A stretch of 64,000 nt of DNA from Chitinophagales bacterium (GTDB lineage: Bacteria; Bacteroidota; Bacteroidia; Chitinophagales; UBA2359): positions 1 through 64,000 of the forward strand of contig JAEUUX010000121.1 in NCBI GenBank assembly GCA_016787295.1, read 5' to 3'. This document shows, one piece after another, positions 1 through 64,000 of the stretch. The notes under the pieces are model-generated. The model did not search any database. It was not told where the DNA came from and was given only the letters and a program-made list of their open reading frames with translations. Position 1 is the stretch's first letter. Each line of letters opens with the position of its first letter. A program made the position numbers and the translations under genes.

Positions 1-545
1 AAAACACTTGCTTTTTTAAAAAAACATTTGATTTTGGTTAAAAAACATTTGATTTTGGTTAAAAAACATTTGATTTTGGTTAAAAAACATTTGATTTTGG
101 TTAAAAAACATTTGATTTTGGTTAAAAAACACTTGATTTTGGTTAAAAAACATTTGATTTTGGTTAAAAAACACTTGATTTTGGTTAAAAAACACTTGAT
201 TTTGGTTAAAAAACACTTGATTTTTGAAAAAAAACACTTGATTTTGGTTAAAAAACATTTGATTTTGGTTGAAAAACATTTGATTTTGGTTGAAAAACAC
301 TTGATTTTGGACAGAAAACATTTGATTTTGAAAAAAAACACTTGATTTTGGACAGAAAACATTTGATTTTGGTTGAAAAACATTTGATTTTGGTTGAAAA
401 ACACTTGATTTTGAAAAAAAACACTTGCTTTCGGAAAAAAACACTTGCTTTCGGAAAAAAACACTTGCTTTTGGACGGAAAACATTTGCTTTTTAAAAAA
501 AAACACTTGATTTTGGTTGAAAAACAATTGATTTTGGACAGAAAA
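1..545. repeat. Tandem array of ~21-bp A-tract units
   Basis: About 26 head-to-tail units of 21 bp. Each has a run of about six A, then CA(T/C)TTGATTTTGGTT. Units are nearly identical on the left and drift on the right, where TTGCTTTCGG and TTGGACAGAAAAC variants appear. The array runs off the left edge, so its full size is unknown. Because 21 is a multiple of three and the unit lacks stops in several frames, long heptapeptide-repeat reading frames appear on both strands; I treat these as artefacts. No unique spacers separate the units, so it is not a CRISPR. A 21-bp period equals two turns of B-DNA, so the A-tracts are helically phased and the DNA should be intrinsically curved (inference). 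Confidence 0.9.
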
Positions 546-604
546 CGCAAAATTATAACAATAACCTACCAAGCATTACAACCCAAACAAAAAAACTTTT
601 TATA

Positions 605-1366
605 ATGCAAACCCATATCCAACTTTCTCAACACACCTACACCATTAATCTATCACAACCGCTTAACATTGCCATTCCTTTGAAGGCAGGCATGGAAACC
701 GTCAATTGTTTTTATGCACCGCCTTTGGATATTTCGCCTGTTCGCATGGGCGATTTTGTGGGTGATGTGACGCAAGGAGGCGTGGTGAATTTCAAGAACG
801 TGCAATTAAACCCACATGGTAATGGCACGCACACCGAATGTGTAGGACACATTGCACCTGTTCCTTACACTATCAATCAATGTTTAACAGAGTTTTTTGT
901 GTTGGCACAACTTATCAGCCTATATCCACAAAAAATGGAGAATGGTGACCGCCTCATCACCTTGTCACAACTGCAAGAACATTGGCAAAACAACAACGAC
1001 TGCAAGGCTATTGTCATTCGTACCCTCCCCAACGATGAATGGAAATTGCGTACCCACTATTCGGGCAGCAATCCACCCTATTTGTCCGCCGAAGCAGCGC
1101 AGTTTTTGGTGGACAAAGGCATCGAACACCTACTTATCGACCTTCCGTCGGTGGATAGAGAAATTGATGGCGGCATGTTGGCAGCACACCATATCTTTTG
1201 GCAATATCCCCACGACATTCGTTTGGGTGCCAGCATTAGCGAGTTGATATATGTTCCCAACGATTTGCAAGATGGTTGGTATTTTGTCAATTTGATGATT
1301 TGCAGCTTAGAATTGGACGCAGCACCGAGCAAACCCATTTTGTATAAAGTAGAAAGTATTCATTAA
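605..1366 (+). CDS. Cyclase-family (kynurenine formamidase-like) metal hydrolase
   Basis: This 253-residue protein matches the cyclase family (PF04199), metal-dependent amide hydrolases that include bacterial kynurenine formamidase. The family metal motif HxGTHxD/E is visible at residues 71-78 as HGNGTHTE, with a further His at 82 and a DLPSVDRE segment in the C-terminal half. The ATG at 605 directly follows the tandem array. No kynurenine-pathway gene (kynureninase, tryptophan dioxygenase) lies nearby, so the substrate cannot be named; family members also act on cyclic imides and other amides. The protein has no signal peptide and is probably cytosolic. The next gene is 115 bp away behind its own promoter, so this is likely a single-gene unit. 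Confidence 0.85.
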   Translation: MQTHIQLSQHTYTINLSQPLNIAIPLKAGMETVNCFYAPPLDISPVRMGDFVGDVTQGGVVNFKNVQLNPHGNGTHTECVGHIAPVPYTINQCLTEFFVLAQLISLYPQKMENGDRLITLSQLQEHWQNNNDCKAIVIRTLPNDEWKLRTHYSGSNPPYLSAEAAQFLVDKGIEHLLIDLPSVDREIDGGMLAAHHIFWQYPHDIRLGASISELIYVPNDLQDGWYFVNLMICSLELDAAPSKPILYKVESIH

Positions 1367-1456
1367 AACATTCTCTTGCGTCTTGTTTTGTGACTATATT
1401 GTTTTGTTGGAGTCATATAACAAAATGTTCGTGGCAAGCCCCAAAAGAAAAAACAG

Positions 1457-1464
1457 TACCTTTG
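1457..1464 (+). promoter_or_regulatory. Bacteroidota -7 box upstream of the adenine methylase
   Basis: TACCTTTG matches the TAnnTTTG consensus. Transcription would start near 1471, which excludes the TTG at 1472 as a useful start codon and favours the ATG at 1481. I do not see a convincing -33 TTG. Confidence 0.5.
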
Positions 1465-1480
1465 AGAAAATTTGATAAAA

Positions 1481-2407
1481 ATGAAATTACCACATCCAAT
1501 ACCATATCAAGGAAGTAAGCGGAATTTGGCAGATAAGATATTGTCTTACTTTCCCTTAAAAGTAAACAGACTTTTTGAACCTTTCGCAGGTTCAGCGGCT
1601 ATAACAATTGCTTCTGCATACCATTGCAAGGCAAATCACTTCGTTATAAATGACATAAACGAGCCTCTTATAAATTTGTGGGATAAAATCATTAACTATC
1701 CGGAGCAATTAATAAACGAATATCATTTCATTTGGAATAGCCAAATCGGAAGAGAGGAAGCGTATTACTATGAGGCAAGGGAAATTTTTAATAATACTCA
1801 AAAACCAGAATACCTGCTTTTTATGTTGGCGAAATGTGTTAAAGCCGCTGTTCGCTATAATTCGAATGGAGAGTTTAACCAAAGCCCAGATAAAAGGCGA
1901 TTAGGTAGAACCCCATCTAATATGCGTGAAGATATACTTAACGTTTCGCAGTTGCTTAAAAATAAAGTTACACTTCTTTCATTGGATTATGATGAGGTGA
2001 TAGCAACGGCAAGTAAAGATGATTTAATTTATCTTGACCCACCCTATCAAGGAACAGGTCAGACTGGCGGATTTAGGTATATGCAAGATTTAAAACATGA
2101 CGATTTTGTGCTTTCACTTTTTCAACTGAATAAAAGAAACATTCCTTTTTTGTTGAGTTATGATGGGCGCACAGGTGATAAACATTTTGGAAAACCGTTA
2201 CCCGATGCGCTAAATTTAACCAAAATTGAAATTGATGCAGGCAGATCATCAATAGCAACACTACTAAACAGGGTTGAAAATACATACGAAGCCTTATATT
2301 TGTCGCCTTCATTACTAAACCAAATTCACTTTAAACCACAACCTTCATTTATACAAACATCGTTCAAGAGCAGCAAGGGACGTGAGAGAAGCAGGAATAC
2401 CACTTGA
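1481..2407 (+). CDS. Dam-type (D12 class) N6-adenine DNA methyltransferase
   Basis: The protein shows the alpha-class adenine methylase architecture: an N-terminal PYQGSK segment (residues 8-13), the SAM-binding FEPFAGS motif (33-39) and the catalytic DPPY motif at 186-189. It would transfer a methyl group from S-adenosylmethionine to adenine in a short DNA site; Dam, DpnM and M.EcoRV belong to this class, and the exact site cannot be read from the sequence. The last ~25 residues, after the LYLSP segment, look atypical and run into an out-of-phase remnant of another gene, so the C-terminus may be a deletion junction. With no intact nuclease beside it, this is probably an orphan methylase left from a type II restriction-modification system. 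Confidence 0.88.
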   Translation: MKLPHPIPYQGSKRNLADKILSYFPLKVNRLFEPFAGSAAITIASAYHCKANHFVINDINEPLINLWDKIINYPEQLINEYHFIWNSQIGREEAYYYEAREIFNNTQKPEYLLFMLAKCVKAAVRYNSNGEFNQSPDKRRLGRTPSNMREDILNVSQLLKNKVTLLSLDYDEVIATASKDDLIYLDPPYQGTGQTGGFRYMQDLKHDDFVLSLFQLNKRNIPFLLSYDGRTGDKHFGKPLPDALNLTKIEIDAGRSSIATLLNRVENTYEALYLSPSLLNQIHFKPQPSFIQTSFKSSKGRERSRNTT

Positions 2408-2751
2408 AACATTCAACGTAAAGTCAGAAGCAGGAAAATCAATAGCCGCCTACAAATTTGGAGACCTAACTAAAATACTGTGGGTCTTGTAATAGAGCAA
2501 AATCATGGTCTTGTGAACATTGCGACAATTGGACTGGGCAAAAGGAAATGGAACTTTGCCTCAAATGTTATTGGGGTAATCCAACTAATTATGACCATAT
2601 TGCTCTACAAGAAATTAGAATATTAGCGTTAATCTGGCAAGACAACGAAATAACGTTCTTTGAAGCCTTACAAAAAGAAGCAGAAAAGGACAAATTGCAG
2701 TTAGCAGAACACGTTAAAAATTTAATCGAAAAACATTTGAAGAAAAAATAA
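2361..2751 (+). pseudogene. Broken Cys-rich gene downstream of methylase, probable restriction-enzyme remnant
   Basis: Two out-of-phase fragments can be joined. The first (about 2361-2480) encodes a winged-helix-like stretch beginning RSRAARDVREAGIPLETF and ending in KFGDL. The second (about 2482-2751) encodes YCGSCNRAKSWSCEHC, then a third CxxC pair (LCLKCYW), and ends in a Lys-rich helix. The six cysteines in three CxxC pairs suggest a zinc ribbon. No start codon and no single open frame covers both parts, and the N-terminal portion is missing. Position directly behind an adenine methylase makes a decayed restriction endonuclease the simplest reading, but I do not recognise the family with certainty. 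Confidence 0.55.
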
Positions 2752-2887
2752 ATACCACGAACAAAATACTGCCGCCCACAGCCCAATCCGCAAAGCCAAC
2801 GCAGGGCTGTGTAACAGTTTCCTCTCCCAAACTGATTTCTGTAATCTCTTAATTTTATTATAAAGCTATAGATAAACAAAAGTTTCG

Positions 2888-2895
2888 TAACTTTG
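2888..2895 (+). promoter_or_regulatory. Bacteroidota -7 box in the 2752-3066 gap
   Basis: TAACTTTG matches TAnnTTTG. Transcription would start near 2902, 165 nt ahead of the dynamin-like gene and just ahead of a 25-codon reading frame at 2911. The remainder of the 2752-3066 gap holds nothing I recognise. Confidence 0.5.
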
Positions 2896-2910
2896 CGGAA
2901 AAAATGTACT

Positions 2911-2988
2911 ATGCAGATAGTAACTGGAAAAACGGCATCCAGAAAAACCAAAAACATTATTCGATTAAATGAGGTTTATCGGAAATAA
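2911..2988 (+). other. 25-codon reading frame behind a promoter, possible gene stub
   Basis: An ATG 16 bp behind the -7 box opens a 25-residue basic peptide starting MQIVTGKTASRKTK and ending at a TAA. It could be the leftover 5' end of a deleted gene, a leader peptide for the downstream GTPase gene, or chance. The only support is the promoter spacing. Confidence 0.2.
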
Positions 2989-3066
2989 AGAAAATTTGAT
3001 AGCCTATTGGAATTAACTCTCTCCCAAACTATCCTCCCCATCCCACAAAAAAATCCCATACCACAA

Positions 3067-4794
3067 ATGACCAATTCACACCTAATAGACACCTCCTTAG
3101 AACAATACAAAAGTGTTGTTGACGATTTGTTCAAAGAGCTGCACGATTTGACCGAGCGACTTCGCTTAGAAAAAATGGCAGAGACAGTCGACGAAATTCG
3201 GACACGCCTCAACGAACCTTTTTTGTTTGTCATTGTCGGCGAGGTGAAAGTGGGCAAAAGTAGCTTTGTCAATGCCTTGCTCGAATCGAGCCAAGAAATT
3301 TGCAAAGTAGCTCCCGACCCTTGTACCGATACCATACAACAAATTGTATATGGCGATGAGGAAAAAGTAATTCCTATCAACGCACATTTGCGCAAAATCA
3401 CCATGCCCGCCGACATCCTCCAATACATCGCTATTGTAGATACGCCCGGCACCAACACCATCATCACCGAACATACCGAAATTACGGAACGCTTTATTCC
3501 GATTAGCGATTTGATTATTTTTGTTTTCGAAGCCAAAAATCCTTATCGACAATCGGCATGGCAATTCTTTGATTTCATTAGCAAAGAATGGCGCAAAAAA
3601 GTGGTGTTTGTCCTCCAGCAAGCCGATTTGATGGAGCCAGAAGACTTGGAAGTCAACATAAAAGGCGTAATAGAATACGCCCAAAAACGCGGTATTGAAA
3701 AGCCACAATTGTTTTGTGTATCCGCAAAATTGGAACAAAAAGGCTTCACCGACCGCAGTGGTTTCAAAGACATCAGACAATATATCCACGACAACGTGAC
3801 AGGTGGAAATGTGGTGCGCCTCAAAATGCAAAGCCTCCTCAACACCTCCAAACCCATTATGGACACCCTAAAACAGGGCGTTCATTTCCGAGCCGAACAA
3901 ATGAAAGCTGATACCGCTTTTCGCTCCCGCATTGGCATATTGTTGGACGGTGCCGAAAAACGTTCTGCCGAGCAAGTCGAAAGTTTAGACAAAGAACTTT
4001 TGAACGAATATGACCGCATCACAGACAGCATTCAGCGCGAGTTTGAAGAAGGTTTAGGTTTCTTTAATTTGCTCAAAAAATCGTTTTTATCCATTTTCGA
4101 CTCGTCCGAAGGCATGAAAGAATGGTCAAACCGCATCATCGGACGCATAGAAAGTGAACTTCGACCCGCCTTAGAAAACAAAATGCGCGAAGGTTTGAGC
4201 AGTCTTGCCGACAGCATTCAATACATGGCAACGAGCATCGATAACGAAATTTTGAAAAGCAAAGTAGGCATCAAAAGCAACAACCAAGTCTTTGCAGACA
4301 TTGCTAACAAACGCCAAGAAAAATTCGAACAACTGCACCGCAACCTCACCGAGTGGGCAAACGATGCTAACAATTTCGTGGCTTCCGACTTGCTCCACCA
4401 AAGCAACAGCTTATTGCCACAAATGCAAGCAGGTGGAGCGTTGGCAGTCATTGGCGGCGTGTTGGCAGCCATCACACACGGCACATTCTTGGACATCACT
4501 GGCGGCATATTGTCCGTAGCAGGTTTGGCAATTGCAGGTGTGGCAGCAGCGTTTAGCAAAAACAAAATCATCAGCCAGTTTGCCGACGAAATCGCCAAAG
4601 GCAGACGCAAATTGGACGACCAATTGGAGGAAAAACTAAAAAGTTATGTGCGCGAAATCAAAAACAAAATCAACCACAACTTTTTCGAATTTGACACCTT
4701 CCTTGCCGAAGAACGCCGTCAGTTGGACGAACTAATGACGACCTACACACAGTTAGACACCAAATTCACCAATTTGGAGAAAGAACTATCATAG
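3067..4794 (+). CDS. Bacterial dynamin-like GTPase
   Basis: A 575-residue large GTPase. The P-loop GEVKVGKSS lies at residues 58-66, a TDT switch-I segment near 87-89, and the G3 motif DTPG at 125-128. The G4 position reads QQAD (184-187) rather than NKxD. A helical stalk follows, then a Gly/Ala-rich hydrophobic pair at about 455-497 that resembles the membrane-inserting paddle of bacterial dynamins, and a coiled-coil C-terminus. Such proteins bind and remodel membranes and are often encoded in pairs; here only one is present. I chose the ATG at 3067 over the upstream TTG because the extra residues are Pro/Ile-rich and unlike the family. A bidirectional terminator follows. Confidence 0.85.
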   Translation: MTNSHLIDTSLEQYKSVVDDLFKELHDLTERLRLEKMAETVDEIRTRLNEPFLFVIVGEVKVGKSSFVNALLESSQEICKVAPDPCTDTIQQIVYGDEEKVIPINAHLRKITMPADILQYIAIVDTPGTNTIITEHTEITERFIPISDLIIFVFEAKNPYRQSAWQFFDFISKEWRKKVVFVLQQADLMEPEDLEVNIKGVIEYAQKRGIEKPQLFCVSAKLEQKGFTDRSGFKDIRQYIHDNVTGGNVVRLKMQSLLNTSKPIMDTLKQGVHFRAEQMKADTAFRSRIGILLDGAEKRSAEQVESLDKELLNEYDRITDSIQREFEEGLGFFNLLKKSFLSIFDSSEGMKEWSNRIIGRIESELRPALENKMREGLSSLADSIQYMATSIDNEILKSKVGIKSNNQVFADIANKRQEKFEQLHRNLTEWANDANNFVASDLLHQSNSLLPQMQAGGALAVIGGVLAAITHGTFLDITGGILSVAGLAIAGVAAAFSKNKIISQFADEIAKGRRKLDDQLEEKLKSYVREIKNKINHNFFEFDTFLAEERRQLDELMTTYTQLDTKFTNLEKELS

Positions 4795-4833
4795 ACCAAT
4801 AACTGCCATTTTCGGCTTTCGATACCACCCAAT

Positions 4834-4870
4834 AAAAGCGGGCAACCTATCCAATAGGCTGCCCGCTTTT
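4834..4870. terminator. Bidirectional terminator
   Basis: A 17-bp stem with one mismatch and a 3-nt loop: the left arm begins AAAAGCGGGC and the right arm ends GCCCGCTTTT. A-run and U-run ends let it serve both the GTPase gene and the converging OsmC gene. Confidence 0.85.
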
Positions 4871-4878
4871 GCGTGTTA

Positions 4879-5286
4879 TCACCATTCAAATTTGATTTGC
4901 TTGTCAATGTCGGCGTGAAGACTGTACATAACAGGACAAGTTTTAGCCGCATTTTCCAACATACGGCGTTCTTTGTCGCTATACGTTTTCCCTTCAGGCA
5001 TTCGGAACGTGATATGTATGCCACCAATACGGCGCGGGTTGCTCTCCATAATTTTTTGCACTGCCACTTTTGTTCCCACCAAATCGATGTTTTCGCGGCG
5101 TGCCAAAATACCCATAATCGTCAGCATACAACTCCCAAGTGCCGTTGCTACCAAATCCGTAGGTGAAAAAGCCGCGCCTTGTCCTTGGTTATCTTTGGGT
5201 GCGTCGGTAATAATAGCTGTTTGCGACTCGATATGCACACACTCCGTTCGCAGGTCGCCCAAATAAGTAATTTCGGAAGTCATCAT
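4879..5286 (-). CDS. OsmC/Ohr-family peroxide-reducing protein
   Basis: This 135-residue protein belongs to the OsmC family, cytosolic thiol peroxidases that reduce organic hydroperoxides. Both redox-active cysteines are present: Cys53 in the GSCMLT motif and Cys117 in the CPVMYSL motif. The segment FSPTDLVATALGSC is typical of the YhfA/OsmC subgroup. Two ATG codons lie together at the start (5284-5286 and the next codon) and either is possible. It stands alone, converging on the dynamin-like gene across a shared terminator, and its upstream side carries a Rep-C repeat. Confidence 0.9.
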   Translation of the reverse strand: MMTSEITYLGDLRTECVHIESQTAIITDAPKDNQGQGAAFSPTDLVATALGSCMLTIMGILARRENIDLVGTKVAVQKIMESNPRRIGGIHITFRMPEGKTYSDKERRMLENAAKTCPVMYSLHADIDKQIKFEW

Positions 5287-5331
5287 GATTTTGTTTTTAT
5301 TGTTGGTCTAAAAATTTTTGTTGAATGATTA

Positions 5332-5449
5332 TTTTTTGGGCGTTCCCTGGCGGGCGGGCTGCTATGGGCTTCGCTTTGCTGCGGTGCTTCGACAAGCTAC
5401 GCACTGGCTAACGCCACCCTCCGCATCCCTAACGCGCTTCGCCACTTGG
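5332..5449 (+). repeat. Rep-C, GC-rich dispersed repeat, copy 1
   Basis: A roughly 118-bp GC-rich segment opening TTTTTTGGGCGTTCCCTG and closing with CGCGCTTCGCCA. The same sequence recurs at 61321-61436 (inverted) and 63639-63760. It is strikingly more GC-rich than its surroundings and holds several short self-complementary stretches. It lies between the OsmC gene start and the end of the BatC-like gene. Confidence 0.85.
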
Positions 5450-5468
5450 CAAAAAAGACGTTTTTTGC
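5449..5468 (-). terminator. Possible terminator of the BatC-like gene
   Basis: Arms GCAAAAAA and TTTTTTGC around GACG lie 50 bp past the stop codon on the minus strand. The stem is mostly A-T, so the call is weak. Confidence 0.35.
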
Positions 5469-5517
5469 TTTTTCAGATGCTTGAAATTTTTGAAAAATTT
5501 GTTTCTCTACCCCAAAA

Positions 5518-6393
5518 TCACCAATCCTTATCCGTCTCACTATTTTGTCGTCTTCCTTGAGCTTTTTTCAGTTTTTGCTGCACCTTCAACTCTTCGTTTT
5601 TCAAAGCCTCCAAAATGCGTGTTGCTTCCTGTAGGCTCATCTTTCTCACTTCTCCTTTCCTGCCTTCGCCCTCTTTTCCTCCCACAGCCGAGCTGGCATT
5701 CTCTCCCTCTTTTCCCGCTTCTCCTTTAGCTTGTCCTTGTTGACTTTGATTTTGCTGTTGTTGGTCTTGCTGCTGATTTTGTTGTTGGTTTTTATCTTGC
5801 TGCTGCTGTTGGTCTTGATTTTGTTGGTTTTGTTGATTTTGTTTGTTCTGCTGGTCTTGGTTTTGTTGTTGCTGGTTTTGTTCGTTTTGTTCGTTTTGTT
5901 GTTCGTTTTGTTGTTGATTTTGTTGGTCTTGATTTTGTTCGTTTTGTTGCTGTTGATTTTTATCTTGTTGTTGTTCGTTCTGTTGATTTTGCTGTTGTTG
6001 TGCATACGCCAAATTGTATTTAGCATCAGCATCATTAGGCTGCAAGCGCAACGATTTTTTATAGGCTTCGATACATTCTGCTGTTTTTTGTTGTTTCAAT
6101 AAGGCATTACCCAAGTTGTAATAGGCTAGTGCTTTGGTGGCATAGTAAGGCGATTCGATCGCAACGCGTTCGAATAATTGGGCGGCTTCGGCATATTTTT
6201 CTTGTGCATACAAAGCATCTGCCCAATTGAACCAAGCAGTTATTTGCCATTCGTTATTTTTGTTGGCGGCGGCTTCGTATTGGTCGGCGGCGGCAGTCCA
6301 TTGTTGTTGTGCATAGTACTGATTACCTTGATACAACAAAGTACTCGCAGCGGTCAAAAAAGCAAAAACACTCCAAATAACTAAGTATTTCAT
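5518..6393 (-). CDS. BatC-like TPR protein with long Gln/Asn-rich tract
   Basis: A 291-residue protein starting MKYLVIWSVFAFL, an N-terminal hydrophobic segment that may be a signal or anchor. Two to three TPR units follow (about residues 20-140), including NAL and YNLG signatures. Then comes a low-complexity tract of about 100 residues made almost only of Q, N, E, D and K. The C-terminus has the basic SLQEATRILEALKNEE segment and the terminal DW seen in BatC proteins of Bacteroidota aerotolerance (bat) operons. The other bat genes (batA, B, D, E) are not in this window, so the usual context is missing. I chose the ATG at 6393 because a -7 box lies at 6418-6425; the longer frame would start inside that promoter. 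Confidence 0.75.
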   Translation of the reverse strand: MKYLVIWSVFAFLTAASTLLYQGNQYYAQQQWTAAADQYEAAANKNNEWQITAWFNWADALYAQEKYAEAAQLFERVAIESPYYATKALAYYNLGNALLKQQKTAECIEAYKKSLRLQPNDADAKYNLAYAQQQQNQQNEQQQDKNQQQQNEQNQDQQNQQQNEQQNEQNEQNQQQQNQDQQNKQNQQNQQNQDQQQQQDKNQQQNQQQDQQQQNQSQQGQAKGEAGKEGENASSAVGGKEGEGRKGEVRKMSLQEATRILEALKNEELKVQQKLKKAQGRRQNSETDKDW

Positions 6394-6417
6394 TGGCGAA
6401 AAAAGGTTTAGAAGGGG

Positions 6418-6425
6418 CAAAGATA
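6418..6425 (-). promoter_or_regulatory. -7 box for the BatC-like gene
   Basis: On the minus strand this reads TATCTTTG, matching TAnnTTTG, 24 bp ahead of the chosen start codon. It is divergent from the promoter at 6468-6497. Confidence 0.5.
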
Positions 6426-6467
6426 AGGTTTTTATAACAAAATTGTGCCACATACAAGCAATTGTGT

Positions 6468-6497
6468 TGGAAAAATTAGCTTTTATTACTACCTTTG
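6468..6497 (+). promoter_or_regulatory. Promoter of the TANGO2-family gene
   Basis: A -33 TTG (6468-6470) and the -7 box TACCTTTG (6490-6497) are separated by 19 bp, a good match to Bacteroidota sigma-A promoters. Transcription would start near 6504, placing the start codon at 6535 rather than 6445. Confidence 0.6.
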
Positions 6498-6534
6498 CCA
6501 CGAATACGCCCGTATTTGCAAAACTGTCAACTGT

Positions 6535-7257
6535 ATGTGTACTGTCACTTTTGTGCCTACTTCGGCAAATTCGTTCTTGCTCACATCTAATAGGGACGAG
6601 TATCGCTTGCGACCCACTTTGCCACCACAGTTATACGAGTGGAATGGTGAAATTTTGTGTTTCCCGAAAGACCAACAGGCAGGTGGCACCTGGATTGTGA
6701 CTCACCCCCAATTTACTTTGTGTTTGCTAAATGGTGCTTTTGAGACACATGTTCGCAAAGAAAGTTATCGTCAAAGCAGAGGCAAAATTTTGCTCGATTT
6801 TTTTGAGTATCGCTCCGTAAACCTTTTTTTACAAAACTATCGTTGGGAGGGTATCGAGCCGTTTACCTTGTTGTTGATAGAACATAACCATAAACAACTC
6901 ACCGAAGTTCGCTGGGACGAGACGGAGCAACTGCATGTTCGGACATTGCCCACCAATGTAGCCCACATTTGGTCGTCGGCAACGCTATATGCGGCTTCTG
7001 TGCGGCAGTTGCGCCAAAAATGGTTCGAGGCTTGGCTATTGGAATATACACAACCAACAGTGACAAGCATTATACAGTTTCACCGATTTGGAGGCAATGG
7101 CGACTCTTCTAACGACTTGGTGATGAACCGCGCCAATATCGTGCAAACCCTAAGCACGACTTGCATCGATTTCGTGCCGCACCAGCACCATACTGTTTAT
7201 TATCGTGAGTATTTGCAGCCCACTTTATTGGAGCAACATTTGCCCATAGCCTTGTAA
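6535..7257 (+). CDS. TANGO2 / NRDE-family protein
   Basis: The protein begins MCTVTFVPT and carries TSNRDE at residues 17-22, the two signatures of the NRDE (TANGO2, PF05742) family, including the conserved Cys2 that becomes N-terminal after Met removal. The family's biochemical role is unsettled; animal TANGO2 has been tied to lipid and haem handling. The reading frame extends 30 codons further upstream, but the MCTVTF start is the family start and fits the promoter. Length (240 residues) is normal. There is no signal peptide. The next gene, an ABC permease, lies 74 bp downstream and may share the transcript. Confidence 0.85.
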   Translation: MCTVTFVPTSANSFLLTSNRDEYRLRPTLPPQLYEWNGEILCFPKDQQAGGTWIVTHPQFTLCLLNGAFETHVRKESYRQSRGKILLDFFEYRSVNLFLQNYRWEGIEPFTLLLIEHNHKQLTEVRWDETEQLHVRTLPTNVAHIWSSATLYAASVRQLRQKWFEAWLLEYTQPTVTSIIQFHRFGGNGDSSNDLVMNRANIVQTLSTTCIDFVPHQHHTVYYREYLQPTLLEQHLPIAL

Positions 7258-7331
7258 AAAAACTGCTACTGTTTTGAACACTCAATAACACTATTTTAAA
7301 AAGCAGCATATCTTGCTCATAAACTCCGACA

Positions 7332-8642
7332 ATGTTTTTCCGCAAAAAAGACAAAATTGTAGAACACCTTCTCCCGCAAAACCCTAACCGCACTTATTGG
7401 CAGGAGGTGGCATATCGTTTCAGAAAAAATCGCATGGCTGTTTGGGCTTTGCGCTGCCTTTATGTGCTTATTTTTGTAGCACTTTTTGCAGACTTTTTAG
7501 CCAACGAAAAACCAATTGTGTGCCAACTGAACCAGAAGGTGTATTTTCCTATTGCTAAATCTTATTTTGTAGATTTGGGTTTGGCAAAGTGGGACGCAAC
7601 TCTCCTCAATGTTGATTGGCAAAACCTGAACTATGATTGGAAAATTTTGCCTCCGATTGCCTATTCCGACAATACGATGGACAAGTTGAATATGAACTAT
7701 GTAAGCCCATTGGGTAGACAAACGGGTATTAGGTCTTGGCACTACAAACACTGGTTAGGCACCGACGAATTGGGGCATGATGTGTTGGCGGGCATGATTC
7801 ATGGCACACGCATAGCCGTTTCGGTGGGTATCGTTGCCATGTCTATTGCTGCTTTGATTGGCATCTTTTTGGGTACTTTGGCGGGCTTTTGGGGTGACCA
7901 CCAACTGCGCATTTCGCGCAGCCAAATCATTTTTAGTTTGTTAGGTTTGGTAATTGGATTTTTCTATAGTTTCATTGCAGGTACTTCGAGTGGCGAAACG
8001 GCAATGAGTAGTTTATTGTTCATGTTGTTCAAAACAGCAGGTATGTTGTTGCTTGGTGTTTTGCTGGGCAATGTGGTGGGTTTGCTGTTCAACAAACTGC
8101 CATGGTTAGGCAAAAAAATAGCGATTCCTGCCGATTTGTTGGTAATGCGCCTTATTGAAATCATTAATTCCATTCCGCCTTTATTGCTGATTTTGTGTAT
8201 TGTGGCAGTCACGCGCCCGTCGGTGGTAAATGTTATGGTCATCATTGGTTTGATTTCTTGGACAAGCATTGCGCGTTTTGTGCGTGCCGAGTTGTTGAAA
8301 GTTCGCAATTTGGAATACATCGAAGCGGCACAAGCGATGGGTTTTTCTGACCTTCGCATTGTGTTGCGCCATGCCTTGCCTAATGCTCTTACGCCCGTGT
8401 TAATTGCCATTGCGTTTGGGGTAGCTTCTGCCATTTTGACCGAGTCGTTTCTGTCGTTTTTGAGTGTGGGCGTTGCCGCCGATACCGTTACTTGGGGTTC
8501 TTTGCTCAATATGGCACGCAGCAATTTCGGGGCGTGGTGGTTGGCTTTGTTTCCCGGTTTGGCAATTTTTTTGACCGTCACAATTTTTAATCTCATTGGC
8601 GAGGGTTTGACCGATGCTCTTGACCCGCGCTTGAAATTGTAA
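7332..8642 (+). CDS. Oligopeptide-type ABC transporter permease (DppC/OppC family)
   Basis: A 436-residue inner-membrane permease. After one N-terminal transmembrane helix (about 37-55) comes a roughly 90-residue external segment, then the HWLGTDELGHDVL signature that marks DppC/OppC proteins, and about five more helices. The cytoplasmic EAA loop, which docks the ATPase, is visible as EYIEAAQAMGFSDLRIVLRH. It ends in the family's typical GEGLTDALDPRL. It is longer than the ~300-residue enterobacterial proteins because of the external segment, as is usual in Bacteroidota. No partner permease, ATPase or binding protein is nearby, so the transported peptide or metal complex is unknown. Confidence 0.9.
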   Translation: MFFRKKDKIVEHLLPQNPNRTYWQEVAYRFRKNRMAVWALRCLYVLIFVALFADFLANEKPIVCQLNQKVYFPIAKSYFVDLGLAKWDATLLNVDWQNLNYDWKILPPIAYSDNTMDKLNMNYVSPLGRQTGIRSWHYKHWLGTDELGHDVLAGMIHGTRIAVSVGIVAMSIAALIGIFLGTLAGFWGDHQLRISRSQIIFSLLGLVIGFFYSFIAGTSSGETAMSSLLFMLFKTAGMLLLGVLLGNVVGLLFNKLPWLGKKIAIPADLLVMRLIEIINSIPPLLLILCIVAVTRPSVVNVMVIIGLISWTSIARFVRAELLKVRNLEYIEAAQAMGFSDLRIVLRHALPNALTPVLIAIAFGVASAILTESFLSFLSVGVAADTVTWGSLLNMARSNFGAWWLALFPGLAIFLTVTIFNLIGEGLTDALDPRLKL

Positions 8643-8721
8643 TCTTTGCTGCTATTTTTTTAGTGCTAAAAAATGATATAAAGTATTTTGATTTTTTGGT
8701 ATCAAAATGTTATAAAAAAAT

Positions 8722-8760
8722 AACCCCCTTCAAAAGTTTCATGCTTTCGAAGGGGGTTTT
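8722..8760. terminator. Terminator after the ABC permease
   Basis: A 10-bp perfect GC-rich stem (AACCCCCTTC with GAAGGGGGTT) followed by T residues. It can serve both the permease and the converging T9SS cargo gene. Confidence 0.8.
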
Positions 8761-8826
8761 AATTGGTGTTTATTTTCGAATGATGAGGTGATTGGATTTT
8801 GTTGGATAGGTGACTGATAGAAAAAT

Positions 8827-11073
8827 TTAACGCACCAAACTCACATTGCCTTTAAATGCCTCTTCGGTGTTGTCGGTATAAATGACTTTGCCTTGGTAGA
8901 CATAGACACCCATCTCTTGAGCTACACCTTTGTAGGTGCCGTCCCAGCGTTGGTTAATATTGTCGGAACTAAATACTCTTTGTCCCCAACGATTAAATAT
9001 CTCAACACTGTAGCTTATTACGTTTTTGGTGGTAGCCCCAAAGTCGTCGTTTACGGAGTCGTTGTTGGGCGAAAAAGCGGAGGGAAACAAAACGGCTTTT
9101 GACGGAATGAGGTCGAGGATGGCAGCCGCTGTTCCTTTGCAATCGTTGGCATCGGTGACGGTGACACTATAGGTTTCTTCTTCAGCAACGGTAATGCTGG
9201 GTGTGGTGGCACTGTTTGACCAAATATATTGGGGAAAAGTAGGCGAGACGCTCCAAGTGGTAGATGTAAATTCGGGTATATCACGTTCTCCTATGATAGA
9301 TGGTGTAGGATTAGGGTTTTCGATGATGGTAATGCTGGTAATGGTACTGCAATCGTTGGCATCGGTGACCGTAACGCTATAGGTGCCGCCATTGGTGTTG
9401 AGTGTGGCAGTGGTAGCATTGTTTGACCACAGATATTGTGAATAGGAGTCAGCGAGACTCAAGGTGGTGGTTTCACCTTCACAAATTTCGGTATCACCTG
9501 TTAAGTTGGCAACAATGTCTTGCACCGTGACGGTCGCAGAAGCAGTACTAATGCAGCCGAGCGGATTGGTGGCGGTGACAGTATAGGTATTAGCAGCACT
9601 TACGCCAATGCTGGAGGTGGTAGCACCGTTTGACCAAAGGTAGGAGAGGGCGTTGTTGGTTATTGCGGAGAGTTGGGTGTCGCTGTCAAAACAAATGTTC
9701 ACGATTCCGTCGATGCTGGTAGTGTCGGCGGGATTTACGACAATCATCATTTGGTCGGTGGCGGTGCAACCGAGTATGGTGGTGATAGTGGCAGTATAGA
9801 TGGTGGTTTCGGTAGGAAAAGCGTTGGGGCTGACAACGGTTGAGTCGTCCAAGCTATTACCCGGTGACCACACTAAGTTGGCATTCGGGTCGAGAATAGG
9901 GTTAAGTAGAACAGTATCGCCCAAGCAAATAAGTAGATTGTTGGGTAGTTCGAGGCTTCCGTTGTCCACTACGATGGTGACGGTGGACGTATCGGCACAA
10001 CCAGATAGCGAATTGCTGGCGATGAGGGTATAGGTCAAGGTATGGAGAGGGGTGATAGTCGGATTGAGGCTATTGGGGTCGCTGAGTCCCACCGTTGGCA
10101 TCCATTGGAAGGTGTTAGCCCCAAAAACTTCGCCTTGTATGGTAACAGATTCGCCAAGGCAGATGGTATCGTTCCCCGATATGGTGACTAAGGCTGTTTG
10201 TGCCAAAACGATTTGACAGTTGGTTACGTTAAACTGAAAATCGCGTTTATTGGTACTTAACAATACGCCGTCGCGGTATTCGCTCACACAAATTCCAACG
10301 ACAAACAAACCGATTTGGTTGGGAAAAGCAGTGAGTTCGCCTGTGACGGGGTCGATAGATATGGGAGGCGAGCCGCCTAATTGGTTAGTAGCACTATAAG
10401 GTGGATTCCAACTAACATCGCTGTAAGGATAAGGTGTCGAAGGCTGTGGGTCGAGATCGTTAGCACCGTTAAAAGGTTCACAAATGCTATAAACTAAAGA
10501 ATCTCCATCAGAATCAGTGGCAGAGTGGTCAAAAATAAGCGGATTGTTGGCACAAATAACAATAGGTGGATAGTTGTCAAAAACGGGACTACTGTTGTTA
10601 CAGTTGTTATTTGTATAGGGCGGAATATCGAGGACATAAGTAGAACCTGTGGCATCAGGATTAATGAGATTCACAATACCCGGGTTGCGACAACAACGTT
10701 GATACACAAGTTGATAACTAGTAGAACCATTAGGGATATTGACAATAGTAGTATAGTAACCACGCTCTACACACACATCAGGTATGTTTTCTGCACAAAG
10801 CCCATCTGTGGTAATTTCTAGTTGTTCTATTGTAGGGTTAAACACCTGCAATTGTTGAGCTATGTCACCGTTGCTGTCATATAAAAAAATATTGGCTGGA
10901 CTATCAAAACCTGCTCCGCCAGAATTGCAGTCGCGATAAATGTACATATTAAATCTGATGTCTCCATTAGATAGACATTCGTAGCTCATTTCTCCACCTA
11001 TTAGGTGAAGGGCACTTACTGACATTGAATACAAATAACTCAAAGCGATGATTAGGGTAAATAATTTTTTCAT
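8827..11073 (-). CDS. Large secreted protein with T9SS type B (CHU_C) C-terminal domain
   Basis: A 748-residue protein with an N-terminal signal peptide starting MKKLFTLIIALSYL. The first ~285 residues form a Cys-containing region with RDCNSGG, RCCRNPG and DSDGDSLVYSICEP motifs, a composition seen in many gliding-motility-associated adhesins. At least four Ig/PKD-like modules follow, with repeating signatures such as YLWSNGATTSSI, YLWSNNATTATL and YIWSNSATTPSI. The last ~85 residues (FPSAFSPNNDSVNDDF, then FNRWGQRVF and WDGTYKG) are the gliding-motility-associated C-terminal domain that directs export through the T9SS. It is likely anchored at or released from the cell surface; its ligand is unknown. 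It is a single-gene unit on the minus strand. Confidence 0.9.
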   Translation of the reverse strand: MKKLFTLIIALSYLYSMSVSALHLIGGEMSYECLSNGDIRFNMYIYRDCNSGGAGFDSPANIFLYDSNGDIAQQLQVFNPTIEQLEITTDGLCAENIPDVCVERGYYTTIVNIPNGSTSYQLVYQRCCRNPGIVNLINPDATGSTYVLDIPPYTNNNCNNSSPVFDNYPPIVICANNPLIFDHSATDSDGDSLVYSICEPFNGANDLDPQPSTPYPYSDVSWNPPYSATNQLGGSPPISIDPVTGELTAFPNQIGLFVVGICVSEYRDGVLLSTNKRDFQFNVTNCQIVLAQTALVTISGNDTICLGESVTIQGEVFGANTFQWMPTVGLSDPNSLNPTITPLHTLTYTLIASNSLSGCADTSTVTIVVDNGSLELPNNLLICLGDTVLLNPILDPNANLVWSPGNSLDDSTVVSPNAFPTETTIYTATITTILGCTATDQMMIVVNPADTTSIDGIVNICFDSDTQLSAITNNALSYLWSNGATTSSIGVSAANTYTVTATNPLGCISTASATVTVQDIVANLTGDTEICEGETTTLSLADSYSQYLWSNNATTATLNTNGGTYSVTVTDANDCSTITSITIIENPNPTPSIIGERDIPEFTSTTWSVSPTFPQYIWSNSATTPSITVAEEETYSVTVTDANDCKGTAAAILDLIPSKAVLFPSAFSPNNDSVNDDFGATTKNVISYSVEIFNRWGQRVFSSDNINQRWDGTYKGVAQEMGVYVYQGKVIYTDNTEEAFKGNVSLVR

Positions 11074-11131
11074 GGGCTGTTATTATTGGTTTTAAGGATT
11101 AAGGAGGAGGGAAAGTCGATAACAAAACGGT

Positions 11132-11971
11132 TTAGACTTTCCAGATGTGTAACATTCGGCCTTTTCCATTGAGGTCTTGCCGCAGTTCGGTATTGCAATA
11201 GCCTTTGTCGTGGCACAAAGCTACTATTTTTTGTGCAAAATTTTCATGTAGTTCAAAAAAAATATGTCCTTTGGGGGCTAAATGAGTGTCGGCGAACTGC
11301 AAAATGGCTTCATAAAAGAGCGTAGGTTGGTCGTTGGGGGTGAATAATGCTTGGTGTGGCTCATAATTCACCACATTGACACCAAGAGATTCTTTTTCGG
11401 AGAGAGGAATGTAGGGCGGGTTGCTCACAATGAGGTTATATGTTGTAAAGAGGTCATATTGTTGGATATCTGTAATGTCTACACGAATAAATTGTATGTT
11501 TTGTTGGTATTGCTTTGCATTTTGTTGCGCAATTGATAGGGCATCGGCGCTAATGTCGGCGGCGGTCATGCTCCAAAGTGGGAAAAGTTGTTGTAAAGCA
11601 ATGGCAATACACCCACTTCCTGTGCCAATATCAATGGCGCGGAAGGTGGTTTCTTTGGTAAAAGTTTGTTGTATCCATGCGACGAGTTCTTCTGTTTCGG
11701 GTCGGGGGATAAGCACAGCGGGCGAAACAAGTAGTTTTAAGTTCCAAAAATAACTTTCGCCCAAAACGTATTGCAATGGTTTTTGTTGTAGGAGTTCGGC
11801 TAACAAAGACTGTGCTTGTTGTATTTGTGACTCGGTGAGTGGGGTGTTTTCTAAGCGTTGTTGGAGTGGGGAGCAGCCTGTTAGATATTCCACTAACCAT
11901 TGAGCGATGTTTTGTGCTTCGCGCGGGTCGTAGACGGTGGAAAGTTGTTGGCTAATGTCGGCAGTTGTCAT
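11132..11971 (-). CDS. prmC: PrmC, release-factor glutamine N5-methyltransferase
   Basis: PrmC (HemK) methylates the Gln of the GGQ motif in peptide-chain release factors RF1 and RF2. The 279-residue protein has an N-terminal helical domain, the PRPETEEL segment (89-96), the SAM-binding loop DIGTGSG (114-120) and the catalytic NPPY motif at 184-187, which binds the target Gln. The start at 11971 (MTTADISQQL) is preferred over the longer frame because the extra 26 residues are basic, unlike the family, and overlap an inverted repeat at 12009-12040. prfA is not adjacent in this window. Confidence 0.92.
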   Translation of the reverse strand: MTTADISQQLSTVYDPREAQNIAQWLVEYLTGCSPLQQRLENTPLTESQIQQAQSLLAELLQQKPLQYVLGESYFWNLKLLVSPAVLIPRPETEELVAWIQQTFTKETTFRAIDIGTGSGCIAIALQQLFPLWSMTAADISADALSIAQQNAKQYQQNIQFIRVDITDIQQYDLFTTYNLIVSNPPYIPLSEKESLGVNVVNYEPHQALFTPNDQPTLFYEAILQFADTHLAPKGHIFFELHENFAQKIVALCHDKGYCNTELRQDLNGKGRMLHIWKV

Positions 11972-12008
11972 GGAAAAAGAGATTTTGGGAGATATAGGGC
12001 GCAAAATA

Positions 12009-12040
12009 CGGCAAATTTTGGGGTATTTCAAAATTTGCCG
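12009..12040. repeat. Inverted repeat flanking the PD-(D/E)XK gene, copy 1
   Basis: Perfect 12-bp arms CGGCAAATTTTG and CAAAATTTGCCG with an 8-nt loop. The same arms recur at 12748-12790. It lies 52 bp past the stop of the minus-strand gene 12093-12695 and could end its transcript, although no U-run follows. Confidence 0.75.
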
Positions 12041-12092
12041 CAATATCATTTATTGGGTCACATTATACTATGATAGTCGTAGCGATGCTTTT

Positions 12093-12695
12093 TTAGAGGC
12101 TATTTTTGTAATAGTCAATTATACATTGAAAAACACCCAATAATTCATTGACTTCACCCAAATAGTACTTTTTTTCATCGATATAGATTTTATCAGTATA
12201 TTCTATGAACTGCCAAACATCACCTGTTGTAGTACAACCATATAGTTTGTCTATGGCTATACCCTTTTTTTCATTGTATTTTTTAGCTCCTACTAATTGC
12301 GCAGAGCATTGTTTGATACCTTCTTCTAAATCGTTGCGTTTGGCTTCAACTATTTGGAAGATGGGAATGCTAATTTCATAAGATTGAGTGTCTTTTGTTA
12401 GAATAAAATCACATTCGCCCACTAAACCCATCTCTTTGTCTGCTATTAAAGTTTCGCCTGAATAGATAGTAAAAAATTTGTTGTTTCGCCAACGCAATTC
12501 TTTGAGGATGGGCACAACTATCCATTCACTTCTTGCCTTTTCGGTTTTGATGGGCATTTCTACACTTTCGTCCAACTCAAAACGCAATCTTTCACTGGGT
12601 TCGATAGGTAAGACTGTGAATTGTAAACGTTTGCGCTGGTGTTTTACGCCAAACTTTTCTTCCAAATTCGATAAGGTAAAGTCGGAATATGCCAT
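12093..12695 (-). CDS. Uncharacterised protein with a PD-(D/E)XK nuclease-like core
   Basis: A 200-residue protein I cannot assign to a named family. The centre resembles a restriction-endonuclease-like core: Glu57 in a predicted helix, GECDF (93-97, with Asp96), then IVEAKR, giving the E-x-K pair Glu117 and Lys119, followed by a Gln-containing helix (129-137). This D...ExK spacing is typical of the PD-(D/E)XK superfamily, which includes nucleases and inactive relatives. It ends in an acidic and aromatic C-terminal segment. Two near-identical hairpins flank it, so it may have been acquired as a unit. The -7-like box TATTTTTG at 12746-12753 lies inside the upstream hairpin. A nuclease activity is inferred from motifs only. 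Confidence 0.55.
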   Translation of the reverse strand: MAYSDFTLSNLEEKFGVKHQRKRLQFTVLPIEPSERLRFELDESVEMPIKTEKARSEWIVVPILKELRWRNNKFFTIYSGETLIADKEMGLVGECDFILTKDTQSYEISIPIFQIVEAKRNDLEEGIKQCSAQLVGAKKYNEKKGIAIDKLYGCTTTGDVWQFIEYTDKIYIDEKKYYLGEVNELLGVFQCIIDYYKNSL

Positions 12696-12747
12696 TTATT
12701 TAGTGTTTATATTGTTTAAAGATGGTTTTTGAACTTACTATTGCGCA

Positions 12748-12790
12748 AAAATACGGCAAATTTTGTAAATCCCAAAATTTGCCGTATTTT
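12748..12790. repeat. Inverted repeat flanking the PD-(D/E)XK gene, copy 2
   Basis: A perfect 18-bp stem: left arm AAAATACGGCAAATTTTG (12748-12765), right arm CAAAATTTGCCGTATTTT (12773-12790), 7-nt loop. It sits 10 bp past the stop of the PorE-like gene and can act as its terminator, but its arms match those at 12009-12040. Confidence 0.85.
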
Positions 12791-12800
12791 GTACGTATTA

Positions 12801-14801
12801 CTATTTAGGATTAACCACACCCAATTTCGGGTCGGTTAGTAATAAAAATTCCGTGCGGCGGTTAGCCGCTCTTCCTTCGGGTGTCGTGTTTGGAGCGATG
12901 GGGCGGGAGCTACCATAGCCTTTATAGTTCAGCCGTTGTGGTGCGATGTTTTGGCTCACCAAGTAGTCATATACTGCTTTGGCACGGTCGGTCGAGAGTT
13001 GTTGGTTGAGGCTGGCAGTACCAATACTGTCTGTGTGTCCGCTGATTTCTATTCGCACTTGCTCGTTTTCTTGCAACAATGCTGCCAATTTGTTCAGTTC
13101 TGTATAAGATTCGGGTTTGAGGGTATAGTCACCTGTTTCGAAAAACACATTTTTCAGCACCATTGCTTTGCCTGCTGTCCAAGTCGGGTCGGTGGCTTTC
13201 GGAATGCTTTGCAAACCGATTTGCAACAGATATGGTTTGGTGGCATCGTCGGGATTGTTTTGTAGCGCAAAATGCTCCGAATAAAACAAATAACCACTTT
13301 TCGACACATTGTACATATAATTTTTTCCGCTCGGCAGCGTAAGCAAAAAATCACCGGTCACACTATCCGAAATGGTCTGGAACGCCACTTTGCCGCTCTC
13401 CAAATCGATAAGTTCTATATTGGCACTTAGCTTTTGTTTGGGTTTTTGGGCATCAAAGATAGTCCCCTTCACATATGTCACTAACTGAGGCTTGGCGGTC
13501 ACGGGTAGGTCAAAATAAAAAATATCTAAACCTGTTTCAGGACGAAAAGACGAATAGTAGGCGCGTTTGCCATCGGCAGTCACCATCAAACCGTTTTCGT
13601 TGCCTGATGTGTTGATAGGATAGCCCAAGTTTTCTGCTTTGCCCCAACTGCCGTCGACATTGCGGCGCGACACATACAAATCGGCATCGCCCATACCCAC
13701 ATGCCCATTGGACGAAAAATAGAGTGTTTGACCGTCGGGGTGAATGAAAGGCGATTGTTCGTCACCTGTCGTATTGATTTGTTTGCCCAAATTGACTGGT
13801 GCAGTCCAGAAATTATTCACCAAACGGCTCATCCAAATATCTATTTTTCCTTCGCTGCCTTTTCTTTTGGAACAAAAATAGAGTTCTTTGCCATCGGCAG
13901 AGATGCTCGGCTGCGACTCCCAGCCGCCTGTATTGACAGGCTCACCCAAATTGTAGGGACCCACCCAATCGTTGTCCGATTTGAGGCAATAGTACAAATC
14001 AAAATTGCCTAAACCGTCGCGGCGTTCGCTGGCAGCAAAAAATAAGCGTTTGCCGTCGGGCGAAATGCAAATAGCTCCTTCGTCGCCGGGTGTATTGATG
14101 GGGTTTTGCATCGGCACCGACAACTCCCAATGGCTCGTGTCATGGGTTTTATAGGTATAATAAAAATCTTCGTTCGCCAGAAAATCGCCTCCCAAACGAC
14201 GCGTGAACACCAAAATACCTTCGTCGGCGGTGGTCATGGGCAGGTATTCGTCATAGCTCGAATTGACTGACGAATCTAACGGCATAGGGTTGAAATTGAC
14301 GGGGTGTGTGGTGGCATATTGAGCAAAGGCGGCATTGTCCATCAGGCGCTGCACTTTTTGCTGCAAATTAGTCGATTTCAGCACCTTGTCTTTGTATGAA
14401 AGTGATTTTTGTGCCAATTTTTGGGCTTCGCTATATTGTGCCTGCTCAAATTTGATGTTACCCAAATAGTAGTTCACATACATCAAATTGAGCGGAGCAG
14501 GAAACAAATCTGCCGTTTTTTGGTAAGTTTGTTCTGCCAAAGCATAATTTTTTTGCTCCCAAGCTATGTTTGCCAAGCGTTTGTAGGCTTCTTCATAGCG
14601 GGGATATTTTTTGATAGCCTTTTGGAGGAAATCAATAGCCTCGTCATAGCGTTGGTATTGGTAGCTTTGTGTGGCTTGAACAAAGTACTTTTGCGCACGT
14701 TTGGGTATGTGCGAAGTTGTGCTTTTTTTCTGCGCTATTGCGTCTTGTGTCACACTACAGCAAAGCACCAAACACCAGAACGATACGATTAGAATTTTCA
14801 T
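12801..14801 (-). CDS. PorE-like T9SS protein (TPR, PD40 propeller, CRD-like, OmpA)
   Basis: A 666-residue envelope protein. A signal sequence (CLVLCCS near residues 10-16, possibly an SPII lipobox) is followed by TPR helices (about 35-190), a PD40/WD40-type beta-propeller (about 190-430; repeated SPDGKRLFF, SADGKELYF, HPDGQTLYF and TADGKRAYY signatures), a carboxypeptidase-regulatory-like fold (about 440-520) and an OmpA peptidoglycan-binding domain (about 545-655) containing ISGHTDSIGTASLNQQLS and RRTEFLL. This order is that of PorE/PG1058, an outer-membrane T9SS component that binds peptidoglycan. Similar OmpA/PD40 proteins outside the T9SS exist, so the assignment rests on architecture. 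No other por or spr gene lies nearby. Confidence 0.75.
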   Translation of the reverse strand: MKILIVSFWCLVLCCSVTQDAIAQKKSTTSHIPKRAQKYFVQATQSYQYQRYDEAIDFLQKAIKKYPRYEEAYKRLANIAWEQKNYALAEQTYQKTADLFPAPLNLMYVNYYLGNIKFEQAQYSEAQKLAQKSLSYKDKVLKSTNLQQKVQRLMDNAAFAQYATTHPVNFNPMPLDSSVNSSYDEYLPMTTADEGILVFTRRLGGDFLANEDFYYTYKTHDTSHWELSVPMQNPINTPGDEGAICISPDGKRLFFAASERRDGLGNFDLYYCLKSDNDWVGPYNLGEPVNTGGWESQPSISADGKELYFCSKRKGSEGKIDIWMSRLVNNFWTAPVNLGKQINTTGDEQSPFIHPDGQTLYFSSNGHVGMGDADLYVSRRNVDGSWGKAENLGYPINTSGNENGLMVTADGKRAYYSSFRPETGLDIFYFDLPVTAKPQLVTYVKGTIFDAQKPKQKLSANIELIDLESGKVAFQTISDSVTGDFLLTLPSGKNYMYNVSKSGYLFYSEHFALQNNPDDATKPYLLQIGLQSIPKATDPTWTAGKAMVLKNVFFETGDYTLKPESYTELNKLAALLQENEQVRIEISGHTDSIGTASLNQQLSTDRAKAVYDYLVSQNIAPQRLNYKGYGSSRPIAPNTTPEGRAANRRTEFLLLTDPKLGVVNPK

Positions 14802-14976
14802 GCAGGCGGGTTTTTGGTTTGTAATAGGGAGAGTGGGTGTGCTGGAAAAGTGGCATTTTGCTATAGAACGCTCTTGGATAATGGATTATTGTATGGAAAG
14901 GTTTTTTTCGTAACAAAATCTTATCGTTATCAAAAAACTATTTGCTTTTGATAGACTTCGTTTTGTGGTATGTGGT

Positions 14977-15696
14977 TTATATTTTTTCCTCCAAACGAAA
15001 CCCAACTCCATGAATGTTTTCGATGGTCAAACGCTGGTCTTGTTTGAGGTATTTGCGGAGGCGCGAAATAAAAACGTCCATACTTCGTCCCAAAAAATAG
15101 TCATCTTCTCCCCACAGTTGGGTCAAAATGCGCGACCTTTTGACGACTTGGTTTTTGTTTTCGAACAACAAAAGCAACAAATCGGCTTCTTTTTGGGTGA
15201 GACTTTGGCGTTGCTCGTTCCAAATCAGCGACAAATTGGGATAATCAAATACATATTGCCCAATGCGATGCACACCAACAGCTTCGGCAGGCGGAGGCGT
15301 GGGTGTAGTGGCATGAATGACTTGTGTTCGGCGCAAAAAAACTTGGATTTTCAGCACCAATTCTTCGATGCTATATGGTTTGGTGATATAGTCATCGGCT
15401 CCAATTTGTAAACCCTTAATGCGGTCTTCTTTCATCGACCTTGCACTCAAAAAAAGAATAGGCACATGTGCGTTGTGTTGGCGAATGTGTTGAGCAATAG
15501 AGAAACCGTCAATTTTGGGCAGCATCACGTCAAGAATACAAAGGTCAAAATCGTATTGGTCAAACGTGTTGATAGCCGTTTCGCCATCCATGCAATGAGT
15601 GATTTGATAACCTTTGAGTTCGAGGTTGTCTTTGGTGACAAAACCAAGCGAAACATCGTCTTCTACATATAGAATATGGGTGGGTTTGGTAGTCAT
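14977..15696 (-). CDS. OmpR/PhoB-family response regulator
   Basis: A 239-residue two-component regulator. The receiver domain (about 6-122) has acidic Asp13/Asp14, the phospho-acceptor Asp56 (ILDVMLP), Ser84, Tyr103 and Lys106. A linker rich in Pro and Thr (about 128-140) leads to a winged-helix DNA-binding domain with SLTQKEADLLLLL, the recognition-helix region SMDVFISRLRKYL and the wing IHGVGFRLEE. It resembles RprY-type regulators of Bacteroidota. No histidine kinase is adjacent, so it is an orphan in this window and its signal is unknown. Confidence 0.9.
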   Translation of the reverse strand: MTTKPTHILYVEDDVSLGFVTKDNLELKGYQITHCMDGETAINTFDQYDFDLCILDVMLPKIDGFSIAQHIRQHNAHVPILFLSARSMKEDRIKGLQIGADDYITKPYSIEELVLKIQVFLRRTQVIHATTPTPPPAEAVGVHRIGQYVFDYPNLSLIWNEQRQSLTQKEADLLLLLFENKNQVVKRSRILTQLWGEDDYFLGRSMDVFISRLRKYLKQDQRLTIENIHGVGFRLEEKI

Positions 15697-15713
15697 AGCA
15701 CATATTTTGGCAG

Positions 15714-15721
15714 CAAAGGTA
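15714..15721 (-). promoter_or_regulatory. -7 box for the response regulator
   Basis: Reads TACCTTTG on the minus strand, 17 bp ahead of the start codon. Confidence 0.55.
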
Positions 15722-15749
15722 CAATAAAATTGTCATACTATATACATAA

Positions 15750-15790
15750 AAAAAACATCGATTCTGTATTTAACAAAATCGATGTTTTTT
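15750..15790 (-). terminator. Terminator of the DUF2147 gene
   Basis: Perfect 14-bp arms AAAAAACATCGATT and AATCGATGTTTTTT with a 13-nt loop, located 19 bp past the stop on the minus strand. Confidence 0.8.
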
Positions 15791-15808
15791 GAGTTAGCAC
15801 AAGTGAGC

Positions 15809-16252
15809 TTATTTTACACGTGTCCAAGTATCGGATTTGCCGAGCCAACGAATGCCCAATACATAACCTTTTAGGAATAAAGTGCCATTGGCGTTCAATT
15901 GCATATAACCACTATAGGTTTTTCCGTCGCGGGTATTGTAGAGGCTACCGCCGCTCCATTCATTGTTTTTGGAATCGTATGCAAAATTGTTCATCAATTG
16001 TACCCCCACTACGTCGCGGGTGCGAAGTTTGGTGTCGGGATTAAACTTATCGGTGCGTTTTTCAGATGTCCAAATGATTTTGCCGCAATATTTGTTGCCG
16101 CATTTAAAGATTTCAACTTTGGCATCTTTTTCACCCACCAACCAAGTACCAACTACAGCATCAGGATTGCCATTGATACCAGCAATACCTGTACCTGCAA
16201 AACCAACCAAAAAGGCTACAATAGCAAAAAAAGCAAAAACTTTAGAAAACAT
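15809..16252 (-). CDS. DUF2147-family secreted protein
   Basis: This 147-residue protein starts with a signal peptide (MFSKVFAFFAIVAFLVGFAG) and then matches DUF2147: VVGTWLVGEKDAKVEI, the paired cysteines CGNKYCGKI, a LRTRDVVG segment, GGSLYNTRDGKTYSG and the terminal SDTWTRV. The fold is a small lipocalin-like beta-barrel found in many Gram-negative periplasms; its function is unknown. It is a single-gene unit with its own terminator. Confidence 0.88.
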   Translation of the reverse strand: MFSKVFAFFAIVAFLVGFAGTGIAGINGNPDAVVGTWLVGEKDAKVEIFKCGNKYCGKIIWTSEKRTDKFNPDTKLRTRDVVGVQLMNNFAYDSKNNEWSGGSLYNTRDGKTYSGYMQLNANGTLFLKGYVLGIRWLGKSDTWTRVK

Positions 16253-16351
16253 AGCTTGTTGTTATTTTTTTTAGATGAAAAAAGGTAAGGAAATACGATT
16301 TGTAAGACTATAGAACAGTAAAAAAGTTTAAATAGCGTAATAATTTATGCG

Positions 16352-16861
16352 CTAAACAAACAGTGATTTAAGTTGGGTAGCTTCTTGGGGTTTGAGTTTG
16401 CCTGCCAAAATGAGGCGCATTTCGCGTCGTCGCAAGGCACCTTCGAACTGTTGTTGTTCTTTTTCTGTTTCGGGTTGCAGTTGTGGCAGGCTAAGTTTGT
16501 TGCCCCATTCGTCGAGTCCCACAAAGGTAAAATAGGCATAATTGCACGGTCTCCGTTTGGTGGTATCGCTACCTTCGGCTGCCACGCTAATATAAACCTC
16601 AAGAGAAGTATTGAAAACGCGCGTCACTTCGGCAGTAATCGTCACTATTTCGCCCATGCGTATGGGGCTGTCAAAAGAGACGTTGTCGACCGAGGCAGTA
16701 ACGCAAATGCAGCCCGAATGGCGACGCGAACAAATGCCGCCTGCAATGTCCATCCAACGCATCAAGTTACCACCCATTAGGTTGTGCAAAGGATTGGTGT
16801 CGTTGGGCATGACCAACTCGGTCATAACGGTGCGCGATTCGCGCGGGTGTTTGATAAGCAT
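16352..16861 (-). CDS. Hotdog-fold acyl-CoA thioesterase
   Basis: A 169-residue member of the acyl-CoA thioester hydrolase family (YciA/BFIT-like). It contains MPNDTNPLHNLMGGNLMRWMD, the classic hotdog helix with the catalytic Asp, followed by CVTASVDNVSFDSPI and GEIVTITAEVTRV. Such enzymes release free fatty acid and CoA from acyl-CoA in the cytosol. The longer frame would overlap the upstream lipoprotein gene completely, so I chose the ATG at 16861. The lipoprotein gene ends 5 bp before this start, suggesting co-transcription. Confidence 0.88.
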   Translation of the reverse strand: MLIKHPRESRTVMTELVMPNDTNPLHNLMGGNLMRWMDIAGGICSRRHSGCICVTASVDNVSFDSPIRMGEIVTITAEVTRVFNTSLEVYISVAAEGSDTTKRRPCNYAYFTFVGLDEWGNKLSLPQLQPETEKEQQQFEGALRRREMRLILAGKLKPQEATQLKSLFV

Positions 16862-16866
16862 GGTAA

Positions 16867-17106
16867 TTATTTCAGTATTTGTCCCGACGGAGAAAGCGTT
16901 ACCGTCATTTTTTGCCCATTTTTGGTAAAAGTTGCTTGATAGTTGCTGCCTTTGTTTTTCCAAACGGTATTAACGGCACCAGGATAATTTTTGATGAGCG
17001 AACCCACCACATCTTGAGGTACTTGTTTAGGAGAGAGACTTTTGGAGCAAGCCATGGTACCGATAGCAATGCTCAACGCCAATAGCGCAAGGCGGAATTG
17101 TTTCAT
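16867..17106 (-). CDS. Small PepSY-like lipoprotein
   Basis: A 79-residue protein starting MKQFRLALLALSIAIG, with a lipobox TMAC that places it in the lipoprotein class. The mature part (QDVVGSLIKNYPGAVNTVWK, then NYQATFTKNGQKMTVTLSPSG) resembles the putative beta-lactamase-inhibitor-like PepSY-like fold common in Bacteroidota. The upstream -7 box at 17136-17143 supports this start over the longer frame. It precedes the thioesterase gene by 5 bp. Confidence 0.75.
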   Translation of the reverse strand: MKQFRLALLALSIAIGTMACSKSLSPKQVPQDVVGSLIKNYPGAVNTVWKNKGSNYQATFTKNGQKMTVTLSPSGQILK

Positions 17107-17135
17107 TGTGTTATAAATTATGGTTAAATTTAGGG

Positions 17136-17143
17136 CAAAGATA
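17136..17143 (-). promoter_or_regulatory. -7 box for the lipoprotein-thioesterase pair
   Basis: Reads TATCTTTG on the minus strand, 29 bp ahead of the start codon at 17106. Confidence 0.55.
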
Positions 17144-17184
17144 GGTTTTTTGCTGCAATTTTTGGTCATCTGAAAAAAAAAAAT

Positions 17185-17192
17185 TACTTTTG
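17185..17192 (+). promoter_or_regulatory. Possible -7 box upstream of rsmH
   Basis: TACTTTTG fits TAnnTTTG. It would give a leader of about 130 nt ahead of rsmH; I see no structured RNA in that leader. Confidence 0.35.
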
Positions 17193-17326
17193 TGCAAAGA
17201 AAACGCCTTATTAGGCAGTATTTTGACAATAATCTATACCATTTTTAGGCAGTTGGGGGCAAGATCAATGCCCGCTAACACTAAATTATTGCGAAATGGT
17301 ACAAACCGTATACCTATACTTATTGC

Positions 17327-18256
17327 ATGTATGACTATCACGAACCCGTCCTTTTAGCCGAAAGCCTTGAGGGTTTGGCACTAAAAAAAGACGGTATTTA
17401 TGTAGATGCCACTTTTGGCGGCGGCGGGCATTCGCGCGCCATTTTGCCGTTTTTGGACGGAGGCACTTTGTTGGCATTTGACCAAGATCCTGATGCCGAA
17501 GCCAACACGCGCGACGCTGTTTTTCGTTCTGAGGCGTTTAGTTTTATTCCTGCCAACTTTCGCTATCTCAAACGTTATTTGCGCTTAGAGGGAGTGACGC
17601 AAGTTGATGGCATTCTGGCAGATTTGGGTGTGTCGTGGCACCAGTTCAAAACACCACAGCGCGGTTTTTCTATTCATGCCAACGAAGCCAAGTTGGATAT
17701 GCGCATGGACAAAAATAGCGACCAAAGCACCACAGCCCGATCTATCCTAAACACCTACTACGAAGATGATTTGGCACAACTGTTTGAGCAATATGGCGAA
17801 CTACCCAAGTCGCGCCGCTTGGCACAAGCTATTGTGCGGGAGCGCCGTTTGCGTCCTTTCAAGACCATCGAGCAGCTCAAAATAATCGCAGAACCTTTCG
17901 CAGCTAATCCTGCACAAGTAAACAAATATTTCGCCCAATTGTTTCAGGCATTGCGAATCGAAGTGAACGAAGAGATAGCTGCCTTGCAAGAATTATTGAC
18001 CCAAGCCAGCGAACTTCTGTCGCCCGAAGGCAGATTGGTCATTATTGCCTATCATTCGTTGGAAGACCGCATCGTAAAAAACTATATCAAACGAGGCGCT
18101 TTTGACGACGGCGACCACCGCGATATGTATGGCAATAGCTACAAACCTTTTAGGGCGGTTAACAAAAAAGTGATAACGCCCAGCAACGAAGAACTAAAAC
18201 GCAACCCCAAGTCGAGTAGTGCTAAACTGCGCATCGGCGAACGGATTAAGGAGTGA
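17327..18256 (+). CDS. rsmH: RsmH, 16S rRNA m4C1402 methyltransferase
   Basis: RsmH (MraW) methylates N4 of C1402 in 16S rRNA using S-adenosylmethionine. The 309-residue length is normal. The N-terminal YHEPVLLAESLEGL, the SAM loop DATFGGGGHS (27-36), ILADLGVSWHQF and the FQALRIEVNEE and IIAYHSLEDRIVK segments are all diagnostic. It usually sits first in the division and cell-wall (mra/dcw) cluster; here no ftsL, ftsI or mur gene follows and a terminator ends the unit, so it has been separated from that cluster. Confidence 0.95.
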   Translation: MYDYHEPVLLAESLEGLALKKDGIYVDATFGGGGHSRAILPFLDGGTLLAFDQDPDAEANTRDAVFRSEAFSFIPANFRYLKRYLRLEGVTQVDGILADLGVSWHQFKTPQRGFSIHANEAKLDMRMDKNSDQSTTARSILNTYYEDDLAQLFEQYGELPKSRRLAQAIVRERRLRPFKTIEQLKIIAEPFAANPAQVNKYFAQLFQALRIEVNEEIAALQELLTQASELLSPEGRLVIIAYHSLEDRIVKNYIKRGAFDDGDHRDMYGNSYKPFRAVNKKVITPSNEELKRNPKSSSAKLRIGERIKE

Positions 18257-18277
18257 GATGTTTATGGTATAATAAAA

Positions 18278-18321
18278 CAAACAAGCAATAGCAGGCTGTA
18301 TGGTTTGCTATTGCTTGTTTG
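18278..18321. terminator. Terminator between rsmH and the restriction operon
   Basis: Perfect 16-bp arms CAAACAAGCAATAGCA and TGCTATTGCTTGTTTG with a 12-nt loop, usable in both directions. Confidence 0.8.
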
Positions 18322-18388
18322 CTTTAGGTTTGTTTTGTGAGATGATGTGGTTGAGAAAAGCGGGTTTTTATGATGGAAATGTAGTCAC

Positions 18389-19102
18389 TTAAGACCATTC
18401 CACATACCCCAAAGGCAATTCGTTGAGTTCTGCCCTTGCCTCGCGCCAAGTGGGATAAAATTTGCTCATCAGCGCAACAAAGCGGTCGTTATGGGTGGGT
18501 TCTATGAGGTGTAACAATTCATGAACAATCACATATTCCACCAAGTCTTTGGGTTTTTTGACAAGTTCGGTATTAAGGCGAATGTTTTTGGCTTGATAAT
18601 TACAACTGCCCCATCTTGTTTTCATTTTTTGTACAAAAAAAGCATTGATTTTCACGCCCAAAATAGGCTCCCATTTAGCGACGATTTTTTTTATGAAGGC
18701 ACGTAACAAGTTTTTTTGCCATTCATACAATACTGCTGCTTTTTTTTCTTTTGTGCTATTAGCTTTTATGTATAGGTTGATGTCTTGGTGCCCGAGTTCG
18801 ATGTGTGCTGCTTCGTTGCTATTTATGACATTGAGCAAATATCGCCGTCCCCAAAGATAATGCGACTCGCGGGTTACATATTCGCGTGGTGTTTCGCGCT
18901 CTTGGTTGATCAATTTTTCTTGTTGTTGTTGTATCCAAGATAGTTTGGAGATAGCATATGCTCGCGCCACTTCTAAACGCACATGGGTAGGTGCAACCAA
19001 ACTTACCCGTCCATCGGGCGGATGAACGGACAAATGGATATTTTTTACCGCTTTTCGGGTTACCTCTATAGCGATATTGCCCAACTGAATGAAGTCTTTC
19101 AT
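18389..19102 (-). CDS. YgjP-like zinc metallopeptidase (M48-type) of the type I restriction operon
   Basis: A 237-residue YgjP/DUF45-family protein. The zinc-binding HELLH (194-198) and the third ligand His204 in EPTHNDRF are intact, and MKTRWGSC (about 160-167) is the family's substrate-cleft signature. Its start codon overlaps the hsdR stop by 4 bp (ATGA), so it is translated with the restriction genes. YgjP-like genes often accompany type I restriction systems; a role in proteolytic control of the nuclease is plausible but unproven. It is cytosolic (no signal peptide). Confidence 0.85.
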   Translation of the reverse strand: MKDFIQLGNIAIEVTRKAVKNIHLSVHPPDGRVSLVAPTHVRLEVARAYAISKLSWIQQQQEKLINQERETPREYVTRESHYLWGRRYLLNVINSNEAAHIELGHQDINLYIKANSTKEKKAAVLYEWQKNLLRAFIKKIVAKWEPILGVKINAFFVQKMKTRWGSCNYQAKNIRLNTELVKKPKDLVEYVIVHELLHLIEPTHNDRFVALMSKFYPTWREARAELNELPLGYVEWS

Positions 19103-22100
19103 GCGTATCCTTTCATGTTTTTGAGGAGATTAAAAATTGCTTGAGTGGCTGCTTTGTTTCGTTTCATAATATCAAACAAAACGTTTTGGATTTGCCTTTC
19201 TCTTGTCTCGTGACCACGCCAATCACCATGAGCTTGTTCGCGCATGGTAGTATCTATTTTCAATGCCAAATTTACCAACGAATCGCTTCCATAGTCTGCC
19301 GCTGGTTCATTTGCACCAGCGGCAGACGTTTTTGCTAAAATGTCGGACAAATTGTTATAGATAACAATGGCTGCTGCTTTACCTTTTAGGGCAATTGGCA
19401 CTTGGTCGGTATTGTGTCCTTTGTCCAATTTTTGTACCAATTCTTCCGCTTTTTTCAAAAACGCCTCGTATTCTTCGGCACTCGTGCGTTTTTGTGTTAT
19501 CAAATCGTCCAAAAGTTGAGACATTTCGCTATAAAAACGCGGGTCGGTCAGTTGTTCGCGGATGATGGTTTTCCTAATGTTGTTAATAATGCCTTCTGCT
19601 ACTGCATTGTTTGATAAATTGCTTTTTTCGTTGAGTTTGCGAGCAATGGCATCATGGATACCCGTTTCCACAATCAGGTCTACCAAAGAGTAATTGTCCA
19701 TTTCGCCCAATTTCGCCGCATCTTCGGCTCTGATATAGGTGTTTATCAAATAACGCATATCGCCCTCGTAAGGCTTGATATCCAACTCCTCGCCTGAATA
19801 GTATTTGATATCGGAGCGAATACTAGCATAAAAAACGGTTTCTTGTTCTATTGCCGCTGCTTCGGCGAGCGTATAACCTGCCTCCAAAAGATGTTGTGCA
19901 ATATCGCTATACGCCCTGATATAGCTTGCGGTCATTTTGTAGAATGAAATGCGCAAGACTTCTGTTTCGCTTAAGGACAAAGGACTATTGGCATCACCAC
20001 AAAAATACACCAAAAACTGCTCTGTTTGTTGAGGTGGAGCAACAGGCTCGCACAAATGTTTTAGTTTCTCTCGGGTCATGTCTAAGTGTCTTTTGCCCTC
20101 TACCAACCAATTTTTTATTTCAATATTATTGCCCATTTCGCCTGCGCCTTCGGTGTCCAATTCATCGGAAGAATAAACTGCTATGGCATCTTGCACATCT
20201 TTGAAAAGTTCCTTAAAATCCACAATATAACCATATTCTTTGTCGTCACCATCGAGGCGGTTGGTGCGGCATATTGCCTGAAAAAGCGTGTGGTCGTGCA
20301 GTTCGTTGTCCAAATAAATATAGGTACAACTTGGCGCATCAAAACCTGTCAATAATTTGCTGACCACAATAAGCAGTTTGCAATTATTAGGCTCGTCTCT
20401 AAAGCGCCGTTTCATTTCCTCCTCATATTGCGTCGTAGTCTGTCCATCTTGAAGCACATGATTAGTATAGGTGTCAAACTTGTATCGTTCGTCGCTGCCT
20501 TTGGGTTCGCGGGAGATGTTGTTTTGGTTGGGTTCGTAGGAGGTGATGATGGCACAATAACTACCAAAATCGTTGTTTATTTGGAACAAACGGAAATAAT
20601 GACAAGCATCATAGATAGAGGCTGCTACCAATATTGCCGTACCTCTATTGCCTTCGTTGTTGATGTCTAAACGGGGCTTGGTATTAAAGTCTTCGATAAT
20701 GCTGGCGATAATGCGGTTTTTGCGTTCGCTCGAACTCATTAGCTTTTCCATATTCGCCCATTTTTTGCGCAAAACGGCTTTTTGGAAATTGTTGAGGTTC
20801 TTGGTTTTGAGTGCAAACCAATCATCTATTTTTTGGCGCGACGTAAGTTGTTGCGGCACATCACGCGCTTCGTATTTCAGATCCAAAACCACCTTATCTG
20901 CCACAGCTTGCGGAAATTTGTAGGTATGGATATAGGTACCAAACACCTCGCGGGTAGTTTGCTTGTCTTTGCGCAATAGCGGCGTACCGGTGAAGCCAAT
21001 AAAAATGGCATTCGGTAGCCAACGTTTCATTTGTTTGTTCATATCGCCGCCTTGAGTGCGGTGGCATTCATCTACAAACACATAGAACTTGCCATTGACC
21101 TTGGGAGGCGTGCCTGTGAGGTCGGTGGTGTCAAACTTGTGTATGAGGGAGCAAAGCAGGCGTGGAGCACTTGCCGATATGCTTCGCACAAATTGCTCGC
21201 GCGAAGTGATGCGAACACTATTCGTATTTTCGTCAATAATACCCGTTTTTTGCATTACGCCTTCTATTTGCCTGTCCAATTCGTCGCGGTCGGTGATGAT
21301 TAAAACGCGCCCATCAGGATCATATTCCAAAATCCACTTTGCCAAAAGCACCATCAAAATGCTCTTGCCGCTGCCTTGTGTGTGCCATATTACGCCACCT
21401 TCGCGCCGACGAATGCGCTCTTGTGCCGCTTTGAAGCCATCGTACTGGTGTTGACGTGGCACTTTTTTGTAGCCACCATCAAAGATTACACAATGCCGAA
21501 TAAGGTCTAACAAAGTGTTTTTGTTGCACATTTGCACCAAAGGCTTGTCCAAAAATTCGCCCACTACGGGTGTCGTATAACTCGGACTTTGGTCTTTCCA
21601 CTGCACAAAAAACTGTTCGGGCGTGCCAACGGTGCCATACCACAAACCTTGCGAATCGTTGCCCGCAAACACCAACTGCACAGTCGTAAAAAAGAAAGGG
21701 TTAAAACTTTCTTCTTGGTTAGTGATGAGTTGTCGTATGCCTTCTGCTATGTTCACCGAGCTGCGCTTGAGTTCTATAATGCCCACCGCTATGCCATTGA
21801 TATAGAGTACCAAATCGGGGCGGCGCTCATAACCTTCATTTTTTAGGGTTACTTCTTCGGCTATGCCAAAATCGTTGTTATCCATATTGTCCCAATCTAT
21901 GAGGCGAATGCTCTGATAGGGCTCATCTATGGCGGTTTTTATGCTTATCGGATAGCGAAGCAAAGGGTAGGTGCGCCTATTGGCGTTGTATAGCGTGGTG
22001 CCAGTGCAATCGGAGGCTTTGGCTAACTCCTCCAATACTGCCGAAACCTGCGCGGCTGTATAGCCCCGTCTTAGCAGGTTGTTGCGCAGCATTGCTGTTT

Positions 22101-22218
22101 CTATTGGGCGGTTATGGTTGCGTTTTGACCAGTCACCCAAATAGGTGTAGCCTAACGACTCAAATAAAGCGATGACGCGCTTTTGCGTCTGGCGTTCGTT
22201 GCGTGGGCTTGGTATCAT
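19099..22218 (-). CDS. hsdR: HsdR, type I restriction enzyme motor/nuclease subunit
   Basis: A 1039-residue HsdR. The N-terminal PD-(D/E)XK nuclease shows Asp135 (RRPDLVLY) and Glu149-x-Lys151 (GIIELKRS). The helicase core has the P-loop GSGKS (282-286), the DECH box (383-386), TPLL motif III and RTNRLDGD near motif VI. The C-terminal helical region, which contacts the methylase core, is present. The subunit translocates and cuts unmodified DNA, but only when assembled with HsdS and HsdM. It overlaps hsdS and the YgjP-like gene by 4 bp each. All key residues look intact; no frameshift is seen. Confidence 0.93.
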   Translation of the reverse strand: MIPSPRNERQTQKRVIALFESLGYTYLGDWSKRNHNRPIETAMLRNNLLRRGYTAAQVSAVLEELAKASDCTGTTLYNANRRTYPLLRYPISIKTAIDEPYQSIRLIDWDNMDNNDFGIAEEVTLKNEGYERRPDLVLYINGIAVGIIELKRSSVNIAEGIRQLITNQEESFNPFFFTTVQLVFAGNDSQGLWYGTVGTPEQFFVQWKDQSPSYTTPVVGEFLDKPLVQMCNKNTLLDLIRHCVIFDGGYKKVPRQHQYDGFKAAQERIRRREGGVIWHTQGSGKSILMVLLAKWILEYDPDGRVLIITDRDELDRQIEGVMQKTGIIDENTNSVRITSREQFVRSISASAPRLLCSLIHKFDTTDLTGTPPKVNGKFYVFVDECHRTQGGDMNKQMKRWLPNAIFIGFTGTPLLRKDKQTTREVFGTYIHTYKFPQAVADKVVLDLKYEARDVPQQLTSRQKIDDWFALKTKNLNNFQKAVLRKKWANMEKLMSSSERKNRIIASIIEDFNTKPRLDINNEGNRGTAILVAASIYDACHYFRLFQINNDFGSYCAIITSYEPNQNNISREPKGSDERYKFDTYTNHVLQDGQTTTQYEEEMKRRFRDEPNNCKLLIVVSKLLTGFDAPSCTYIYLDNELHDHTLFQAICRTNRLDGDDKEYGYIVDFKELFKDVQDAIAVYSSDELDTEGAGEMGNNIEIKNWLVEGKRHLDMTREKLKHLCEPVAPPQQTEQFLVYFCGDANSPLSLSETEVLRISFYKMTASYIRAYSDIAQHLLEAGYTLAEAAAIEQETVFYASIRSDIKYYSGEELDIKPYEGDMRYLINTYIRAEDAAKLGEMDNYSLVDLIVETGIHDAIARKLNEKSNLSNNAVAEGIINNIRKTIIREQLTDPRFYSEMSQLLDDLITQKRTSAEEYEAFLKKAEELVQKLDKGHNTDQVPIALKGKAAAIVIYNNLSDILAKTSAAGANEPAADYGSDSLVNLALKIDTTMREQAHGDWRGHETRERQIQNVLFDIMKRNKAATQAIFNLLKNMKGYA

Positions 22219-23444
22219 AATAGCCTGATTTTACCGGTTAATAATGCTTGCATCATGCCTTGCTTCTGTAAACGCAATTTGGCTATCTTGCGAGATAGAC
22301 TCAATAGCTCCAAATCCGCATCGCTTAGTATTGTTGCTATGTGGGTCTGCTCGGCAAGAGGAGGGAAGGGGATTTTTACCTCGCCAAACTCTTTTTTTGA
22401 TAAAATTAGCGTTGCAGTAATTCCAGCATTACCCACAAGTATTCCCTTGTGGTGTTCTATTGTATAATATAGAAAATCAACATTAGATTCATTTGTGGGT
22501 ATTATAGCATTTATTTGCTGGTTACTAGCACCAATTTTTCTCAGTATTGCATTTTTACCAATACTGGCAATACAAGTAACAAGTAATGTGTGTTTAGGTA
22601 ATTTTCTAATGATGGACAATCCTTTCATGGTAATTTCCCTTTCACTAGTATAGATATCTTTATTGGTAGTTATATCTGTTGGTGTAACCCAAGGGATGTC
22701 TCCATTCCAATACTCTTTTATATGTGTAGGCGGGGTACTACCAGTAATAATTGTTCCTATATCTTTCAACTTTTTCACTTCCCAATCTTCTTTGGGTTGT
22801 AATAGTTTTTGCATAAGGGCTTGTTTGAGGTTTTGTTTCTTGTGTAGTAGTTGTTCTGTGTGCGCAATAAGTGCGTCCATATCCGATAGGGCTTCGGCTA
22901 TGCGGGTTTGCTCGGCAAGAGGAGGGAGGGGGAAGTTTGCATTTTTTAAAATACTGTTATATAATCTTTGGATTGTTCCTCCTTCTGTGTTGTATTTTAT
23001 AACTTGCAGCACATGGTATAAATAACCATTTAGAACAATAGTACTGTCATTATCAATCCATACAATATTTGAATCTTGAAAGTACGCGGGTTCTCCTTGA
23101 TAGATAATTGTTCTTCCAATTGTCCCTGATGCCGAGATTAAAATATCACCTTTTTTAGGAAAGGAGAATTGTTGACGATATTCATTGTATAATTCTTCTG
23201 AAATATACGCATCTGCTTTTTTTCCGAATGTTCCGATTTTATAAAATGGAATTAACCCAACAGGCTTTGTTTGATAACTAAATACCCTTCTGCACATTCT
23301 GACTTCTCCTATTTCCCCCAACTTCTTCACTTCCCAATCTTCTGGGATTAGTCCGATGTTGGTATGTTTAAAATTTTGATGCACGTTTAAATTTTTTAAA
23401 AATTGTAAAAATGGGTGTTTAATTTTGATAATGCCATTAAGCAA
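22215..23444 (-). CDS. hsdS: HsdS, type I restriction specificity subunit
   Basis: A two-domain HsdS with two target-recognition domains, each ending in a conserved coiled segment that begins PPLAEQTRIAEALSDMD or PPLAEQTHIATILSDAD. EDWEVKKLGEIG and EDWEVKKLKDIG mark the start of each half. It would recognise a bipartite DNA site; the sequence of that site cannot be read here. The start is uncertain: only a TTG (23444) or a GTG (23384) is available, with no ATG. A Rep-B element begins 13 bp upstream, and hsdM, which normally precedes hsdS, is absent. Confidence 0.88.
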   Translation of the reverse strand: MLNGIIKIKHPFLQFLKNLNVHQNFKHTNIGLIPEDWEVKKLGEIGEVRMCRRVFSYQTKPVGLIPFYKIGTFGKKADAYISEELYNEYRQQFSFPKKGDILISASGTIGRTIIYQGEPAYFQDSNIVWIDNDSTIVLNGYLYHVLQVIKYNTEGGTIQRLYNSILKNANFPLPPLAEQTRIAEALSDMDALIAHTEQLLHKKQNLKQALMQKLLQPKEDWEVKKLKDIGTIITGSTPPTHIKEYWNGDIPWVTPTDITTNKDIYTSEREITMKGLSIIRKLPKHTLLVTCIASIGKNAILRKIGASNQQINAIIPTNESNVDFLYYTIEHHKGILVGNAGITATLILSKKEFGEVKIPFPPLAEQTHIATILSDADLELLSLSRKIAKLRLQKQGMMQALLTGKIRLL

Positions 23445-23457
23445 GCGTTGTTTGTTA

Positions 23458-23856
23458 TTTTGATAACGACATTATTAAGTGGTATTTCTGAAAATAGCAA
23501 CGATAAGAAAGTGTTTAAATAAACCCTGAAAGGGTGATAGGTTTATAGCAAAAAAACGGAACAAAAAAGGCATAAACCCCGACGGGGTGAAATGATGTCA
23601 TGTTTTGTCGAATAATGGTGTCACCCCATCGGGGTTTATGTTAATTATTCTATTGTTTCTGGGCTATAAACTTGTCACCCCGTTGGGGTTATTATTGTTT
23701 TTAACTTGTAATCTTGTCAGCTAATTGGTTTGTTTTGATAGTAACAAATAAGGACTTGATAAGGTACTTACCAGATTGTCGTTATCAAATATCAGGCATT
23801 TGTCATTTTTTTAGAACAACACAAGCTAAAACTACTTTTTAATGTCGTTATCAAAT
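23458..23856 (+). mobile_element. Rep-B, non-autonomous inverted-repeat element, copy 1
   Basis: About 399 bp bounded by TTTGATAACGACATTA and its inverse (TAATGTCGTTATCAAA). Inside are hairpins such as ATAAACCCCGACGGGGTGA paired with TGTCACCCCATCGGGGTTTA, and AACCCTGAAAGGGTG. There is no transposase-length reading frame. A shorter copy in opposite orientation lies at 27179-27525 and a fragment at 24702-24835. It abuts the 5' end of hsdS. Confidence 0.8.
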
Positions 23857-23940
23857 TATCAAAACAAGCCACAATGGGAGAGAATTGTTAGAACGTTGTT
23901 TTGTTGAGATAGGCGAATGAACGAAATGCGGGCGTATTTG

Positions 23941-24556
23941 AACGAAAAGTGCGAACACAAAAGACAAAAGTGCTGGCAAAAAATAAAAAATGCGGACACA
24001 AAAGGAAAAAATGCGGACACAAAAGGAAAAAATGCGGACACAAACGACAAAAGTGCTGGCAAAAAATAAAAAATGCGGACACAAAAGGAAAAAATGCGGA
24101 CACAAAAGGAAAAAGTGCTGGCAAAAAATAAAAAATGCGGACACAAAAGGAAAAAGTGCGAACACAAAAGGAAAAAGTGCTGTCAAAAAATAAAAAATGC
24201 TTGCACAAAACGAAACATTGCTGGCGAAAAATTAAAAATTGCTGGCACAAAACGAAAAATTGCTGTCGAAAAACGAAAAAGTGCTGGCTAAAAATGAAAA
24301 TGTGCTGGCAAAAAATAAAAACTGCTGGCTAAAAATTAAAAATGCTGGCACAAAACGAAAAAGTGCTGGCGAAAAACGAAAAAGTGCTGGCGAAAAATGA
24401 AAAAGTGCTGGCAAAAAATAAAAAATGCTGGCGAAAAATGAAAAATGCTGGCACAAAACGAAAAAGTGCTGGCGAAAAACGAAAAAGTGCTGGCGAAAAA
24501 TGAAAAAGTGCTGGCAAAAAATAAAAAATGCTGGCGAAAAATGAAAAATGCGGACG
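23941..24556. repeat. Second tandem array of 20-21-bp A-rich units
   Basis: About 29 units of 20 or 21 bp, most of the form TGCTGGC or TGCGGACAC followed by A-rich sequence with one interrupting C, G or T. Unit types alternate in the first half. From 24343 the array becomes a higher-order repeat: five units totalling 103 bp (24343-24445) are repeated exactly at 24446-24548. There are no spacers, so this is not CRISPR. Its core differs from the array at 1-545, but period and A-tract phasing are the same. Confidence 0.9.
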
Positions 24557-24567
24557 AAATTTTTAAA

Positions 24568-24641
24568 CCCGCATTCCGCACCCATCTGCAAAAAAACGTG
24601 GATTTAGCTATTTGTGCATAAAAAATGTAGAGAACGGCGGT
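24568..24641 (+). repeat. Direct repeat inside Rep-D (pair at 24843-24918)
   Basis: About 74 bp starting CCCGCATTCCGCACCCATCT recurs almost exactly at 24843-24918, after the Rep-B fragment, with small indels in the A-run. It suggests a local duplication or a former recombination at this spot. Confidence 0.75.
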
Positions 24642-24701
24642 GCAGAGGGGTGTGTATCGCGAGGACATGTACGTATTTTTCGTCATAAAACCTATACAAC
24701 A

Positions 24702-24835
24702 ATTTGATAACCACATTATTAGGAGGTATTTCAGAAAATAGCAACAATGATAAAACATTCAAACAAACCCTGAAAGGGTGATAGGTTTATAGCAAAAAAA
24801 ACGGAGCAAAAAAAGCATAAACCCCGACGGGGTGG
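24702..24835 (+). mobile_element. Rep-B fragment
   Basis: The first ~134 bp of Rep-B (starting ATTTGATAACCACATTATT and reaching AAACCCCGACGGGGTGG) without the right end. The terminus carries one change from the other copies. Confidence 0.75.
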
Positions 24836-25176
24836 TATTATGCCCGCATTCCGCACCCATCTGCAAAAAAACGTGGATTTAGCTATTTGTGCATAAAAAA
24901 ATGGAGAGAACGGCGGTTTAAACATCGGATGTTTATGGCTATAAGCCGTTATAGATTGTTTTTACATTACCAAGTTGGGTTTTTGCTGCTCAAATATCTT
25001 GTTTCTCCTAAATATTGAAAATGGAAGGGAAGGAGTGCGGAATGCGGGTTTAAAATAAGTAGCATTAATTAGAATGACATTTCGCTCTCCAAATCGTTGT
25101 TGTGGTTCGACTATCGTTCAAATATTTTTGTTGGTGCAAAAACAATGATAGCTCCAAATCCAGCGATATTTTCTAT

Positions 25177-25644
25177 TATACTAAATTGAATACAGTATTC
25201 GGATTTTGTAAAATGTTGACAGCCGAATAATTGTGGTCACAAAAAACGCACATCTGCTTACACTATTTTCGCTGTCCGAAATAGTGCTGTTTCGGTCGTT
25301 GAGGCATGAAAGTCACAGCTAAACAGACAAAAAGCGATAAAGTGCCTCAACGATTGCCTACATTTTGTGGTAGCTAATACGGTAAAACAAACAAAATACT
25401 TACTAATTTGCTTGCTACCACAAAATTAAGCAAAGACCACAGCACGCCGGACGAAGCCACTCGAAAAAAGAACACCCTTTTTTGCTATTGTTGCAGGGTG
25501 AGCAAACCAGCTAAATCACCATTTGTCACTTACGGTAATAGCATTTGGAAGAACGGCAAATGGTCGTTAATTGATGTTACATTTTGGAGCGAGTGAGTAA
25601 CATCGTCTATTGTCAAATCCGAAAAGTATTTTCAATTCAGTATA
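25177..25644 (+). mobile_element. Rep-A, non-autonomous inverted-repeat element, copy 1
   Basis: A 468-bp element with imperfect terminal inverted repeats of about 30 bp, beginning TATACTAAATTGAA and ending TTCAATTCAGTATA. Internal inverted pairs include GTTGAGGC...GCCTCAAC and TTGTGGTAGC...GCTACCACAA. A similar copy in opposite orientation lies at 37279-37743, with remnants at 57842-58032 and from 63505. A short reading frame starting AKDHSTPDE-like recurs in three copies, but no transposase is present. Confidence 0.85.
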
Positions 25645-25753
25645 ATTAGTTTTTATAGCATGTATAAAGTTGACAAAGGCGATTTTTCTACTAAAATATC
25701 GTATTTCCCAACAATTTTCTATGACAACTATGTAAGACTCCACAAAATTCACT

Positions 25754-25761
25754 TACCTTTG
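25754..25761 (+). promoter_or_regulatory. -7 box for the amino-acid permease
   Basis: TACCTTTG, 34 bp ahead of the start codon at 25796. Confidence 0.6.
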
Positions 25762-25795
25762 CAACACCTATTAATTCACCCAAAAGGTAGCACAA

Positions 25796-27178
25796 ATGAG
25801 CAATAACTCTTCCACGAAACTCTCGCTATTGGACTCCAGCATGATTATTATGGGGTCGATGATTGGGTCGGGTATTTTTATCGTTTCGGCTGATATTGCC
25901 CGCCAAGTCGAAACGCCCGGCATGTTGTTGTTGGCATGGATAGTCACCACCATTATTACTGTATTTGGTGCGTTGAGCTATGGCGAATTGGCAGCAGCAA
26001 TGCCCAAAGCAGGTGGGCAATATGTCTATTTGCGCGAAGCCTACAGCCCTATGTTTGGTTTTTTATATGGTTGGACGGTTTTTTCGGTCATACAAACAGG
26101 CACTATAGCGGCTGTTGGTGTGGCTTTTGCGAAGTATACGGGCATTTTGTTTCCTATCATATCCGACCAAAATATTTTGCTGCAAATAGGCAGTTTTTCG
26201 GTCAGTACGCAGCAACTGTTGGGTATTGTAGCCATTATGCTGCTCACTTTCTATAATTTCCGCGATGTGAAAATGGGAGCTTTGTTGCAAAATATTTTCA
26301 CATTCACCAAAATTTTCGCCCTTTTGTTAATGGTTATCTTGGGTTTATATTTTGGTCTAACGGGCATGGGCAGTTGGGCTAACTTTTCGCCTGCTTTGCC
26401 GTCGGTTGTCACCCTTGCCACGATTGGCATATTTGGGTCTGCCCTCACGGGTTCGCTTTTTTCTGCCGATGCTTGGAACAACATTACCTATACAGCAGGC
26501 GAGGTCGAAAATCCACAACGCAACATTCCTTTGTCGCTCATCATGGGAACAACATCGGTATTGGCTTTATACTTGCTTGCCAACATCACCTATCTATATA
26601 TTTTGCCCATAGAACAAATAAAAACCGCCGAAAATGACCGTGTAGCCGCGCTCTTGATGCAGACCATTTTGGGCAATAGTGGCAAAACATTTATGGCAGT
26701 GATGATTATGATTTCCACTTTTGGTTGTTTAAACGGCATTATTTTAGCAGGTTCGCGCGTCTATTATGCGATGGCAAAAGACGGTTTTTTCTTTCCACAA
26801 GCGGCTCGCCTCAACGCCAACCACGTACCTGCCAATTCCTTACTTATGCAAGGAGCGTGGGCATCTTTGTTGTGCTTGAGCGGTTCGTATGGACAATTAT
26901 TGGACTACATTATGTTTGCCGTTATGCTGTTCTATATCCTCACCGTTGGCGCGGTGTTTATTTTACGCAAAAAACGCCCCGATATGGAGCGTCCCTACAA
27001 AGCATGGGGCTATCCGCTGGTGCCTGCCCTCTATATCATCATGGCGGTTTATGTGATGTTAAGCATTTTTATCTATAAGCGTGACTATGCGATGTATGGT
27101 CTAATCATCATTTTGTTGGGCATTCCTATCTACTTTTTGTTCAAAAAATATAGCCGAAAACCTATAGAAGGGGCATAA
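25796..27178 (+). CDS. APC-superfamily amino-acid permease (LAT-like)
   Basis: A 460-residue inner-membrane transporter of the amino acid-polyamine-organocation superfamily with about 12 transmembrane helices. The unwound TM1 motif GSMIGSGIF is at residues 20-28 and the TM2 region GELAAAMPKAGGQYVYLRE follows. The cytoplasmic YTAGEVENPQRNIP and AGSRVYYAMAKDGFF segments are typical of L-type amino-acid exchangers. Substrate is probably a neutral amino acid, but this cannot be fixed by sequence alone. The gene has its own promoter and lies between repeat elements; a Rep-B copy starts right after its stop codon. Confidence 0.9.
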   Translation: MSNNSSTKLSLLDSSMIIMGSMIGSGIFIVSADIARQVETPGMLLLAWIVTTIITVFGALSYGELAAAMPKAGGQYVYLREAYSPMFGFLYGWTVFSVIQTGTIAAVGVAFAKYTGILFPIISDQNILLQIGSFSVSTQQLLGIVAIMLLTFYNFRDVKMGALLQNIFTFTKIFALLLMVILGLYFGLTGMGSWANFSPALPSVVTLATIGIFGSALTGSLFSADAWNNITYTAGEVENPQRNIPLSLIMGTTSVLALYLLANITYLYILPIEQIKTAENDRVAALLMQTILGNSGKTFMAVMIMISTFGCLNGIILAGSRVYYAMAKDGFFFPQAARLNANHVPANSLLMQGAWASLLCLSGSYGQLLDYIMFAVMLFYILTVGAVFILRKKRPDMERPYKAWGYPLVPALYIIMAVYVMLSIFIYKRDYAMYGLIIILLGIPIYFLFKKYSRKPIEGA

Positions 27179-27525
27179 TTTTGATAACGACATTAAAAAG
27201 TAGTTTTAGCTTGTGTTGTTCTAAAAAAATGACAAATGCGAAACAATATTTGATAATGACAATCTGATAAGTACCTTATCAAGTCCTTATTTGTTATTAT
27301 CCAAACAACCCAATTAGCTGACAAGATTACCAGCTCAAAATAATAAAAACCCCGATGGGGTGACACATTATTCGACAAAACATGACATCATTTCACCCCG
27401 TCGGGGTTTATGCCTTTTTTGTTCGGTTTTTTTTGCTATAAACCTATCACCCTTTCAGGGTTTATTAAATACTTTCTTATCGTTGCTATTTTCAAAAATA
27501 CCACTTAATAATGTCGCTATCAAAT
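27179..27525 (-). mobile_element. Rep-B, copy 2 (inverted), between converging stop codons
   Basis: A 347-bp copy of Rep-B in opposite orientation to the copy at 23458. It occupies almost the whole gap between the permease stop (27176-27178) and the ribD stop (27528-27530). Its GC-rich hairpins, for example AACCCCGATGGGGTGACAC with TTTCACCCCGTCGGGGTTTA nearby, could end transcription from both sides. Confidence 0.8.
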
Positions 27526-27527
27526 TG

Positions 27528-28565
27528 CTACCGAATAGGTTGCCAAAACTGCACCACATTGTCCTCCAAACGATTTGAAGCGTGACAATAGGCTTTGGGT
27601 AAAAACGGCGCTGCTATGCCATCGTCCCAGTTGGTTGCGCCAATAAAAATGCGGGCTTCGTCCCAGCATTGTTGCGCTATAAAAGCCGTTAAAACTTGCT
27701 GCCCGCCTTCGACTATGATCGATTGTATGTTGGCAGCATGGAGGTGTTGTAATAGTTGCGACAGGGGATTTTGTGCAGCATCGAGGCGAATATATTGCAA
27801 ATTTGGATTGTCGGTATCCTGTTTTTGGTGGTTGACTATCCAAGTTGGTTGCGTTTGGTCAAATAGGTGCAAGGTTTCGGGCAGTTGCAGATGACTATCC
27901 AATACGAGGCGCAAAGGCTGCCGCTGTCCGCCCCATGCTCGGTTGTTGAGGCGCGGATTGTCAATAGCTGCTGTTCGTCGTCCCACCAAAATAGCTTGTT
28001 CTTCGCTTCGCCAGCGGTGTGCGAGGGTTTGGCACAAATGGTTGCTTATCCATTGTTGTTTGGCTTCGTGTGGTGCAAAATAACCGTTGCGGGTTTGCGC
28101 CCATTTCAAAATGATATATGGGCGATGTTGTTGGTGAAAAGTCAAAAAACGGCGATTCAGGTAGCGGGCTTCGGCTTCCATCTCACCCACCAAGACCTCT
28201 ACACCCGCCTCGCGCAAACGTGCAATGCCCCTGCCCGCCACCAACGGAAAAGGGTCGGTCATGGCAACCACCACCCGCCCAATACCTGCCTCTAAAATGG
28301 CATTGGTGCAAGGGGGAGTTTTGCCAAAGTGCGAACAAGGCTCCAAACTGACATACAAAGTAGCTTTGGGCAGCCGCCAACGGTCGTCGGGACGCACCGC
28401 TGCAATGGCATTGACTTCGGCATGTGCTTTGCCAAATTCTTGGTGAAAACCTTCGCCAATGATTCGGTCGTCATGCACCAATACTGCTCCTACTAAGGGG
28501 TTGGGTGCTACATTACCCAAACCGTGTGCCGCCAAATCGAGGCAGCGTTGCATATAGATAGACAT
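27528..28565 (-). CDS. ribD: RibD, bifunctional riboflavin biosynthesis deaminase/reductase
   Basis: RibD carries out two successive steps of riboflavin synthesis: deamination of the pyrimidine product of GTP cyclohydrolase II and NADPH-dependent reduction of its ribosyl chain. The zinc deaminase domain shows HAE (48-50), and PCSHFGKTPPC supplies Cys77 and Cys86. The reductase domain begins near residue 150 (ILKWAQTRNGYFAP). Length, 345 residues, is normal. The gene is divergent from pncA with a 34-bp gap. Other rib genes are not in the window. Confidence 0.95.
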   Translation of the reverse strand: MSIYMQRCLDLAAHGLGNVAPNPLVGAVLVHDDRIIGEGFHQEFGKAHAEVNAIAAVRPDDRWRLPKATLYVSLEPCSHFGKTPPCTNAILEAGIGRVVVAMTDPFPLVAGRGIARLREAGVEVLVGEMEAEARYLNRRFLTFHQQHRPYIILKWAQTRNGYFAPHEAKQQWISNHLCQTLAHRWRSEEQAILVGRRTAAIDNPRLNNRAWGGQRQPLRLVLDSHLQLPETLHLFDQTQPTWIVNHQKQDTDNPNLQYIRLDAAQNPLSQLLQHLHAANIQSIIVEGGQQVLTAFIAQQCWDEARIFIGATNWDDGIAAPFLPKAYCHASNRLEDNVVQFWQPIR

Positions 28566-28599
28566 ACTTTATTTAGTGTACAAAAAATGTTGATCAATA

Positions 28600-29220
28600 A
28601 TGAAAGCATTAATTTTAGTAGATATACAAAACGATTTTGTCGAAGGAGGCGCTTTGGCAGTACCCGATGGCAATGCAGTGGTATCGATTGCCAACCGTTT
28701 GCAAAAAGTTTTTCCGTTGGTGGTTGCCACCCAAGACTTTCACCCCTCCGACCATGCAAGTTTTGCGGCTAATCATAGCGGCAGTGAGATTGGCGATGTG
28801 ATTGATCTTTATGGTTTGTTACAAATTTTGTGGCCCGTGCATTGCGTACAAGGCACCGCAGGGGCAGCATTTGTAGATAGTTTGGACATGAGCGCCGTGC
28901 AAGCCATTTTCCCCAAAGGCACAGACCCAAGCATCGACAGTTATAGCGGTTTTTTTGATAATGGCAAACGAAAAGCCACAGGACTGCACGAGTATTTGCA
29001 AGAAAAAGGTGTTACAGAAGTATATGTGGTGGGATTGGCGACAGACTATTGCGTGAAATATACAGCTTTGGATAGTGCCGCTTTGGGCTACCAAACATTT
29101 GTGGTAGTTGATGCCTGTAGAGGTGTTAATATACAACCCAATGACTCGGACGATGCTTTGCGGGTGATGGAAGCAGCAGGCATTCAGTTGGTCAATAGTC
29201 AAGATATTTTGGAAGGTTAG
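28600..29220 (+). CDS. pncA: PncA, nicotinamidase
   Basis: PncA hydrolyses nicotinamide to nicotinate for NAD salvage. The catalytic triad is visible as Asp8 (LVDIQNDF), Lys106 (FPKGTD) and Cys151 (ATDYCVKYT). Metal ligands Asp46, His48 and His81 are present. The 206-residue length is typical. It faces ribD divergently and converges with the monooxygenase gene. Confidence 0.95.
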   Translation: MKALILVDIQNDFVEGGALAVPDGNAVVSIANRLQKVFPLVVATQDFHPSDHASFAANHSGSEIGDVIDLYGLLQILWPVHCVQGTAGAAFVDSLDMSAVQAIFPKGTDPSIDSYSGFFDNGKRKATGLHEYLQEKGVTEVYVVGLATDYCVKYTALDSAALGYQTFVVVDACRGVNIQPNDSDDALRVMEAAGIQLVNSQDILEG

Positions 29221-29259
29221 CGGATGAAGTCTGCTATTTATTGACTACATTTGAGACTT

Positions 29260-30714
29260 TTATAGCACAATATTATAATCCTGCCACTCCATCTGGGCAG
29301 TTTCTTTCCTGAAACGGCGTGTTAGGTGGGGATATAGAGCAGTAATTTTGCCTTTTTTGTTCTGATACCAACTTTGACAGCCCGATGCCCACACAGTATT
29401 GCCAAATGCTTTTTGGATAGAATCGTTGTATTGTTTTTGTACGAAGGGCTTGAGCTCGAAATACTTGGCTTTGCTTTGTTGTAGTTTTTGCCAATAGTCC
29501 ATGACATAGTTCATTTGTGAATCCATGATATGTACCACCGAATTATGTCCTAATCCTGTGTTGGGTCCCAACAAAAAGAATAAATTGGGATAGTCCGCAA
29601 CGGTAGTGCCGCGATAAGCCGAAACACTTTCTTCTGCCCACAACTGTATCAAATCTTTACCCGATTTGCCATGAATTTGCATGGTCATTACCACATCGGC
29701 TGCTTCAAAGCCTGTTGCAAACACCACCACATCGCAGTCATAGATATTGCCATCTGTGGTTTGAATGCCTTGCGGTACAAAAGACGCTATTGAATCGGTA
29801 ATAAGAGATACATTGGGGCGGTTAAAGGTGGGATAATAGTCGTCTGATTTCAAAATGCGTTTGCAACCAATAACATAGTTGGGCTGTAATTTTTGGCGCA
29901 CAACGGGGTCTCTGACTTCTTTTTGTAGTTTTTTGACAGACATTTGCTGCACCAAACGGTTAAACCACCAATGCCCAACAAAAGACAAACCGATGAGTTC
30001 GTTATACCAATAAATCATTTCGCGCCGAATACGTTGCAAGAGCGGAATTTTGGCATACAATTTTTGCATCAATGGGCTGATTGAACCGTTGAAACGGTGT
30101 GTTACCCACGCACCTGTTCGCTGAAACACCCACAATTGCTCGACTTGGGGTGCAATGCTCGGTATGATTTGAATGGCGCTGGCTCCTGTGCCAATAATTG
30201 CTACTTTTTTGTCTTTCAAATCGATATTTTTCTGCCACCTTGCCGAATGAAAATACATACCTTTGAAATCTTCTATACCTGCAAAAGCGGGCAACACTGG
30301 ACGGTTGAGTGGTCCCCATGCAGATATGACCATGCGAGCGCTATGGTTGTTCCCATTTTGGTCAGTTAAGTGCCAAACGCCTTCAGTGGCATCGAAACGT
30401 AGCTTTTTGATTTCGGTTTGATATTGTATATAGTTTTCCAAATGTCTTTTGTTGACAACTGATTGCATGTATTGCCAAATCTCCTCTTGTTCCGAATAAT
30501 TTTGTGTCCAATAAGGATTAGGTTCGTCGGCAAAACAATAGAGATGTGATTGAACATCACAGGCACAACCAGGATAGATATTGTCGCGCCATGTACCACC
30601 TATTGCGTTGGCGCGCTCAAAGAGAATAAAGTTTGTTTCTCCCGATTTTTGTAGGCGCAGAGCAGCCGTCAAACCGCCAAACCCTGCTCCGATGATAGCA
30701 AAATTGTATAACAT
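29260..30714 (-). CDS. Flavin-containing Baeyer-Villiger-type monooxygenase
   Basis: A 484-residue FAD/NADPH monooxygenase. The FAD-binding GAGFGG is at residues 9-14, the second (NADPH) Rossmann motif GTGASA at 175-180, and the Baeyer-Villiger fingerprint FxGxxxHxxxW at 150-160 (FKGMYFHSARW). Such enzymes insert oxygen next to a ketone or oxidise heteroatoms; the substrate is unknown. A C-terminal VFATGFEAADV segment is also typical. It is a single-gene unit behind the -7 box at 30742-30749. Confidence 0.88.
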   Translation of the reverse strand: MLYNFAIIGAGFGGLTAALRLQKSGETNFILFERANAIGGTWRDNIYPGCACDVQSHLYCFADEPNPYWTQNYSEQEEIWQYMQSVVNKRHLENYIQYQTEIKKLRFDATEGVWHLTDQNGNNHSARMVISAWGPLNRPVLPAFAGIEDFKGMYFHSARWQKNIDLKDKKVAIIGTGASAIQIIPSIAPQVEQLWVFQRTGAWVTHRFNGSISPLMQKLYAKIPLLQRIRREMIYWYNELIGLSFVGHWWFNRLVQQMSVKKLQKEVRDPVVRQKLQPNYVIGCKRILKSDDYYPTFNRPNVSLITDSIASFVPQGIQTTDGNIYDCDVVVFATGFEAADVVMTMQIHGKSGKDLIQLWAEESVSAYRGTTVADYPNLFFLLGPNTGLGHNSVVHIMDSQMNYVMDYWQKLQQSKAKYFELKPFVQKQYNDSIQKAFGNTVWASGCQSWYQNKKGKITALYPHLTRRFRKETAQMEWQDYNIVL

Positions 30715-30741
30715 AATTTAAAAATAGGGTAAAATTGGGAG

Positions 30742-30749
30742 CAAAGGTA
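30742..30749 (-). promoter_or_regulatory. -7 box for the BVMO gene
   Basis: Reads TACCTTTG on the minus strand, 27 bp ahead of the start codon. Confidence 0.55.
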
Positions 30750-30769
30750 GCATAAAAACATTAAAAAAC

Positions 30770-30802
30770 CCCTTTTTCCTTGATTAAAACAAGAAAAAAG
30801 GG
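30770..30802 (-). terminator. Terminator of the TPR gene
   Basis: Arms CCCTTTTTCCTTG and CAAGAAAAAAGGG with one mismatch, 22 bp past the stop on the minus strand. Confidence 0.7.
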
Positions 30803-30824
30803 ATTTGAGGGACATCGCAAATTT

Positions 30825-32255
30825 TTATCCACAAACCAAATAGTCTTCAATTAGTGCCATGATGCTACTATTGTGTTGCAGGTGTGGTATGAGACTAAAA
30901 AACAGCGTGTATTTATGACAATTTACTGACAATGCGTCATGTAAATATTCATAGCCTTCCAAAGTTTTATTGAGCCTATAGCAACAAGCTGCGAGCAAAT
31001 ACAACAGGTCTGCCGACAATTTATTATTTATAAGCATGGCTTTTTGTATGACCTGATAACAACTTTGCCAGTTATGAAAATCATAATGCCAGAAAGCTAA
31101 ATTGTACCAAGCCTGCAAATTTTTGGGTTGTATTGCCACAATTTGAGCATAAACACCCTCAACTTGCTTGTGTAAATCCATTTTTGTATATAGTTGAGCT
31201 AAATAATCAAGGTACTGCACATTATTAGGTTGTATTTGCAATGCTTTTTTACAATACTGTAAGGCAGCAGTATATGCAAATTCTTTTTCATATCCTTGTG
31301 CTTGCAAAAACAATGCTTCTTCGGGTTCTGTTGCCAAGAGTTCTGCTTTATAGGCATATTGTATGGCTTGTTGATAGTTGCCCAATGCCATTGCACAACG
31401 CCCCAATAGTAGCCAAATTTCGTCGTCGGGTTCGCCGTATTCCATTGCCAATAAAAAATAATTTTCGGCAAGTTTATACTCCTCCAATGCCATATAGCAT
31501 ATAGCAATATTGCGATAGGCATCTTCGTCATCTTCCAGAATGGCGGGTACAAATTCGTAGGCATCAATGGCTTTTTCATATAGACCGATTTCCATATATG
31601 CAGTTCCTAAGTTGTACCAAACCAAGTGACAATAGGGATTTTGGTCTAATAAGTGATGATAAATGCGAATTGCTTCGTCTTGTTTACCCAATTCAGATAC
31701 CAAACCAGCCATGCGTTCCAAAGCTCCTTCGTGGCAAGGTGCTATCTTGAGGGCGTGTTTAATGAAGCGATAGGCTTTGGTGGGTTGTCCTAAATTATCG
31801 AATAAATCGGCGGTAAACAGGTAAACATCGGCTTTTTCGTTTGAATGACTGCGCAACAATAAGCAACGCAATTTTTGTAGCGCTAACGAATACCTACCCA
31901 AACCACAATAAATATCTGCTTCTAAGGCAGCTACTTCGTTGTTATCAATTAATAGAATCGGGCATGTATGCAAGTATTTTAGCGCCTTTTGGTACTGGTT
32001 ATCCTCAACCAAAAGTTGCACTTTTTTTAGATGAAATTGGCTTGAATATGGATATTGTTGTATGGCATAATCCAACACCAAAAGTGCTTTTTTGTTGTCG
32101 ATTTCGTGTTGTTGATAGTAGTCTAAAAGATACTCGAAATTGTCTACACTAAAAAAGCAGGTATGTGTTTTGGCGAGCATTGCCTCAAATTGTCTTGCCA
32201 ATTGACGGGCTTTTTGATAGTCGTGATACGGATTGTGGGCGTTTTCTGCATTCAT
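30825..32255 (-). CDS. Tetratricopeptide-repeat protein
   Basis: A 476-residue protein made of about 12 TPR units from start to end, with signatures such as LVWYNLGTAYMEIGLYEKAI and AYRNIAICYMALEEYKLAE. It has no signal peptide and is probably a cytosolic scaffold; its partners are unknown. I chose the ATG at 32255 because the -7 box at 32295-32302 overlaps the upstream part of the longer frame. It has a terminator and stands alone. Confidence 0.85.
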   Translation of the reverse strand: MNAENAHNPYHDYQKARQLARQFEAMLAKTHTCFFSVDNFEYLLDYYQQHEIDNKKALLVLDYAIQQYPYSSQFHLKKVQLLVEDNQYQKALKYLHTCPILLIDNNEVAALEADIYCGLGRYSLALQKLRCLLLRSHSNEKADVYLFTADLFDNLGQPTKAYRFIKHALKIAPCHEGALERMAGLVSELGKQDEAIRIYHHLLDQNPYCHLVWYNLGTAYMEIGLYEKAIDAYEFVPAILEDDEDAYRNIAICYMALEEYKLAENYFLLAMEYGEPDDEIWLLLGRCAMALGNYQQAIQYAYKAELLATEPEEALFLQAQGYEKEFAYTAALQYCKKALQIQPNNVQYLDYLAQLYTKMDLHKQVEGVYAQIVAIQPKNLQAWYNLAFWHYDFHNWQSCYQVIQKAMLINNKLSADLLYLLAACCYRLNKTLEGYEYLHDALSVNCHKYTLFFSLIPHLQHNSSIMALIEDYLVCG

Positions 32256-32294
32256 AGAACAAGAATAATAAAGGGACTTAAATAATGTGACTGC

Positions 32295-32302
32295 CAAAGG
32301 TA
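32295..32302 (-). promoter_or_regulatory. -7 box for the TPR gene
   Basis: Reads TACCTTTG on the minus strand with a TTG about 15-20 bp further upstream. The gap 32303-32963 otherwise shows only AT-rich DNA with nothing I recognise. Confidence 0.55.
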
Positions 32303-32963
32303 AGCATATTATCCCGCAAAACCTATTTGCAATTTGTAATTTTACTTTTCTATTACAATTTATGGAACGTTCAAATAGAGCTTATACTTGAATATAATAC
32401 GCTTGTTTGGTGGGTCATTTTATAAGAAAAATAGGTAGAAAAACACAGGGTTTGATTTACACAAAGTTACGCCGAAAATTCGAAACCACCTATAGTTTTA
32501 CCACTCATACAGCTTTCTGTTAAAAAGTATGCTATATATATGCCTTATCAAAATGCTATTCAAATCGTACAAAATGCTACAATAATCCATAGAAACTTGC
32601 TCGATAAGATTAAAAAAAATAAAATATAGCAACCACTAATACCACCTCCCTAACCACAGAAATATGCCGATTAGCGGCAAATGACAATTTTTTTGTATAG
32701 TGAATGAACCTTTTTAGCTTATCTAAACACTTTTTATTGCTAAAAAAATGTTTTTCTCCTTTTTTATGCTTGGCTTATGCTATGCAAATGAAAAAGAAAA
32801 AAACATACGTCAATTGTCAATCATCATGCAAAGCCACACATCTTGCCAAAACTTGCTGCTTTTAATCGGGCAATGCCTGCAAGTTGGAAACCTTTTTAAT
32901 AGCCTAAAAAAAATCTATACGCATTATTTGCTCTTATATACCCACATTCTTAAGAAAAACCAC

Positions 32964-32971
32964 TACATTTG
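32964..32971 (+). promoter_or_regulatory. -7 box for the lamin-tail T9SS gene
   Basis: TACATTTG fits TAnnTTTG and would start transcription near 32978, supporting the start codon at 33006 and not the longer frame from 32748. Confidence 0.5.
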
Positions 32972-33005
32972 TGGGTCAATATGCCACATTATACAAACCT
33001 TTTCT

Positions 33006-36000
33006 ATGCGATATTTTTTACTGTTGGTATGCACAGCTTTTTTGCTGTTTTCAAATGGTCTTTTTGCTCAAGGTAGCGACTGTAGCACCTTGTCGGCAGG
33101 CACATATAGTTCTTGCGACAATTTTAGTGATAGCGATTTTAGCACCAATCCTGCTTGGCAGGGCAATAGCGACCAATTTATCGTCAATACAAATCAACAA
33201 TTACAACTCAATAGCGCCGCCGCTGATACGAGCTATCTCTCTACTGCCATAAGCATGGGTAAAGAATGGCGCTTATATTTCAAAATGCCTTTTGCTCCGT
33301 CCGACAACAACCGTTTGCGCTATTATTTGGCTTCGGACCAAAGCGATTTGACAGCTCCGCTCAATGGTTATTTTTTGCTCATTGGCGAAAATGGCTCCGC
33401 CGACCCTTTGCAGCTATACCGTCAAGATGGCAATACCCTTAGCTTGTTGGCATCGGGCAATGCAGGCACTGTAGCCAATAATCCCGACATGACCCTCAAA
33501 GTGACGCGCGACAATAGCGGTAATTGGACAGTTTATACGGGTAGTGTCTTGGGTACAGATTTTAACTTAGACCTACAAGCCACCGACAATACCTATAGCA
33601 CCACCAATTTTGCGGGTGTGTGGTGTAAATATACGTCGAGCAATATCAACAAATTCTATTTCGACAATTTCTATGTTGGCGACCCATTGGTAGACAATAC
33701 TCCTCCAACGGTCATCTCACAAGAAATCTTAGACAATACCACTTTGCAAGTGTGTTTTTCGGAAATCGTGAGCGCCATAGAGGGCGAAAATCCCGATAAT
33801 TATGTGCTTAACGGCTCGATTCATCCTACCACAGTAATCGTCGATGCCTCCGAAACCTGCTATACGTTGACCTTTGCCACGCCTTTTGGACAAGGGAACA
33901 ATACACTACAAATCAGCAATTTGCAGGACTCCAATGGTAACACCATGTTGCCCTACAGCGGCAATTTTGTGATATATACACCCCAAAATGGTGATGTTAT
34001 CATCAACGAATTGTTTGCCGACCCAACGCCAAGCGTAGGCTTACCTGAATATGAATTTGTGGAACTCTACAATACCCGCAATTTTCCTATTACGCTCACC
34101 AATTGGCATTTGAGCGATGATTATCCCAACAGCAACGGCGGCACCATCTTAGATTTGGTGATTCCTGCCAATGGTTATGCCGTTATCTGTCCTACTGGAA
34201 CTGCCTTGACTGCCTATCAAGCCCTCAGTTTGGGTGCTTTGGCGGGTGTCACTTCTTTTCCATCATTGAACAACACTGGCGAAACCATCACCCTCGCCGA
34301 CCCCGATGGTGTGTTTATTAATGCAGTGACTTATAGCGACGCATGGTACAACGATTCGGAGAAAAAAGATGGTGGTTATACCTTAGAACTTATCGACTAT
34401 ACTATTCCCTGCAATGGCGCTGCCAACTGGAGTGCTTCGATGGCAACTATTGGCGGAACACCGGGCGCACAAAATTCTATTTTCCAACAACCTACCGACA
34501 CCACACCGCCTTTCTTGTTGGGCGCTACCATCAGCAGTAGCAATACCGTCACCCTTGCCTTTTCTGAAGCCCTCAACAATCCCGACAACGCTATCATTAC
34601 TTTCAACAACAATATTAGTGTGGTCGATGTTAGCGACGAGGGCAACGGACAATTGTTGCTCACCTTAGACAATGATTTGCAAGCAGGAACTATCTATACC
34701 ATTACGGTAGTGGGTGCTGCTGACTGCCTGAACAATATTGCCAACACGCAAACCGCCCAAATTGCCTTGCCACAACCTTCGGGAGTTTTTGATGTATTGA
34801 TAAGCGAAATTTTTGCAGACCCCGATGCCCCTGCTGAATATGATTTGCCTACCATGACGCTTATTCGCGAAAAATATGTAGAAGTTTACAATCGCAGCAA
34901 CAAAGTAATTAGCCTCGAAGGTTGGCAGTTTCGCGACGGAGCCGATACATCTTTCTTAGAACAATACACCCTTTTGCCACAAGGACGCGTCTTGTTGTGT
35001 GCCACCAGCAGCGCAAGTTTGTTTGCTGCCGCTGGCATTCCTGCTTTGGGCGTGAGTAGTTTTCCTGAACCCAACACCACCTCCGATTTCTTATCGTTGG
35101 TCAATGAACAAGGCATTATTATTCATACCGTGAATTATGACAATACATGGTATCGCAACGAAATTAAAGCCAAAGGTGGTTGGACGCTCGAAATGATAGA
35201 CCCAAATAATCCATGCGCAGGTGCCGAAAATTGGCGAGCCTCCGAAAATCCGACAGGTGGCACACCCGCCGCCCAAAACTCCGTGAATGGCACGCAAGCC
35301 GACACCGCTCTGCCCCAAATCATACACGCCGAAGTAGCCACAACCACATCGGTTTGGTTATTTTTTAACGAAAGTTTAGACCGTTCCACTGCCAGCAATA
35401 TCAGCAATTATACTATAGATAATGGCGTACAAATTGCAACTGCCAATGCCATTGCTCCCGAATTTAAAACTGTGGTGTTGGAACTCACCGCGCCGCTCAA
35501 CGAAGGCACTATTTATAATATACAAATCGGGCAAGTGACCGACTGTGTTGGCAACGCAACAGGCATGTACAACACAGCGCCTTTTGGAATTGCCTCCACG
35601 CCCGAAGTAGGCGAATTGGTGATTAACGAAATTTTGTTTGATCCCACCACAGGTGGTTACGATTATGTAGAACTTTATAACAATAGCAACAAAGTTTTGT
35701 CGTTGGGATTCCGCTTTTTTGCCAATGTAGATGTGGATAGCAGCGCACTTGTGTGGGACGAAATTCTGCCCGTTAGCAACGAATTGTATAGTATTTTGCC
35801 ACAACAATATTTGGCATTTACCGAAAATCCCGATTTTGTGCGTCAGCATTATGGTGCTTGCAACAACAATATTCCCTACAATGGCATTATTCAAACAGCA
35901 TTACCCAGCTATTCGAGTGTGGGTGTGGTGGGACTTATCGATTTGTTTGGTAATATTGTTGATGGCGTATTATATGACGAAAATATGCACAATCCTTTGT

Positions 36001-36467
36001 TGGACGATACCGATGGCGTGTCGTTGGAGCGCATCAGTGCCAACGAAGCCTCCGACAAACGCAGCAATTGGCAGTCGGCAGCCGCAAGTTTTTGCTACGG
36101 CACACCGGGCTACCGCAATTCGCAATCGTTTGAAGGTGCAGGCAATGGTAGCGAAATCACGGTTGAACCTGCTGTTTTTTCACCCAATAGCGACGGTAAT
36201 GCCGATTTCACGACTATCCACTACCAATTTGACCAACCCAACTACACGGTCAATGTGACTGTCTATGACGAGCGCGGACGCACCATCAAACGCATCGAGA
36301 ACAACGAAACCACCAGCACCGAAGGCTTTTTTGTGTGGGACGGCTCAACCGACGACAACCGCAAAGCTCCCATTGGGATATATGTCGTTTATATCCAAGC
36401 CTATAATGCCGACGGTCTCAGCAAATCTTTCAAAAAAACCGTGACCGTAGCTGGTCGTTTAGATTAG
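33006..36467 (+). CDS. Large secreted protein with lamin-tail and Ig-like domains, T9SS cargo
   Basis: A 1153-residue protein with a signal peptide (MRYFLLLVCTAFLLF..., cleaved near LFAQ). A jelly-roll-like first domain (about 25-230) is followed by alternating Big_5-type Ig modules (TPPTVISQEILDNTTLQVCF, TPPFLLGATISSSNTVTLAF) and lamin-tail domains (VIINELFADPTPS, VLISEIFADPDAP, LVINEILFDPTTG), three of each in turn. The C-terminus (PAVFSPNSDGNADFTTIHYQ, then WDGSTDDNRKAPIGIYVV) is an FlgD-Ig-like T9SS tail. Lamin-tail proteins in this phylum are often exported together with nucleases; this one shows no catalytic domain. It is likely a surface adhesin. Confidence 0.88.
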   Translation: MRYFLLLVCTAFLLFSNGLFAQGSDCSTLSAGTYSSCDNFSDSDFSTNPAWQGNSDQFIVNTNQQLQLNSAAADTSYLSTAISMGKEWRLYFKMPFAPSDNNRLRYYLASDQSDLTAPLNGYFLLIGENGSADPLQLYRQDGNTLSLLASGNAGTVANNPDMTLKVTRDNSGNWTVYTGSVLGTDFNLDLQATDNTYSTTNFAGVWCKYTSSNINKFYFDNFYVGDPLVDNTPPTVISQEILDNTTLQVCFSEIVSAIEGENPDNYVLNGSIHPTTVIVDASETCYTLTFATPFGQGNNTLQISNLQDSNGNTMLPYSGNFVIYTPQNGDVIINELFADPTPSVGLPEYEFVELYNTRNFPITLTNWHLSDDYPNSNGGTILDLVIPANGYAVICPTGTALTAYQALSLGALAGVTSFPSLNNTGETITLADPDGVFINAVTYSDAWYNDSEKKDGGYTLELIDYTIPCNGAANWSASMATIGGTPGAQNSIFQQPTDTTPPFLLGATISSSNTVTLAFSEALNNPDNAIITFNNNISVVDVSDEGNGQLLLTLDNDLQAGTIYTITVVGAADCLNNIANTQTAQIALPQPSGVFDVLISEIFADPDAPAEYDLPTMTLIREKYVEVYNRSNKVISLEGWQFRDGADTSFLEQYTLLPQGRVLLCATSSASLFAAAGIPALGVSSFPEPNTTSDFLSLVNEQGIIIHTVNYDNTWYRNEIKAKGGWTLEMIDPNNPCAGAENWRASENPTGGTPAAQNSVNGTQADTALPQIIHAEVATTTSVWLFFNESLDRSTASNISNYTIDNGVQIATANAIAPEFKTVVLELTAPLNEGTIYNIQIGQVTDCVGNATGMYNTAPFGIASTPEVGELVINEILFDPTTGGYDYVELYNNSNKVLSLGFRFFANVDVDSSALVWDEILPVSNELYSILPQQYLAFTENPDFVRQHYGACNNNIPYNGIIQTALPSYSSVGVVGLIDLFGNIVDGVLYDENMHNPLLDDTDGVSLERISANEASDKRSNWQSAAASFCYGTPGYRNSQSFEGAGNGSEITVEPAVFSPNSDGNADFTTIHYQFDQPNYTVNVTVYDERGRTIKRIENNETTSTEGFFVWDGSTDDNRKAPIGIYVVYIQAYNADGLSKSFKKTVTVAGRLD

Positions 36468-36519
36468 TCAAACATCACAAGTTTTCTTTTCTCCCAAACC
36501 TATTACAATCCCAGTATTT

Positions 36520-37050
36520 ATGAAGTATCTACCTTTGATGTATATAGCACTCCTCACTATAGGGTGTGTAAAAAAACAGCCTCCTCCCATCGAAGCCACC
36601 ACCTCTAAAACGGCTGCGGTGGATACGAGCATGACAGCCCCCGCCCAAAAATTGGTGGTAGATGTTGTTACTATCGACACAGCACGCATACAACCACCCG
36701 AAGGCAGCCCGACAAGCCGCTCGACAAACGGACAGACAGAAATAGCCAAAGAACCTTTGCACCAATTGCAAATCAAAGACAACACGGGTAAAATGTTGCG
36801 TGAGTTCAATCCGACCGATTTCAAAGCCCTTAATCTTTCTGCCCTTCGCTGGCTGAACGACCAAGAGTTGTTGTTTATTTCATCGGGTTTGTTTGATGTA
36901 AGCGGTTTTTGGATATACCAAGTTCCACAAAACAAAGTATTGCCTGTCGAATACGATCAAGGTATGGCGATTTTTGAGGCATCACAAACCCACAAAACAT
37001 TGGAGTGGACAATGCGCAACGATTCGGTGGTGGGTTTTGTAGCTCGATAA
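36520..37050 (+). CDS. Lipoprotein of unknown function
   Basis: A 176-residue protein with an SPII signal (MKYLPLMYIALLTIGC; acylated Cys16). A Pro/Thr/Ser-rich linker (about 20-75) precedes a globular region of about 95 residues with LNLSALRWLNDQELLFISS. I recognise no family. It follows the lamin-tail gene by 52 bp on the same strand and is closed by a strong terminator, so the two may form a transcript. Confidence 0.7.
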   Translation: MKYLPLMYIALLTIGCVKKQPPPIEATTSKTAAVDTSMTAPAQKLVVDVVTIDTARIQPPEGSPTSRSTNGQTEIAKEPLHQLQIKDNTGKMLREFNPTDFKALNLSALRWLNDQELLFISSGLFDVSGFWIYQVPQNKVLPVEYDQGMAIFEASQTHKTLEWTMRNDSVVGFVAR

Positions 37051-37062
37051 TACATTATTGTT

Positions 37063-37104
37063 AATCCTTTCGTAAGTTTTGACTTGCGGAGGGATTTTTT
37101 TTTT
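37063..37104 (+). terminator. Terminator after the lipoprotein gene
   Basis: A 14-bp stem (AATCCTTTCGTAAG with CTTGCGGAGGGATT) whose three non-Watson-Crick positions are all G-U pairs in RNA, followed by a run of ten T. Confidence 0.85.
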
Positions 37105-37111
37105 GAAAAAC

Positions 37112-37143
37112 TTGCTAAATAGTCAAGAAAATACATACCTTTG
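37112..37143 (+). promoter_or_regulatory. Promoter separated from the GT/radical SAM operon by Rep-A
   Basis: TTG at 37112-37114 and TACCTTTG at 37136-37143 are spaced 21 bp apart. Transcription would start near 37150. The 135-bp leader up to 37278 has no reading frame I trust; a Rep-A element and then the glycosyltransferase gene follow. Confidence 0.6.
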
Positions 37144-37278
37144 CGCCTAATTTATCAATCCATCTATTTAGGGTAGTTTAGTAGCATTTCTGTTACTGAT
37201 GACAGGGAAGCTGTGGGTAGAAAGGAAGTAGAATTGGTTTGAAAATAGTTTTTTACTAAATAATACTTGGGTTGCATT

Positions 37279-37743
37279 TATACTAAATTGAAAATACTTT
37301 TCGGATTTGATAATGAACGATGTTACGTACTCGTCTCAAAATGCAACATCAATTAACAGCAATTTGCCATTCCTCGAAATACTATTATCGTAAGCATCAA
37401 ATCGTGATTCCGCTTTTTTGCTCACCCAAAAAGCAACAAAAAAGGGTGTTCTTTTTCGAGTGGATTCTTCTGGCGTGCGGTGGTCTTTGCCTACATTTTG
37501 TGGTAGCAAGCAAAATGGTGCGAAAATTGTCTGTTTTGTTGTATTAGCTACCACAAAATGTAGGCAATCGTTGAGGCAGTTTATCAGTCTTTGTCTGTTC
37601 ATTCGTGAATTGATGCCTCAACGACCGAAACAGCACTATTTCGGACAGCGAAAATAGTGTAGGCAGAGGCACGTTTTTTGTGACCGCAATTATTCGACTG
37701 TCAACATTTTACAAAATCCGAAGGCTGTATTCAATTTAGTATA
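37279..37743 (-). mobile_element. Rep-A, copy 2 (inverted)
   Basis: A 465-bp copy of Rep-A in opposite orientation to that at 25177, bounded by TATACTAAATTGAA and TTCAATTTAGTATA. It keeps the internal inverted pairs and a short open frame ending ...ISRNGKLLLIDVAF. It ends 26 bp before the glycosyltransferase start codon. Confidence 0.85.
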
Positions 37744-37769
37744 ATAACAATTAGCAACAATAAATATGA

Positions 37770-39050
37770 ATGAAAATACTGAAAATAATACACGGCTATC
37801 CGCCAAATTATAATGCAGGGTCAGAGGTGTATAGCCAATCTATCTGTGAAGAATTGGCAAAACGCCATCAAATTATTGTTTTTACACGCGAAGAGAATTT
37901 TTATATCGCGGATCATAGTATCAGAAAAGAGTATAGACATAATATTGTATTTTATATTGTTAATAAGGCTCGTGAAAAAGATACATATTGTCATAATGAC
38001 TTAGATAGGTTATTTGCTGAAATTATACAGACAGAACAACCTGACGTTGCTCACATTGGGCATCTAAATCACCTTTCGACGGGTTTGGTTGAGGAATTGA
38101 AAAAGCAAAATATACCAATAGTATTTACCTTACACGATTTTTGGCTGATGTGTCCACGGGGGCAATTTTTGCAAGTAAATTTTGCCAATCCTGATTTTCA
38201 TCAACTTTGTGATGGGCAGGAAAACAGAAAATGTGCTATAAATTGTTATAACCGTTGTTTTTCAGGTAAATCCGAAAACTACGATGCTGATTTACAGTAC
38301 TGGGAAAATTGGATTGGCAGTAGAATGAATGAAACAAGGCAAATGATTGATTTAGTAGATATTTTTATTGCTCCATCAAGATATTTACTTAATCGTTTTG
38401 TCATAGATTTTGGAGTGCCGGCACCCAAAATACTATATTTAGATTATGGTTTTCCACTTCATTATTTATCACCGATAGTGGCTAAAAATAAAACCTATTT
38501 TACATTTGGCTATATTGGCACGCATATTCCTTCAAAAGGCATTGACTTACTACTTAATGCATTTTCAAAAATAACAGAAAAAAGTAGGTTAAAAATTTGG
38601 GGACGCGAAAATGGACAGAGTACGCAAAGCTTGAAAATAATGGCAAGTAATTCTATAAACGAAGTACATTTTATGGGCGAATATATTAACAGTAATCTTG
38701 TACATGAGGTTTTTATTAATATAGATTGTATTGTAGTTCCTAGTATTTGGGGTGAAAACTCTCCATTGGTTATTCATGAGGCACAAGCCTGCAAAATACC
38801 AGTTATTACAGCTAACTTTGGTGGTATGTCAGAATATGTACAGCACTTGATAAATGGACTTCTCTTTCAACATCGCAATGTAGATGATTTAGCTGAAAAA
38901 ATGCTTTGGGCTTTGCAAAATCCTAACAAAATGCGAGAGTTAGGCGAAAAAGGCTACTTATACGATAAAAATGGAAGCGTCCCTGATATTGAAAAACATT
39001 GTACAACTTTAGAAATAATCTACCAAAAATTAATAGATGACAAAGTGTAA
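37770..39050 (+). CDS. Family 4 (GT-B) glycosyltransferase with Cys-rich insert
   Basis: First gene of a four-gene operon. The 426-residue protein has the GT-B layout: an N-terminal acceptor domain (KIIHGYPPNYNAGSEVYSQS) and a C-terminal nucleotide-sugar domain with FGYIGTHIPSKGIDLLLNAF and the E-x7-E-type loop PSIWGENSPLVIHEAQAC. Between residues about 120 and 165 lies an insert with six or more Cys (HDFWLMCPRGQF, LCDGQ, RKCAINCYNRCF), a feature of a subset of GT4 enzymes. It would transfer a sugar to an unknown acceptor. The gene overlaps the radical SAM gene by 14 bp. The sequence is clearly more AT-rich than the surrounding housekeeping genes. Confidence 0.85.
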   Translation: MKILKIIHGYPPNYNAGSEVYSQSICEELAKRHQIIVFTREENFYIADHSIRKEYRHNIVFYIVNKAREKDTYCHNDLDRLFAEIIQTEQPDVAHIGHLNHLSTGLVEELKKQNIPIVFTLHDFWLMCPRGQFLQVNFANPDFHQLCDGQENRKCAINCYNRCFSGKSENYDADLQYWENWIGSRMNETRQMIDLVDIFIAPSRYLLNRFVIDFGVPAPKILYLDYGFPLHYLSPIVAKNKTYFTFGYIGTHIPSKGIDLLLNAFSKITEKSRLKIWGRENGQSTQSLKIMASNSINEVHFMGEYINSNLVHEVFINIDCIVVPSIWGENSPLVIHEAQACKIPVITANFGGMSEYVQHLINGLLFQHRNVDDLAEKMLWALQNPNKMRELGEKGYLYDKNGSVPDIEKHCTTLEIIYQKLIDDKV

Positions 39051-40065
39051 TATTTGGCGTTTGACGCTTGACACCAATCCCGAGGACTGCAACCTTTCTT
39101 GTACTATGTGCGAAGAGCATAGTCCTTTTTCTACATATATTAAAGAAAAGTTAGGAGGCAAACATCGTCGTATGCCCAAAGAATGGTTGGAGCCTATTTT
39201 TCAACAAGCTCAAGCAATGGGGGTAACAGAAATAATTCCCTCAACCATGGGCGAACCATTGATTTATAAACATTTTGCTCTGTTTGTAGAACTTTGTTAC
39301 AAATATGGCATCAGAATGAATCTTACAACCAATGGTACTTTTCCAAAAACAACCGAAAAAACCGTAACAGAATGGGCAAAACTTATTGTTCCGATAACTA
39401 CAGATATTAAAATTTCTTGGAATGGAGCATCAAGTATTATTGCACAAGAAGTTATGCTTGGCATTGATTTTGAACAAACAATAATCAATGTCAAGGAACT
39501 TGTGCTGATACGCAACGAACATTACAAGGTAACTGGGCATTATTGTCGTATCACATTTCAGCTTACTTTTATGCAAAACAATATGCACGAACTATCAGAC
39601 ATTATAAAATTGGCTGCACAATTAGATATTGACCGTGTAAAGGGACATCAACTGTGGACTCATTTTAATGAAATAAGGCATCTTTCATTTCGCCAAAACA
39701 CAGAGAGTATTGCCATTTGGAATAATTTTGTTCGGCAAGCACATGAAACGGCGGAGTTGCACCGCAAGCCTAACGGACAAAGAGTCTTACTAGAAAATAT
39801 CATTCCACTCCAACAACAAGAGACAAAAGAAATTCCTGAAAACTATGAATGTCCTTTTCTCAATAAAGAGCTATGGATTTCAGCAACAGGTAAAATTTCA
39901 CCTTGTTGCGCTCCCGATGAGTTGCGCAATACATTAGGAGATTTGGGTAATTTTAAGGTCAATACTATTACAGAAAGTGTGGAAAGTGCAAGCTATCAAA
40001 ATTTACTCAAAAACTATAAAAATATCCCTTTGTGTAAAACTTGCAATATGCGAAAACCGATATGA
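39037..40065 (+). CDS. Radical SAM enzyme with C-terminal SPASM-like cluster
   Basis: A 342-residue radical SAM protein. The [4Fe-4S]-SAM motif CxxxCxxC is at Cys18, Cys22, Cys25 (DCNLSCTMC). A GGEP-equivalent reads MGEP (IIPSTMGEPLIY). The C-terminal part has Cys272, Cys290, Cys291, Cys333 and Cys336 (CPFLNKELWISATGKISPCC and LCKTC), fitting a SPASM/twitch auxiliary cluster as in enzymes that modify peptides or cyclitols. No precursor peptide gene is visible, so a small-molecule or sugar substrate is as likely as a peptide. Its stop overlaps the next start (ATGA at 40062). Product unknown. Confidence 0.85.
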   Translation: MTKCNIWRLTLDTNPEDCNLSCTMCEEHSPFSTYIKEKLGGKHRRMPKEWLEPIFQQAQAMGVTEIIPSTMGEPLIYKHFALFVELCYKYGIRMNLTTNGTFPKTTEKTVTEWAKLIVPITTDIKISWNGASSIIAQEVMLGIDFEQTIINVKELVLIRNEHYKVTGHYCRITFQLTFMQNNMHELSDIIKLAAQLDIDRVKGHQLWTHFNEIRHLSFRQNTESIAIWNNFVRQAHETAELHRKPNGQRVLLENIIPLQQQETKEIPENYECPFLNKELWISATGKISPCCAPDELRNTLGDLGNFKVNTITESVESASYQNLLKNYKNIPLCKTCNMRKPI

Positions 40066-40763
40066 AATACAATGAACTAATATTATCCTTTGACCAAACC
40101 CATTTTACTTACAAAGGAGAAAATATCTTTGGGAAAACCTTTCTACAAGCCTTGAAATTTCATAAAGAAGGTTTGGCAGCAGTATGCGATTATTCGGGTT
40201 GGTATCATATTACTATGCAAGGTTGTTGTTTATACGATGCACGTTACTCGCGCACTTTTGGCTATTATTGTCAGCGTTCGGCAGTAGTAGATGCTCAATC
40301 TTGGTATCATATTGATATTGTTGGAAAACGCGTGTACTCTGAAAGCTACGTTTGGTGCGGAAATTATCAAGAAAACATTTGTACTGTTAGATGCGATGAT
40401 AATAGATATTTTCATATAGACCTGAATGGAAAACCCGCCTATCCTGAAAAATATCACTATGCAGGCGATTTTAAAGACGGTTTTGCTTGTGTTAGATTGC
40501 CGAACGGTTTATATAAACATATTGACATGAAAGGAAACTTTTTGAACAATAAAATGTTCCTTGATTTGGGAGTATTTCATAAAGGTATTGCCAATGCAAA
40601 AGACGAAAATGGGTGGTTTCATTCAGACAAAAATGGCAAGGAACTATACCCACAACGATACCAACAAATAGAAGTTTTTTACAATGGCTTCGCATTGACT
40701 GAAACTTTTGATAACCAAAAAATAATCATTAATGAACAAGGTAAAACTATTCTTAATCTATGA
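40062..40763 (+). CDS. WG-repeat-like protein
   Basis: A 233-residue protein built of about five related ~40-residue units, each with an aromatic-HID/HIT core followed by G and a Tyr pair: GWYHITMQG, SWYHIDIVG, RYFHIDLNG, LYKHIDMKG, GWFHSDKNG, separated by motifs such as YAGDFKDGFACV and VFHKGIANAK. This is the pattern of WG-containing repeats, which fold as beta-propeller or solenoid blades. No catalytic residue set is visible, so a binding or scaffold role in the operon is likely. The start at 40062 overlaps the radical SAM stop; an ATG at 40041 is less likely. It ends overlapping the phosphatase start (ATGA at 40760). Confidence 0.75.
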   Translation: MKYNELILSFDQTHFTYKGENIFGKTFLQALKFHKEGLAAVCDYSGWYHITMQGCCLYDARYSRTFGYYCQRSAVVDAQSWYHIDIVGKRVYSESYVWCGNYQENICTVRCDDNRYFHIDLNGKPAYPEKYHYAGDFKDGFACVRLPNGLYKHIDMKGNFLNNKMFLDLGVFHKGIANAKDENGWFHSDKNGKELYPQRYQQIEVFYNGFALTETFDNQKIIINEQGKTILNL

Positions 40764-41266
40764 TTTTGTATTTAGTTCGTCATGCTGAACCTCAAATCGC
40801 AGAATACTCCGGTTTTCCAGGTCCCCAACTAGGAACAATTGGCAAAAAACAAGCCATTGCTATAGCTAATTTTTTGAAAAATAGACCTATTCAACAAATA
40901 ATTGCAAGTGACTATACAAGGGTTCTGGAGACTATAGAACCTTATCAAATACTTGCCCAAAAACCATTGTATAATTTACCTGAATTAAGGGAACGTGAAA
41001 ATGAAATAGAAACTCATGAAGAATTAGTGACCAGAGTACAAACTTGGTTTAGATTGTTTTTAACAAATAATAGGTATAATACAGTTATTGTCAGTCATTG
41101 CGGACCCATAAATATGATACTTTGGGAATTAGATTATGACCAGACTATATTAAACTATCCTTTTGAGTGCAAATATTTATGCCTTACTCCAAAAGCAGGA
41201 ATCTGGGAATTACAGATCGATAACCAAATTTTAATATCAGGCAGATTGATAATGGAATGTTGTTAA
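40760..41266 (+). CDS. Histidine phosphatase (phosphoglycerate-mutase-like)
   Basis: Last gene of the four-gene operon. The 168-residue protein has the branch-1 histidine phosphatase core: LVRHAEP with Arg7-His8, Arg54 in SDYTRVLET, and the second catalytic His113 in VSHCGPI. It would dephosphorylate a small phosphoester; given the neighbours, the phosphorylated product or precursor of the glycosyltransferase/radical SAM pathway is the natural guess (inference). It is shorter than a typical phosphoglycerate mutase. A terminator follows 66 bp later. Confidence 0.85.
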   Translation: MILYLVRHAEPQIAEYSGFPGPQLGTIGKKQAIAIANFLKNRPIQQIIASDYTRVLETIEPYQILAQKPLYNLPELRERENEIETHEELVTRVQTWFRLFLTNNRYNTVIVSHCGPINMILWELDYDQTILNYPFECKYLCLTPKAGIWELQIDNQILISGRLIMECC

Positions 41267-41332
41267 CACAAAAAATATCAACTATAAAACAACATTTTTC
41301 AAAAACACTATACAAAACTCATACAAGGAAAC

Positions 41333-41377
41333 TTCCCTCATCAGATAACTTTAAGTTTCTGATGGGGGAAATTAATT
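41333..41377 (+). terminator. Terminator of the four-gene operon
   Basis: Arms TTCCCTCATCAGA and TCTGATGGGGGAA (one mismatch) with a 12-nt loop, followed by an AT-rich tail. The rest of the 41267-41541 gap is AT-rich with nothing recognised. Confidence 0.75.
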
Positions 41378-41541
41378 TTAAGGATCACCACAAATTTTCT
41401 TGCTGCCTTAAAAGGTACTTTTATTAATTTTTTGTCTCACTAATTTCGCTTTTTTTGTAACCTCCTGACCATAAAACGCTAATATAATTGTATTTTTACA
41501 ACTATATCTAAAATAAGCCCTAAATTAAAAACTACAGAAAC

Positions 41542-42681
41542 TCAATATTTGTTACTTGCAGTAATAGTATACCATCCCCAACCCAACATGCCTTTTTTAT
41601 AGCGCAAAGTGGCATGGCTTTTAGAGACAAGTTGTTTGTAAAGTTTAGGAGAAATTGTTGTTCGTTCAGGTTGTAGTACTTTTTCCCATGCTCCTAATTC
41701 TATGCTGTAGTTTGAGGGATTAGGAAATTTATTAAGTATTTTTACATAATGTATTTCCTCATGGGAAGTATCAAAAAAACAATTGATATAAGTTAAACTT
41801 AAATTACTATAGCAAAAGAGCATGATATATATTCCTACAATCGGGAAGAAGGAATTAGTTTTAAGGTGCTGAAATTCTTTATTTCTCCATAACAAAAAAA
41901 TTAAAAGGAATATGGCTATAATGGCACTTATAAGGTTGAAATTGTTGGGTTTTATAAGTTCATACATTGCTTGTACCTTGAATATATTAATGAATATCAA
42001 AAAACCTATAGTGTAACCTATATGTTTATACGTGTATTTGGTGTCTAAAATGTACAAAAAGCCATTATATACTTTCAAAGCAGCAATGCTAATAAGTGGC
42101 AATATTACGATTGCAGAGACATCTATTATTCCAAAATTTGGATCAAATACCGTCACAATAGCTAAAATTATACTTATGTAATTGATAAAAATAGCTATAT
42201 TTGTTGCATGATAATAATGTGCAAAATTGGCACCAGTAGCAGTAATATGCTGTACTTCTTCTAAAAACTCATTAATAGCTAAATCAGGAAAAGTTGTAAC
42301 CAACCATTCTGCGATTTCGTACTCATTTTCGAGATTAGGGAGATGAATGGCACCTTTCTTATATTCTATTTCGATATGGTCGGTAATGCGATAACCTACA
42401 ATATCTTCGAGGTAAATTTTTGTCGTTTTTATTACTCCTACATAACAAATTTGGGTCTGCGTTAAAAAACATCTTATCCTAAATATAGACCAATTGGTGA
42501 TTGAAAGGTATGCCAAAACGAGCATTTCAAAAGGCGAGATAATGCCCAATAAATAGTTGCTAGGCGGAATAACGTGGTAATAAACATTCCACAAACTACG
42601 CCCTAAGATATACAACATGAAAAGGAAAGTTACTACTACAAAAAATAACTTTATGTTTTTATTAAATGTATATATTTTCAA
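41542..42681 (-). CDS. Multi-pass membrane protein of unknown function
   Basis: A 379-residue protein with two N-terminal helices (about 10-65), a short cytoplasmic beta-rich region (about 70-115, containing VGVIKTTKIYLEDIVGYRI, PH-like), at least five more helices (about 165-305) and a soluble C-terminal tail ending in KGMLGWGWYTI. The architecture suggests a bacterial PH-domain membrane protein, but I do not recognise a family. Its base composition is AT-rich like the adjacent four-gene operon. It converges with that operon. Confidence 0.6.
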   Translation of the reverse strand: MKIYTFNKNIKLFFVVVTFLFMLYILGRSLWNVYYHVIPPSNYLLGIISPFEMLVLAYLSITNWSIFRIRCFLTQTQICYVGVIKTTKIYLEDIVGYRITDHIEIEYKKGAIHLPNLENEYEIAEWLVTTFPDLAINEFLEEVQHITATGANFAHYYHATNIAIFINYISIILAIVTVFDPNFGIIDVSAIVILPLISIAALKVYNGFLYILDTKYTYKHIGYTIGFLIFINIFKVQAMYELIKPNNFNLISAIIAIFLLIFLLWRNKEFQHLKTNSFFPIVGIYIMLFCYSNLSLTYINCFFDTSHEEIHYVKILNKFPNPSNYSIELGAWEKVLQPERTTISPKLYKQLVSKSHATLRYKKGMLGWGWYTITASNKY

Positions 42682-42811
42682 GATATTTTTACAGGCTAAT
42701 TATGGGTATACGAAAAGGCTTTAGTCAAATAATCAATTAGGATAATGACTAAAGCCATAATAAAAAATATAGACAAAAGTGACAAAAACATCTCCCCCCC
42801 AAAAAAAAACG

Positions 42812-44155
42812 CTACCCCCCCACAGGCAAATCGTCAACTTGCGATTCTATGGCTTGCTGCACATCTAACGGCAGCAGATTAAAGAAATCAAAACCCGTTA
42901 GGTCTTCCAATTCGTCGACACTTATGCGATAATCGCCCCACGAATCGTTGCCTACTCCTTGAGTGTTGGGAATATCCACTGCAATAACGCGCGTGCTTGT
43001 GTTGATGCGTGCCAAATCGTTGCTACCATTCGGCAAAACGACAATGGCTTTCCAGACTGCCGAAGGTACACGCACTTTGCCGCCATCTACTGTTTGCGAA
43101 ACACCACCATTTGAACCCATTCCGCCGCTGCCGCGTGGTCCCGATACGATATAAAGCTCGTTGCCCGCTGCTGCCAAAGTGCGACAGTATTCTTCCAGCA
43201 AACGCCAAATTTGTTGATTCTGCTGCGGAGCTTGTGGCACCATATTAGTCATCAAAAAGGTGGCAGAATTGTCCTCCACACTGCCGTCGCGGTCGGCAGA
43301 AGGGCAAAGGTGTCCGCGGTCGAATCCCGAACCCGAATAGCTGTATTCATGTACCTGATACCAACCACTTGGCAAATCGGGATTGGCACGAAAATCGTCT
43401 TGGCGTGGTGTATCACCGAGCCACGCATTGTTCAAATGCCAACTCACCCAGTTGGCAGTAGCCGTACTGCGGTTGTATGACATACTGTATTGGGGCAAGG
43501 TCATCAAGTAATTATTTTCGCTAATAATATCGGAGATAGCATTGCTCGGATTGCCCAAACCCAAATTGTTGTCGCGTCCGGTGTTGTTATTGCCCGTGCT
43601 ACCTGTGGTCGTATAAACGCTAAAATCGTCCACATTCAGGCGACGATTGGGCGTAAAAGAGGTATTGCGAATCTGAAAACGCACCTCACCCGCAGGAATA
43701 GTTGTGTTCAGTTCCAAAGGAGTGAGTTGTATGGCATCGGTGGTCAGGGGTCCCGAAAGTGTTTCCCAAGTATTGCCAGCATCGGACGAAAACCAAATTT
43801 CGTAGCTCACTGTGCCGTCAGTGCCATATACACCCACATCGAGACTTACTTTTTCGATGGGTACATTAACGTCAAACAGCATCGTCAAATCGCCTTGTTC
43901 TTTGATACGCACCGATTTGACATCGTTTTTCAAATCGTTGGCGCTTGTACCAATCAGGGCATTATCTAACAGCCATGCTCCACTGCCCAAAACGAGCGTT
44001 GCTGCCTCGTAGCTGCTTTTGCTACCCGCCTCAAAACCTTCAGGGAAACCTGATATAAGTTCCAAATCTGGTTCGGTATCGATGGGCAGATCATCTTCGC
44101 AACCCCACAAAAACATCGCCAAAAGCATGGCGAACAAATAGTATAATCTTGTCAT
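42812..44155 (-). CDS. Secreted DNA/RNA non-specific endonuclease, lipoprotein
   Basis: A 447-residue protein with a lipobox LWGC (Cys19). Residues about 30-185 form a beta-sandwich-like domain (FEAGSKSSYEAATLVLGSGA, then LNVDDFSVY) of the kind that opens many secreted Bacteroidota nucleases. A Gly/Asn linker leads to the His-Me-finger nuclease domain with the DRGH catalytic motif at 279-282 and LMTNMVPQ, which supplies the metal-binding Asn. It degrades DNA and RNA outside the cell or at the surface, probably for nutrients. It stands alone on the minus strand. Confidence 0.9.
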   Translation of the reverse strand: MTRLYYLFAMLLAMFLWGCEDDLPIDTEPDLELISGFPEGFEAGSKSSYEAATLVLGSGAWLLDNALIGTSANDLKNDVKSVRIKEQGDLTMLFDVNVPIEKVSLDVGVYGTDGTVSYEIWFSSDAGNTWETLSGPLTTDAIQLTPLELNTTIPAGEVRFQIRNTSFTPNRRLNVDDFSVYTTTGSTGNNNTGRDNNLGLGNPSNAISDIISENNYLMTLPQYSMSYNRSTATANWVSWHLNNAWLGDTPRQDDFRANPDLPSGWYQVHEYSYSGSGFDRGHLCPSADRDGSVEDNSATFLMTNMVPQAPQQNQQIWRLLEEYCRTLAAAGNELYIVSGPRGSGGMGSNGGVSQTVDGGKVRVPSAVWKAIVVLPNGSNDLARINTSTRVIAVDIPNTQGVGNDSWGDYRISVDELEDLTGFDFFNLLPLDVQQAIESQVDDLPVGG

Positions 44156-44317
44156 GTTGGTTTATTTTGGCGGTAAAGTTACTATCTTTTGGGGAATTTT
44201 CTGCCAATAATGGTTTTTGACCTATTTTTTCTTTCATTGTGGCATAGATGACGAAAAAAAATGCTATAACTTGCCTCCAATTTAGCCACAATAGCGCACA
44301 ATTTGACCAAATATGCT

Positions 44318-44325
44318 TACATTTG
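44318..44325 (+). promoter_or_regulatory. -7 box for the csaA gene
   Basis: TACATTTG fits TAnnTTTG, 37 bp ahead of the start codon; -33 not clear. Confidence 0.45.
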
Positions 44326-44362
44326 CGGCATAGGAAACATCATAAATTAGCAAATCGTAAAT

Positions 44363-44701
44363 ATGGATTTTTTATCTTGGCAAGAGTTTGAGCGCGTCGA
44401 TATGCGTGTTGGTACTATTCTCTCAGTGGCTGATTTTCCCAAAGCTCGCAAACCAGCTTATCAATTAACCATCGATTTTGGCGATGAGTTGGGTATCAAA
44501 CGCTCATCGGCACAAATCACTAATTTGTATCAAGCCAACGATTTGGTGGGCAAACAGGTGATTGCGGTAGTGAATTTCCCGCCCAAACAAATTGCCAATT
44601 TCATTTCAGAATGTTTGGTGCTGGGTGTGGTGGGTGACGAACGAGGAGTTATTTTGTTGCAACCCGACCAAAAAGTGACAAACGGCTACCGTATTGCTTA
44701 A
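44363..44701 (+). CDS. csaA: CsaA-type tRNA-binding protein
   Basis: A 112-residue protein that is a single tRNA-binding (EMAP/Trbp111) OB-fold. It contains FERVDMRVGTILSV, the SAQITNLY segment and VVNFPPKQIANFISECLVLG, all typical of CsaA, a dimer that binds tRNA and has been linked to protein export as a chaperone. Length is normal. The downstream GT39-like gene lies 36 bp away and may share the transcript. Confidence 0.9.
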   Translation: MDFLSWQEFERVDMRVGTILSVADFPKARKPAYQLTIDFGDELGIKRSSAQITNLYQANDLVGKQVIAVVNFPPKQIANFISECLVLGVVGDERGVILLQPDQKVTNGYRIA

Positions 44702-44737
44702 TACCGCATTTTTCACACCTAAAAAATTTATCGCAGC

Positions 44738-45952
44738 ATGAAACTAACTGCTTTTTTCAGCAAATATGCTCCCATGCTTTTTTTGAGTGCGCTCTATGTT
44801 GTTTTGACGATTATCTATTATTTTTGGCGCGGACAATACAATGCCATGGCAGACGACCAAGCCGATTTTCATCGCATTGCTCTCAATGTTTTGTCAGGCA
44901 AAGGTTTTGATGAAAAAGGGTTTCGCTGTTTTTTGCAACCTGCTTATTTAGCAACTATTTATGCACTTTTTGGAGTATCGAGCAAAGCAGTTTTTGCGGT
45001 CAACACCTTGTTGGGCATTGTTAGTTTGTGGTTAGTCAACGAATTGGGACATCGCATTTTTGTGTCGCGCCAAGTGGGTTATCTGAGTGCCTTTTTGTTG
45101 TGTTGCAACCTTCCAAGCATAGCCGCCAACACGACTTTGTTTTCAGAAGTTACGTTCGTTTTCACGCTTTTGGTGGCAGTTTGGGCAATAATGCGCCACT
45201 ATTTTTCGCCCCAAAACTGGCAATACTTAGTGCTTTCTGCTTTTAGTCTCGGTTTAGCAACGCTTTGTCGCGAATGGATACAATATATATTGGTGTTTGC
45301 TATTCCCCTTACAGCATGGCAATACAAATCACAATGGCACTCGTATACGGTGCGAATGGTGTTGTTTTTGCTCATCTGGTCAGCTACATTGTTGCCTTGG
45401 ATATGGCGAAACTATCAGTTATATGACCGTTTTCTGGTAGGAACAACACGCACAGGTTTGTTATTATATAGCGCCGCCAATCCCATTAATGGCAATATTT
45501 ATGGCATCAATGTTACCGATTCGTTAACGCAATATGCCGACACGCATTTTAGCAATCCTGTTGAGGGGAGCGATTTTTTGGTGCAAAAAACCAAAGAACA
45601 ATTGTTGGCAAATCCTAAGCGGATTCCTTATTTGTTGGCACTCAAAACGCTATATTTCTTTTTGTTCATAGACTACGAACTCACCCAGCAACGAACCATT
45701 AACTTAAGCTATTTGTTGTGGTTTCCGTTTTTTCTTTATGGTTTATGGCAATTGTTTCGACAGCGAAATCATATCCAGCATTGGCTTTTGGTAGCCTTGC
45801 TTATCGGTATTTTTTTCTTGAATTATGCCATTTGTCTAATTACCTACGGTTCGCCGCGCTTCCGCTATTCAACCGAGATTTATGCCATAATGGTAGCCGC
45901 CTTTGGGGTGTATTATGCCTATCGGCGCTATTTTATTGGTGCGCGCGAGTAG
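44738..45952 (+). CDS. GT39-like membrane glycosyltransferase
   Basis: A 404-residue integral membrane protein with about 9-10 transmembrane helices. The first loop carries the acidic ADDQADFHRIA segment expected in GT-C enzymes that use polyprenyl-phosphate sugars (PMT/ArnT superfamily), and RCFLQPAYLA follows. The donor and acceptor are unknown. Family assignment rests on topology and the acidic loop, so it is moderately secure. It precedes the FG-GAP T9SS gene by 85 bp. Confidence 0.75.
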   Translation: MKLTAFFSKYAPMLFLSALYVVLTIIYYFWRGQYNAMADDQADFHRIALNVLSGKGFDEKGFRCFLQPAYLATIYALFGVSSKAVFAVNTLLGIVSLWLVNELGHRIFVSRQVGYLSAFLLCCNLPSIAANTTLFSEVTFVFTLLVAVWAIMRHYFSPQNWQYLVLSAFSLGLATLCREWIQYILVFAIPLTAWQYKSQWHSYTVRMVLFLLIWSATLLPWIWRNYQLYDRFLVGTTRTGLLLYSAANPINGNIYGINVTDSLTQYADTHFSNPVEGSDFLVQKTKEQLLANPKRIPYLLALKTLYFFLFIDYELTQQRTINLSYLLWFPFFLYGLWQLFRQRNHIQHWLLVALLIGIFFLNYAICLITYGSPRFRYSTEIYAIMVAAFGVYYAYRRYFIGARE

Positions 45953-46037
45953 TATTTTTTTGTGGAAAAGCACATTTTTACTATATTTTTTCAGAACAAC
46001 ACCAAAGTACTTATTTTCTAACATTAAAAAAAGCACT

Positions 46038-48797
46038 ATGAAAACACACAGTCATTTAGTTTGGTGTAGTTTAATGGTATGCGGGTTATTATTGAGTCAC
46101 TTTGGAATGGCACAAAGCCTCATTCCGCATCGTATTTACAGTCCAAGTGCAGAAGGAGAATTCCTAATGGACATCGACAACGACACATTCGCCGATTTTT
46201 TGTATACCTCAAATGATACAAATTGGTATTTACACAACGACGGTATGGGTAATTTTGCAACACCCAAAGTAACTAATCTTCCTATGAGCATTCGCCAAAT
46301 GGCAGATATTGACCATGATGGCGACTTGGACGGTTGGTATGCGTATCGCACCCTCTCAAATAGATGGGAAGATCTAAGTTGGTATGAAAACGATGGTAGC
46401 GACACTGTTTTTATAGCGCATCCACTTACCACAACAGTCAGTCAATTTTTCAAACAACAACTTATCGATATCAACAACGATACTTGGATAGACGTAGTAG
46501 CCTTTGAGTCTGATGGTTACAACACTGCCAAAGTTTGGTGGTTGCTGAACGACGGAACAGGTAATTTTACAGAATCATCTTCCCAACAAATTCAGTTTCA
46601 AGATTTACAGATGGTTACTATCAGCGATTTGCATGTGGCTCACCTTGATTCTGATGAGCATCTTGATTTTGCTTTTCTTTATAGTAGATATGACACTAAA
46701 GACTCCTTGTATATGTTTAAGGCAATGAACGATGGCACGGGGAACTTTAGTGAACCAAGTTCTCTGGCTATGTTTTATACCAATGTATTTAATTCAACAT
46801 GGTTTGAAAACTTGCAATTTGCTGCCTCTTCCTTTGCCGATGTCAACCAAGATGGTTACGATGATTTATTGCTAACAACATATGTGATGTTTTTTGAATC
46901 TAGTGTTACGGAAGTCTTTTGGTACCTCAACGAAAATGGCAATGCTTTTGCACAGCAAGAGTTTATAAGAACGGAATATACAGAAATATTTAGTAATACA
47001 TACGTAACTATTGTCATGGCATATCCATATGACTTAAATAGAGATGGTTTATTAGATGTTATTGTAAAATACCAATATCAATCCGACTATACTATTTATG
47101 GTAATGTAACAGATGTTTTTGGGTTTGCTGCCTATCTCAATCAAGGCAATAATATGCCGCTGATAGAAACATTCTCTTTGCCACAACTAAGTTATTGCTC
47201 TTCAAGGGATTATTTACAAAATGCCTATCCTGCTCGCATCGATTCTATTGGAGCAGATGACTGGGCAACTTTTACAAAAATCTATGGTCAAGGTTGGAAT
47301 GCCAACTATATCAATAATACAGAAAGGCAAGAACCTTTGATGCCAATAGAAGCGTATGGATATGTGCATACAATCAACGATTTTGATAACAATGGACAAG
47401 TCGATTGGTTATTTTCCAAATCAGGAAGATTGTACATGGCAACCGTTGTTGAGGATAGCGCTATTGGTGTACATCATATAAATACATTTTGTGAGGGAGC
47501 CGCTATTTATCCAACTGATTTGGAAGGAGATGGAGATATGGACATTATCCAAATATATACATACCATCCCCTACCTGGCAATTACTATTCAGCTGGTCCT
47601 TTTTTTGTCACTATGGCAAACAACGGCATAGGGACATTTGAAGAAATAAGTAGTTGTGGTAATGGGATTCCTATAGTATCACCTATTAAATACGATGTAA
47701 TAGACTTTGACAATAATGGCAGAAAAGATATTGTATTCAAAGGAGACAAGTCCATCCGTGTGGGTTTGCAGGACGAAACAGGAGATATGAATACTCAAGT
47801 ATTAATAAGTTATACTTCTCTTCTGCCGCCTGGTTATGCCAACGATCACACTAACCATTGGATAGGAGACCTTGACAATGACGGTCGCTACGAAATTGTA
47901 TTGTGTTTGTATAATGAAGGGGAAATTTATATAGCTGAACAAGAAAACGGTACTATTTTTTCGCCCCTTAGTCTGGTTTATATAGGCGATGTAAATACCA
48001 TAAATGCCATTGATGTAGATGCTGATGGCAAAAAAGACATTATAGCAATTTATGAAGACGAACGATATATACTACACAATGATGGCAACAATAGTTTTTC
48101 GTTAGTACAAACTCTGTCAAACATAGCTACTTCTTTTGAAAGTGATTTTAATAATGATGGTTATATAGATTTGTTAGTCAACCAAGCCGTAGGCGATCCA
48201 CAATTGTACTTAAACAACCAAACAGGCAGTTTTTCGCCGCCATTGCCTTTGCCTTCCGATGTGAAAAACATTGTTTATTGTGGCAATATAGATGGGGCGC
48301 ATGGCAACGACATTTTTTATAAAGATACTAACAATGCTATGTGGTTGCGAATCAACAATGGTTCAGCAAATTTTGAGAGCCTTCCCATTCCTTTGCAATT
48401 ACCTTCGCCGTTCTCTTACTTCAACATTTGGGGTTTGTATGATGTAACAGGAGATAACTTGCTCGATGTTATTGGTACTAATTCCGAGTATTTGTTATAT
48501 TGGGAAAATGACCAAATTAACCAAATTCAGCCACAACCTACAATACCGTCGTTGTTAGTAAGCCCCAATCCTGCGCAGCAAAGTTTGCAAATCACCTTAC
48601 CTGCTCATCATGCAGTAGCGCAACTTCGCTTTACAGATATGTTGGGTAAAGCATCTGAGCAACAAGTAGTGCCTGCTACTGCCAGCCCGCAACAAATTCG
48701 GCTTTCTACCCAACACCTTCCCAACGGTTTGTATATCCTTTCCTATCAACAAGAAGGTGCGCCAACTATTAGCCAACGCGTGGTAGTTTTGCATTAA
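46038..48797 (+). CDS. FG-GAP/VCBS-repeat secreted protein with T9SS type A tail
   Basis: A 919-residue secreted protein with a signal peptide beginning MKTHSHLVWCSLMVCGLLL and ending near GMAQ. The body is a chain of FG-GAP-like repeats with D-x-D-x-D-G calcium loops, such as DIDNDTFADFLY, DIDHDGDLDGWY, DVNQDGYDDLLL, DLNRDGLLDVIV and DLDNDGRYEIVL; these fold into beta-propellers. The last ~75 residues (LLVSPNPAQQSLQITLP, ending LPNGLYILSYQQEG) are the T9SS type A sorting domain. It is probably a surface adhesin or calcium-bound binding protein. The upstream 45 codons of the longer frame lie inside the GT39-like gene and are excluded. Confidence 0.88.
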   Translation: MKTHSHLVWCSLMVCGLLLSHFGMAQSLIPHRIYSPSAEGEFLMDIDNDTFADFLYTSNDTNWYLHNDGMGNFATPKVTNLPMSIRQMADIDHDGDLDGWYAYRTLSNRWEDLSWYENDGSDTVFIAHPLTTTVSQFFKQQLIDINNDTWIDVVAFESDGYNTAKVWWLLNDGTGNFTESSSQQIQFQDLQMVTISDLHVAHLDSDEHLDFAFLYSRYDTKDSLYMFKAMNDGTGNFSEPSSLAMFYTNVFNSTWFENLQFAASSFADVNQDGYDDLLLTTYVMFFESSVTEVFWYLNENGNAFAQQEFIRTEYTEIFSNTYVTIVMAYPYDLNRDGLLDVIVKYQYQSDYTIYGNVTDVFGFAAYLNQGNNMPLIETFSLPQLSYCSSRDYLQNAYPARIDSIGADDWATFTKIYGQGWNANYINNTERQEPLMPIEAYGYVHTINDFDNNGQVDWLFSKSGRLYMATVVEDSAIGVHHINTFCEGAAIYPTDLEGDGDMDIIQIYTYHPLPGNYYSAGPFFVTMANNGIGTFEEISSCGNGIPIVSPIKYDVIDFDNNGRKDIVFKGDKSIRVGLQDETGDMNTQVLISYTSLLPPGYANDHTNHWIGDLDNDGRYEIVLCLYNEGEIYIAEQENGTIFSPLSLVYIGDVNTINAIDVDADGKKDIIAIYEDERYILHNDGNNSFSLVQTLSNIATSFESDFNNDGYIDLLVNQAVGDPQLYLNNQTGSFSPPLPLPSDVKNIVYCGNIDGAHGNDIFYKDTNNAMWLRINNGSANFESLPIPLQLPSPFSYFNIWGLYDVTGDNLLDVIGTNSEYLLYWENDQINQIQPQPTIPSLLVSPNPAQQSLQITLPAHHAVAQLRFTDMLGKASEQQVVPATASPQQIRLSTQHLPNGLYILSYQQEGAPTISQRVVVLH

Positions 48798-48899
48798 GCT
48801 ATCAGTAACCAATGGTCGTCGAAATAAACAAGGTAGCAGCGTAGTTGAGCGGTTGCGTCATTTGCTGCTACCTAATCTTATTTTTTTTATATCCCATCT

Positions 48900-50165
48900 A
48901 TGCAAGCCTATCATTTAAGCAAACCTACTCCAAACCTTGTGGGGACTATCTATTTAGATGGCTCCAAGAGCATTAGCAACCGAGCTTTGGTCATCAATGC
49001 CTTATGTCGGCAGCCCGCACAACTGCACAACTGTTCCACTTCCGACGATACAAAAGTATTGCAACATGCCTTACAACACCTGCCCGCCACCATCGACATT
49101 GGAGCAGCAGGCACAAGTATGCGTTTTTTGACCGCTTATCTCGCCACACAACAAGGACAACAACACACCTTGACTGGCAGCACCCGCATGAAACAACGCC
49201 CTATTGCTTTGCTGGTCGAGGCTTTGCAAGCATTGGGCGCAAAAATTGATTATGTAGACCAAAAAGGATTTCCACCTTTGCACATTGTTGGACAACAACT
49301 CAAAGGCAGACAAATTACTATCGATTCGAGCATGAGCAGTCAATATGTTTCGGCTTTGTTGCTCATCGCCCCTCTTTTAGAAGGTGGTTTGACGCTACAA
49401 CTTTCGGGCAGTACTGTATCCGAATCTTATATTGCCATGACTTTATCTGTAATGGCAGATTTTGGAGTGGAGGTGGAGCAAGACGGCGAACGGCTTGTGG
49501 TGCAACAGCAACATTATCAAGCACCACAACAATATTGGATAGAGTCGGACTGGAGCGCTGCTTCTTACTACTATAGTTTGGCGGCAATGACGCTGGCAAA
49601 GGGCGAACAATGCGAGCTTTGTCTACAGACTTTGCGCACAACAAGTAGGCAAGGTGATAGTGCCATACAACAGATTGGGACACATTTTGGTGTGCAAACA
49701 ATAGCTCATACAACGCAAATAATGTTGCAAGCCACCAACCAACATGGCGATAATGTGGCTTACTTAAATTGCCTTACTTGTCCCGACATTGTGCAAACAA
49801 TAGCGGTTATGGCGGCAGCCTTGGGCAAAACGCTACAGTTGGACGGACTGCAAACGCTGCGCATCAAAGAAACCGACCGAACAGCCGCTTTGGTTACAGA
49901 ATTGGCAAAAATTGGCGTTAATTTTGTTCCAATCAACGAGAATTGTTGGCAGGTACAACCTTTGCGTCCTTTGCATGAAATCACCACAACGCCTATTTTT
50001 GACACCTACGACGACCATCGAATGGCAATGGCATTGGCTCCATTATCCCTCCTTTTGCCACAAGGAATCATCATTCGCGAACCTTCGGTGGTCTCCAAAT
50101 CATATCCCAATTTTTGGAAAGATTTAGCCATTTTGGGCTTTCAGATAAAAACAATCAACGGATAA
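48900..50165 (+). CDS. aroA: AroA, 3-phosphoshikimate 1-carboxyvinyltransferase
   Basis: AroA (EPSP synthase) joins phosphoenolpyruvate to shikimate-3-phosphate in aromatic amino-acid synthesis. The 421-residue protein has the phosphate-binding DGSKSISNRALV (20-31), AAGTSMRFLTAYLA, RMKQRPI, SSQYVSALL and the C-terminal RIKETDRTAAL and DTYDDHRMAMA signatures. The domain order and length are normal. Cytosolic. No other aro gene is adjacent. Confidence 0.95.
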   Translation: MQAYHLSKPTPNLVGTIYLDGSKSISNRALVINALCRQPAQLHNCSTSDDTKVLQHALQHLPATIDIGAAGTSMRFLTAYLATQQGQQHTLTGSTRMKQRPIALLVEALQALGAKIDYVDQKGFPPLHIVGQQLKGRQITIDSSMSSQYVSALLLIAPLLEGGLTLQLSGSTVSESYIAMTLSVMADFGVEVEQDGERLVVQQQHYQAPQQYWIESDWSAASYYYSLAAMTLAKGEQCELCLQTLRTTSRQGDSAIQQIGTHFGVQTIAHTTQIMLQATNQHGDNVAYLNCLTCPDIVQTIAVMAAALGKTLQLDGLQTLRIKETDRTAALVTELAKIGVNFVPINENCWQVQPLRPLHEITTTPIFDTYDDHRMAMALAPLSLLLPQGIIIREPSVVSKSYPNFWKDLAILGFQIKTING

Positions 50166-50226
50166 AATTACCATTATTTTGCTACAAATTGGGGAAACAC
50201 AAGCTATACTTGAACAATAAAAAAAT

Positions 50227-50280
50227 AAAGTTTACAATTTTGGTTTTTTTTCTTTTTTTATGTCATAAAATTGTAACTTT
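50227..50280. terminator. Possible bidirectional terminator after aroA
   Basis: Arms AAAGTTTACAATTTT and AAAATTGTAACTTT pair with one bulged base around a T-rich loop, in the gap between the converging aroA and dipeptidase genes. Confidence 0.4.
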
Positions 50281-50314
50281 TTGGCTTCTTTTACGTTTAA
50301 TAGTTTGGAACAAT

Positions 50315-51166
50315 TTAGGGCAGAACAGAAAACTGTTTTTTAGCTTGTTGCAGCGAAACAGCATCGAAGTGCCACCATTCATTGGGAATGGCTCTAAAGC
50401 CAGCTTGTTGCATAATGCTTCGCAATAGGTATCTATTTTTGACTTGCTGTATAGTAAGTTGTCCATTTTTTAGGAATTTTGACTCGTATTTAGGCTTTGC
50501 CAAACTGCCCAAAAAGTCATATTTTGTTCCCATATCCAACATTTTTTGGGTAGATTCGTCAAAAATAGTAATATCTACTGCCATGCCATAATTGTGCAAT
50601 GAATGGCGCGAAGGAGGTGCTACATAATGCTGTTGTGGCGTACCAACTACCTTTTGCCATAGTTTTTTTTGTACTGATAGCGGGCGGGCGCAGTCAAAAA
50701 GCAACAATTGACAAGAAACACACGAATCTGAAAGTATTTTTTGGGCAAGTTGCAATTTTTTGACAGCTATTGGGTGCAGATAGCACTGGTCAAGGTCGCC
50801 ATAAAGGTCTGTTCCCACAAAATTGTTGGTGGTCGAATACCGCAAATCTACTTTAACATTGGGTAAAACAGTTTGCACATCTATCATTCCCCTCATCGTC
50901 AATTGTCTAACTATCGTTTTTTCGCTAAATAGATAATTAACAGTATCTGCTATAGTAGGCATGTTTTGGCTATTGGTTGGCTTATTCTTTGTTTTTGGCG
51001 CAATTTTTGCCGTATTATTATGCTTGTTCGTCACAAAACTATCATTTTTTGAATTTTGTGTAACTTTTTCACCATTTGCACCGTTGCTAATCGGTGTTTG
51101 AGGTTGACAAGCCAATAAAACCAAAAACAGTAAATAATACCCTCTTTTAGAGATATAGGCTAACAT
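50315..51166 (-). CDS. D-Ala-D-Ala dipeptidase (VanX/DdpX family), lipoprotein
   Basis: A 283-residue M15D peptidase. The zinc-site motif SRHSLHNYGMAVDIT and the EWWHF motif near the C-terminus give the His, Asp, Glu and His of the active site. Family members cleave D-alanyl-D-alanine, either for cell-wall recycling or, in VanX, for glycopeptide resistance; no van genes are present here, so recycling is likelier. The lipobox LLAC (Cys20 from the chosen start) indicates an SPII lipoprotein, which supports the ATG at 51166 over the one at 51199. A Lys/Asn/Thr-rich spacer follows the Cys. Confidence 0.88.
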   Translation of the reverse strand: MLAYISKRGYYLLFLVLLACQPQTPISNGANGEKVTQNSKNDSFVTNKHNNTAKIAPKTKNKPTNSQNMPTIADTVNYLFSEKTIVRQLTMRGMIDVQTVLPNVKVDLRYSTTNNFVGTDLYGDLDQCYLHPIAVKKLQLAQKILSDSCVSCQLLLFDCARPLSVQKKLWQKVVGTPQQHYVAPPSRHSLHNYGMAVDITIFDESTQKMLDMGTKYDFLGSLAKPKYESKFLKNGQLTIQQVKNRYLLRSIMQQAGFRAIPNEWWHFDAVSLQQAKKQFSVLP

Positions 51167-51290
51167 AGTTAGTATAACATTACTACTTTTTTTAGTCATA
51201 TTACTGTCTTTTTTAACACACTATTACTATTTATTTACGCTTTTTTTTCGCCTATTTTCCCTTACTCCTTATTCTAAATCTAAACGAAAC

Positions 51291-52730
51291 ATGTTGGGTA
51301 TTGAACAACTCAAGCAACTTATCAATGGGCTAAGTGCAGAAGAACAACAACGCATTGCTCAAAGTTTAGCCATTCTTGACCCCACTTTATTGACCCTTTT
51401 TGAAGAACTACTACACAATTACCCTGTCGAAGAACAAACAGCAGGCAACCAATTGTTTCTCCTATCCTCAAAAATTCTCCAAATCATTCATGTTAAACAC
51501 GTTGAAAATGATGCAACAGAGATTATTCATACTTATTTATTAGGAGTAAAACACTTTTTTAAACAAAAAAACTATCCCCTTTGTGCCAACTTATTGGAAG
51601 AAGCCGAGGCATTAGCCACCAGCAACGACCTTTTGAAAGAAAAAGGAGATATTTTGGAATGGAAAAAAACCTTAGTTACATTTGGTTTGAGTGATAGATT
51701 TTCTTATCAACAAATCGTGCATGAACAACAAGCTTTGTGCGAAAAAATGGCTAACTATTGGCAATATGTGGCACTCAACCTCAAAAGCGAAGTTATTAGC
51801 AGTACATCTCTATCGAACGTCGAACTGACCAAAAGGTCACGTTTGTTGAGCAACGATTTCTTGTTGTTGGACGAAACCAATGCACTATCCACTAGTTCCA
51901 AAATACTGTATCATAACATCATTTCTACTATTGCCCGCAATATCAACGACTATGAACAAGTCTATAAAAGCCATAAAGCCATGCTGGATATTTATGGACA
52001 AAATGACTTTTATATCAACGCACATTGGTATCCCTATCTCAATGTTCTGAACAATTTTGCCAATACTTCTATTCGTATTAAGGAGTATGACGAAGCCTTA
52101 GTGGTGAGTGATTTGCTTAAACAAATGTATCGGTTATATGATTTTGTTGACCAAAACAACCTCAATACCGACCTATTAGTATTGGCATACCTCATTGATT
52201 TGAGAGTCTACAAACATACGGCTGATATAGAAAAATCGCTTTTCATTTTGCCTGAAGTACTTGTCCTTATTGAGGAAGAAGAAATACTAAAAATTAACAA
52301 TGCCAACTATTTCAACTTATTATATGAAGTGGCAGAAGTTTATTTTTGGAAAGAAAAATACGACAAATCTTTGTTGTATTTGGACAAAACCATGCAACTA
52401 AAACGCGACCACACACAAGATATGATGGAGCATTTGTTGCGAACATTGGTGTATATGGCAGAAAATCGGGCAGAAGAAGCACAAAAATTGGCAGTAGATA
52501 TTCGCCAAACTATTTTGTTGCACCGCACACAATCACACTACGCCACTTTGTTTGCCAATTTTGTTGGGCGTTTCTATAATGTTAAAACCCAACACGAAAA
52601 AATCGATATCTGTAGAGATTATTTGCTGTTTTTCGAAACAACTGCTGCTTATAAAGCCGATGCTTACTATGTAGATATGTTGCGCTGGCTGAAACAACAA
52701 ATTGCAACATTGGAGGCGCAAGTGGCTTAA
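51291..52730 (+). CDS. Helical-repeat (TPR-like) protein of unknown function
   Basis: A 479-residue, almost entirely helical protein with degenerate TPR-like pairs, for example NLLYEVAEVYFWKEKYDKSL and YLNVLNNFANTSIRIKEYDE. No signal peptide is seen. I recognise no named family; related Bacteroidota proteins of this kind are annotated as hypothetical. The stop codon overlaps the stop of the converging folC gene (both within 52727-52730). Confidence 0.65.
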   Translation: MLGIEQLKQLINGLSAEEQQRIAQSLAILDPTLLTLFEELLHNYPVEEQTAGNQLFLLSSKILQIIHVKHVENDATEIIHTYLLGVKHFFKQKNYPLCANLLEEAEALATSNDLLKEKGDILEWKKTLVTFGLSDRFSYQQIVHEQQALCEKMANYWQYVALNLKSEVISSTSLSNVELTKRSRLLSNDFLLLDETNALSTSSKILYHNIISTIARNINDYEQVYKSHKAMLDIYGQNDFYINAHWYPYLNVLNNFANTSIRIKEYDEALVVSDLLKQMYRLYDFVDQNNLNTDLLVLAYLIDLRVYKHTADIEKSLFILPEVLVLIEEEEILKINNANYFNLLYEVAEVYFWKEKYDKSLLYLDKTMQLKRDHTQDMMEHLLRTLVYMAENRAEEAQKLAVDIRQTILLHRTQSHYATLFANFVGRFYNVKTQHEKIDICRDYLLFFETTAAYKADAYYVDMLRWLKQQIATLEAQVA

Positions 52731-54025
52731 TCTAATACTTCTGCTACCACAAAAATACTGCCTCCGATATATACCACATCGTTGGGTTTGGCGGCGCGAA
52801 GGGCTGCATGATAAGCGTTTTGTACGCTGCTGTAACTTTCGCCAGTCAAACCCAATGCTGCGCCTATACGTTGCAGTTCGTCGGCGGCTAAACCGCGCGG
52901 AATGTCTGCCTTGCAAAAATAATATGTGGCTTTGCGGGGCATGAACGATAGCATTTTTCGCACATCTTTGTCGTTGACCGTCCCAATAACCAAATGCAAT
53001 TGTCCGTCTTTGGCTTCGTCCAACAATTGCTGCATGGCATAGCGCAAACCACCTTCGTTGTGGGCGCTATCGGCAACAACCATTGGCTCGGCATCGCGCA
53101 AAACTTGCCAACGTCCTACCATATTCATACTACTGCAAACTTGTGACAAAGCTCGCCGAACAAGGTCGTCTTGCAATGCCCAACCCAATTGGCGCAGTTG
53201 CAAAACGCTGGCTAAAACGGTGATGATGTTTTTTTCTTGATAACTGCCCGCCAAATCGGTTTGTAAATCAGGCAAACACAACTTGCCCGCTCGGTCATAA
53301 ACATCGAGCCGCGAACCGTGTAGAGAGCTACAAAAATGGCGACTTTCTAAACATGCGTCGGCAAACACAATCGGAGCATGGCGCTCTTGGGCTATCTGAC
53401 GAAAAACAGAAGCCGTTTCGTTATGCGTTTCGCCAATCACCACAGGAATATCCGGCTTGATAATCCCAGCTTTCTCGAAAGCTATAGCCGCCAAGGTATC
53501 TCCCAACATTTGAGTGTGGTCATAACTGATATTGGTAATGACACACATTTCGGGAGAAACAACATTGGTAGAATCCAAACGACCACCCAGCCCTACCTCA
53601 ATCACCGCCACATCAACTTGTTGTTGCACAAAGTAATCCAATGCCATAACAACTGTTAACTCGAAAAATGAAGGCTGAATCGCCTCTGAAAAAGGGCGAA
53701 TCCGTTCAACAAAATCTATAACAGCTTGCTCCGAAATATATTGCCCATCAATCTTGATGCGTTCTCGAAAATCTTTGTAGTGTGGCGAAGTATATAGACC
53801 AACTTTGTAGCCGTGTGTGTGCAAAATGGCTGATAGGCTGTGTGTGACTGTGCCTTTGCCATTAGTACCAGCAATATGTAAACAGCGCAATTGGTGTTGT
53901 GGGTTGCCTACTGCGGCGCACAAAGCCAATGTATTGGTTAAATCTTTTTTGAAAGCCACACTGCCAACACGTTGAAACATCGGCAACTGCTCATATAAAT
54001 AAGTTAAGGTAGAGGAATAATCCAT
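52727..54025 (-). CDS. folC: FolC, bifunctional dihydrofolate/folylpolyglutamate synthase
   Basis: FolC adds Glu to dihydropteroate and to tetrahydrofolates, using ATP. The 432-residue protein has the ATP-binding loop GTNGKGTVTHS, the TSPHYKDFRERI segment, GGRLDSTNV and the C-terminal ADSAHNEGG motif. Cytosolic. The minus-strand gene converges on 51291-52730 with overlapping stop codons, leaving no room for a separate terminator. Confidence 0.95.
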   Translation of the reverse strand: MDYSSTLTYLYEQLPMFQRVGSVAFKKDLTNTLALCAAVGNPQHQLRCLHIAGTNGKGTVTHSLSAILHTHGYKVGLYTSPHYKDFRERIKIDGQYISEQAVIDFVERIRPFSEAIQPSFFELTVVMALDYFVQQQVDVAVIEVGLGGRLDSTNVVSPEMCVITNISYDHTQMLGDTLAAIAFEKAGIIKPDIPVVIGETHNETASVFRQIAQERHAPIVFADACLESRHFCSSLHGSRLDVYDRAGKLCLPDLQTDLAGSYQEKNIITVLASVLQLRQLGWALQDDLVRRALSQVCSSMNMVGRWQVLRDAEPMVVADSAHNEGGLRYAMQQLLDEAKDGQLHLVIGTVNDKDVRKMLSFMPRKATYYFCKADIPRGLAADELQRIGAALGLTGESYSSVQNAYHAALRAAKPNDVVYIGGSIFVVAEVLD

Positions 54026-54084
54026 TTTATTTATTTTTTTTGTACCACAGTAAACAACTTGACCAATTGTTTGTTAATACTACT

Positions 54085-54711
54085 ATGAACACACATTTTA
54101 TACCTATATTTCCGCTTAACCTGATAGTTTTTCCCACAGAAAAGCTAAATTTGCACATTTTTGAGCCCCGCTACAAACAGTTAATTACCGAAATTGCCGA
54201 AACCAAAGGCGCTTTTGGTATAACACTTTTTGATAAGGGCAAAGTGGCTAAATATGGTACTGAAATGCACCTCTTGGATATTGCCCAAATATATCCGAAT
54301 GGAGAAATGGACATCAGAACTCAAGGCAGGCGCGTATTTGAACTACTACATTTTCAAGCACAAGCACCCCATCGACTTTATCCTTGGGGCGAGGTCACAT
54401 ACAAAGAAAATGTGTTAGATGCCGACGACCATACCGCCATAGAATTGACACAGGCATTAAAAAAACTACACGAATTGCTGAATGTCCGCAAAGAATTTCC
54501 CAATTTTGACAGTTTTACTATTGCTCATTATGTAGGGTTGGGCAAAGATGAATTGCTGTATCTTTTGACGCTCGACCGCGAAAGCGAAAGACAGCAATTT
54601 TTGTTGTACCATCTCAACAATTGGTTGCCAACATTGGAACAAGAACAATTTATTAAAGAAAAAGTTCAGATGAATGGACATTTTCGCGATTTACCCGAAC
54701 TAAAATTTTAA
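54085..54711 (+). CDS. Lon-substrate-binding-domain (LON/YwbD-like) protein
   Basis: A 208-residue protein made of a single LON N-terminal domain: FIPIFPLNLIVFPTEKLNLH, FEPRYKQLI and GAFGITLF at the start and a helical C-terminal half. Such standalone LON proteins lack the protease part; their function is unsettled. The start at 54085 matches the family's IFPL start; the longer frame adds 15 residues with no support. The SDR gene starts 5 bp after its stop, so the two are likely co-transcribed. Confidence 0.85.
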   Translation: MNTHFIPIFPLNLIVFPTEKLNLHIFEPRYKQLITEIAETKGAFGITLFDKGKVAKYGTEMHLLDIAQIYPNGEMDIRTQGRRVFELLHFQAQAPHRLYPWGEVTYKENVLDADDHTAIELTQALKKLHELLNVRKEFPNFDSFTIAHYVGLGKDELLYLLTLDRESERQQFLLYHLNNWLPTLEQEQFIKEKVQMNGHFRDLPELKF

Positions 54712-54716
54712 TTTTT

Positions 54717-55541
54717 ATGCAAAAAACAGTCCTCATAACAGGTGGCAATTCAGGTATTGGGAAGGCAACCGCCAAACAGTTAGCCCAACAATCATGGAAT
54801 GTCATCATTGCTGCCCGAAGTAGCGACAAAGCACAGCAAGCCATACACGACATCAAAAAAGATGTACCCAATGCTACCATTTCTCACCTCCAAGTAGATT
54901 TGAGCAACCTCGAATCGGTGCGACAATTGGCAGACAAGGTGAAGTCGCAGTACGCCTCGCTCGATGCCTTGATTAACAATGCAGGTGGTTTGTGGAAAGA
55001 ACGCTCCGAAACCCCCACAGGTATTGAATACAGCTTTGCCGCCAATCATTTGGGGCATTTTTTATTGACCAATTTGTTGCTCGAACCGCTTCGCAACGCC
55101 AAAGCCGCCCGAATCATCAATGTTTCGTCCGAAATACACCGTATAGCAAAGTTCGATTTAGACCAATATGTGCGTGGCAGTGCCTACAACTCTTGGAAAA
55201 ATTATGGTTTCAACAAATTGTGCAACGTATTGTTCACCTACCAATTGGCTCGCCAACTCAAAGATACTTCCATTACGGTCAATGCGCTACACCCTGGCGT
55301 TATTGCTTCCAATTTCGGGCAAGATATAGGTTGGATGCGCTTTGTATCGCCCTTGATGAAACTATTCTTAGGTTCTACTGACAAAGGCGCTCGCCCATCG
55401 GTGAGTTTAGCCACCCGCATCGACCCACCTAATAGCAGTTATTTCAAAGAGATGAAATTGGTGCAATCGTCACCAGAGTCCTATAACGAAACCCACCAAA
55501 ATAGCCTTTGGGAATATAGCGCTCAATTGTGTCAATTGTAA
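54717..55541 (+). CDS. Short-chain dehydrogenase/reductase (retinol-dehydrogenase-like)
   Basis: A 274-residue SDR. The NAD(P)-binding loop TGGNSGIG is at 8-15, NNAG follows in the second half of the Rossmann fold, NVSSEIH supplies the catalytic Ser, and YGFNK the YxxxK catalytic pair. The sequence resembles the RDH/WWOX-like group; the substrate is unknown. It follows the LON-domain gene and ends in a strong terminator. Confidence 0.88.
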   Translation: MQKTVLITGGNSGIGKATAKQLAQQSWNVIIAARSSDKAQQAIHDIKKDVPNATISHLQVDLSNLESVRQLADKVKSQYASLDALINNAGGLWKERSETPTGIEYSFAANHLGHFLLTNLLLEPLRNAKAARIINVSSEIHRIAKFDLDQYVRGSAYNSWKNYGFNKLCNVLFTYQLARQLKDTSITVNALHPGVIASNFGQDIGWMRFVSPLMKLFLGSTDKGARPSVSLATRIDPPNSSYFKEMKLVQSSPESYNETHQNSLWEYSAQLCQL

Positions 55542-55560
55542 TCCTATAAATCCCAATACC

Positions 55561-55602
55561 AAAAATACAGATAAGTTTAGTGGGCTTATCTGTATTTTTT
55601 TT
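55561..55602. terminator. Terminator after the SDR gene
   Basis: Perfect 15-bp arms AAAAATACAGATAAG and CTTATCTGTATTTTT with a 9-nt loop and a T-run. The remainder of 55603-55798 holds no gene I trust. Confidence 0.85.
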
Positions 55603-55798
55603 GTGTTTATTTATTGGCTCATTGCCATATCCTTCAAAGCCCCATTCACGCATCATGTCAGTAAGCCAACATGGGCAGTTGTTGGGTTTGAGCAAAAACG
55701 ATATGGGACGTGTCATTATTTTTTAGTTATTATCCAAAATTTGATAATTACAAAGTTATTGGTGAACTTTGCACCCTAAATTTAAAATAATACCAACA

Positions 55799-56686
55799 GT
55801 GGCAACTATAAAAGAAAGCATTGAAAGCCGTAGTTTTAAAAAACAAACAAATCATACTTTAGATATTCAGGTGGTAACTTCTGAGGAGTTGCTCAAGTTC
55901 GGTGTGGACGTATTAGCACGTCCGCACCGAACTAATTTTTACCATATTTTCTTGTTTGACAAAGCAACTGTTCACGAGGTAGATTTTGAAAAAATGGATA
56001 TTCCTGATTGTTCGCTTTTGTTTTTAGACAAAGACAAAGTGCATTGTTTTGATAAACGATTGTGTTTTGAGGGTGAGGTAATTGTATTTATGGATACCTT
56101 ATTTAGCGTCTCAGATTTTGACCAACAATTCCTACAAAATTGCACTTTGTTCAGCAAATTGTATGACACACAAGTCATTGAGCTGTCTGTCGATAAATAT
56201 CAAAATGTCAAGAATACGGCTCGGTATATTCGCCAAATCTTAAGCACATTCCAACCTCCACCCCATCAGTTATTGGTCAAAAATTTATTACAAAATCTTT
56301 TGATTTTGGCACAACAATGCGCCGAAGCACAAGGTTTTGAGTCTATAAAGTCGGGTGCCGAATTGGATTGTTTAGTATTGTTTGAATCTTTATTGGAACA
56401 GCATTTCAAACAACAGCATCAAGTCAACTTTTATGCGCACCAAATGCTTATCTCCGAAAAAAAACTGCATAAAGTTACCACACAAACATTGGGCAAATCT
56501 CCCAAACAATTAATAGACGAGCAAATAATATTGGAAGCAAAACGCCTTTTATCCTATTCCCAAGAAAGTGTTAAGACCATTGCCTACGGCTTGGGTTTTG
56601 ATGAACCCACCAATTTTATTAAATTTTTTAAGAAACATACTGCCCAAACACCCAATAATTTTAGGCAAAAACAGCAATTAGCGTAA
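55799..56686 (+). CDS. AraC-family transcriptional regulator
   Basis: A 295-residue regulator with an N-terminal sensing domain (about 1-180) and a C-terminal double helix-turn-helix that shows SVKTIAYGLGFDEPTNFIKF and FFKKHTAQTPNNFRQ, the AraC signature. No ATG exists near the start; I prefer the GTG at 55799 because GAACTTTG (55764-55771) looks like a -7 box, while the TTG at 55769 would lie inside it. It heads a plus-strand block of redox and methylation genes and may control it (inference). Confidence 0.8.
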   Translation: MATIKESIESRSFKKQTNHTLDIQVVTSEELLKFGVDVLARPHRTNFYHIFLFDKATVHEVDFEKMDIPDCSLLFLDKDKVHCFDKRLCFEGEVIVFMDTLFSVSDFDQQFLQNCTLFSKLYDTQVIELSVDKYQNVKNTARYIRQILSTFQPPPHQLLVKNLLQNLLILAQQCAEAQGFESIKSGAELDCLVLFESLLEQHFKQQHQVNFYAHQMLISEKKLHKVTTQTLGKSPKQLIDEQIILEAKRLLSYSQESVKTIAYGLGFDEPTNFIKFFKKHTAQTPNNFRQKQQLA

Positions 56687-56737
56687 AAGTATCATTCAAA
56701 GGGAATTTTTCACCTTTTCCACGCACCATAATCACCC

Positions 56738-56745
56738 TACCTTTG
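56738..56745 (+). promoter_or_regulatory. -7 box for the SnoaL-O-methyltransferase pair
   Basis: TACCTTTG, 32 bp ahead of the start codon at 56778, separate from the AraC gene. Confidence 0.6.
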
Positions 56746-56777
56746 CACTATAATTCGTAACTAAAAAAAGTGCTAAA

Positions 56778-57188
56778 ATGAGTAGTTTAAAATCAGTAGT
56801 AGAAGTCTTCTACCAAAAATGTTTGACCGTCAATACAACAACAAACCCGACCGAAGTGTTGGAAAATCTTTTGGCGGACGATTTTTTATCCAAAAACGCA
56901 GCGGGAGAAAAACCAAAAAAATCTCTGATTGGACAAATCGGAATGTTCTGGAAAATTATGCCCGATATGAAATGGGAAATCCAAGAAACCATCGAGCAAG
57001 GCAACCAAATTGTAGTCCGTTCTTTATTTAGTGCTTCGCCACGCGGCAATTTCAAAGGTGTAGAATGTGATGGCACAAAATCTTTCAAAACAATGGCAAT
57101 AGACATTCACACCATCGAAAACGGACAAATCAAACAAGTATATCATTGCGAAGAATGGGAAACAGCTATTGAACAATTGAAAAAATAA
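56778..57188 (+). CDS. SnoaL-like / ester-cyclase-like protein
   Basis: A 136-residue NTF2-fold protein of the SnoaL-like group, with LADDFLSKNAAGEK, MFWKIMPDMKWEI and GVECDGTKSFKTMAIDI. Enzymes of this fold cyclise polyketides or isomerise and hydrolyse small molecules; many are merely binding proteins. The substrate is unknown. It precedes the O-methyltransferase gene by 4 bp and shares its promoter. Confidence 0.75.
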   Translation: MSSLKSVVEVFYQKCLTVNTTTNPTEVLENLLADDFLSKNAAGEKPKKSLIGQIGMFWKIMPDMKWEIQETIEQGNQIVVRSLFSASPRGNFKGVECDGTKSFKTMAIDIHTIENGQIKQVYHCEEWETAIEQLKK

Positions 57189-57192
57189 TGTA

Positions 57193-57828
57193 ATGAACAC
57201 CAAAATTCAAAACACCCTAAATCGCCTTCACAACGAGGCAAACAAAAATCTACCTGCCATGTTTTGGGGATTGTCAAAGGCAATTTTTCGCCCTTTGAAA
57301 CCCGAAGACATGAAAGACGCATACATTGCAGTTAGCCGCGAACAAGGCGAATTGTTATATAAAACCATCGTGGAAAAAGGATACAAAAACATTGTCGAAT
57401 ACGGCACTTCTTTTGGCATTTCCACCATCTATTTGGCGGCGGCGGCAAAAGAGGTAGGCGGCAAAGTAATTACCACCGAACTATTGCCCGAAAAAGCAGA
57501 AAAAGCAAGACAAAATTTCATAGAAGCAGGACTTGAGGAGTTTATCGACATAAAGATAGGTGATGTGATGCAAACCCTCAAAAACTATCCCAACTCTATT
57601 GAGTTCTTGCTATTAGATGGTTGGAAAGAGCAGTATTTGCCTTTAACCAAAATGCTTGAACCAAATTTTGTGAAAAATACACTAATCGTAGCAGACAATT
57701 TGGGTATGGCAGGAGTAAAAATCTATTTGGAGTATGTCAGAAATTCTCCGAAATATCACTCCCAAACGATTGGCACAAATAAGGGCGGAACTGAATTTAC
57801 GTATTTTATTAACCCAAATCGCGATTAG
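57193..57828 (+). CDS. SAM-dependent O-methyltransferase (class I)
   Basis: A 211-residue methyltransferase of the caffeoyl-CoA/O-methyltransferase type. The SAM loop reads EYGTSFGISTIYLAAAA and ITTELLPEKAEKARQNF; LLLDGWKEQYLP contains the metal- and acceptor-side Asp. Such enzymes methylate catechol-like hydroxyls. It is co-transcribed with the SnoaL-like gene. A decayed Rep-A copy starts 14 bp after its stop. Confidence 0.85.
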   Translation: MNTKIQNTLNRLHNEANKNLPAMFWGLSKAIFRPLKPEDMKDAYIAVSREQGELLYKTIVEKGYKNIVEYGTSFGISTIYLAAAAKEVGGKVITTELLPEKAEKARQNFIEAGLEEFIDIKIGDVMQTLKNYPNSIEFLLLDGWKEQYLPLTKMLEPNFVKNTLIVADNLGMAGVKIYLEYVRNSPKYHSQTIGTNKGGTEFTYFINPNRD

Positions 57829-57841
57829 GTGGAACAATCAC

Positions 57842-58032
57842 TTGCCCGAAATAGTGCTGCGGTCGGTCGTTGAGGCATCGGAATGGCGAATAAACCAGCA
57901 AAGAACGATAGAACGCCTCAACGATTGCCCACATTTTGTGATAGCTAATTCCGAAAAACAGAAAGGTATGTACATTTTTGTTTGCTACCACAAACTTAAG
58001 CAAAGACCACACCTTTGGAGGAAAATCTGCAA
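57842..58032 (+). mobile_element. Rep-A remnant
   Basis: A diverged internal part of Rep-A (CCGAAATAGTGCTGCGGTCG, CGTTGAGGC, CGCCTCAACGATTGCC, TAAGCAAAGACCACA) without its ends. The interval 58033-58129 holds nothing I recognise. Confidence 0.7.
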
Positions 58033-58129
58033 CATGAGTAAATAGATAATTTGGCATTTTTAGTAAAGACGCTTTTCTAAACCAAAGCAAACTTACCAAA
58101 AAGGTATTACTTTCGTTTCGGGTAGTATA

Positions 58130-58160
58130 TTGCATTTACAAAGCAAGCATTTTACCTTTG
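58130..58160 (+). promoter_or_regulatory. Promoter of a small secreted-protein pseudogene
   Basis: TTG at 58130-58132 and TACCTTTG at 58153-58160, spaced 20 bp, 26 bp ahead of an ATG. Confidence 0.55.
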
Positions 58161-58186
58161 CACCGAAATTAATCAAAACAAAAAAA

Positions 58187-58309
58187 ATGAACAAATTAGT
58201 TTTATTATTCGTATTGACTTTATCAACAATAATGGTTTCGGCATAAGTCGGCAAAAAAGCTAAAAATGCAGTAATAGTACCTGCAAAGTTAAACATTGTT
58301 AAGGTTTAA
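58187..58309 (+). pseudogene. Small secreted protein gene with an in-frame stop
   Basis: An ATG opens MNKLVLLFVLTLSTIMVSA, a clear signal peptide, but a TAA stop (58244-58246) follows directly. The next codons, in the same frame, continue VGKKAKNAVIVPAKLNIVKV to a second stop. If the TAA is read as CAA (one change), the product would be a 40-residue protein with a perfect SA-Q cleavage site. An AAAGTTAAAC...GTTTAACTTT inverted repeat (58285-58313) overlaps the end. The interval 58314-58505 is otherwise empty. Most likely a recently inactivated gene. Confidence 0.5.
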
Positions 58310-58505
58310 CTTTAAACTTTGTTTTGTGGGTTTGTGGTACAATTTTGCCATCCTATTAAGATTTAAAAATAACATAAGCTATTGTTTTTTTGTTCGTTAT
58401 CGCCAAAATCATAGAAGAATCGTTATTTTTTACAGCAAAAACAGCTTTCTTCCGACAAAATAAATAAGATAGAACAAATAGTAGCTATTCTAAAATTAAA
58501 TTAAC

Positions 58506-59375
58506 ATGATAAAGAACATCACAGTTATTGGTGCAACAGGCATGATTGGCATACCTGTAACCAAGGAATTAGTTAAAGCGGGTTTTGCCGTTACTGCCTT
58601 GGTCAGAAATCCCGAAAAAGCAAAAAGTATATTCCCTGTTGGCGTAACTTTTGTCAAAGGAGACTTGGACAACAAAACTTCTATTGCAGAAGCCCTCAAA
58701 AACGCCGATGGTTTATATATCAACATCTCCACACGAGCCGAGGACAAGGAAAACCAATTTAATCCCGAAATGCAAGGTTTGGACAATATCGTAGAAATGG
58801 CAAAACAAGCCCCCAAACTCCAACAAATTGCCCTTTTGTCTTCTTTTTTGGCGCGAAACTATCAAGGCAACTGGTGGGTTTTTGCCGCTAAAAAGTCGAG
58901 CATTGAACGAATAAAGAAATCGGGTATTCCATATACCATTTTCTATCCCTCCAACTTTATGGAAAACTTTACTTCCGAGGGAATGCGAAGAGGAAACAAA
59001 ATCAATTTCATCAAAGCATCGGTCAATAACAAAGCATGGTGGATTGCAGGAGAAGATTTTGGGCGAAACGTTGCCAATGCTTTCAAAACCGACAAAGCCC
59101 TCAACCAAGAATATCCCATACAAGGACAAGAGTCTTTGACAATGCAAGAAGCAGCCCAAAAGTTCGCTAACGGATATACGAAACAACAACTTTCGGTGGG
59201 GGCATTTCCGTTGGGCATGATGAAATTCATGGGTATTTTTATGCCTTCAATGAAATTTGTATCCAATTTGATGAACGTCATGTTGTTTAATGTAGAAACC
59301 TTTGAGGCACAAAAGGCTTGGGACGAATTGGGCAAACCACAACTTACCATTGAAAAATTTGCACAACAAGCATGA
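58506..59375 (+). CDS. NmrA-like NAD(P)H-binding protein
   Basis: A 289-residue atypical SDR of the NmrA/QOR2 type. The nucleotide loop GATGMIG is at 9-15 (GxxGxxG), and VRNPEKAK follows the second strand. There is no YxxxK pair; such proteins act as redox sensors or NADPH-dependent reductases. Its stop overlaps the next start (ATGA at 59372), so it is translated together with the downstream SDR. Confidence 0.85.
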   Translation: MIKNITVIGATGMIGIPVTKELVKAGFAVTALVRNPEKAKSIFPVGVTFVKGDLDNKTSIAEALKNADGLYINISTRAEDKENQFNPEMQGLDNIVEMAKQAPKLQQIALLSSFLARNYQGNWWVFAAKKSSIERIKKSGIPYTIFYPSNFMENFTSEGMRRGNKINFIKASVNNKAWWIAGEDFGRNVANAFKTDKALNQEYPIQGQESLTMQEAAQKFANGYTKQQLSVGAFPLGMMKFMGIFMPSMKFVSNLMNVMLFNVETFEAQKAWDELGKPQLTIEKFAQQA

Positions 59376-60244
59376 AGGAAATGACTTCTCAAATTGTACT
59401 TATAACAGGCGCAACAAGCGGCATTGGCAAACAAACCGCACAAGCCTTGGCACAACAAGGAGCCACCGTCATCATTACAGGACGCAATAAAGCAACTGCC
59501 GAACAAGCCGTGCAAGAAATTAGACAACAAGCCAATAGCTCGACCATTCAATATCTGCTTGCCGACCTTGCCACACAAACAGGCGTGCGCCAATTAGCCA
59601 ACGACTTCCAAAAACAATACAAGCATTTAGATGTGTTGATAAACAATGCTGGATCTGCCGCTAATACCTACCAAAAAACTCCCGACGGTATCGAAACCAA
59701 TTTTGCAGTCAACGTCATAACGCCTTATCTGCTCACAACTTTGCTTGTGGAGCATCTAAAAAAAGCCCCACAAGCCAGAGTAATCACTTTGATGGGCGGC
59801 AACCTACCCAAAAGCGTCGATTTGCAAAACCTACAAAGCGAAAAAGGGTTTGATGGACTAAACACCTATTCCAATACCAAAATAGCGATGATGTGTGTCA
59901 TGTATGAATATGCCCAACAGCTCAAAGACACCAATATTACCTGCAATATCTGCTATCCGGGACAAGCTGCAACAGAGATGACCCAAAACGTTACGGCAGA
60001 TATGTTTCCTTGGCTGCTGCGTCCCTTTTTTCCTGTGTTTAAACTACTGACGCGTCCTGATGGAGGCAAATCGGCAAAAAAAGCCGCTCGTTCGTCCATA
60101 TTTTTGGCAAGTGCAGCCGAAGTAAGCGGCAAAACGGGTTTGTATGTAAACAAAAACGTGCAAATCGTTCCCCTACCCAACTTTGTCCTCATTGCCAACA
60201 ACCGCAAAAAGGTTTGGGAAACGGTGCAAACTGCATTAAAGTGA
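59372..60244 (+). CDS. Short-chain dehydrogenase/reductase, unusual Ser position
   Basis: A 290-residue SDR with the cofactor loop TGATSGIG (12-19), NNAG, and YSNTK as the YxxxK catalytic pair. At the position where the catalytic Ser usually follows the fifth strand, the sequence reads ARVITLMGGN rather than RIVNVSS, so the normal Ser appears to be absent. It may still be active with a shifted residue, or it may act differently. The gene overlaps the NmrA-like gene by 4 bp and is closed by a terminator. Confidence 0.85.
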   Translation: MKEMTSQIVLITGATSGIGKQTAQALAQQGATVIITGRNKATAEQAVQEIRQQANSSTIQYLLADLATQTGVRQLANDFQKQYKHLDVLINNAGSAANTYQKTPDGIETNFAVNVITPYLLTTLLVEHLKKAPQARVITLMGGNLPKSVDLQNLQSEKGFDGLNTYSNTKIAMMCVMYEYAQQLKDTNITCNICYPGQAATEMTQNVTADMFPWLLRPFFPVFKLLTRPDGGKSAKKAARSSIFLASAAEVSGKTGLYVNKNVQIVPLPNFVLIANNRKKVWETVQTALK

Positions 60245-60273
60245 GACCAACTGTTGTTTATCGTTCTATAACA

Positions 60274-60313
60274 AAAAAACGCTTAGTAGCTTCTTAGCTA
60301 CCAAGCGTTTTTT
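60274..60313 (+). terminator. Terminator after the SDR operon
   Basis: Arms AAAAAACGCTTAGTAGC and GCTACCAAGCGTTTTTT with one mismatch and a 6-nt loop, followed by T. Confidence 0.8.
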
Positions 60314-60471
60314 AATAGCCATAAACACCCGTATCGTTCATAAAAGTATCCACATAATCGACAATTTGCTGAATAAGGCGCTCGTGCAAAAGTATAAAAT
60401 TTATGGATAAACGCCAAGTAGTAGTTCCATGCAACTATATCAAGCATCTTTCGTTCTTGATAAAGCAACAT
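60312..60471 (-). pseudogene. Small frameshifted reading frame, possible gene remnant
   Basis: On the minus strand, MLLYQERKMLDIVAWNYYLA runs in one frame and LLHERLIQQIVDYVDTFMND... continues to a TAA in another. Removing one T from a TTTT run joins them into a plausible ~52-residue helical segment ending GVYGY. The join is a guess: it could be decay, sequencing error or chance. The gap 60472-60563 shows nothing else. Confidence 0.3.
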
Positions 60472-60563
60472 TTGGGTATCCAGTGTAAATAGGAAAAGCC
60501 TCTTGTTTTTTATTGTGCTGTTATCTTGCCGCTATAGGCTTATCTATTTTGCTTATAGTGATG

Positions 60564-61112
60564 CTACAATAGTATAAGCATCACTCCACTTAATAGTGAT
60601 GCTATAGTAAACAATAACATAAGCACCGCTCCACTTAACCAAACCAGCATAAGAAATCCGTGTTTATATAGCCAAGATTTAGCAGCTACTTCTTTCATTA
60701 CTTCGTTTTTATAGCGAAGTTCTTGGTTGACAGGATTGTATAAATAGGTAATAGACTGCGGATCGGTAACATGTTTTAGGTAAAAATTTACCACTCGCTC
60801 TTTCCCTTCAATAACAAGTGATACATCGCCAATAGCATATTTATAGGTGGCAAAAGCAGGTTCCGACCCATGATCCCAACCTGCTTCTTCTTCATTTTTG
60901 CCATTTGAATAGTTCAATACTTTTCCAACTACTTCATAGCTTTGATGTAGAAAAGTAGTGGCGTGTTTTTTTTGTTGATAATCTTTGTATGCTTCTTTAC
61001 ATACTTGATACAAACCAAAAATAAATACAGCGAAAAACAGGAAAAAACTTAATGCTATCATTGGAATAAATTTAGCTAACTTTTTAGTTTGGTGTTGTAT
61101 GCTTATCAACAC
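60564..61112 (-). CDS. DUF3592-like membrane protein
   Basis: A 182-residue protein with transmembrane helices at about 17-40 and 155-182 and a beta-rich loop between them (YEVVGKVLNYSNGKNEEE, then YKYAIGDVSLVIEGKERVVN and ITYLYNPVNQELRYKNE). The layout matches DUF3592 proteins, whose function is unknown. It stands alone on the minus strand. Confidence 0.6.
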   Translation of the reverse strand: MLISIQHQTKKLAKFIPMIALSFFLFFAVFIFGLYQVCKEAYKDYQQKKHATTFLHQSYEVVGKVLNYSNGKNEEEAGWDHGSEPAFATYKYAIGDVSLVIEGKERVVNFYLKHVTDPQSITYLYNPVNQELRYKNEVMKEVAAKSWLYKHGFLMLVWLSGAVLMLLFTIASLLSGVMLILL

Positions 61113-61320
61113 TTTTGAGACTTGTTAGGAGTTATAAAACTCACCATTTTTTGCCCACGCCGCCCGCTTGCGAACGCTGCAATAAGGCATTCATAGACAA
61201 TTCTCAAACCAATCAATTTGGCATTGGTCAAATCAAAGTCAATTTGGTAGTGTTTTATTTTAACTATTTTGTCGGAAAAAAGCTGTTTTTGCCGTAAAAA
61301 AATAACGATATTTTTGTTCG

Positions 61321-61436
61321 AATGGCGAAGCGCGTTAGGGATGCGGAGGGTGGCGTTAGCCAGTGCGGAGAGCAACGCAGCACCGTAGCAAAGCGAAGCC
61401 CATAGCAGCCCGACCCGCAGGGAAACGCCCAAATAA
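61321..61436 (-). repeat. Rep-C, copy 2 (inverted)
   Basis: About 116 bp matching the repeats at 5332 and 63639, in opposite orientation, starting TGGCGAAGCGCGTTAGGG and ending GGGAAACGCCCAAATAA. The flanking interval 61113-61320 shows a minus-strand frame (ending in GRRGQKMVSFITPNKSQKC) that I do not trust as a gene. Confidence 0.85.
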
Positions 61437-61496
61437 ATCAATGCTTTGTGCTTGGCAATTTGTGCAAATTAGGTGCATTTTTGTGGATAAAAAATG

Positions 61497-61530
61497 AACG
61501 ACTATAGAACGTTACTGTTCTATAGTCGTT
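61497..61530. repeat. Perfect inverted repeat, possible operator or terminator
   Basis: Perfect 14-bp arms AACGACTATAGAAC and GTTCTATAGTCGTT with a 6-nt loop. No T-run follows, so an operator or a weak terminator are both possible. It lies 130-160 bp ahead of the lipoprotein gene at 61658. Confidence 0.6.
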
Positions 61531-61613
61531 GTCCTGTTTACTTGTTATTGCTAAACCTTTTTGCTTCCGAAAGAAATAATTTTGCTACTGTAGGTCATAT
61601 CCCCAAAAAACAC

Positions 61614-61621
61614 TACCTTTG
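61614..61621 (+). promoter_or_regulatory. -7 box for the 61658 lipoprotein gene
   Basis: TACCTTTG, 36 bp ahead of the start codon. Confidence 0.6.
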
Positions 61622-61657
61622 CCTATCGTTTGACAACAACAATAACCGTTTGACCTT

Positions 61658-62521
61658 ATGAAACAAATACAGCTATTGTTACTATTGGGATGTATAATGA
61701 TTGGTTCCTGTTCTCCCAAAACATCAGCCATCGACAGCTCCAAAAATATAGAAAACAAGAGGTATCAAGCGGAAGAAGGAAAGCCTATAGACAACGAATA
61801 CACCCAAATTGTATTGCCCTTTTGCGACGAAATAGGAAAACATAAATTTACGGACAAAAATACCTATTATTTCGACTTAAGTGTCCATCATGGTATGGAA
61901 TGTTTTGTATTTGCTTCTGAATTAGTTTGTGGAGATCCCAGCGGTTCTTGTGGATTAACTATCCGAATTTTTCAAAAAATAAACAATCAATACCAAATCG
62001 TTTATGAAACGTGCGGATTAGGTATAAACCGTTCCATAGAATCTAATTTTGGGTACTATTCGTTTAGCTATAATGACAGGCATGGGAGAAGGTATAAGGC
62101 TTTGTTCAACGGAAAAACATTTGACGATTTACCGCTGTTGGTGAATAATTTGGATTATGATAAAATAAAAATAATAGCGGAATTGACCGATAGAAATATC
62201 AGCAGTTTCATTGTTGATGACCCAACCTCAGCCGACAATAGTAATTATCGCGTTAACATCGAGAAAATAAAAATAGGAAGAAAGAGCTATGGACAATTAT
62301 TTGTAGTGAAAACACCACTTCTTCTGTATTTCTTATTTCATGAAGATCGTTTAGTATTTTGGGCAAGTGATATTCTTTCTTTAGAACTACTTCACAACGA
62401 CACGCAAGAGTTTTACGACATTAGAACATATAGTTTGGAAGACTATAAGATGATGGGAGACACTTCTTACTTAGTTCCAAAAGTTTATAAATATGCCACA
62501 ACTTCCGAAAAGTATGAGTAG
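61658..62521 (+). CDS. Lipoprotein of unknown function
   Basis: A 287-residue protein with an SPII signal (MKQIQLLLLLGCIMIGSC; Cys18). The mature part has Cys pairs (SELVCGDPSGSCGLTIRIF), a FDDLPLLVNNLDYDKIKI segment and a C-terminal beta-rich half. I recognise no family. It has its own promoter and is 183 bp upstream of recO. Confidence 0.65.
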   Translation: MKQIQLLLLLGCIMIGSCSPKTSAIDSSKNIENKRYQAEEGKPIDNEYTQIVLPFCDEIGKHKFTDKNTYYFDLSVHHGMECFVFASELVCGDPSGSCGLTIRIFQKINNQYQIVYETCGLGINRSIESNFGYYSFSYNDRHGRRYKALFNGKTFDDLPLLVNNLDYDKIKIIAELTDRNISSFIVDDPTSADNSNYRVNIEKIKIGRKSYGQLFVVKTPLLLYFLFHEDRLVFWASDILSLELLHNDTQEFYDIRTYSLEDYKMMGDTSYLVPKVYKYATTSEKYE

Positions 62522-62704
62522 CGTAACCAATAAAATCAGTTATCTCCCAAACAGACTTCCTCTTGTTGTTTTGAGCTAAAGACATTCATTACAAAGAACA
62601 TTTGTGGTAATGTGGTTCGATATTAACACACCATTGCTGTCCTTCCCCCCAAAAAAACACCAATCCACACCTTCCTATCCCCAAATCCACTCCAAAAAAT
62701 AAAA

Positions 62705-63433
62705 ATGTTACAAAACACACAAGGCATTGTCCTAAAAACGGTCAAATACTCCGAGACGAGCCTTATTGCTAAGGTCTATACCGAACAATTTGGCATACAG
62801 TCCTACATGGTCAATAGCGTCAGGAGCATTAACGCTCGCCAAAAAGCAGCACATTGGCAGTCGCTTAGTTTGCTCGATATGGTGGTTTATCATCGCCAAA
62901 GCAAAAACATCCAACACATCAAAGAAGTGAAATTGGCGTTTTTGTTTACCCAACTGCCTTTTGATGCCCACAAACGCAGTATCGCTTTGTTCCTTGCCGA
63001 AATCCTTTACAAAACGCTACAAGAAGAAACACCCAATGCCACACAATTTGGGTTTTTGTGGGAACTGATACGTTATATAGACACCACACCTGATAGTGTG
63101 AGCAATATAAGCATTGCATTTTTGTTGCAGTGGACAAGCTATATCGGTTTTTTTCCGCAAGACAATTTTTTCTATACCGACCGAGCTATTTTTGACCTGC
63201 AAGAAGGTGTTTTCACGCACCGCATACCCGCACACAACCTGTATTTGGAACTGCCTTTGTCTGATTTATTGCACCAATTCATCAATACATCTATCACACA
63301 ATCCCACAGCATTCACCTCAACCGAAACCAACGCCAACTATTGCTACATGCGCTTTTGAAATACTACGAATTGCACATAGAAAATTTTGGAGAGTCGCGC
63401 TCTTTGCCTATTTTAGAAAGTCTGTTTGAGTAA
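62705..63433 (+). CDS. recO: RecO, DNA repair/recombination protein
   Basis: RecO loads RecA on gapped DNA together with RecR. The 242-residue protein begins QGIVLKTVKYSETSLIAKVY, the N-terminal OB-fold of RecO, followed by VNSVRSINARQKAAHWQSLS and a helical C-terminal domain with LFLAEILYKTLQEE. It lacks the zinc-finger cysteines of some RecO proteins, as is common in Bacteroidota. It is a single gene followed by repeat DNA. Confidence 0.9.
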   Translation: MLQNTQGIVLKTVKYSETSLIAKVYTEQFGIQSYMVNSVRSINARQKAAHWQSLSLLDMVVYHRQSKNIQHIKEVKLAFLFTQLPFDAHKRSIALFLAEILYKTLQEETPNATQFGFLWELIRYIDTTPDSVSNISIAFLLQWTSYIGFFPQDNFFYTDRAIFDLQEGVFTHRIPAHNLYLELPLSDLLHQFINTSITQSHSIHLNRNQRQLLLHALLKYYELHIENFGESRSLPILESLFE

Positions 63434-63601
63434 AAAAAGTGCTGTTGTGTCTGTTTTACCTATTTTCGCCCTATCAAAAAAACTACTTTGATGGTTGACA
63501 TACCAAAATCATGAATAAACCAACAAAAAGCGACTTTGCTACCATAATTGTATAGTTTTTGCGCTAATTAGCAGACAAAGTAAGTGTAATTTGCTTGCTA
63601 C

Positions 63602-63812
63602 TGTTCTATTTGGCTTAGTTCGATACAATTGCATTGAATTTTTTGGGCGTTTCCCTGCGGGTCGGGCTGTTCTGGGCTTCGCTGCCGCTTCGGTGCTGCG
63701 TTACTCTCCGCACTGGCTAACGCCACCCGCCACATCCCTAACGCGCTTCGCCACTCGAACGAGTTATGATGTTGTTCGGGATAATAGCACTTTGTTCCGA
63801 CAAAATAGAACA
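63602..63812. mobile_element. Nested element carrying Rep-C
   Basis: A 211-bp segment bounded by TGTTCTATTTGG and CAAAATAGAACA (11 of 12 positions inverted-complementary) and containing a Rep-C copy at 63639-63760. It splits a Rep-A copy at a site that is continuous in the other Rep-A copies. Confidence 0.6.
63639..63760 (+). repeat. Rep-C, copy 3
   Basis: About 122 bp matching copies 1 and 2, in the orientation of copy 1, starting TTTTTTGGGCGTTTCCCTGC and ending CGCTTCGCCACTCGAAC. It lies inside the nested element. Confidence 0.85.
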
Positions 63813-64000
63813 CTGCCGTAAAACCCGCAAAGACCACAGCACGCCTGACGAATCCACTCGAAAAAGAACACCTTTTTTTGCTAATTTTTGGGTGAGCAAA
63901 AAAGTAGAATCACCATTTGATGCTCACGATAATAGTATTTCGAATAACAAATAAATTGGTGTTCAGTTACACTGTACTTTTGGACGAATGTGTAACATGA

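Follow-up and report, generated by a model that had tools for sequence, protein, structure and literature searches.

Four genes in the same orientation, encoding a GT4 glycosyltransferase, a radical SAM/SPASM enzyme, a WG-repeat protein and a histidine phosphatase, were identified in the window, the whole stretch of 64,000 nucleotides that was analysed (Table 1). The Pfam scores were 106 bits for Glycos_transf_1, 40 for Radical_SAM, 36 for SPASM, 42 for WG_beta_rep and 62 for His_Phos_1, and the start of the WG gene was set at the ATG at 40062. The first-pass annotation had described overlaps of 14, 4 and 4 bp between the genes, intact catalytic motifs, a shared terminator and an A+T-rich base composition, and its description was borne out. 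The overlaps agreed with the ORF coordinates, and the E-x7-E motif of the glycosyltransferase, CxxxCxxC with five C-terminal cysteines in the radical SAM enzyme and VRHAEP and SHCGP in the phosphatase were all present. A stable hairpin was found behind the last gene, and the GC content of the operon was 34.5% versus 41.0% in the rest of the window, with 3.3% of equal-length stretches being equally low.

Table 1. Genes and terminator of the operon at 37770-41266 of the window
Feature	Position	Strand	Assignment
GT4 glycosyltransferase, 426 aa	37770..39050	+	Pfam Glycos_transf_1; orthologue of WD0613 N-terminal half
Radical SAM/SPASM enzyme, 342 aa	39037..40065	+	Pfam Radical_SAM and SPASM; orthologue of WD0613 C-terminal half
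WG-repeat protein, 233 aa, six repeats	40062..40763	+	Pfam WG_beta_rep; orthologue of WD0614 N-terminal part
Histidine phosphatase, 168 aa	40760..41266	+	Pfam His_Phos_1; one of the family's three exchangeable phosphatase types
Intrinsic-terminator-like hairpin, 3' of last gene	41333..41370	+	Folding: -22.9 kcal/mol, z -3.84, 0/200 shuffles equally stable

The glycosyltransferase shared 54-69% identity with 18 homologues, and E329-x7-E337 was invariant in the 19 aligned sequences. In the radical SAM enzyme, the CxxxCxxC motif (C18, C22 and C25) and the C-terminal C272, C290, C291, C333 and C336 were invariant in 30 aligned sequences; with this motif and the auxiliary-cluster cysteines all kept, the protein belongs to the radical SAM/SPASM enzymes. 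Its fold neighbours included the peptide-modifying SuiB, SkfB and EpeE and also sugar and nucleotide enzymes, viperin among them. The NCBIfam equivalogs BshA, MshA, PqqE, CobC and tungsten-oxidoreductase maturase were rejected, with scores far under their cut-offs. The WG-repeat protein (39-64% identity among homologues) was predicted to be an all-beta structure with a pLDDT of 96.9, for which the fold search returned only loose beta-propeller matches (TM about 0.5-0.6). The invariant polar residues of its six repeats vary by repeat (GNYQEN, GDFKDG, FHK and FYNG), and this repeat-to-repeat difference suggests a specific binding pocket and not a mere repeat structure.

In a survey of collections with one genome per species, a radical SAM homologue at 47-76% identity was detected at 80 loci, mostly in Bacteroidota, and also in Leptospiraceae and in one MAG each of Spirochaetaceae, Anaerolineaceae, Melioribacter and a Rickettsia endosymbiont. 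GT4 was found in 76 and WG in 77 of the 80 loci, counts which are slightly inflated since L043 and L044 are apparently one scaffold in two MAGs and L021 and L022 are 99.98% identical; several of the exceptions were short contigs. GT4 and radical SAM, separate genes in the window, were fused as one protein in 51 of the 76 GT4-bearing loci, and the gene order of the window was also found in L067 and L074. The check proposed by the first-pass annotation, conservation of the radical SAM gene with the WG gene, came out in favour of the claim: among 299 genomes of the same order, WG was present in 11 of the 11 radical SAM-positive genomes (p=2e-18), a linkage far beyond chance. Two genomes of the 299 had WG only, one as a partial match and the other as a copy with an internal stop. 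In a sample of 396 genomes from the phylum, radical SAM and WG were both present in the same two genomes. The protein distances of GT4, radical SAM and WG were correlated, with r of 0.69-0.86. Each of the four proteins comes from a large common superfamily, and they might be ordinary metabolic genes which became adjacent by accident, but the conserved order, the fusions, the co-occurrence and the correlated divergence leave that explanation with hardly any probability, and the co-occurrence has already refuted it. The cassette itself, as a conserved set, is well supported.

A phosphatase was present in 64 of 73 complete loci and was not seen in the other nine. It was of three kinds, with one locus counted under two of them: a histidine phosphatase upstream of WG (30 loci), a tyrosine-phosphatase type usually fused to a Pol-beta nucleotidyltransferase (31 loci), and the histidine phosphatase behind WG as in the window (4 loci). 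Since unrelated enzymes with like activity were swapped for one another, dephosphorylation is probably a needed step of the pathway; the Pol-beta nucleotidyltransferase was dispensable. An O-methyltransferase adjoined WG in many loci and was fused to it in WD0614 and in Arsenophonus. This enzyme is of the small-molecule dimerising type and resembles natural-product and phenol methyltransferases, and its nearest solved relatives are mostly enzymes of small natural products. In some loci a NodU-type carbamoyltransferase, a kinase-like protein or a second radical SAM protein was also found. All findings are consistent with a sugar- or phosphate-type substrate and a partner role for the WG protein, given the GT4-radical SAM fusions, the exchangeable phosphatases, the small-molecule O-methyltransferase and the WG-methyltransferase fusion.

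The first-pass annotation had considered the four genes a possible new system belonging to no named pathway. That they form a real conserved set was confirmed, but the core of the cassette had been described before, as WD0613-WD0614 (UC3-UC4) in the Undecim Cluster of Wolbachia phage WO, so the cassette is partly known. For the Undecim Cluster genes a role in glycan synthesis or methylation has been predicted (PMC9203015), and among their products WD0613 is one of the more abundant, with homologues noted in Haliangium, Capnocytophaga, Saprospira and Desulfovibrio (PMC4701759). WD0613 is a fused GT4-radical SAM protein with about 47-49% identity over its radical SAM portion, and copies are located on Rickettsia and Arsenophonus plasmids. 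The UC3 orthologue of the window had 46.9% identity across the whole radical SAM part and 578 bits with the GT4 HMM. In WD0614 the WG part is fused to an O-methyltransferase, whereas the WG protein of the window, orthologous to that WG half, stands alone. The eleven-gene set WD0611-WD0621 was not matched by the four-gene operon of the window, which had none of the additional Undecim genes (epimerase, GlmU-like protein, PhyH dioxygenase, ABC exporter, threonine aldolases and UDP-glucose dehydrogenase). In the Undecim stretch that was read, neither a phosphatase nor an RtcR-like activator was annotated, whereas the window set has a phosphatase. A possible tie between the copies on Rickettsia plasmids and an array of aminoglycoside genes was discarded, as the literature source makes no connection between them.

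Two other groups of enzymes were similar to the cassette. Radical SAM enzymes acting on sugars or cyclitols are involved in aminoglycoside and nucleoside antibiotic pathways, in which NeoM and KanF are GT4 partners; BtrN gave a weak sequence match and BlsE and DesII gave fold matches. However, identities in the fold alignments were below 20%, and no aminocyclitol synthase occurred among the conserved neighbours of the cassette. The TIGR04157 glycosyltransferase/TIGR04148 radical SAM loci of Bacteroidota, which are associated with GG-leader peptides, also pair GT4 with a neighbouring radical SAM/SPASM gene in this phylum, but the window proteins scored 42 bits (GT4) and 14.5 bits (radical SAM) versus cut-offs of 400 and 300. 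In the openly licensed literature, nothing was found on WG repeat and radical SAM together, nothing related on RtcR with viperin, and no account of the link to the regulator, the exchange of phosphatases, the location in defence islands or the prophage cassette.

Of the 54 loci whose upstream sequence was long enough, 35 had an RtcR/PspF-type CARF-AAA+ sigma-54 activator near the operon, mostly divergent, and about a third had none. The activator belongs to the PADLOC class RtcR_PspF1 (250-276 bits for the long forms), and its long form carries a CARF-like N-terminal domain. The -24 element TGGCAY was found between activator and operon in 21 of 36 such loci versus 2 of 33 others (p=3e-6), with about 5 in shuffles. 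Broken tRNA, in the form of fragments ending in a cyclic phosphate, is known to activate RtcR (PMC7790460), and for RtcR-like proteins outside rtc loci a link to restriction-modification and a possible sensing of infection products have been described (PMC4012209). Many relatives share with the RtcR-regulated rtcBA operon a divergent CARF-AAA+-HTH sigma-54 activator and the TGGCAY element, but RtcA and RtcB were absent from the conserved neighbours of the cassette, and the window copy had no such regulator. At the window locus no activator was present, and the source genome gave only AAA-domain matches to other proteins. The best sigma-54-like site of the window, AGGCACGTTTTTTGTG at 37667, was no better than chance, and it was rejected as a promoter.

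The setting of the homologous loci was assessed with the PADLOC-DB 2.0 models on 133 flanking proteins, up to two per side of a locus, and on a small control of 78 genes. The flanks gave matches to methyltransferase (6e-249), GajA (5e-183), pAgo (1e-146), SduA (7e-137), LmuA (5e-106), type IV restriction (3e-90) and AbiLi (7e-83), and the 78 control genes matched mad2/mad3 only, at 6e-28 or weaker. Strong defence matches were obtained for at least 10 of the 133 flanking proteins, where 10 is a reading of the family list and not a per-protein count, versus 0 of 78 controls (p=0.015). By this comparison the homologous loci lie in defence islands, their flanks being rich in genes such as those of Gabija, pAgo, Shedu, Lamassu and R-M; AbiLi was placed at L041, pAgo at L094, DarT at L050 and SoFic at L036. 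Viperin was encoded within the operon of L023, L072 and L075 (230-280 bits). The cassette shares with pVip the occurrence of radical SAM enzymes in defence islands, and true pVip lies inside the operon of these three relatives, but the window enzyme carries SPASM and scored 33 bits to pVip versus 230-280 for true pVips. Compared with PADLOC-DB 2.0, the window proteins gave no known defence system, the weak superfamily matches of the radical SAM enzyme (pVip, 33 bits) being the only ones.

The cassette is mobile among bacteria, phages and plasmids. On an IMG/VR temperate phage contig, the activator, GT4, radical SAM, phosphatase, methyltransferase and WG genes lie between endolysin and integrase; a second phage contig has GT4-radical SAM and WG, and neither phosphatase nor methyltransferase was found there. 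More copies occur on Arsenophonus plasmids and in phage WO. The family tree mixes bacterial families, and cassettes of Flavobacteriaceae and Cytophagales shared about 86-92% DNA identity, and the main matches did not extend beyond the cassette. The window operon is a compact copy of this mobile cassette, without an O-methyltransferase gene, a CARF-type regulator or evident defence neighbours, and it would presumably do the same job as its relatives. In the wider family the regulator, the islands, the phages and viperin point, as context, to a role in conflict or defence.

Several functions could be assigned to such a set. The enzymes may modify a surface glycan, a role already put forward for the Undecim Cluster, with a sugar being added to or altered on exopolysaccharide or LPS and the phage carriage and mobility reflecting a change of phage receptor. 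Membership in the GT4 family and the GlmU-like protein, epimerase and UDP-glucose dehydrogenase annotated in the Undecim Cluster (PMC9203015) agree with this, but flippase, polymerase and lipid-carrier genes were not recurrent among the conserved neighbours, the O-methyltransferase is of natural-product type and a CARF-type activator is atypical for glycan loci, which makes a surface glycan unlikely. Only a little less doubtful is the modification of a protein or peptide, in which radical SAM and GT4 would act on WG itself or on a small upstream peptide to give a RiPP-like product. WG is as constant as the enzymes, SuiB, SkfB and EpeE are peptide enzymes, and small basic Asn/Gly/Pro-rich peptides of three families were located just upstream of GT4 in about 18 loci; however, no such peptide was recognised beside the window operon, and WG lacks a leader/core layout, its predicted structure being a single stable fold. 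A RiPP made from the upstream peptides was rejected, as only 5 of the 11 genomes with the family-1 peptide, out of 299, had the module, and this peptide was also encoded next to a permease and other ordinary genes.

RNA repair or nucleotide modification, with the enzymes acting on damaged tRNA ends or on nucleotides, would explain the link to an RtcR-type regulator, the fusion of a Pol-beta nucleotidyltransferase to the phosphatase in one branch and viperin among the fold neighbours of the radical SAM enzyme. It is nevertheless quite improbable, with RNA ligase and cyclase families not recurrent among the conserved neighbours, an O-methyltransferase of the small-molecule dimerising type and a nucleotidyltransferase that can be dispensed with. 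The most economical reading of the enzyme set is a small-molecule glycoside as product, for which the chances appear about even. An inducible pathway leading to a glycosylated, radical-modified small molecule that is used in conflict with phages or competitors may be right or wrong in equal measure. In such a pathway, GT4 would attach a sugar to a (possibly phosphorylated) acceptor, the glycoside would be oxidised or rearranged by the radical SAM enzyme in physical association with GT4, and the phosphatase would take the phosphate off, while the WG protein might bind the intermediate and present it to the tailoring enzymes. In most loci the cassette would be switched on by the CARF-AAA+ sigma-54 activator, which may sense RNA damage or an infection-derived nucleotide. 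This order of reactions, the identity of the product and the defence role are what gene content and setting together suggest.

More tentatively, and with somewhat less than an even chance, the cassette could be a chemical defence system that is widespread in Bacteroidota and their phages, in which a CARF-AAA+ protein senses RNA damage or infection and switches on GT4-radical SAM-WG to make a protective glycosylated small molecule. If this is true, the Undecim Cluster of Wolbachia would be a specialised relative of this system. A well-expressed and so far unexplained pair of phage WO genes is now tied to a widespread free-living system, which offers a testable trigger (CARF/RtcR-type activation) and a setting (defence islands and prophage cargo). 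A chemical defence system of this kind, if right, would provide a new enzyme set for chemical defence and a pathway context for a WG-repeat protein.

Organization of the cassette varied among the loci carrying a homologue of its radical SAM gene. In a Dysgonamonadaceae locus (L080) the operon was enlarged between the radical SAM and WG genes, and in locus L029 it was split by a transposase-like ORF, with radical SAM on one side and WG on the other. The cassette was adjoined by McrC-like genes in L055, L062 and L070; the one tested, from L055, had no match to the PADLOC defence-system models at the applied threshold, so the McrC reading is one made by eye. L043 and L044 were apparently a single 13,705-base scaffold assigned to two MAGs of different families, apparently a binning artefact.

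Two protein families of about 100 residues each, with no clear Pfam match, were encoded between the RtcR-like gene (a sigma-54 activator) and GT4, and among contigs of sufficient length they were restricted to loci with the RtcR-like gene. In about 18 loci GT4 was directly preceded by coding sequence for small basic peptides with a high content of Asn, Gln, Gly, Ser and Pro; these peptides fell into three families. Family 1 was enriched in module-bearing genomes (5/11, p=3e-5) and also occurred away from the module; in one case (L150) it immediately adjoined a viperin-type gene.

Features at the cassette loci and in the genome of the source organism
Feature	Position	Details
Interrupted operon	L029:2800-4900	
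Enlarged operon	L080:9109-13846	Lying between radical SAM and WG: aldolase-like, histidine phosphatase, second radical SAM/SPASM, APH-type kinase, SPASM-phosphatase fusion, carbamoyltransferase
~100-residue proteins	L020:2220-2561, L045:6417-6716	And others
Small basic peptides	L021, L026, L035, L040, L042, L048, L118	And others
Small basic peptide	C105:12018-12146	Own genome
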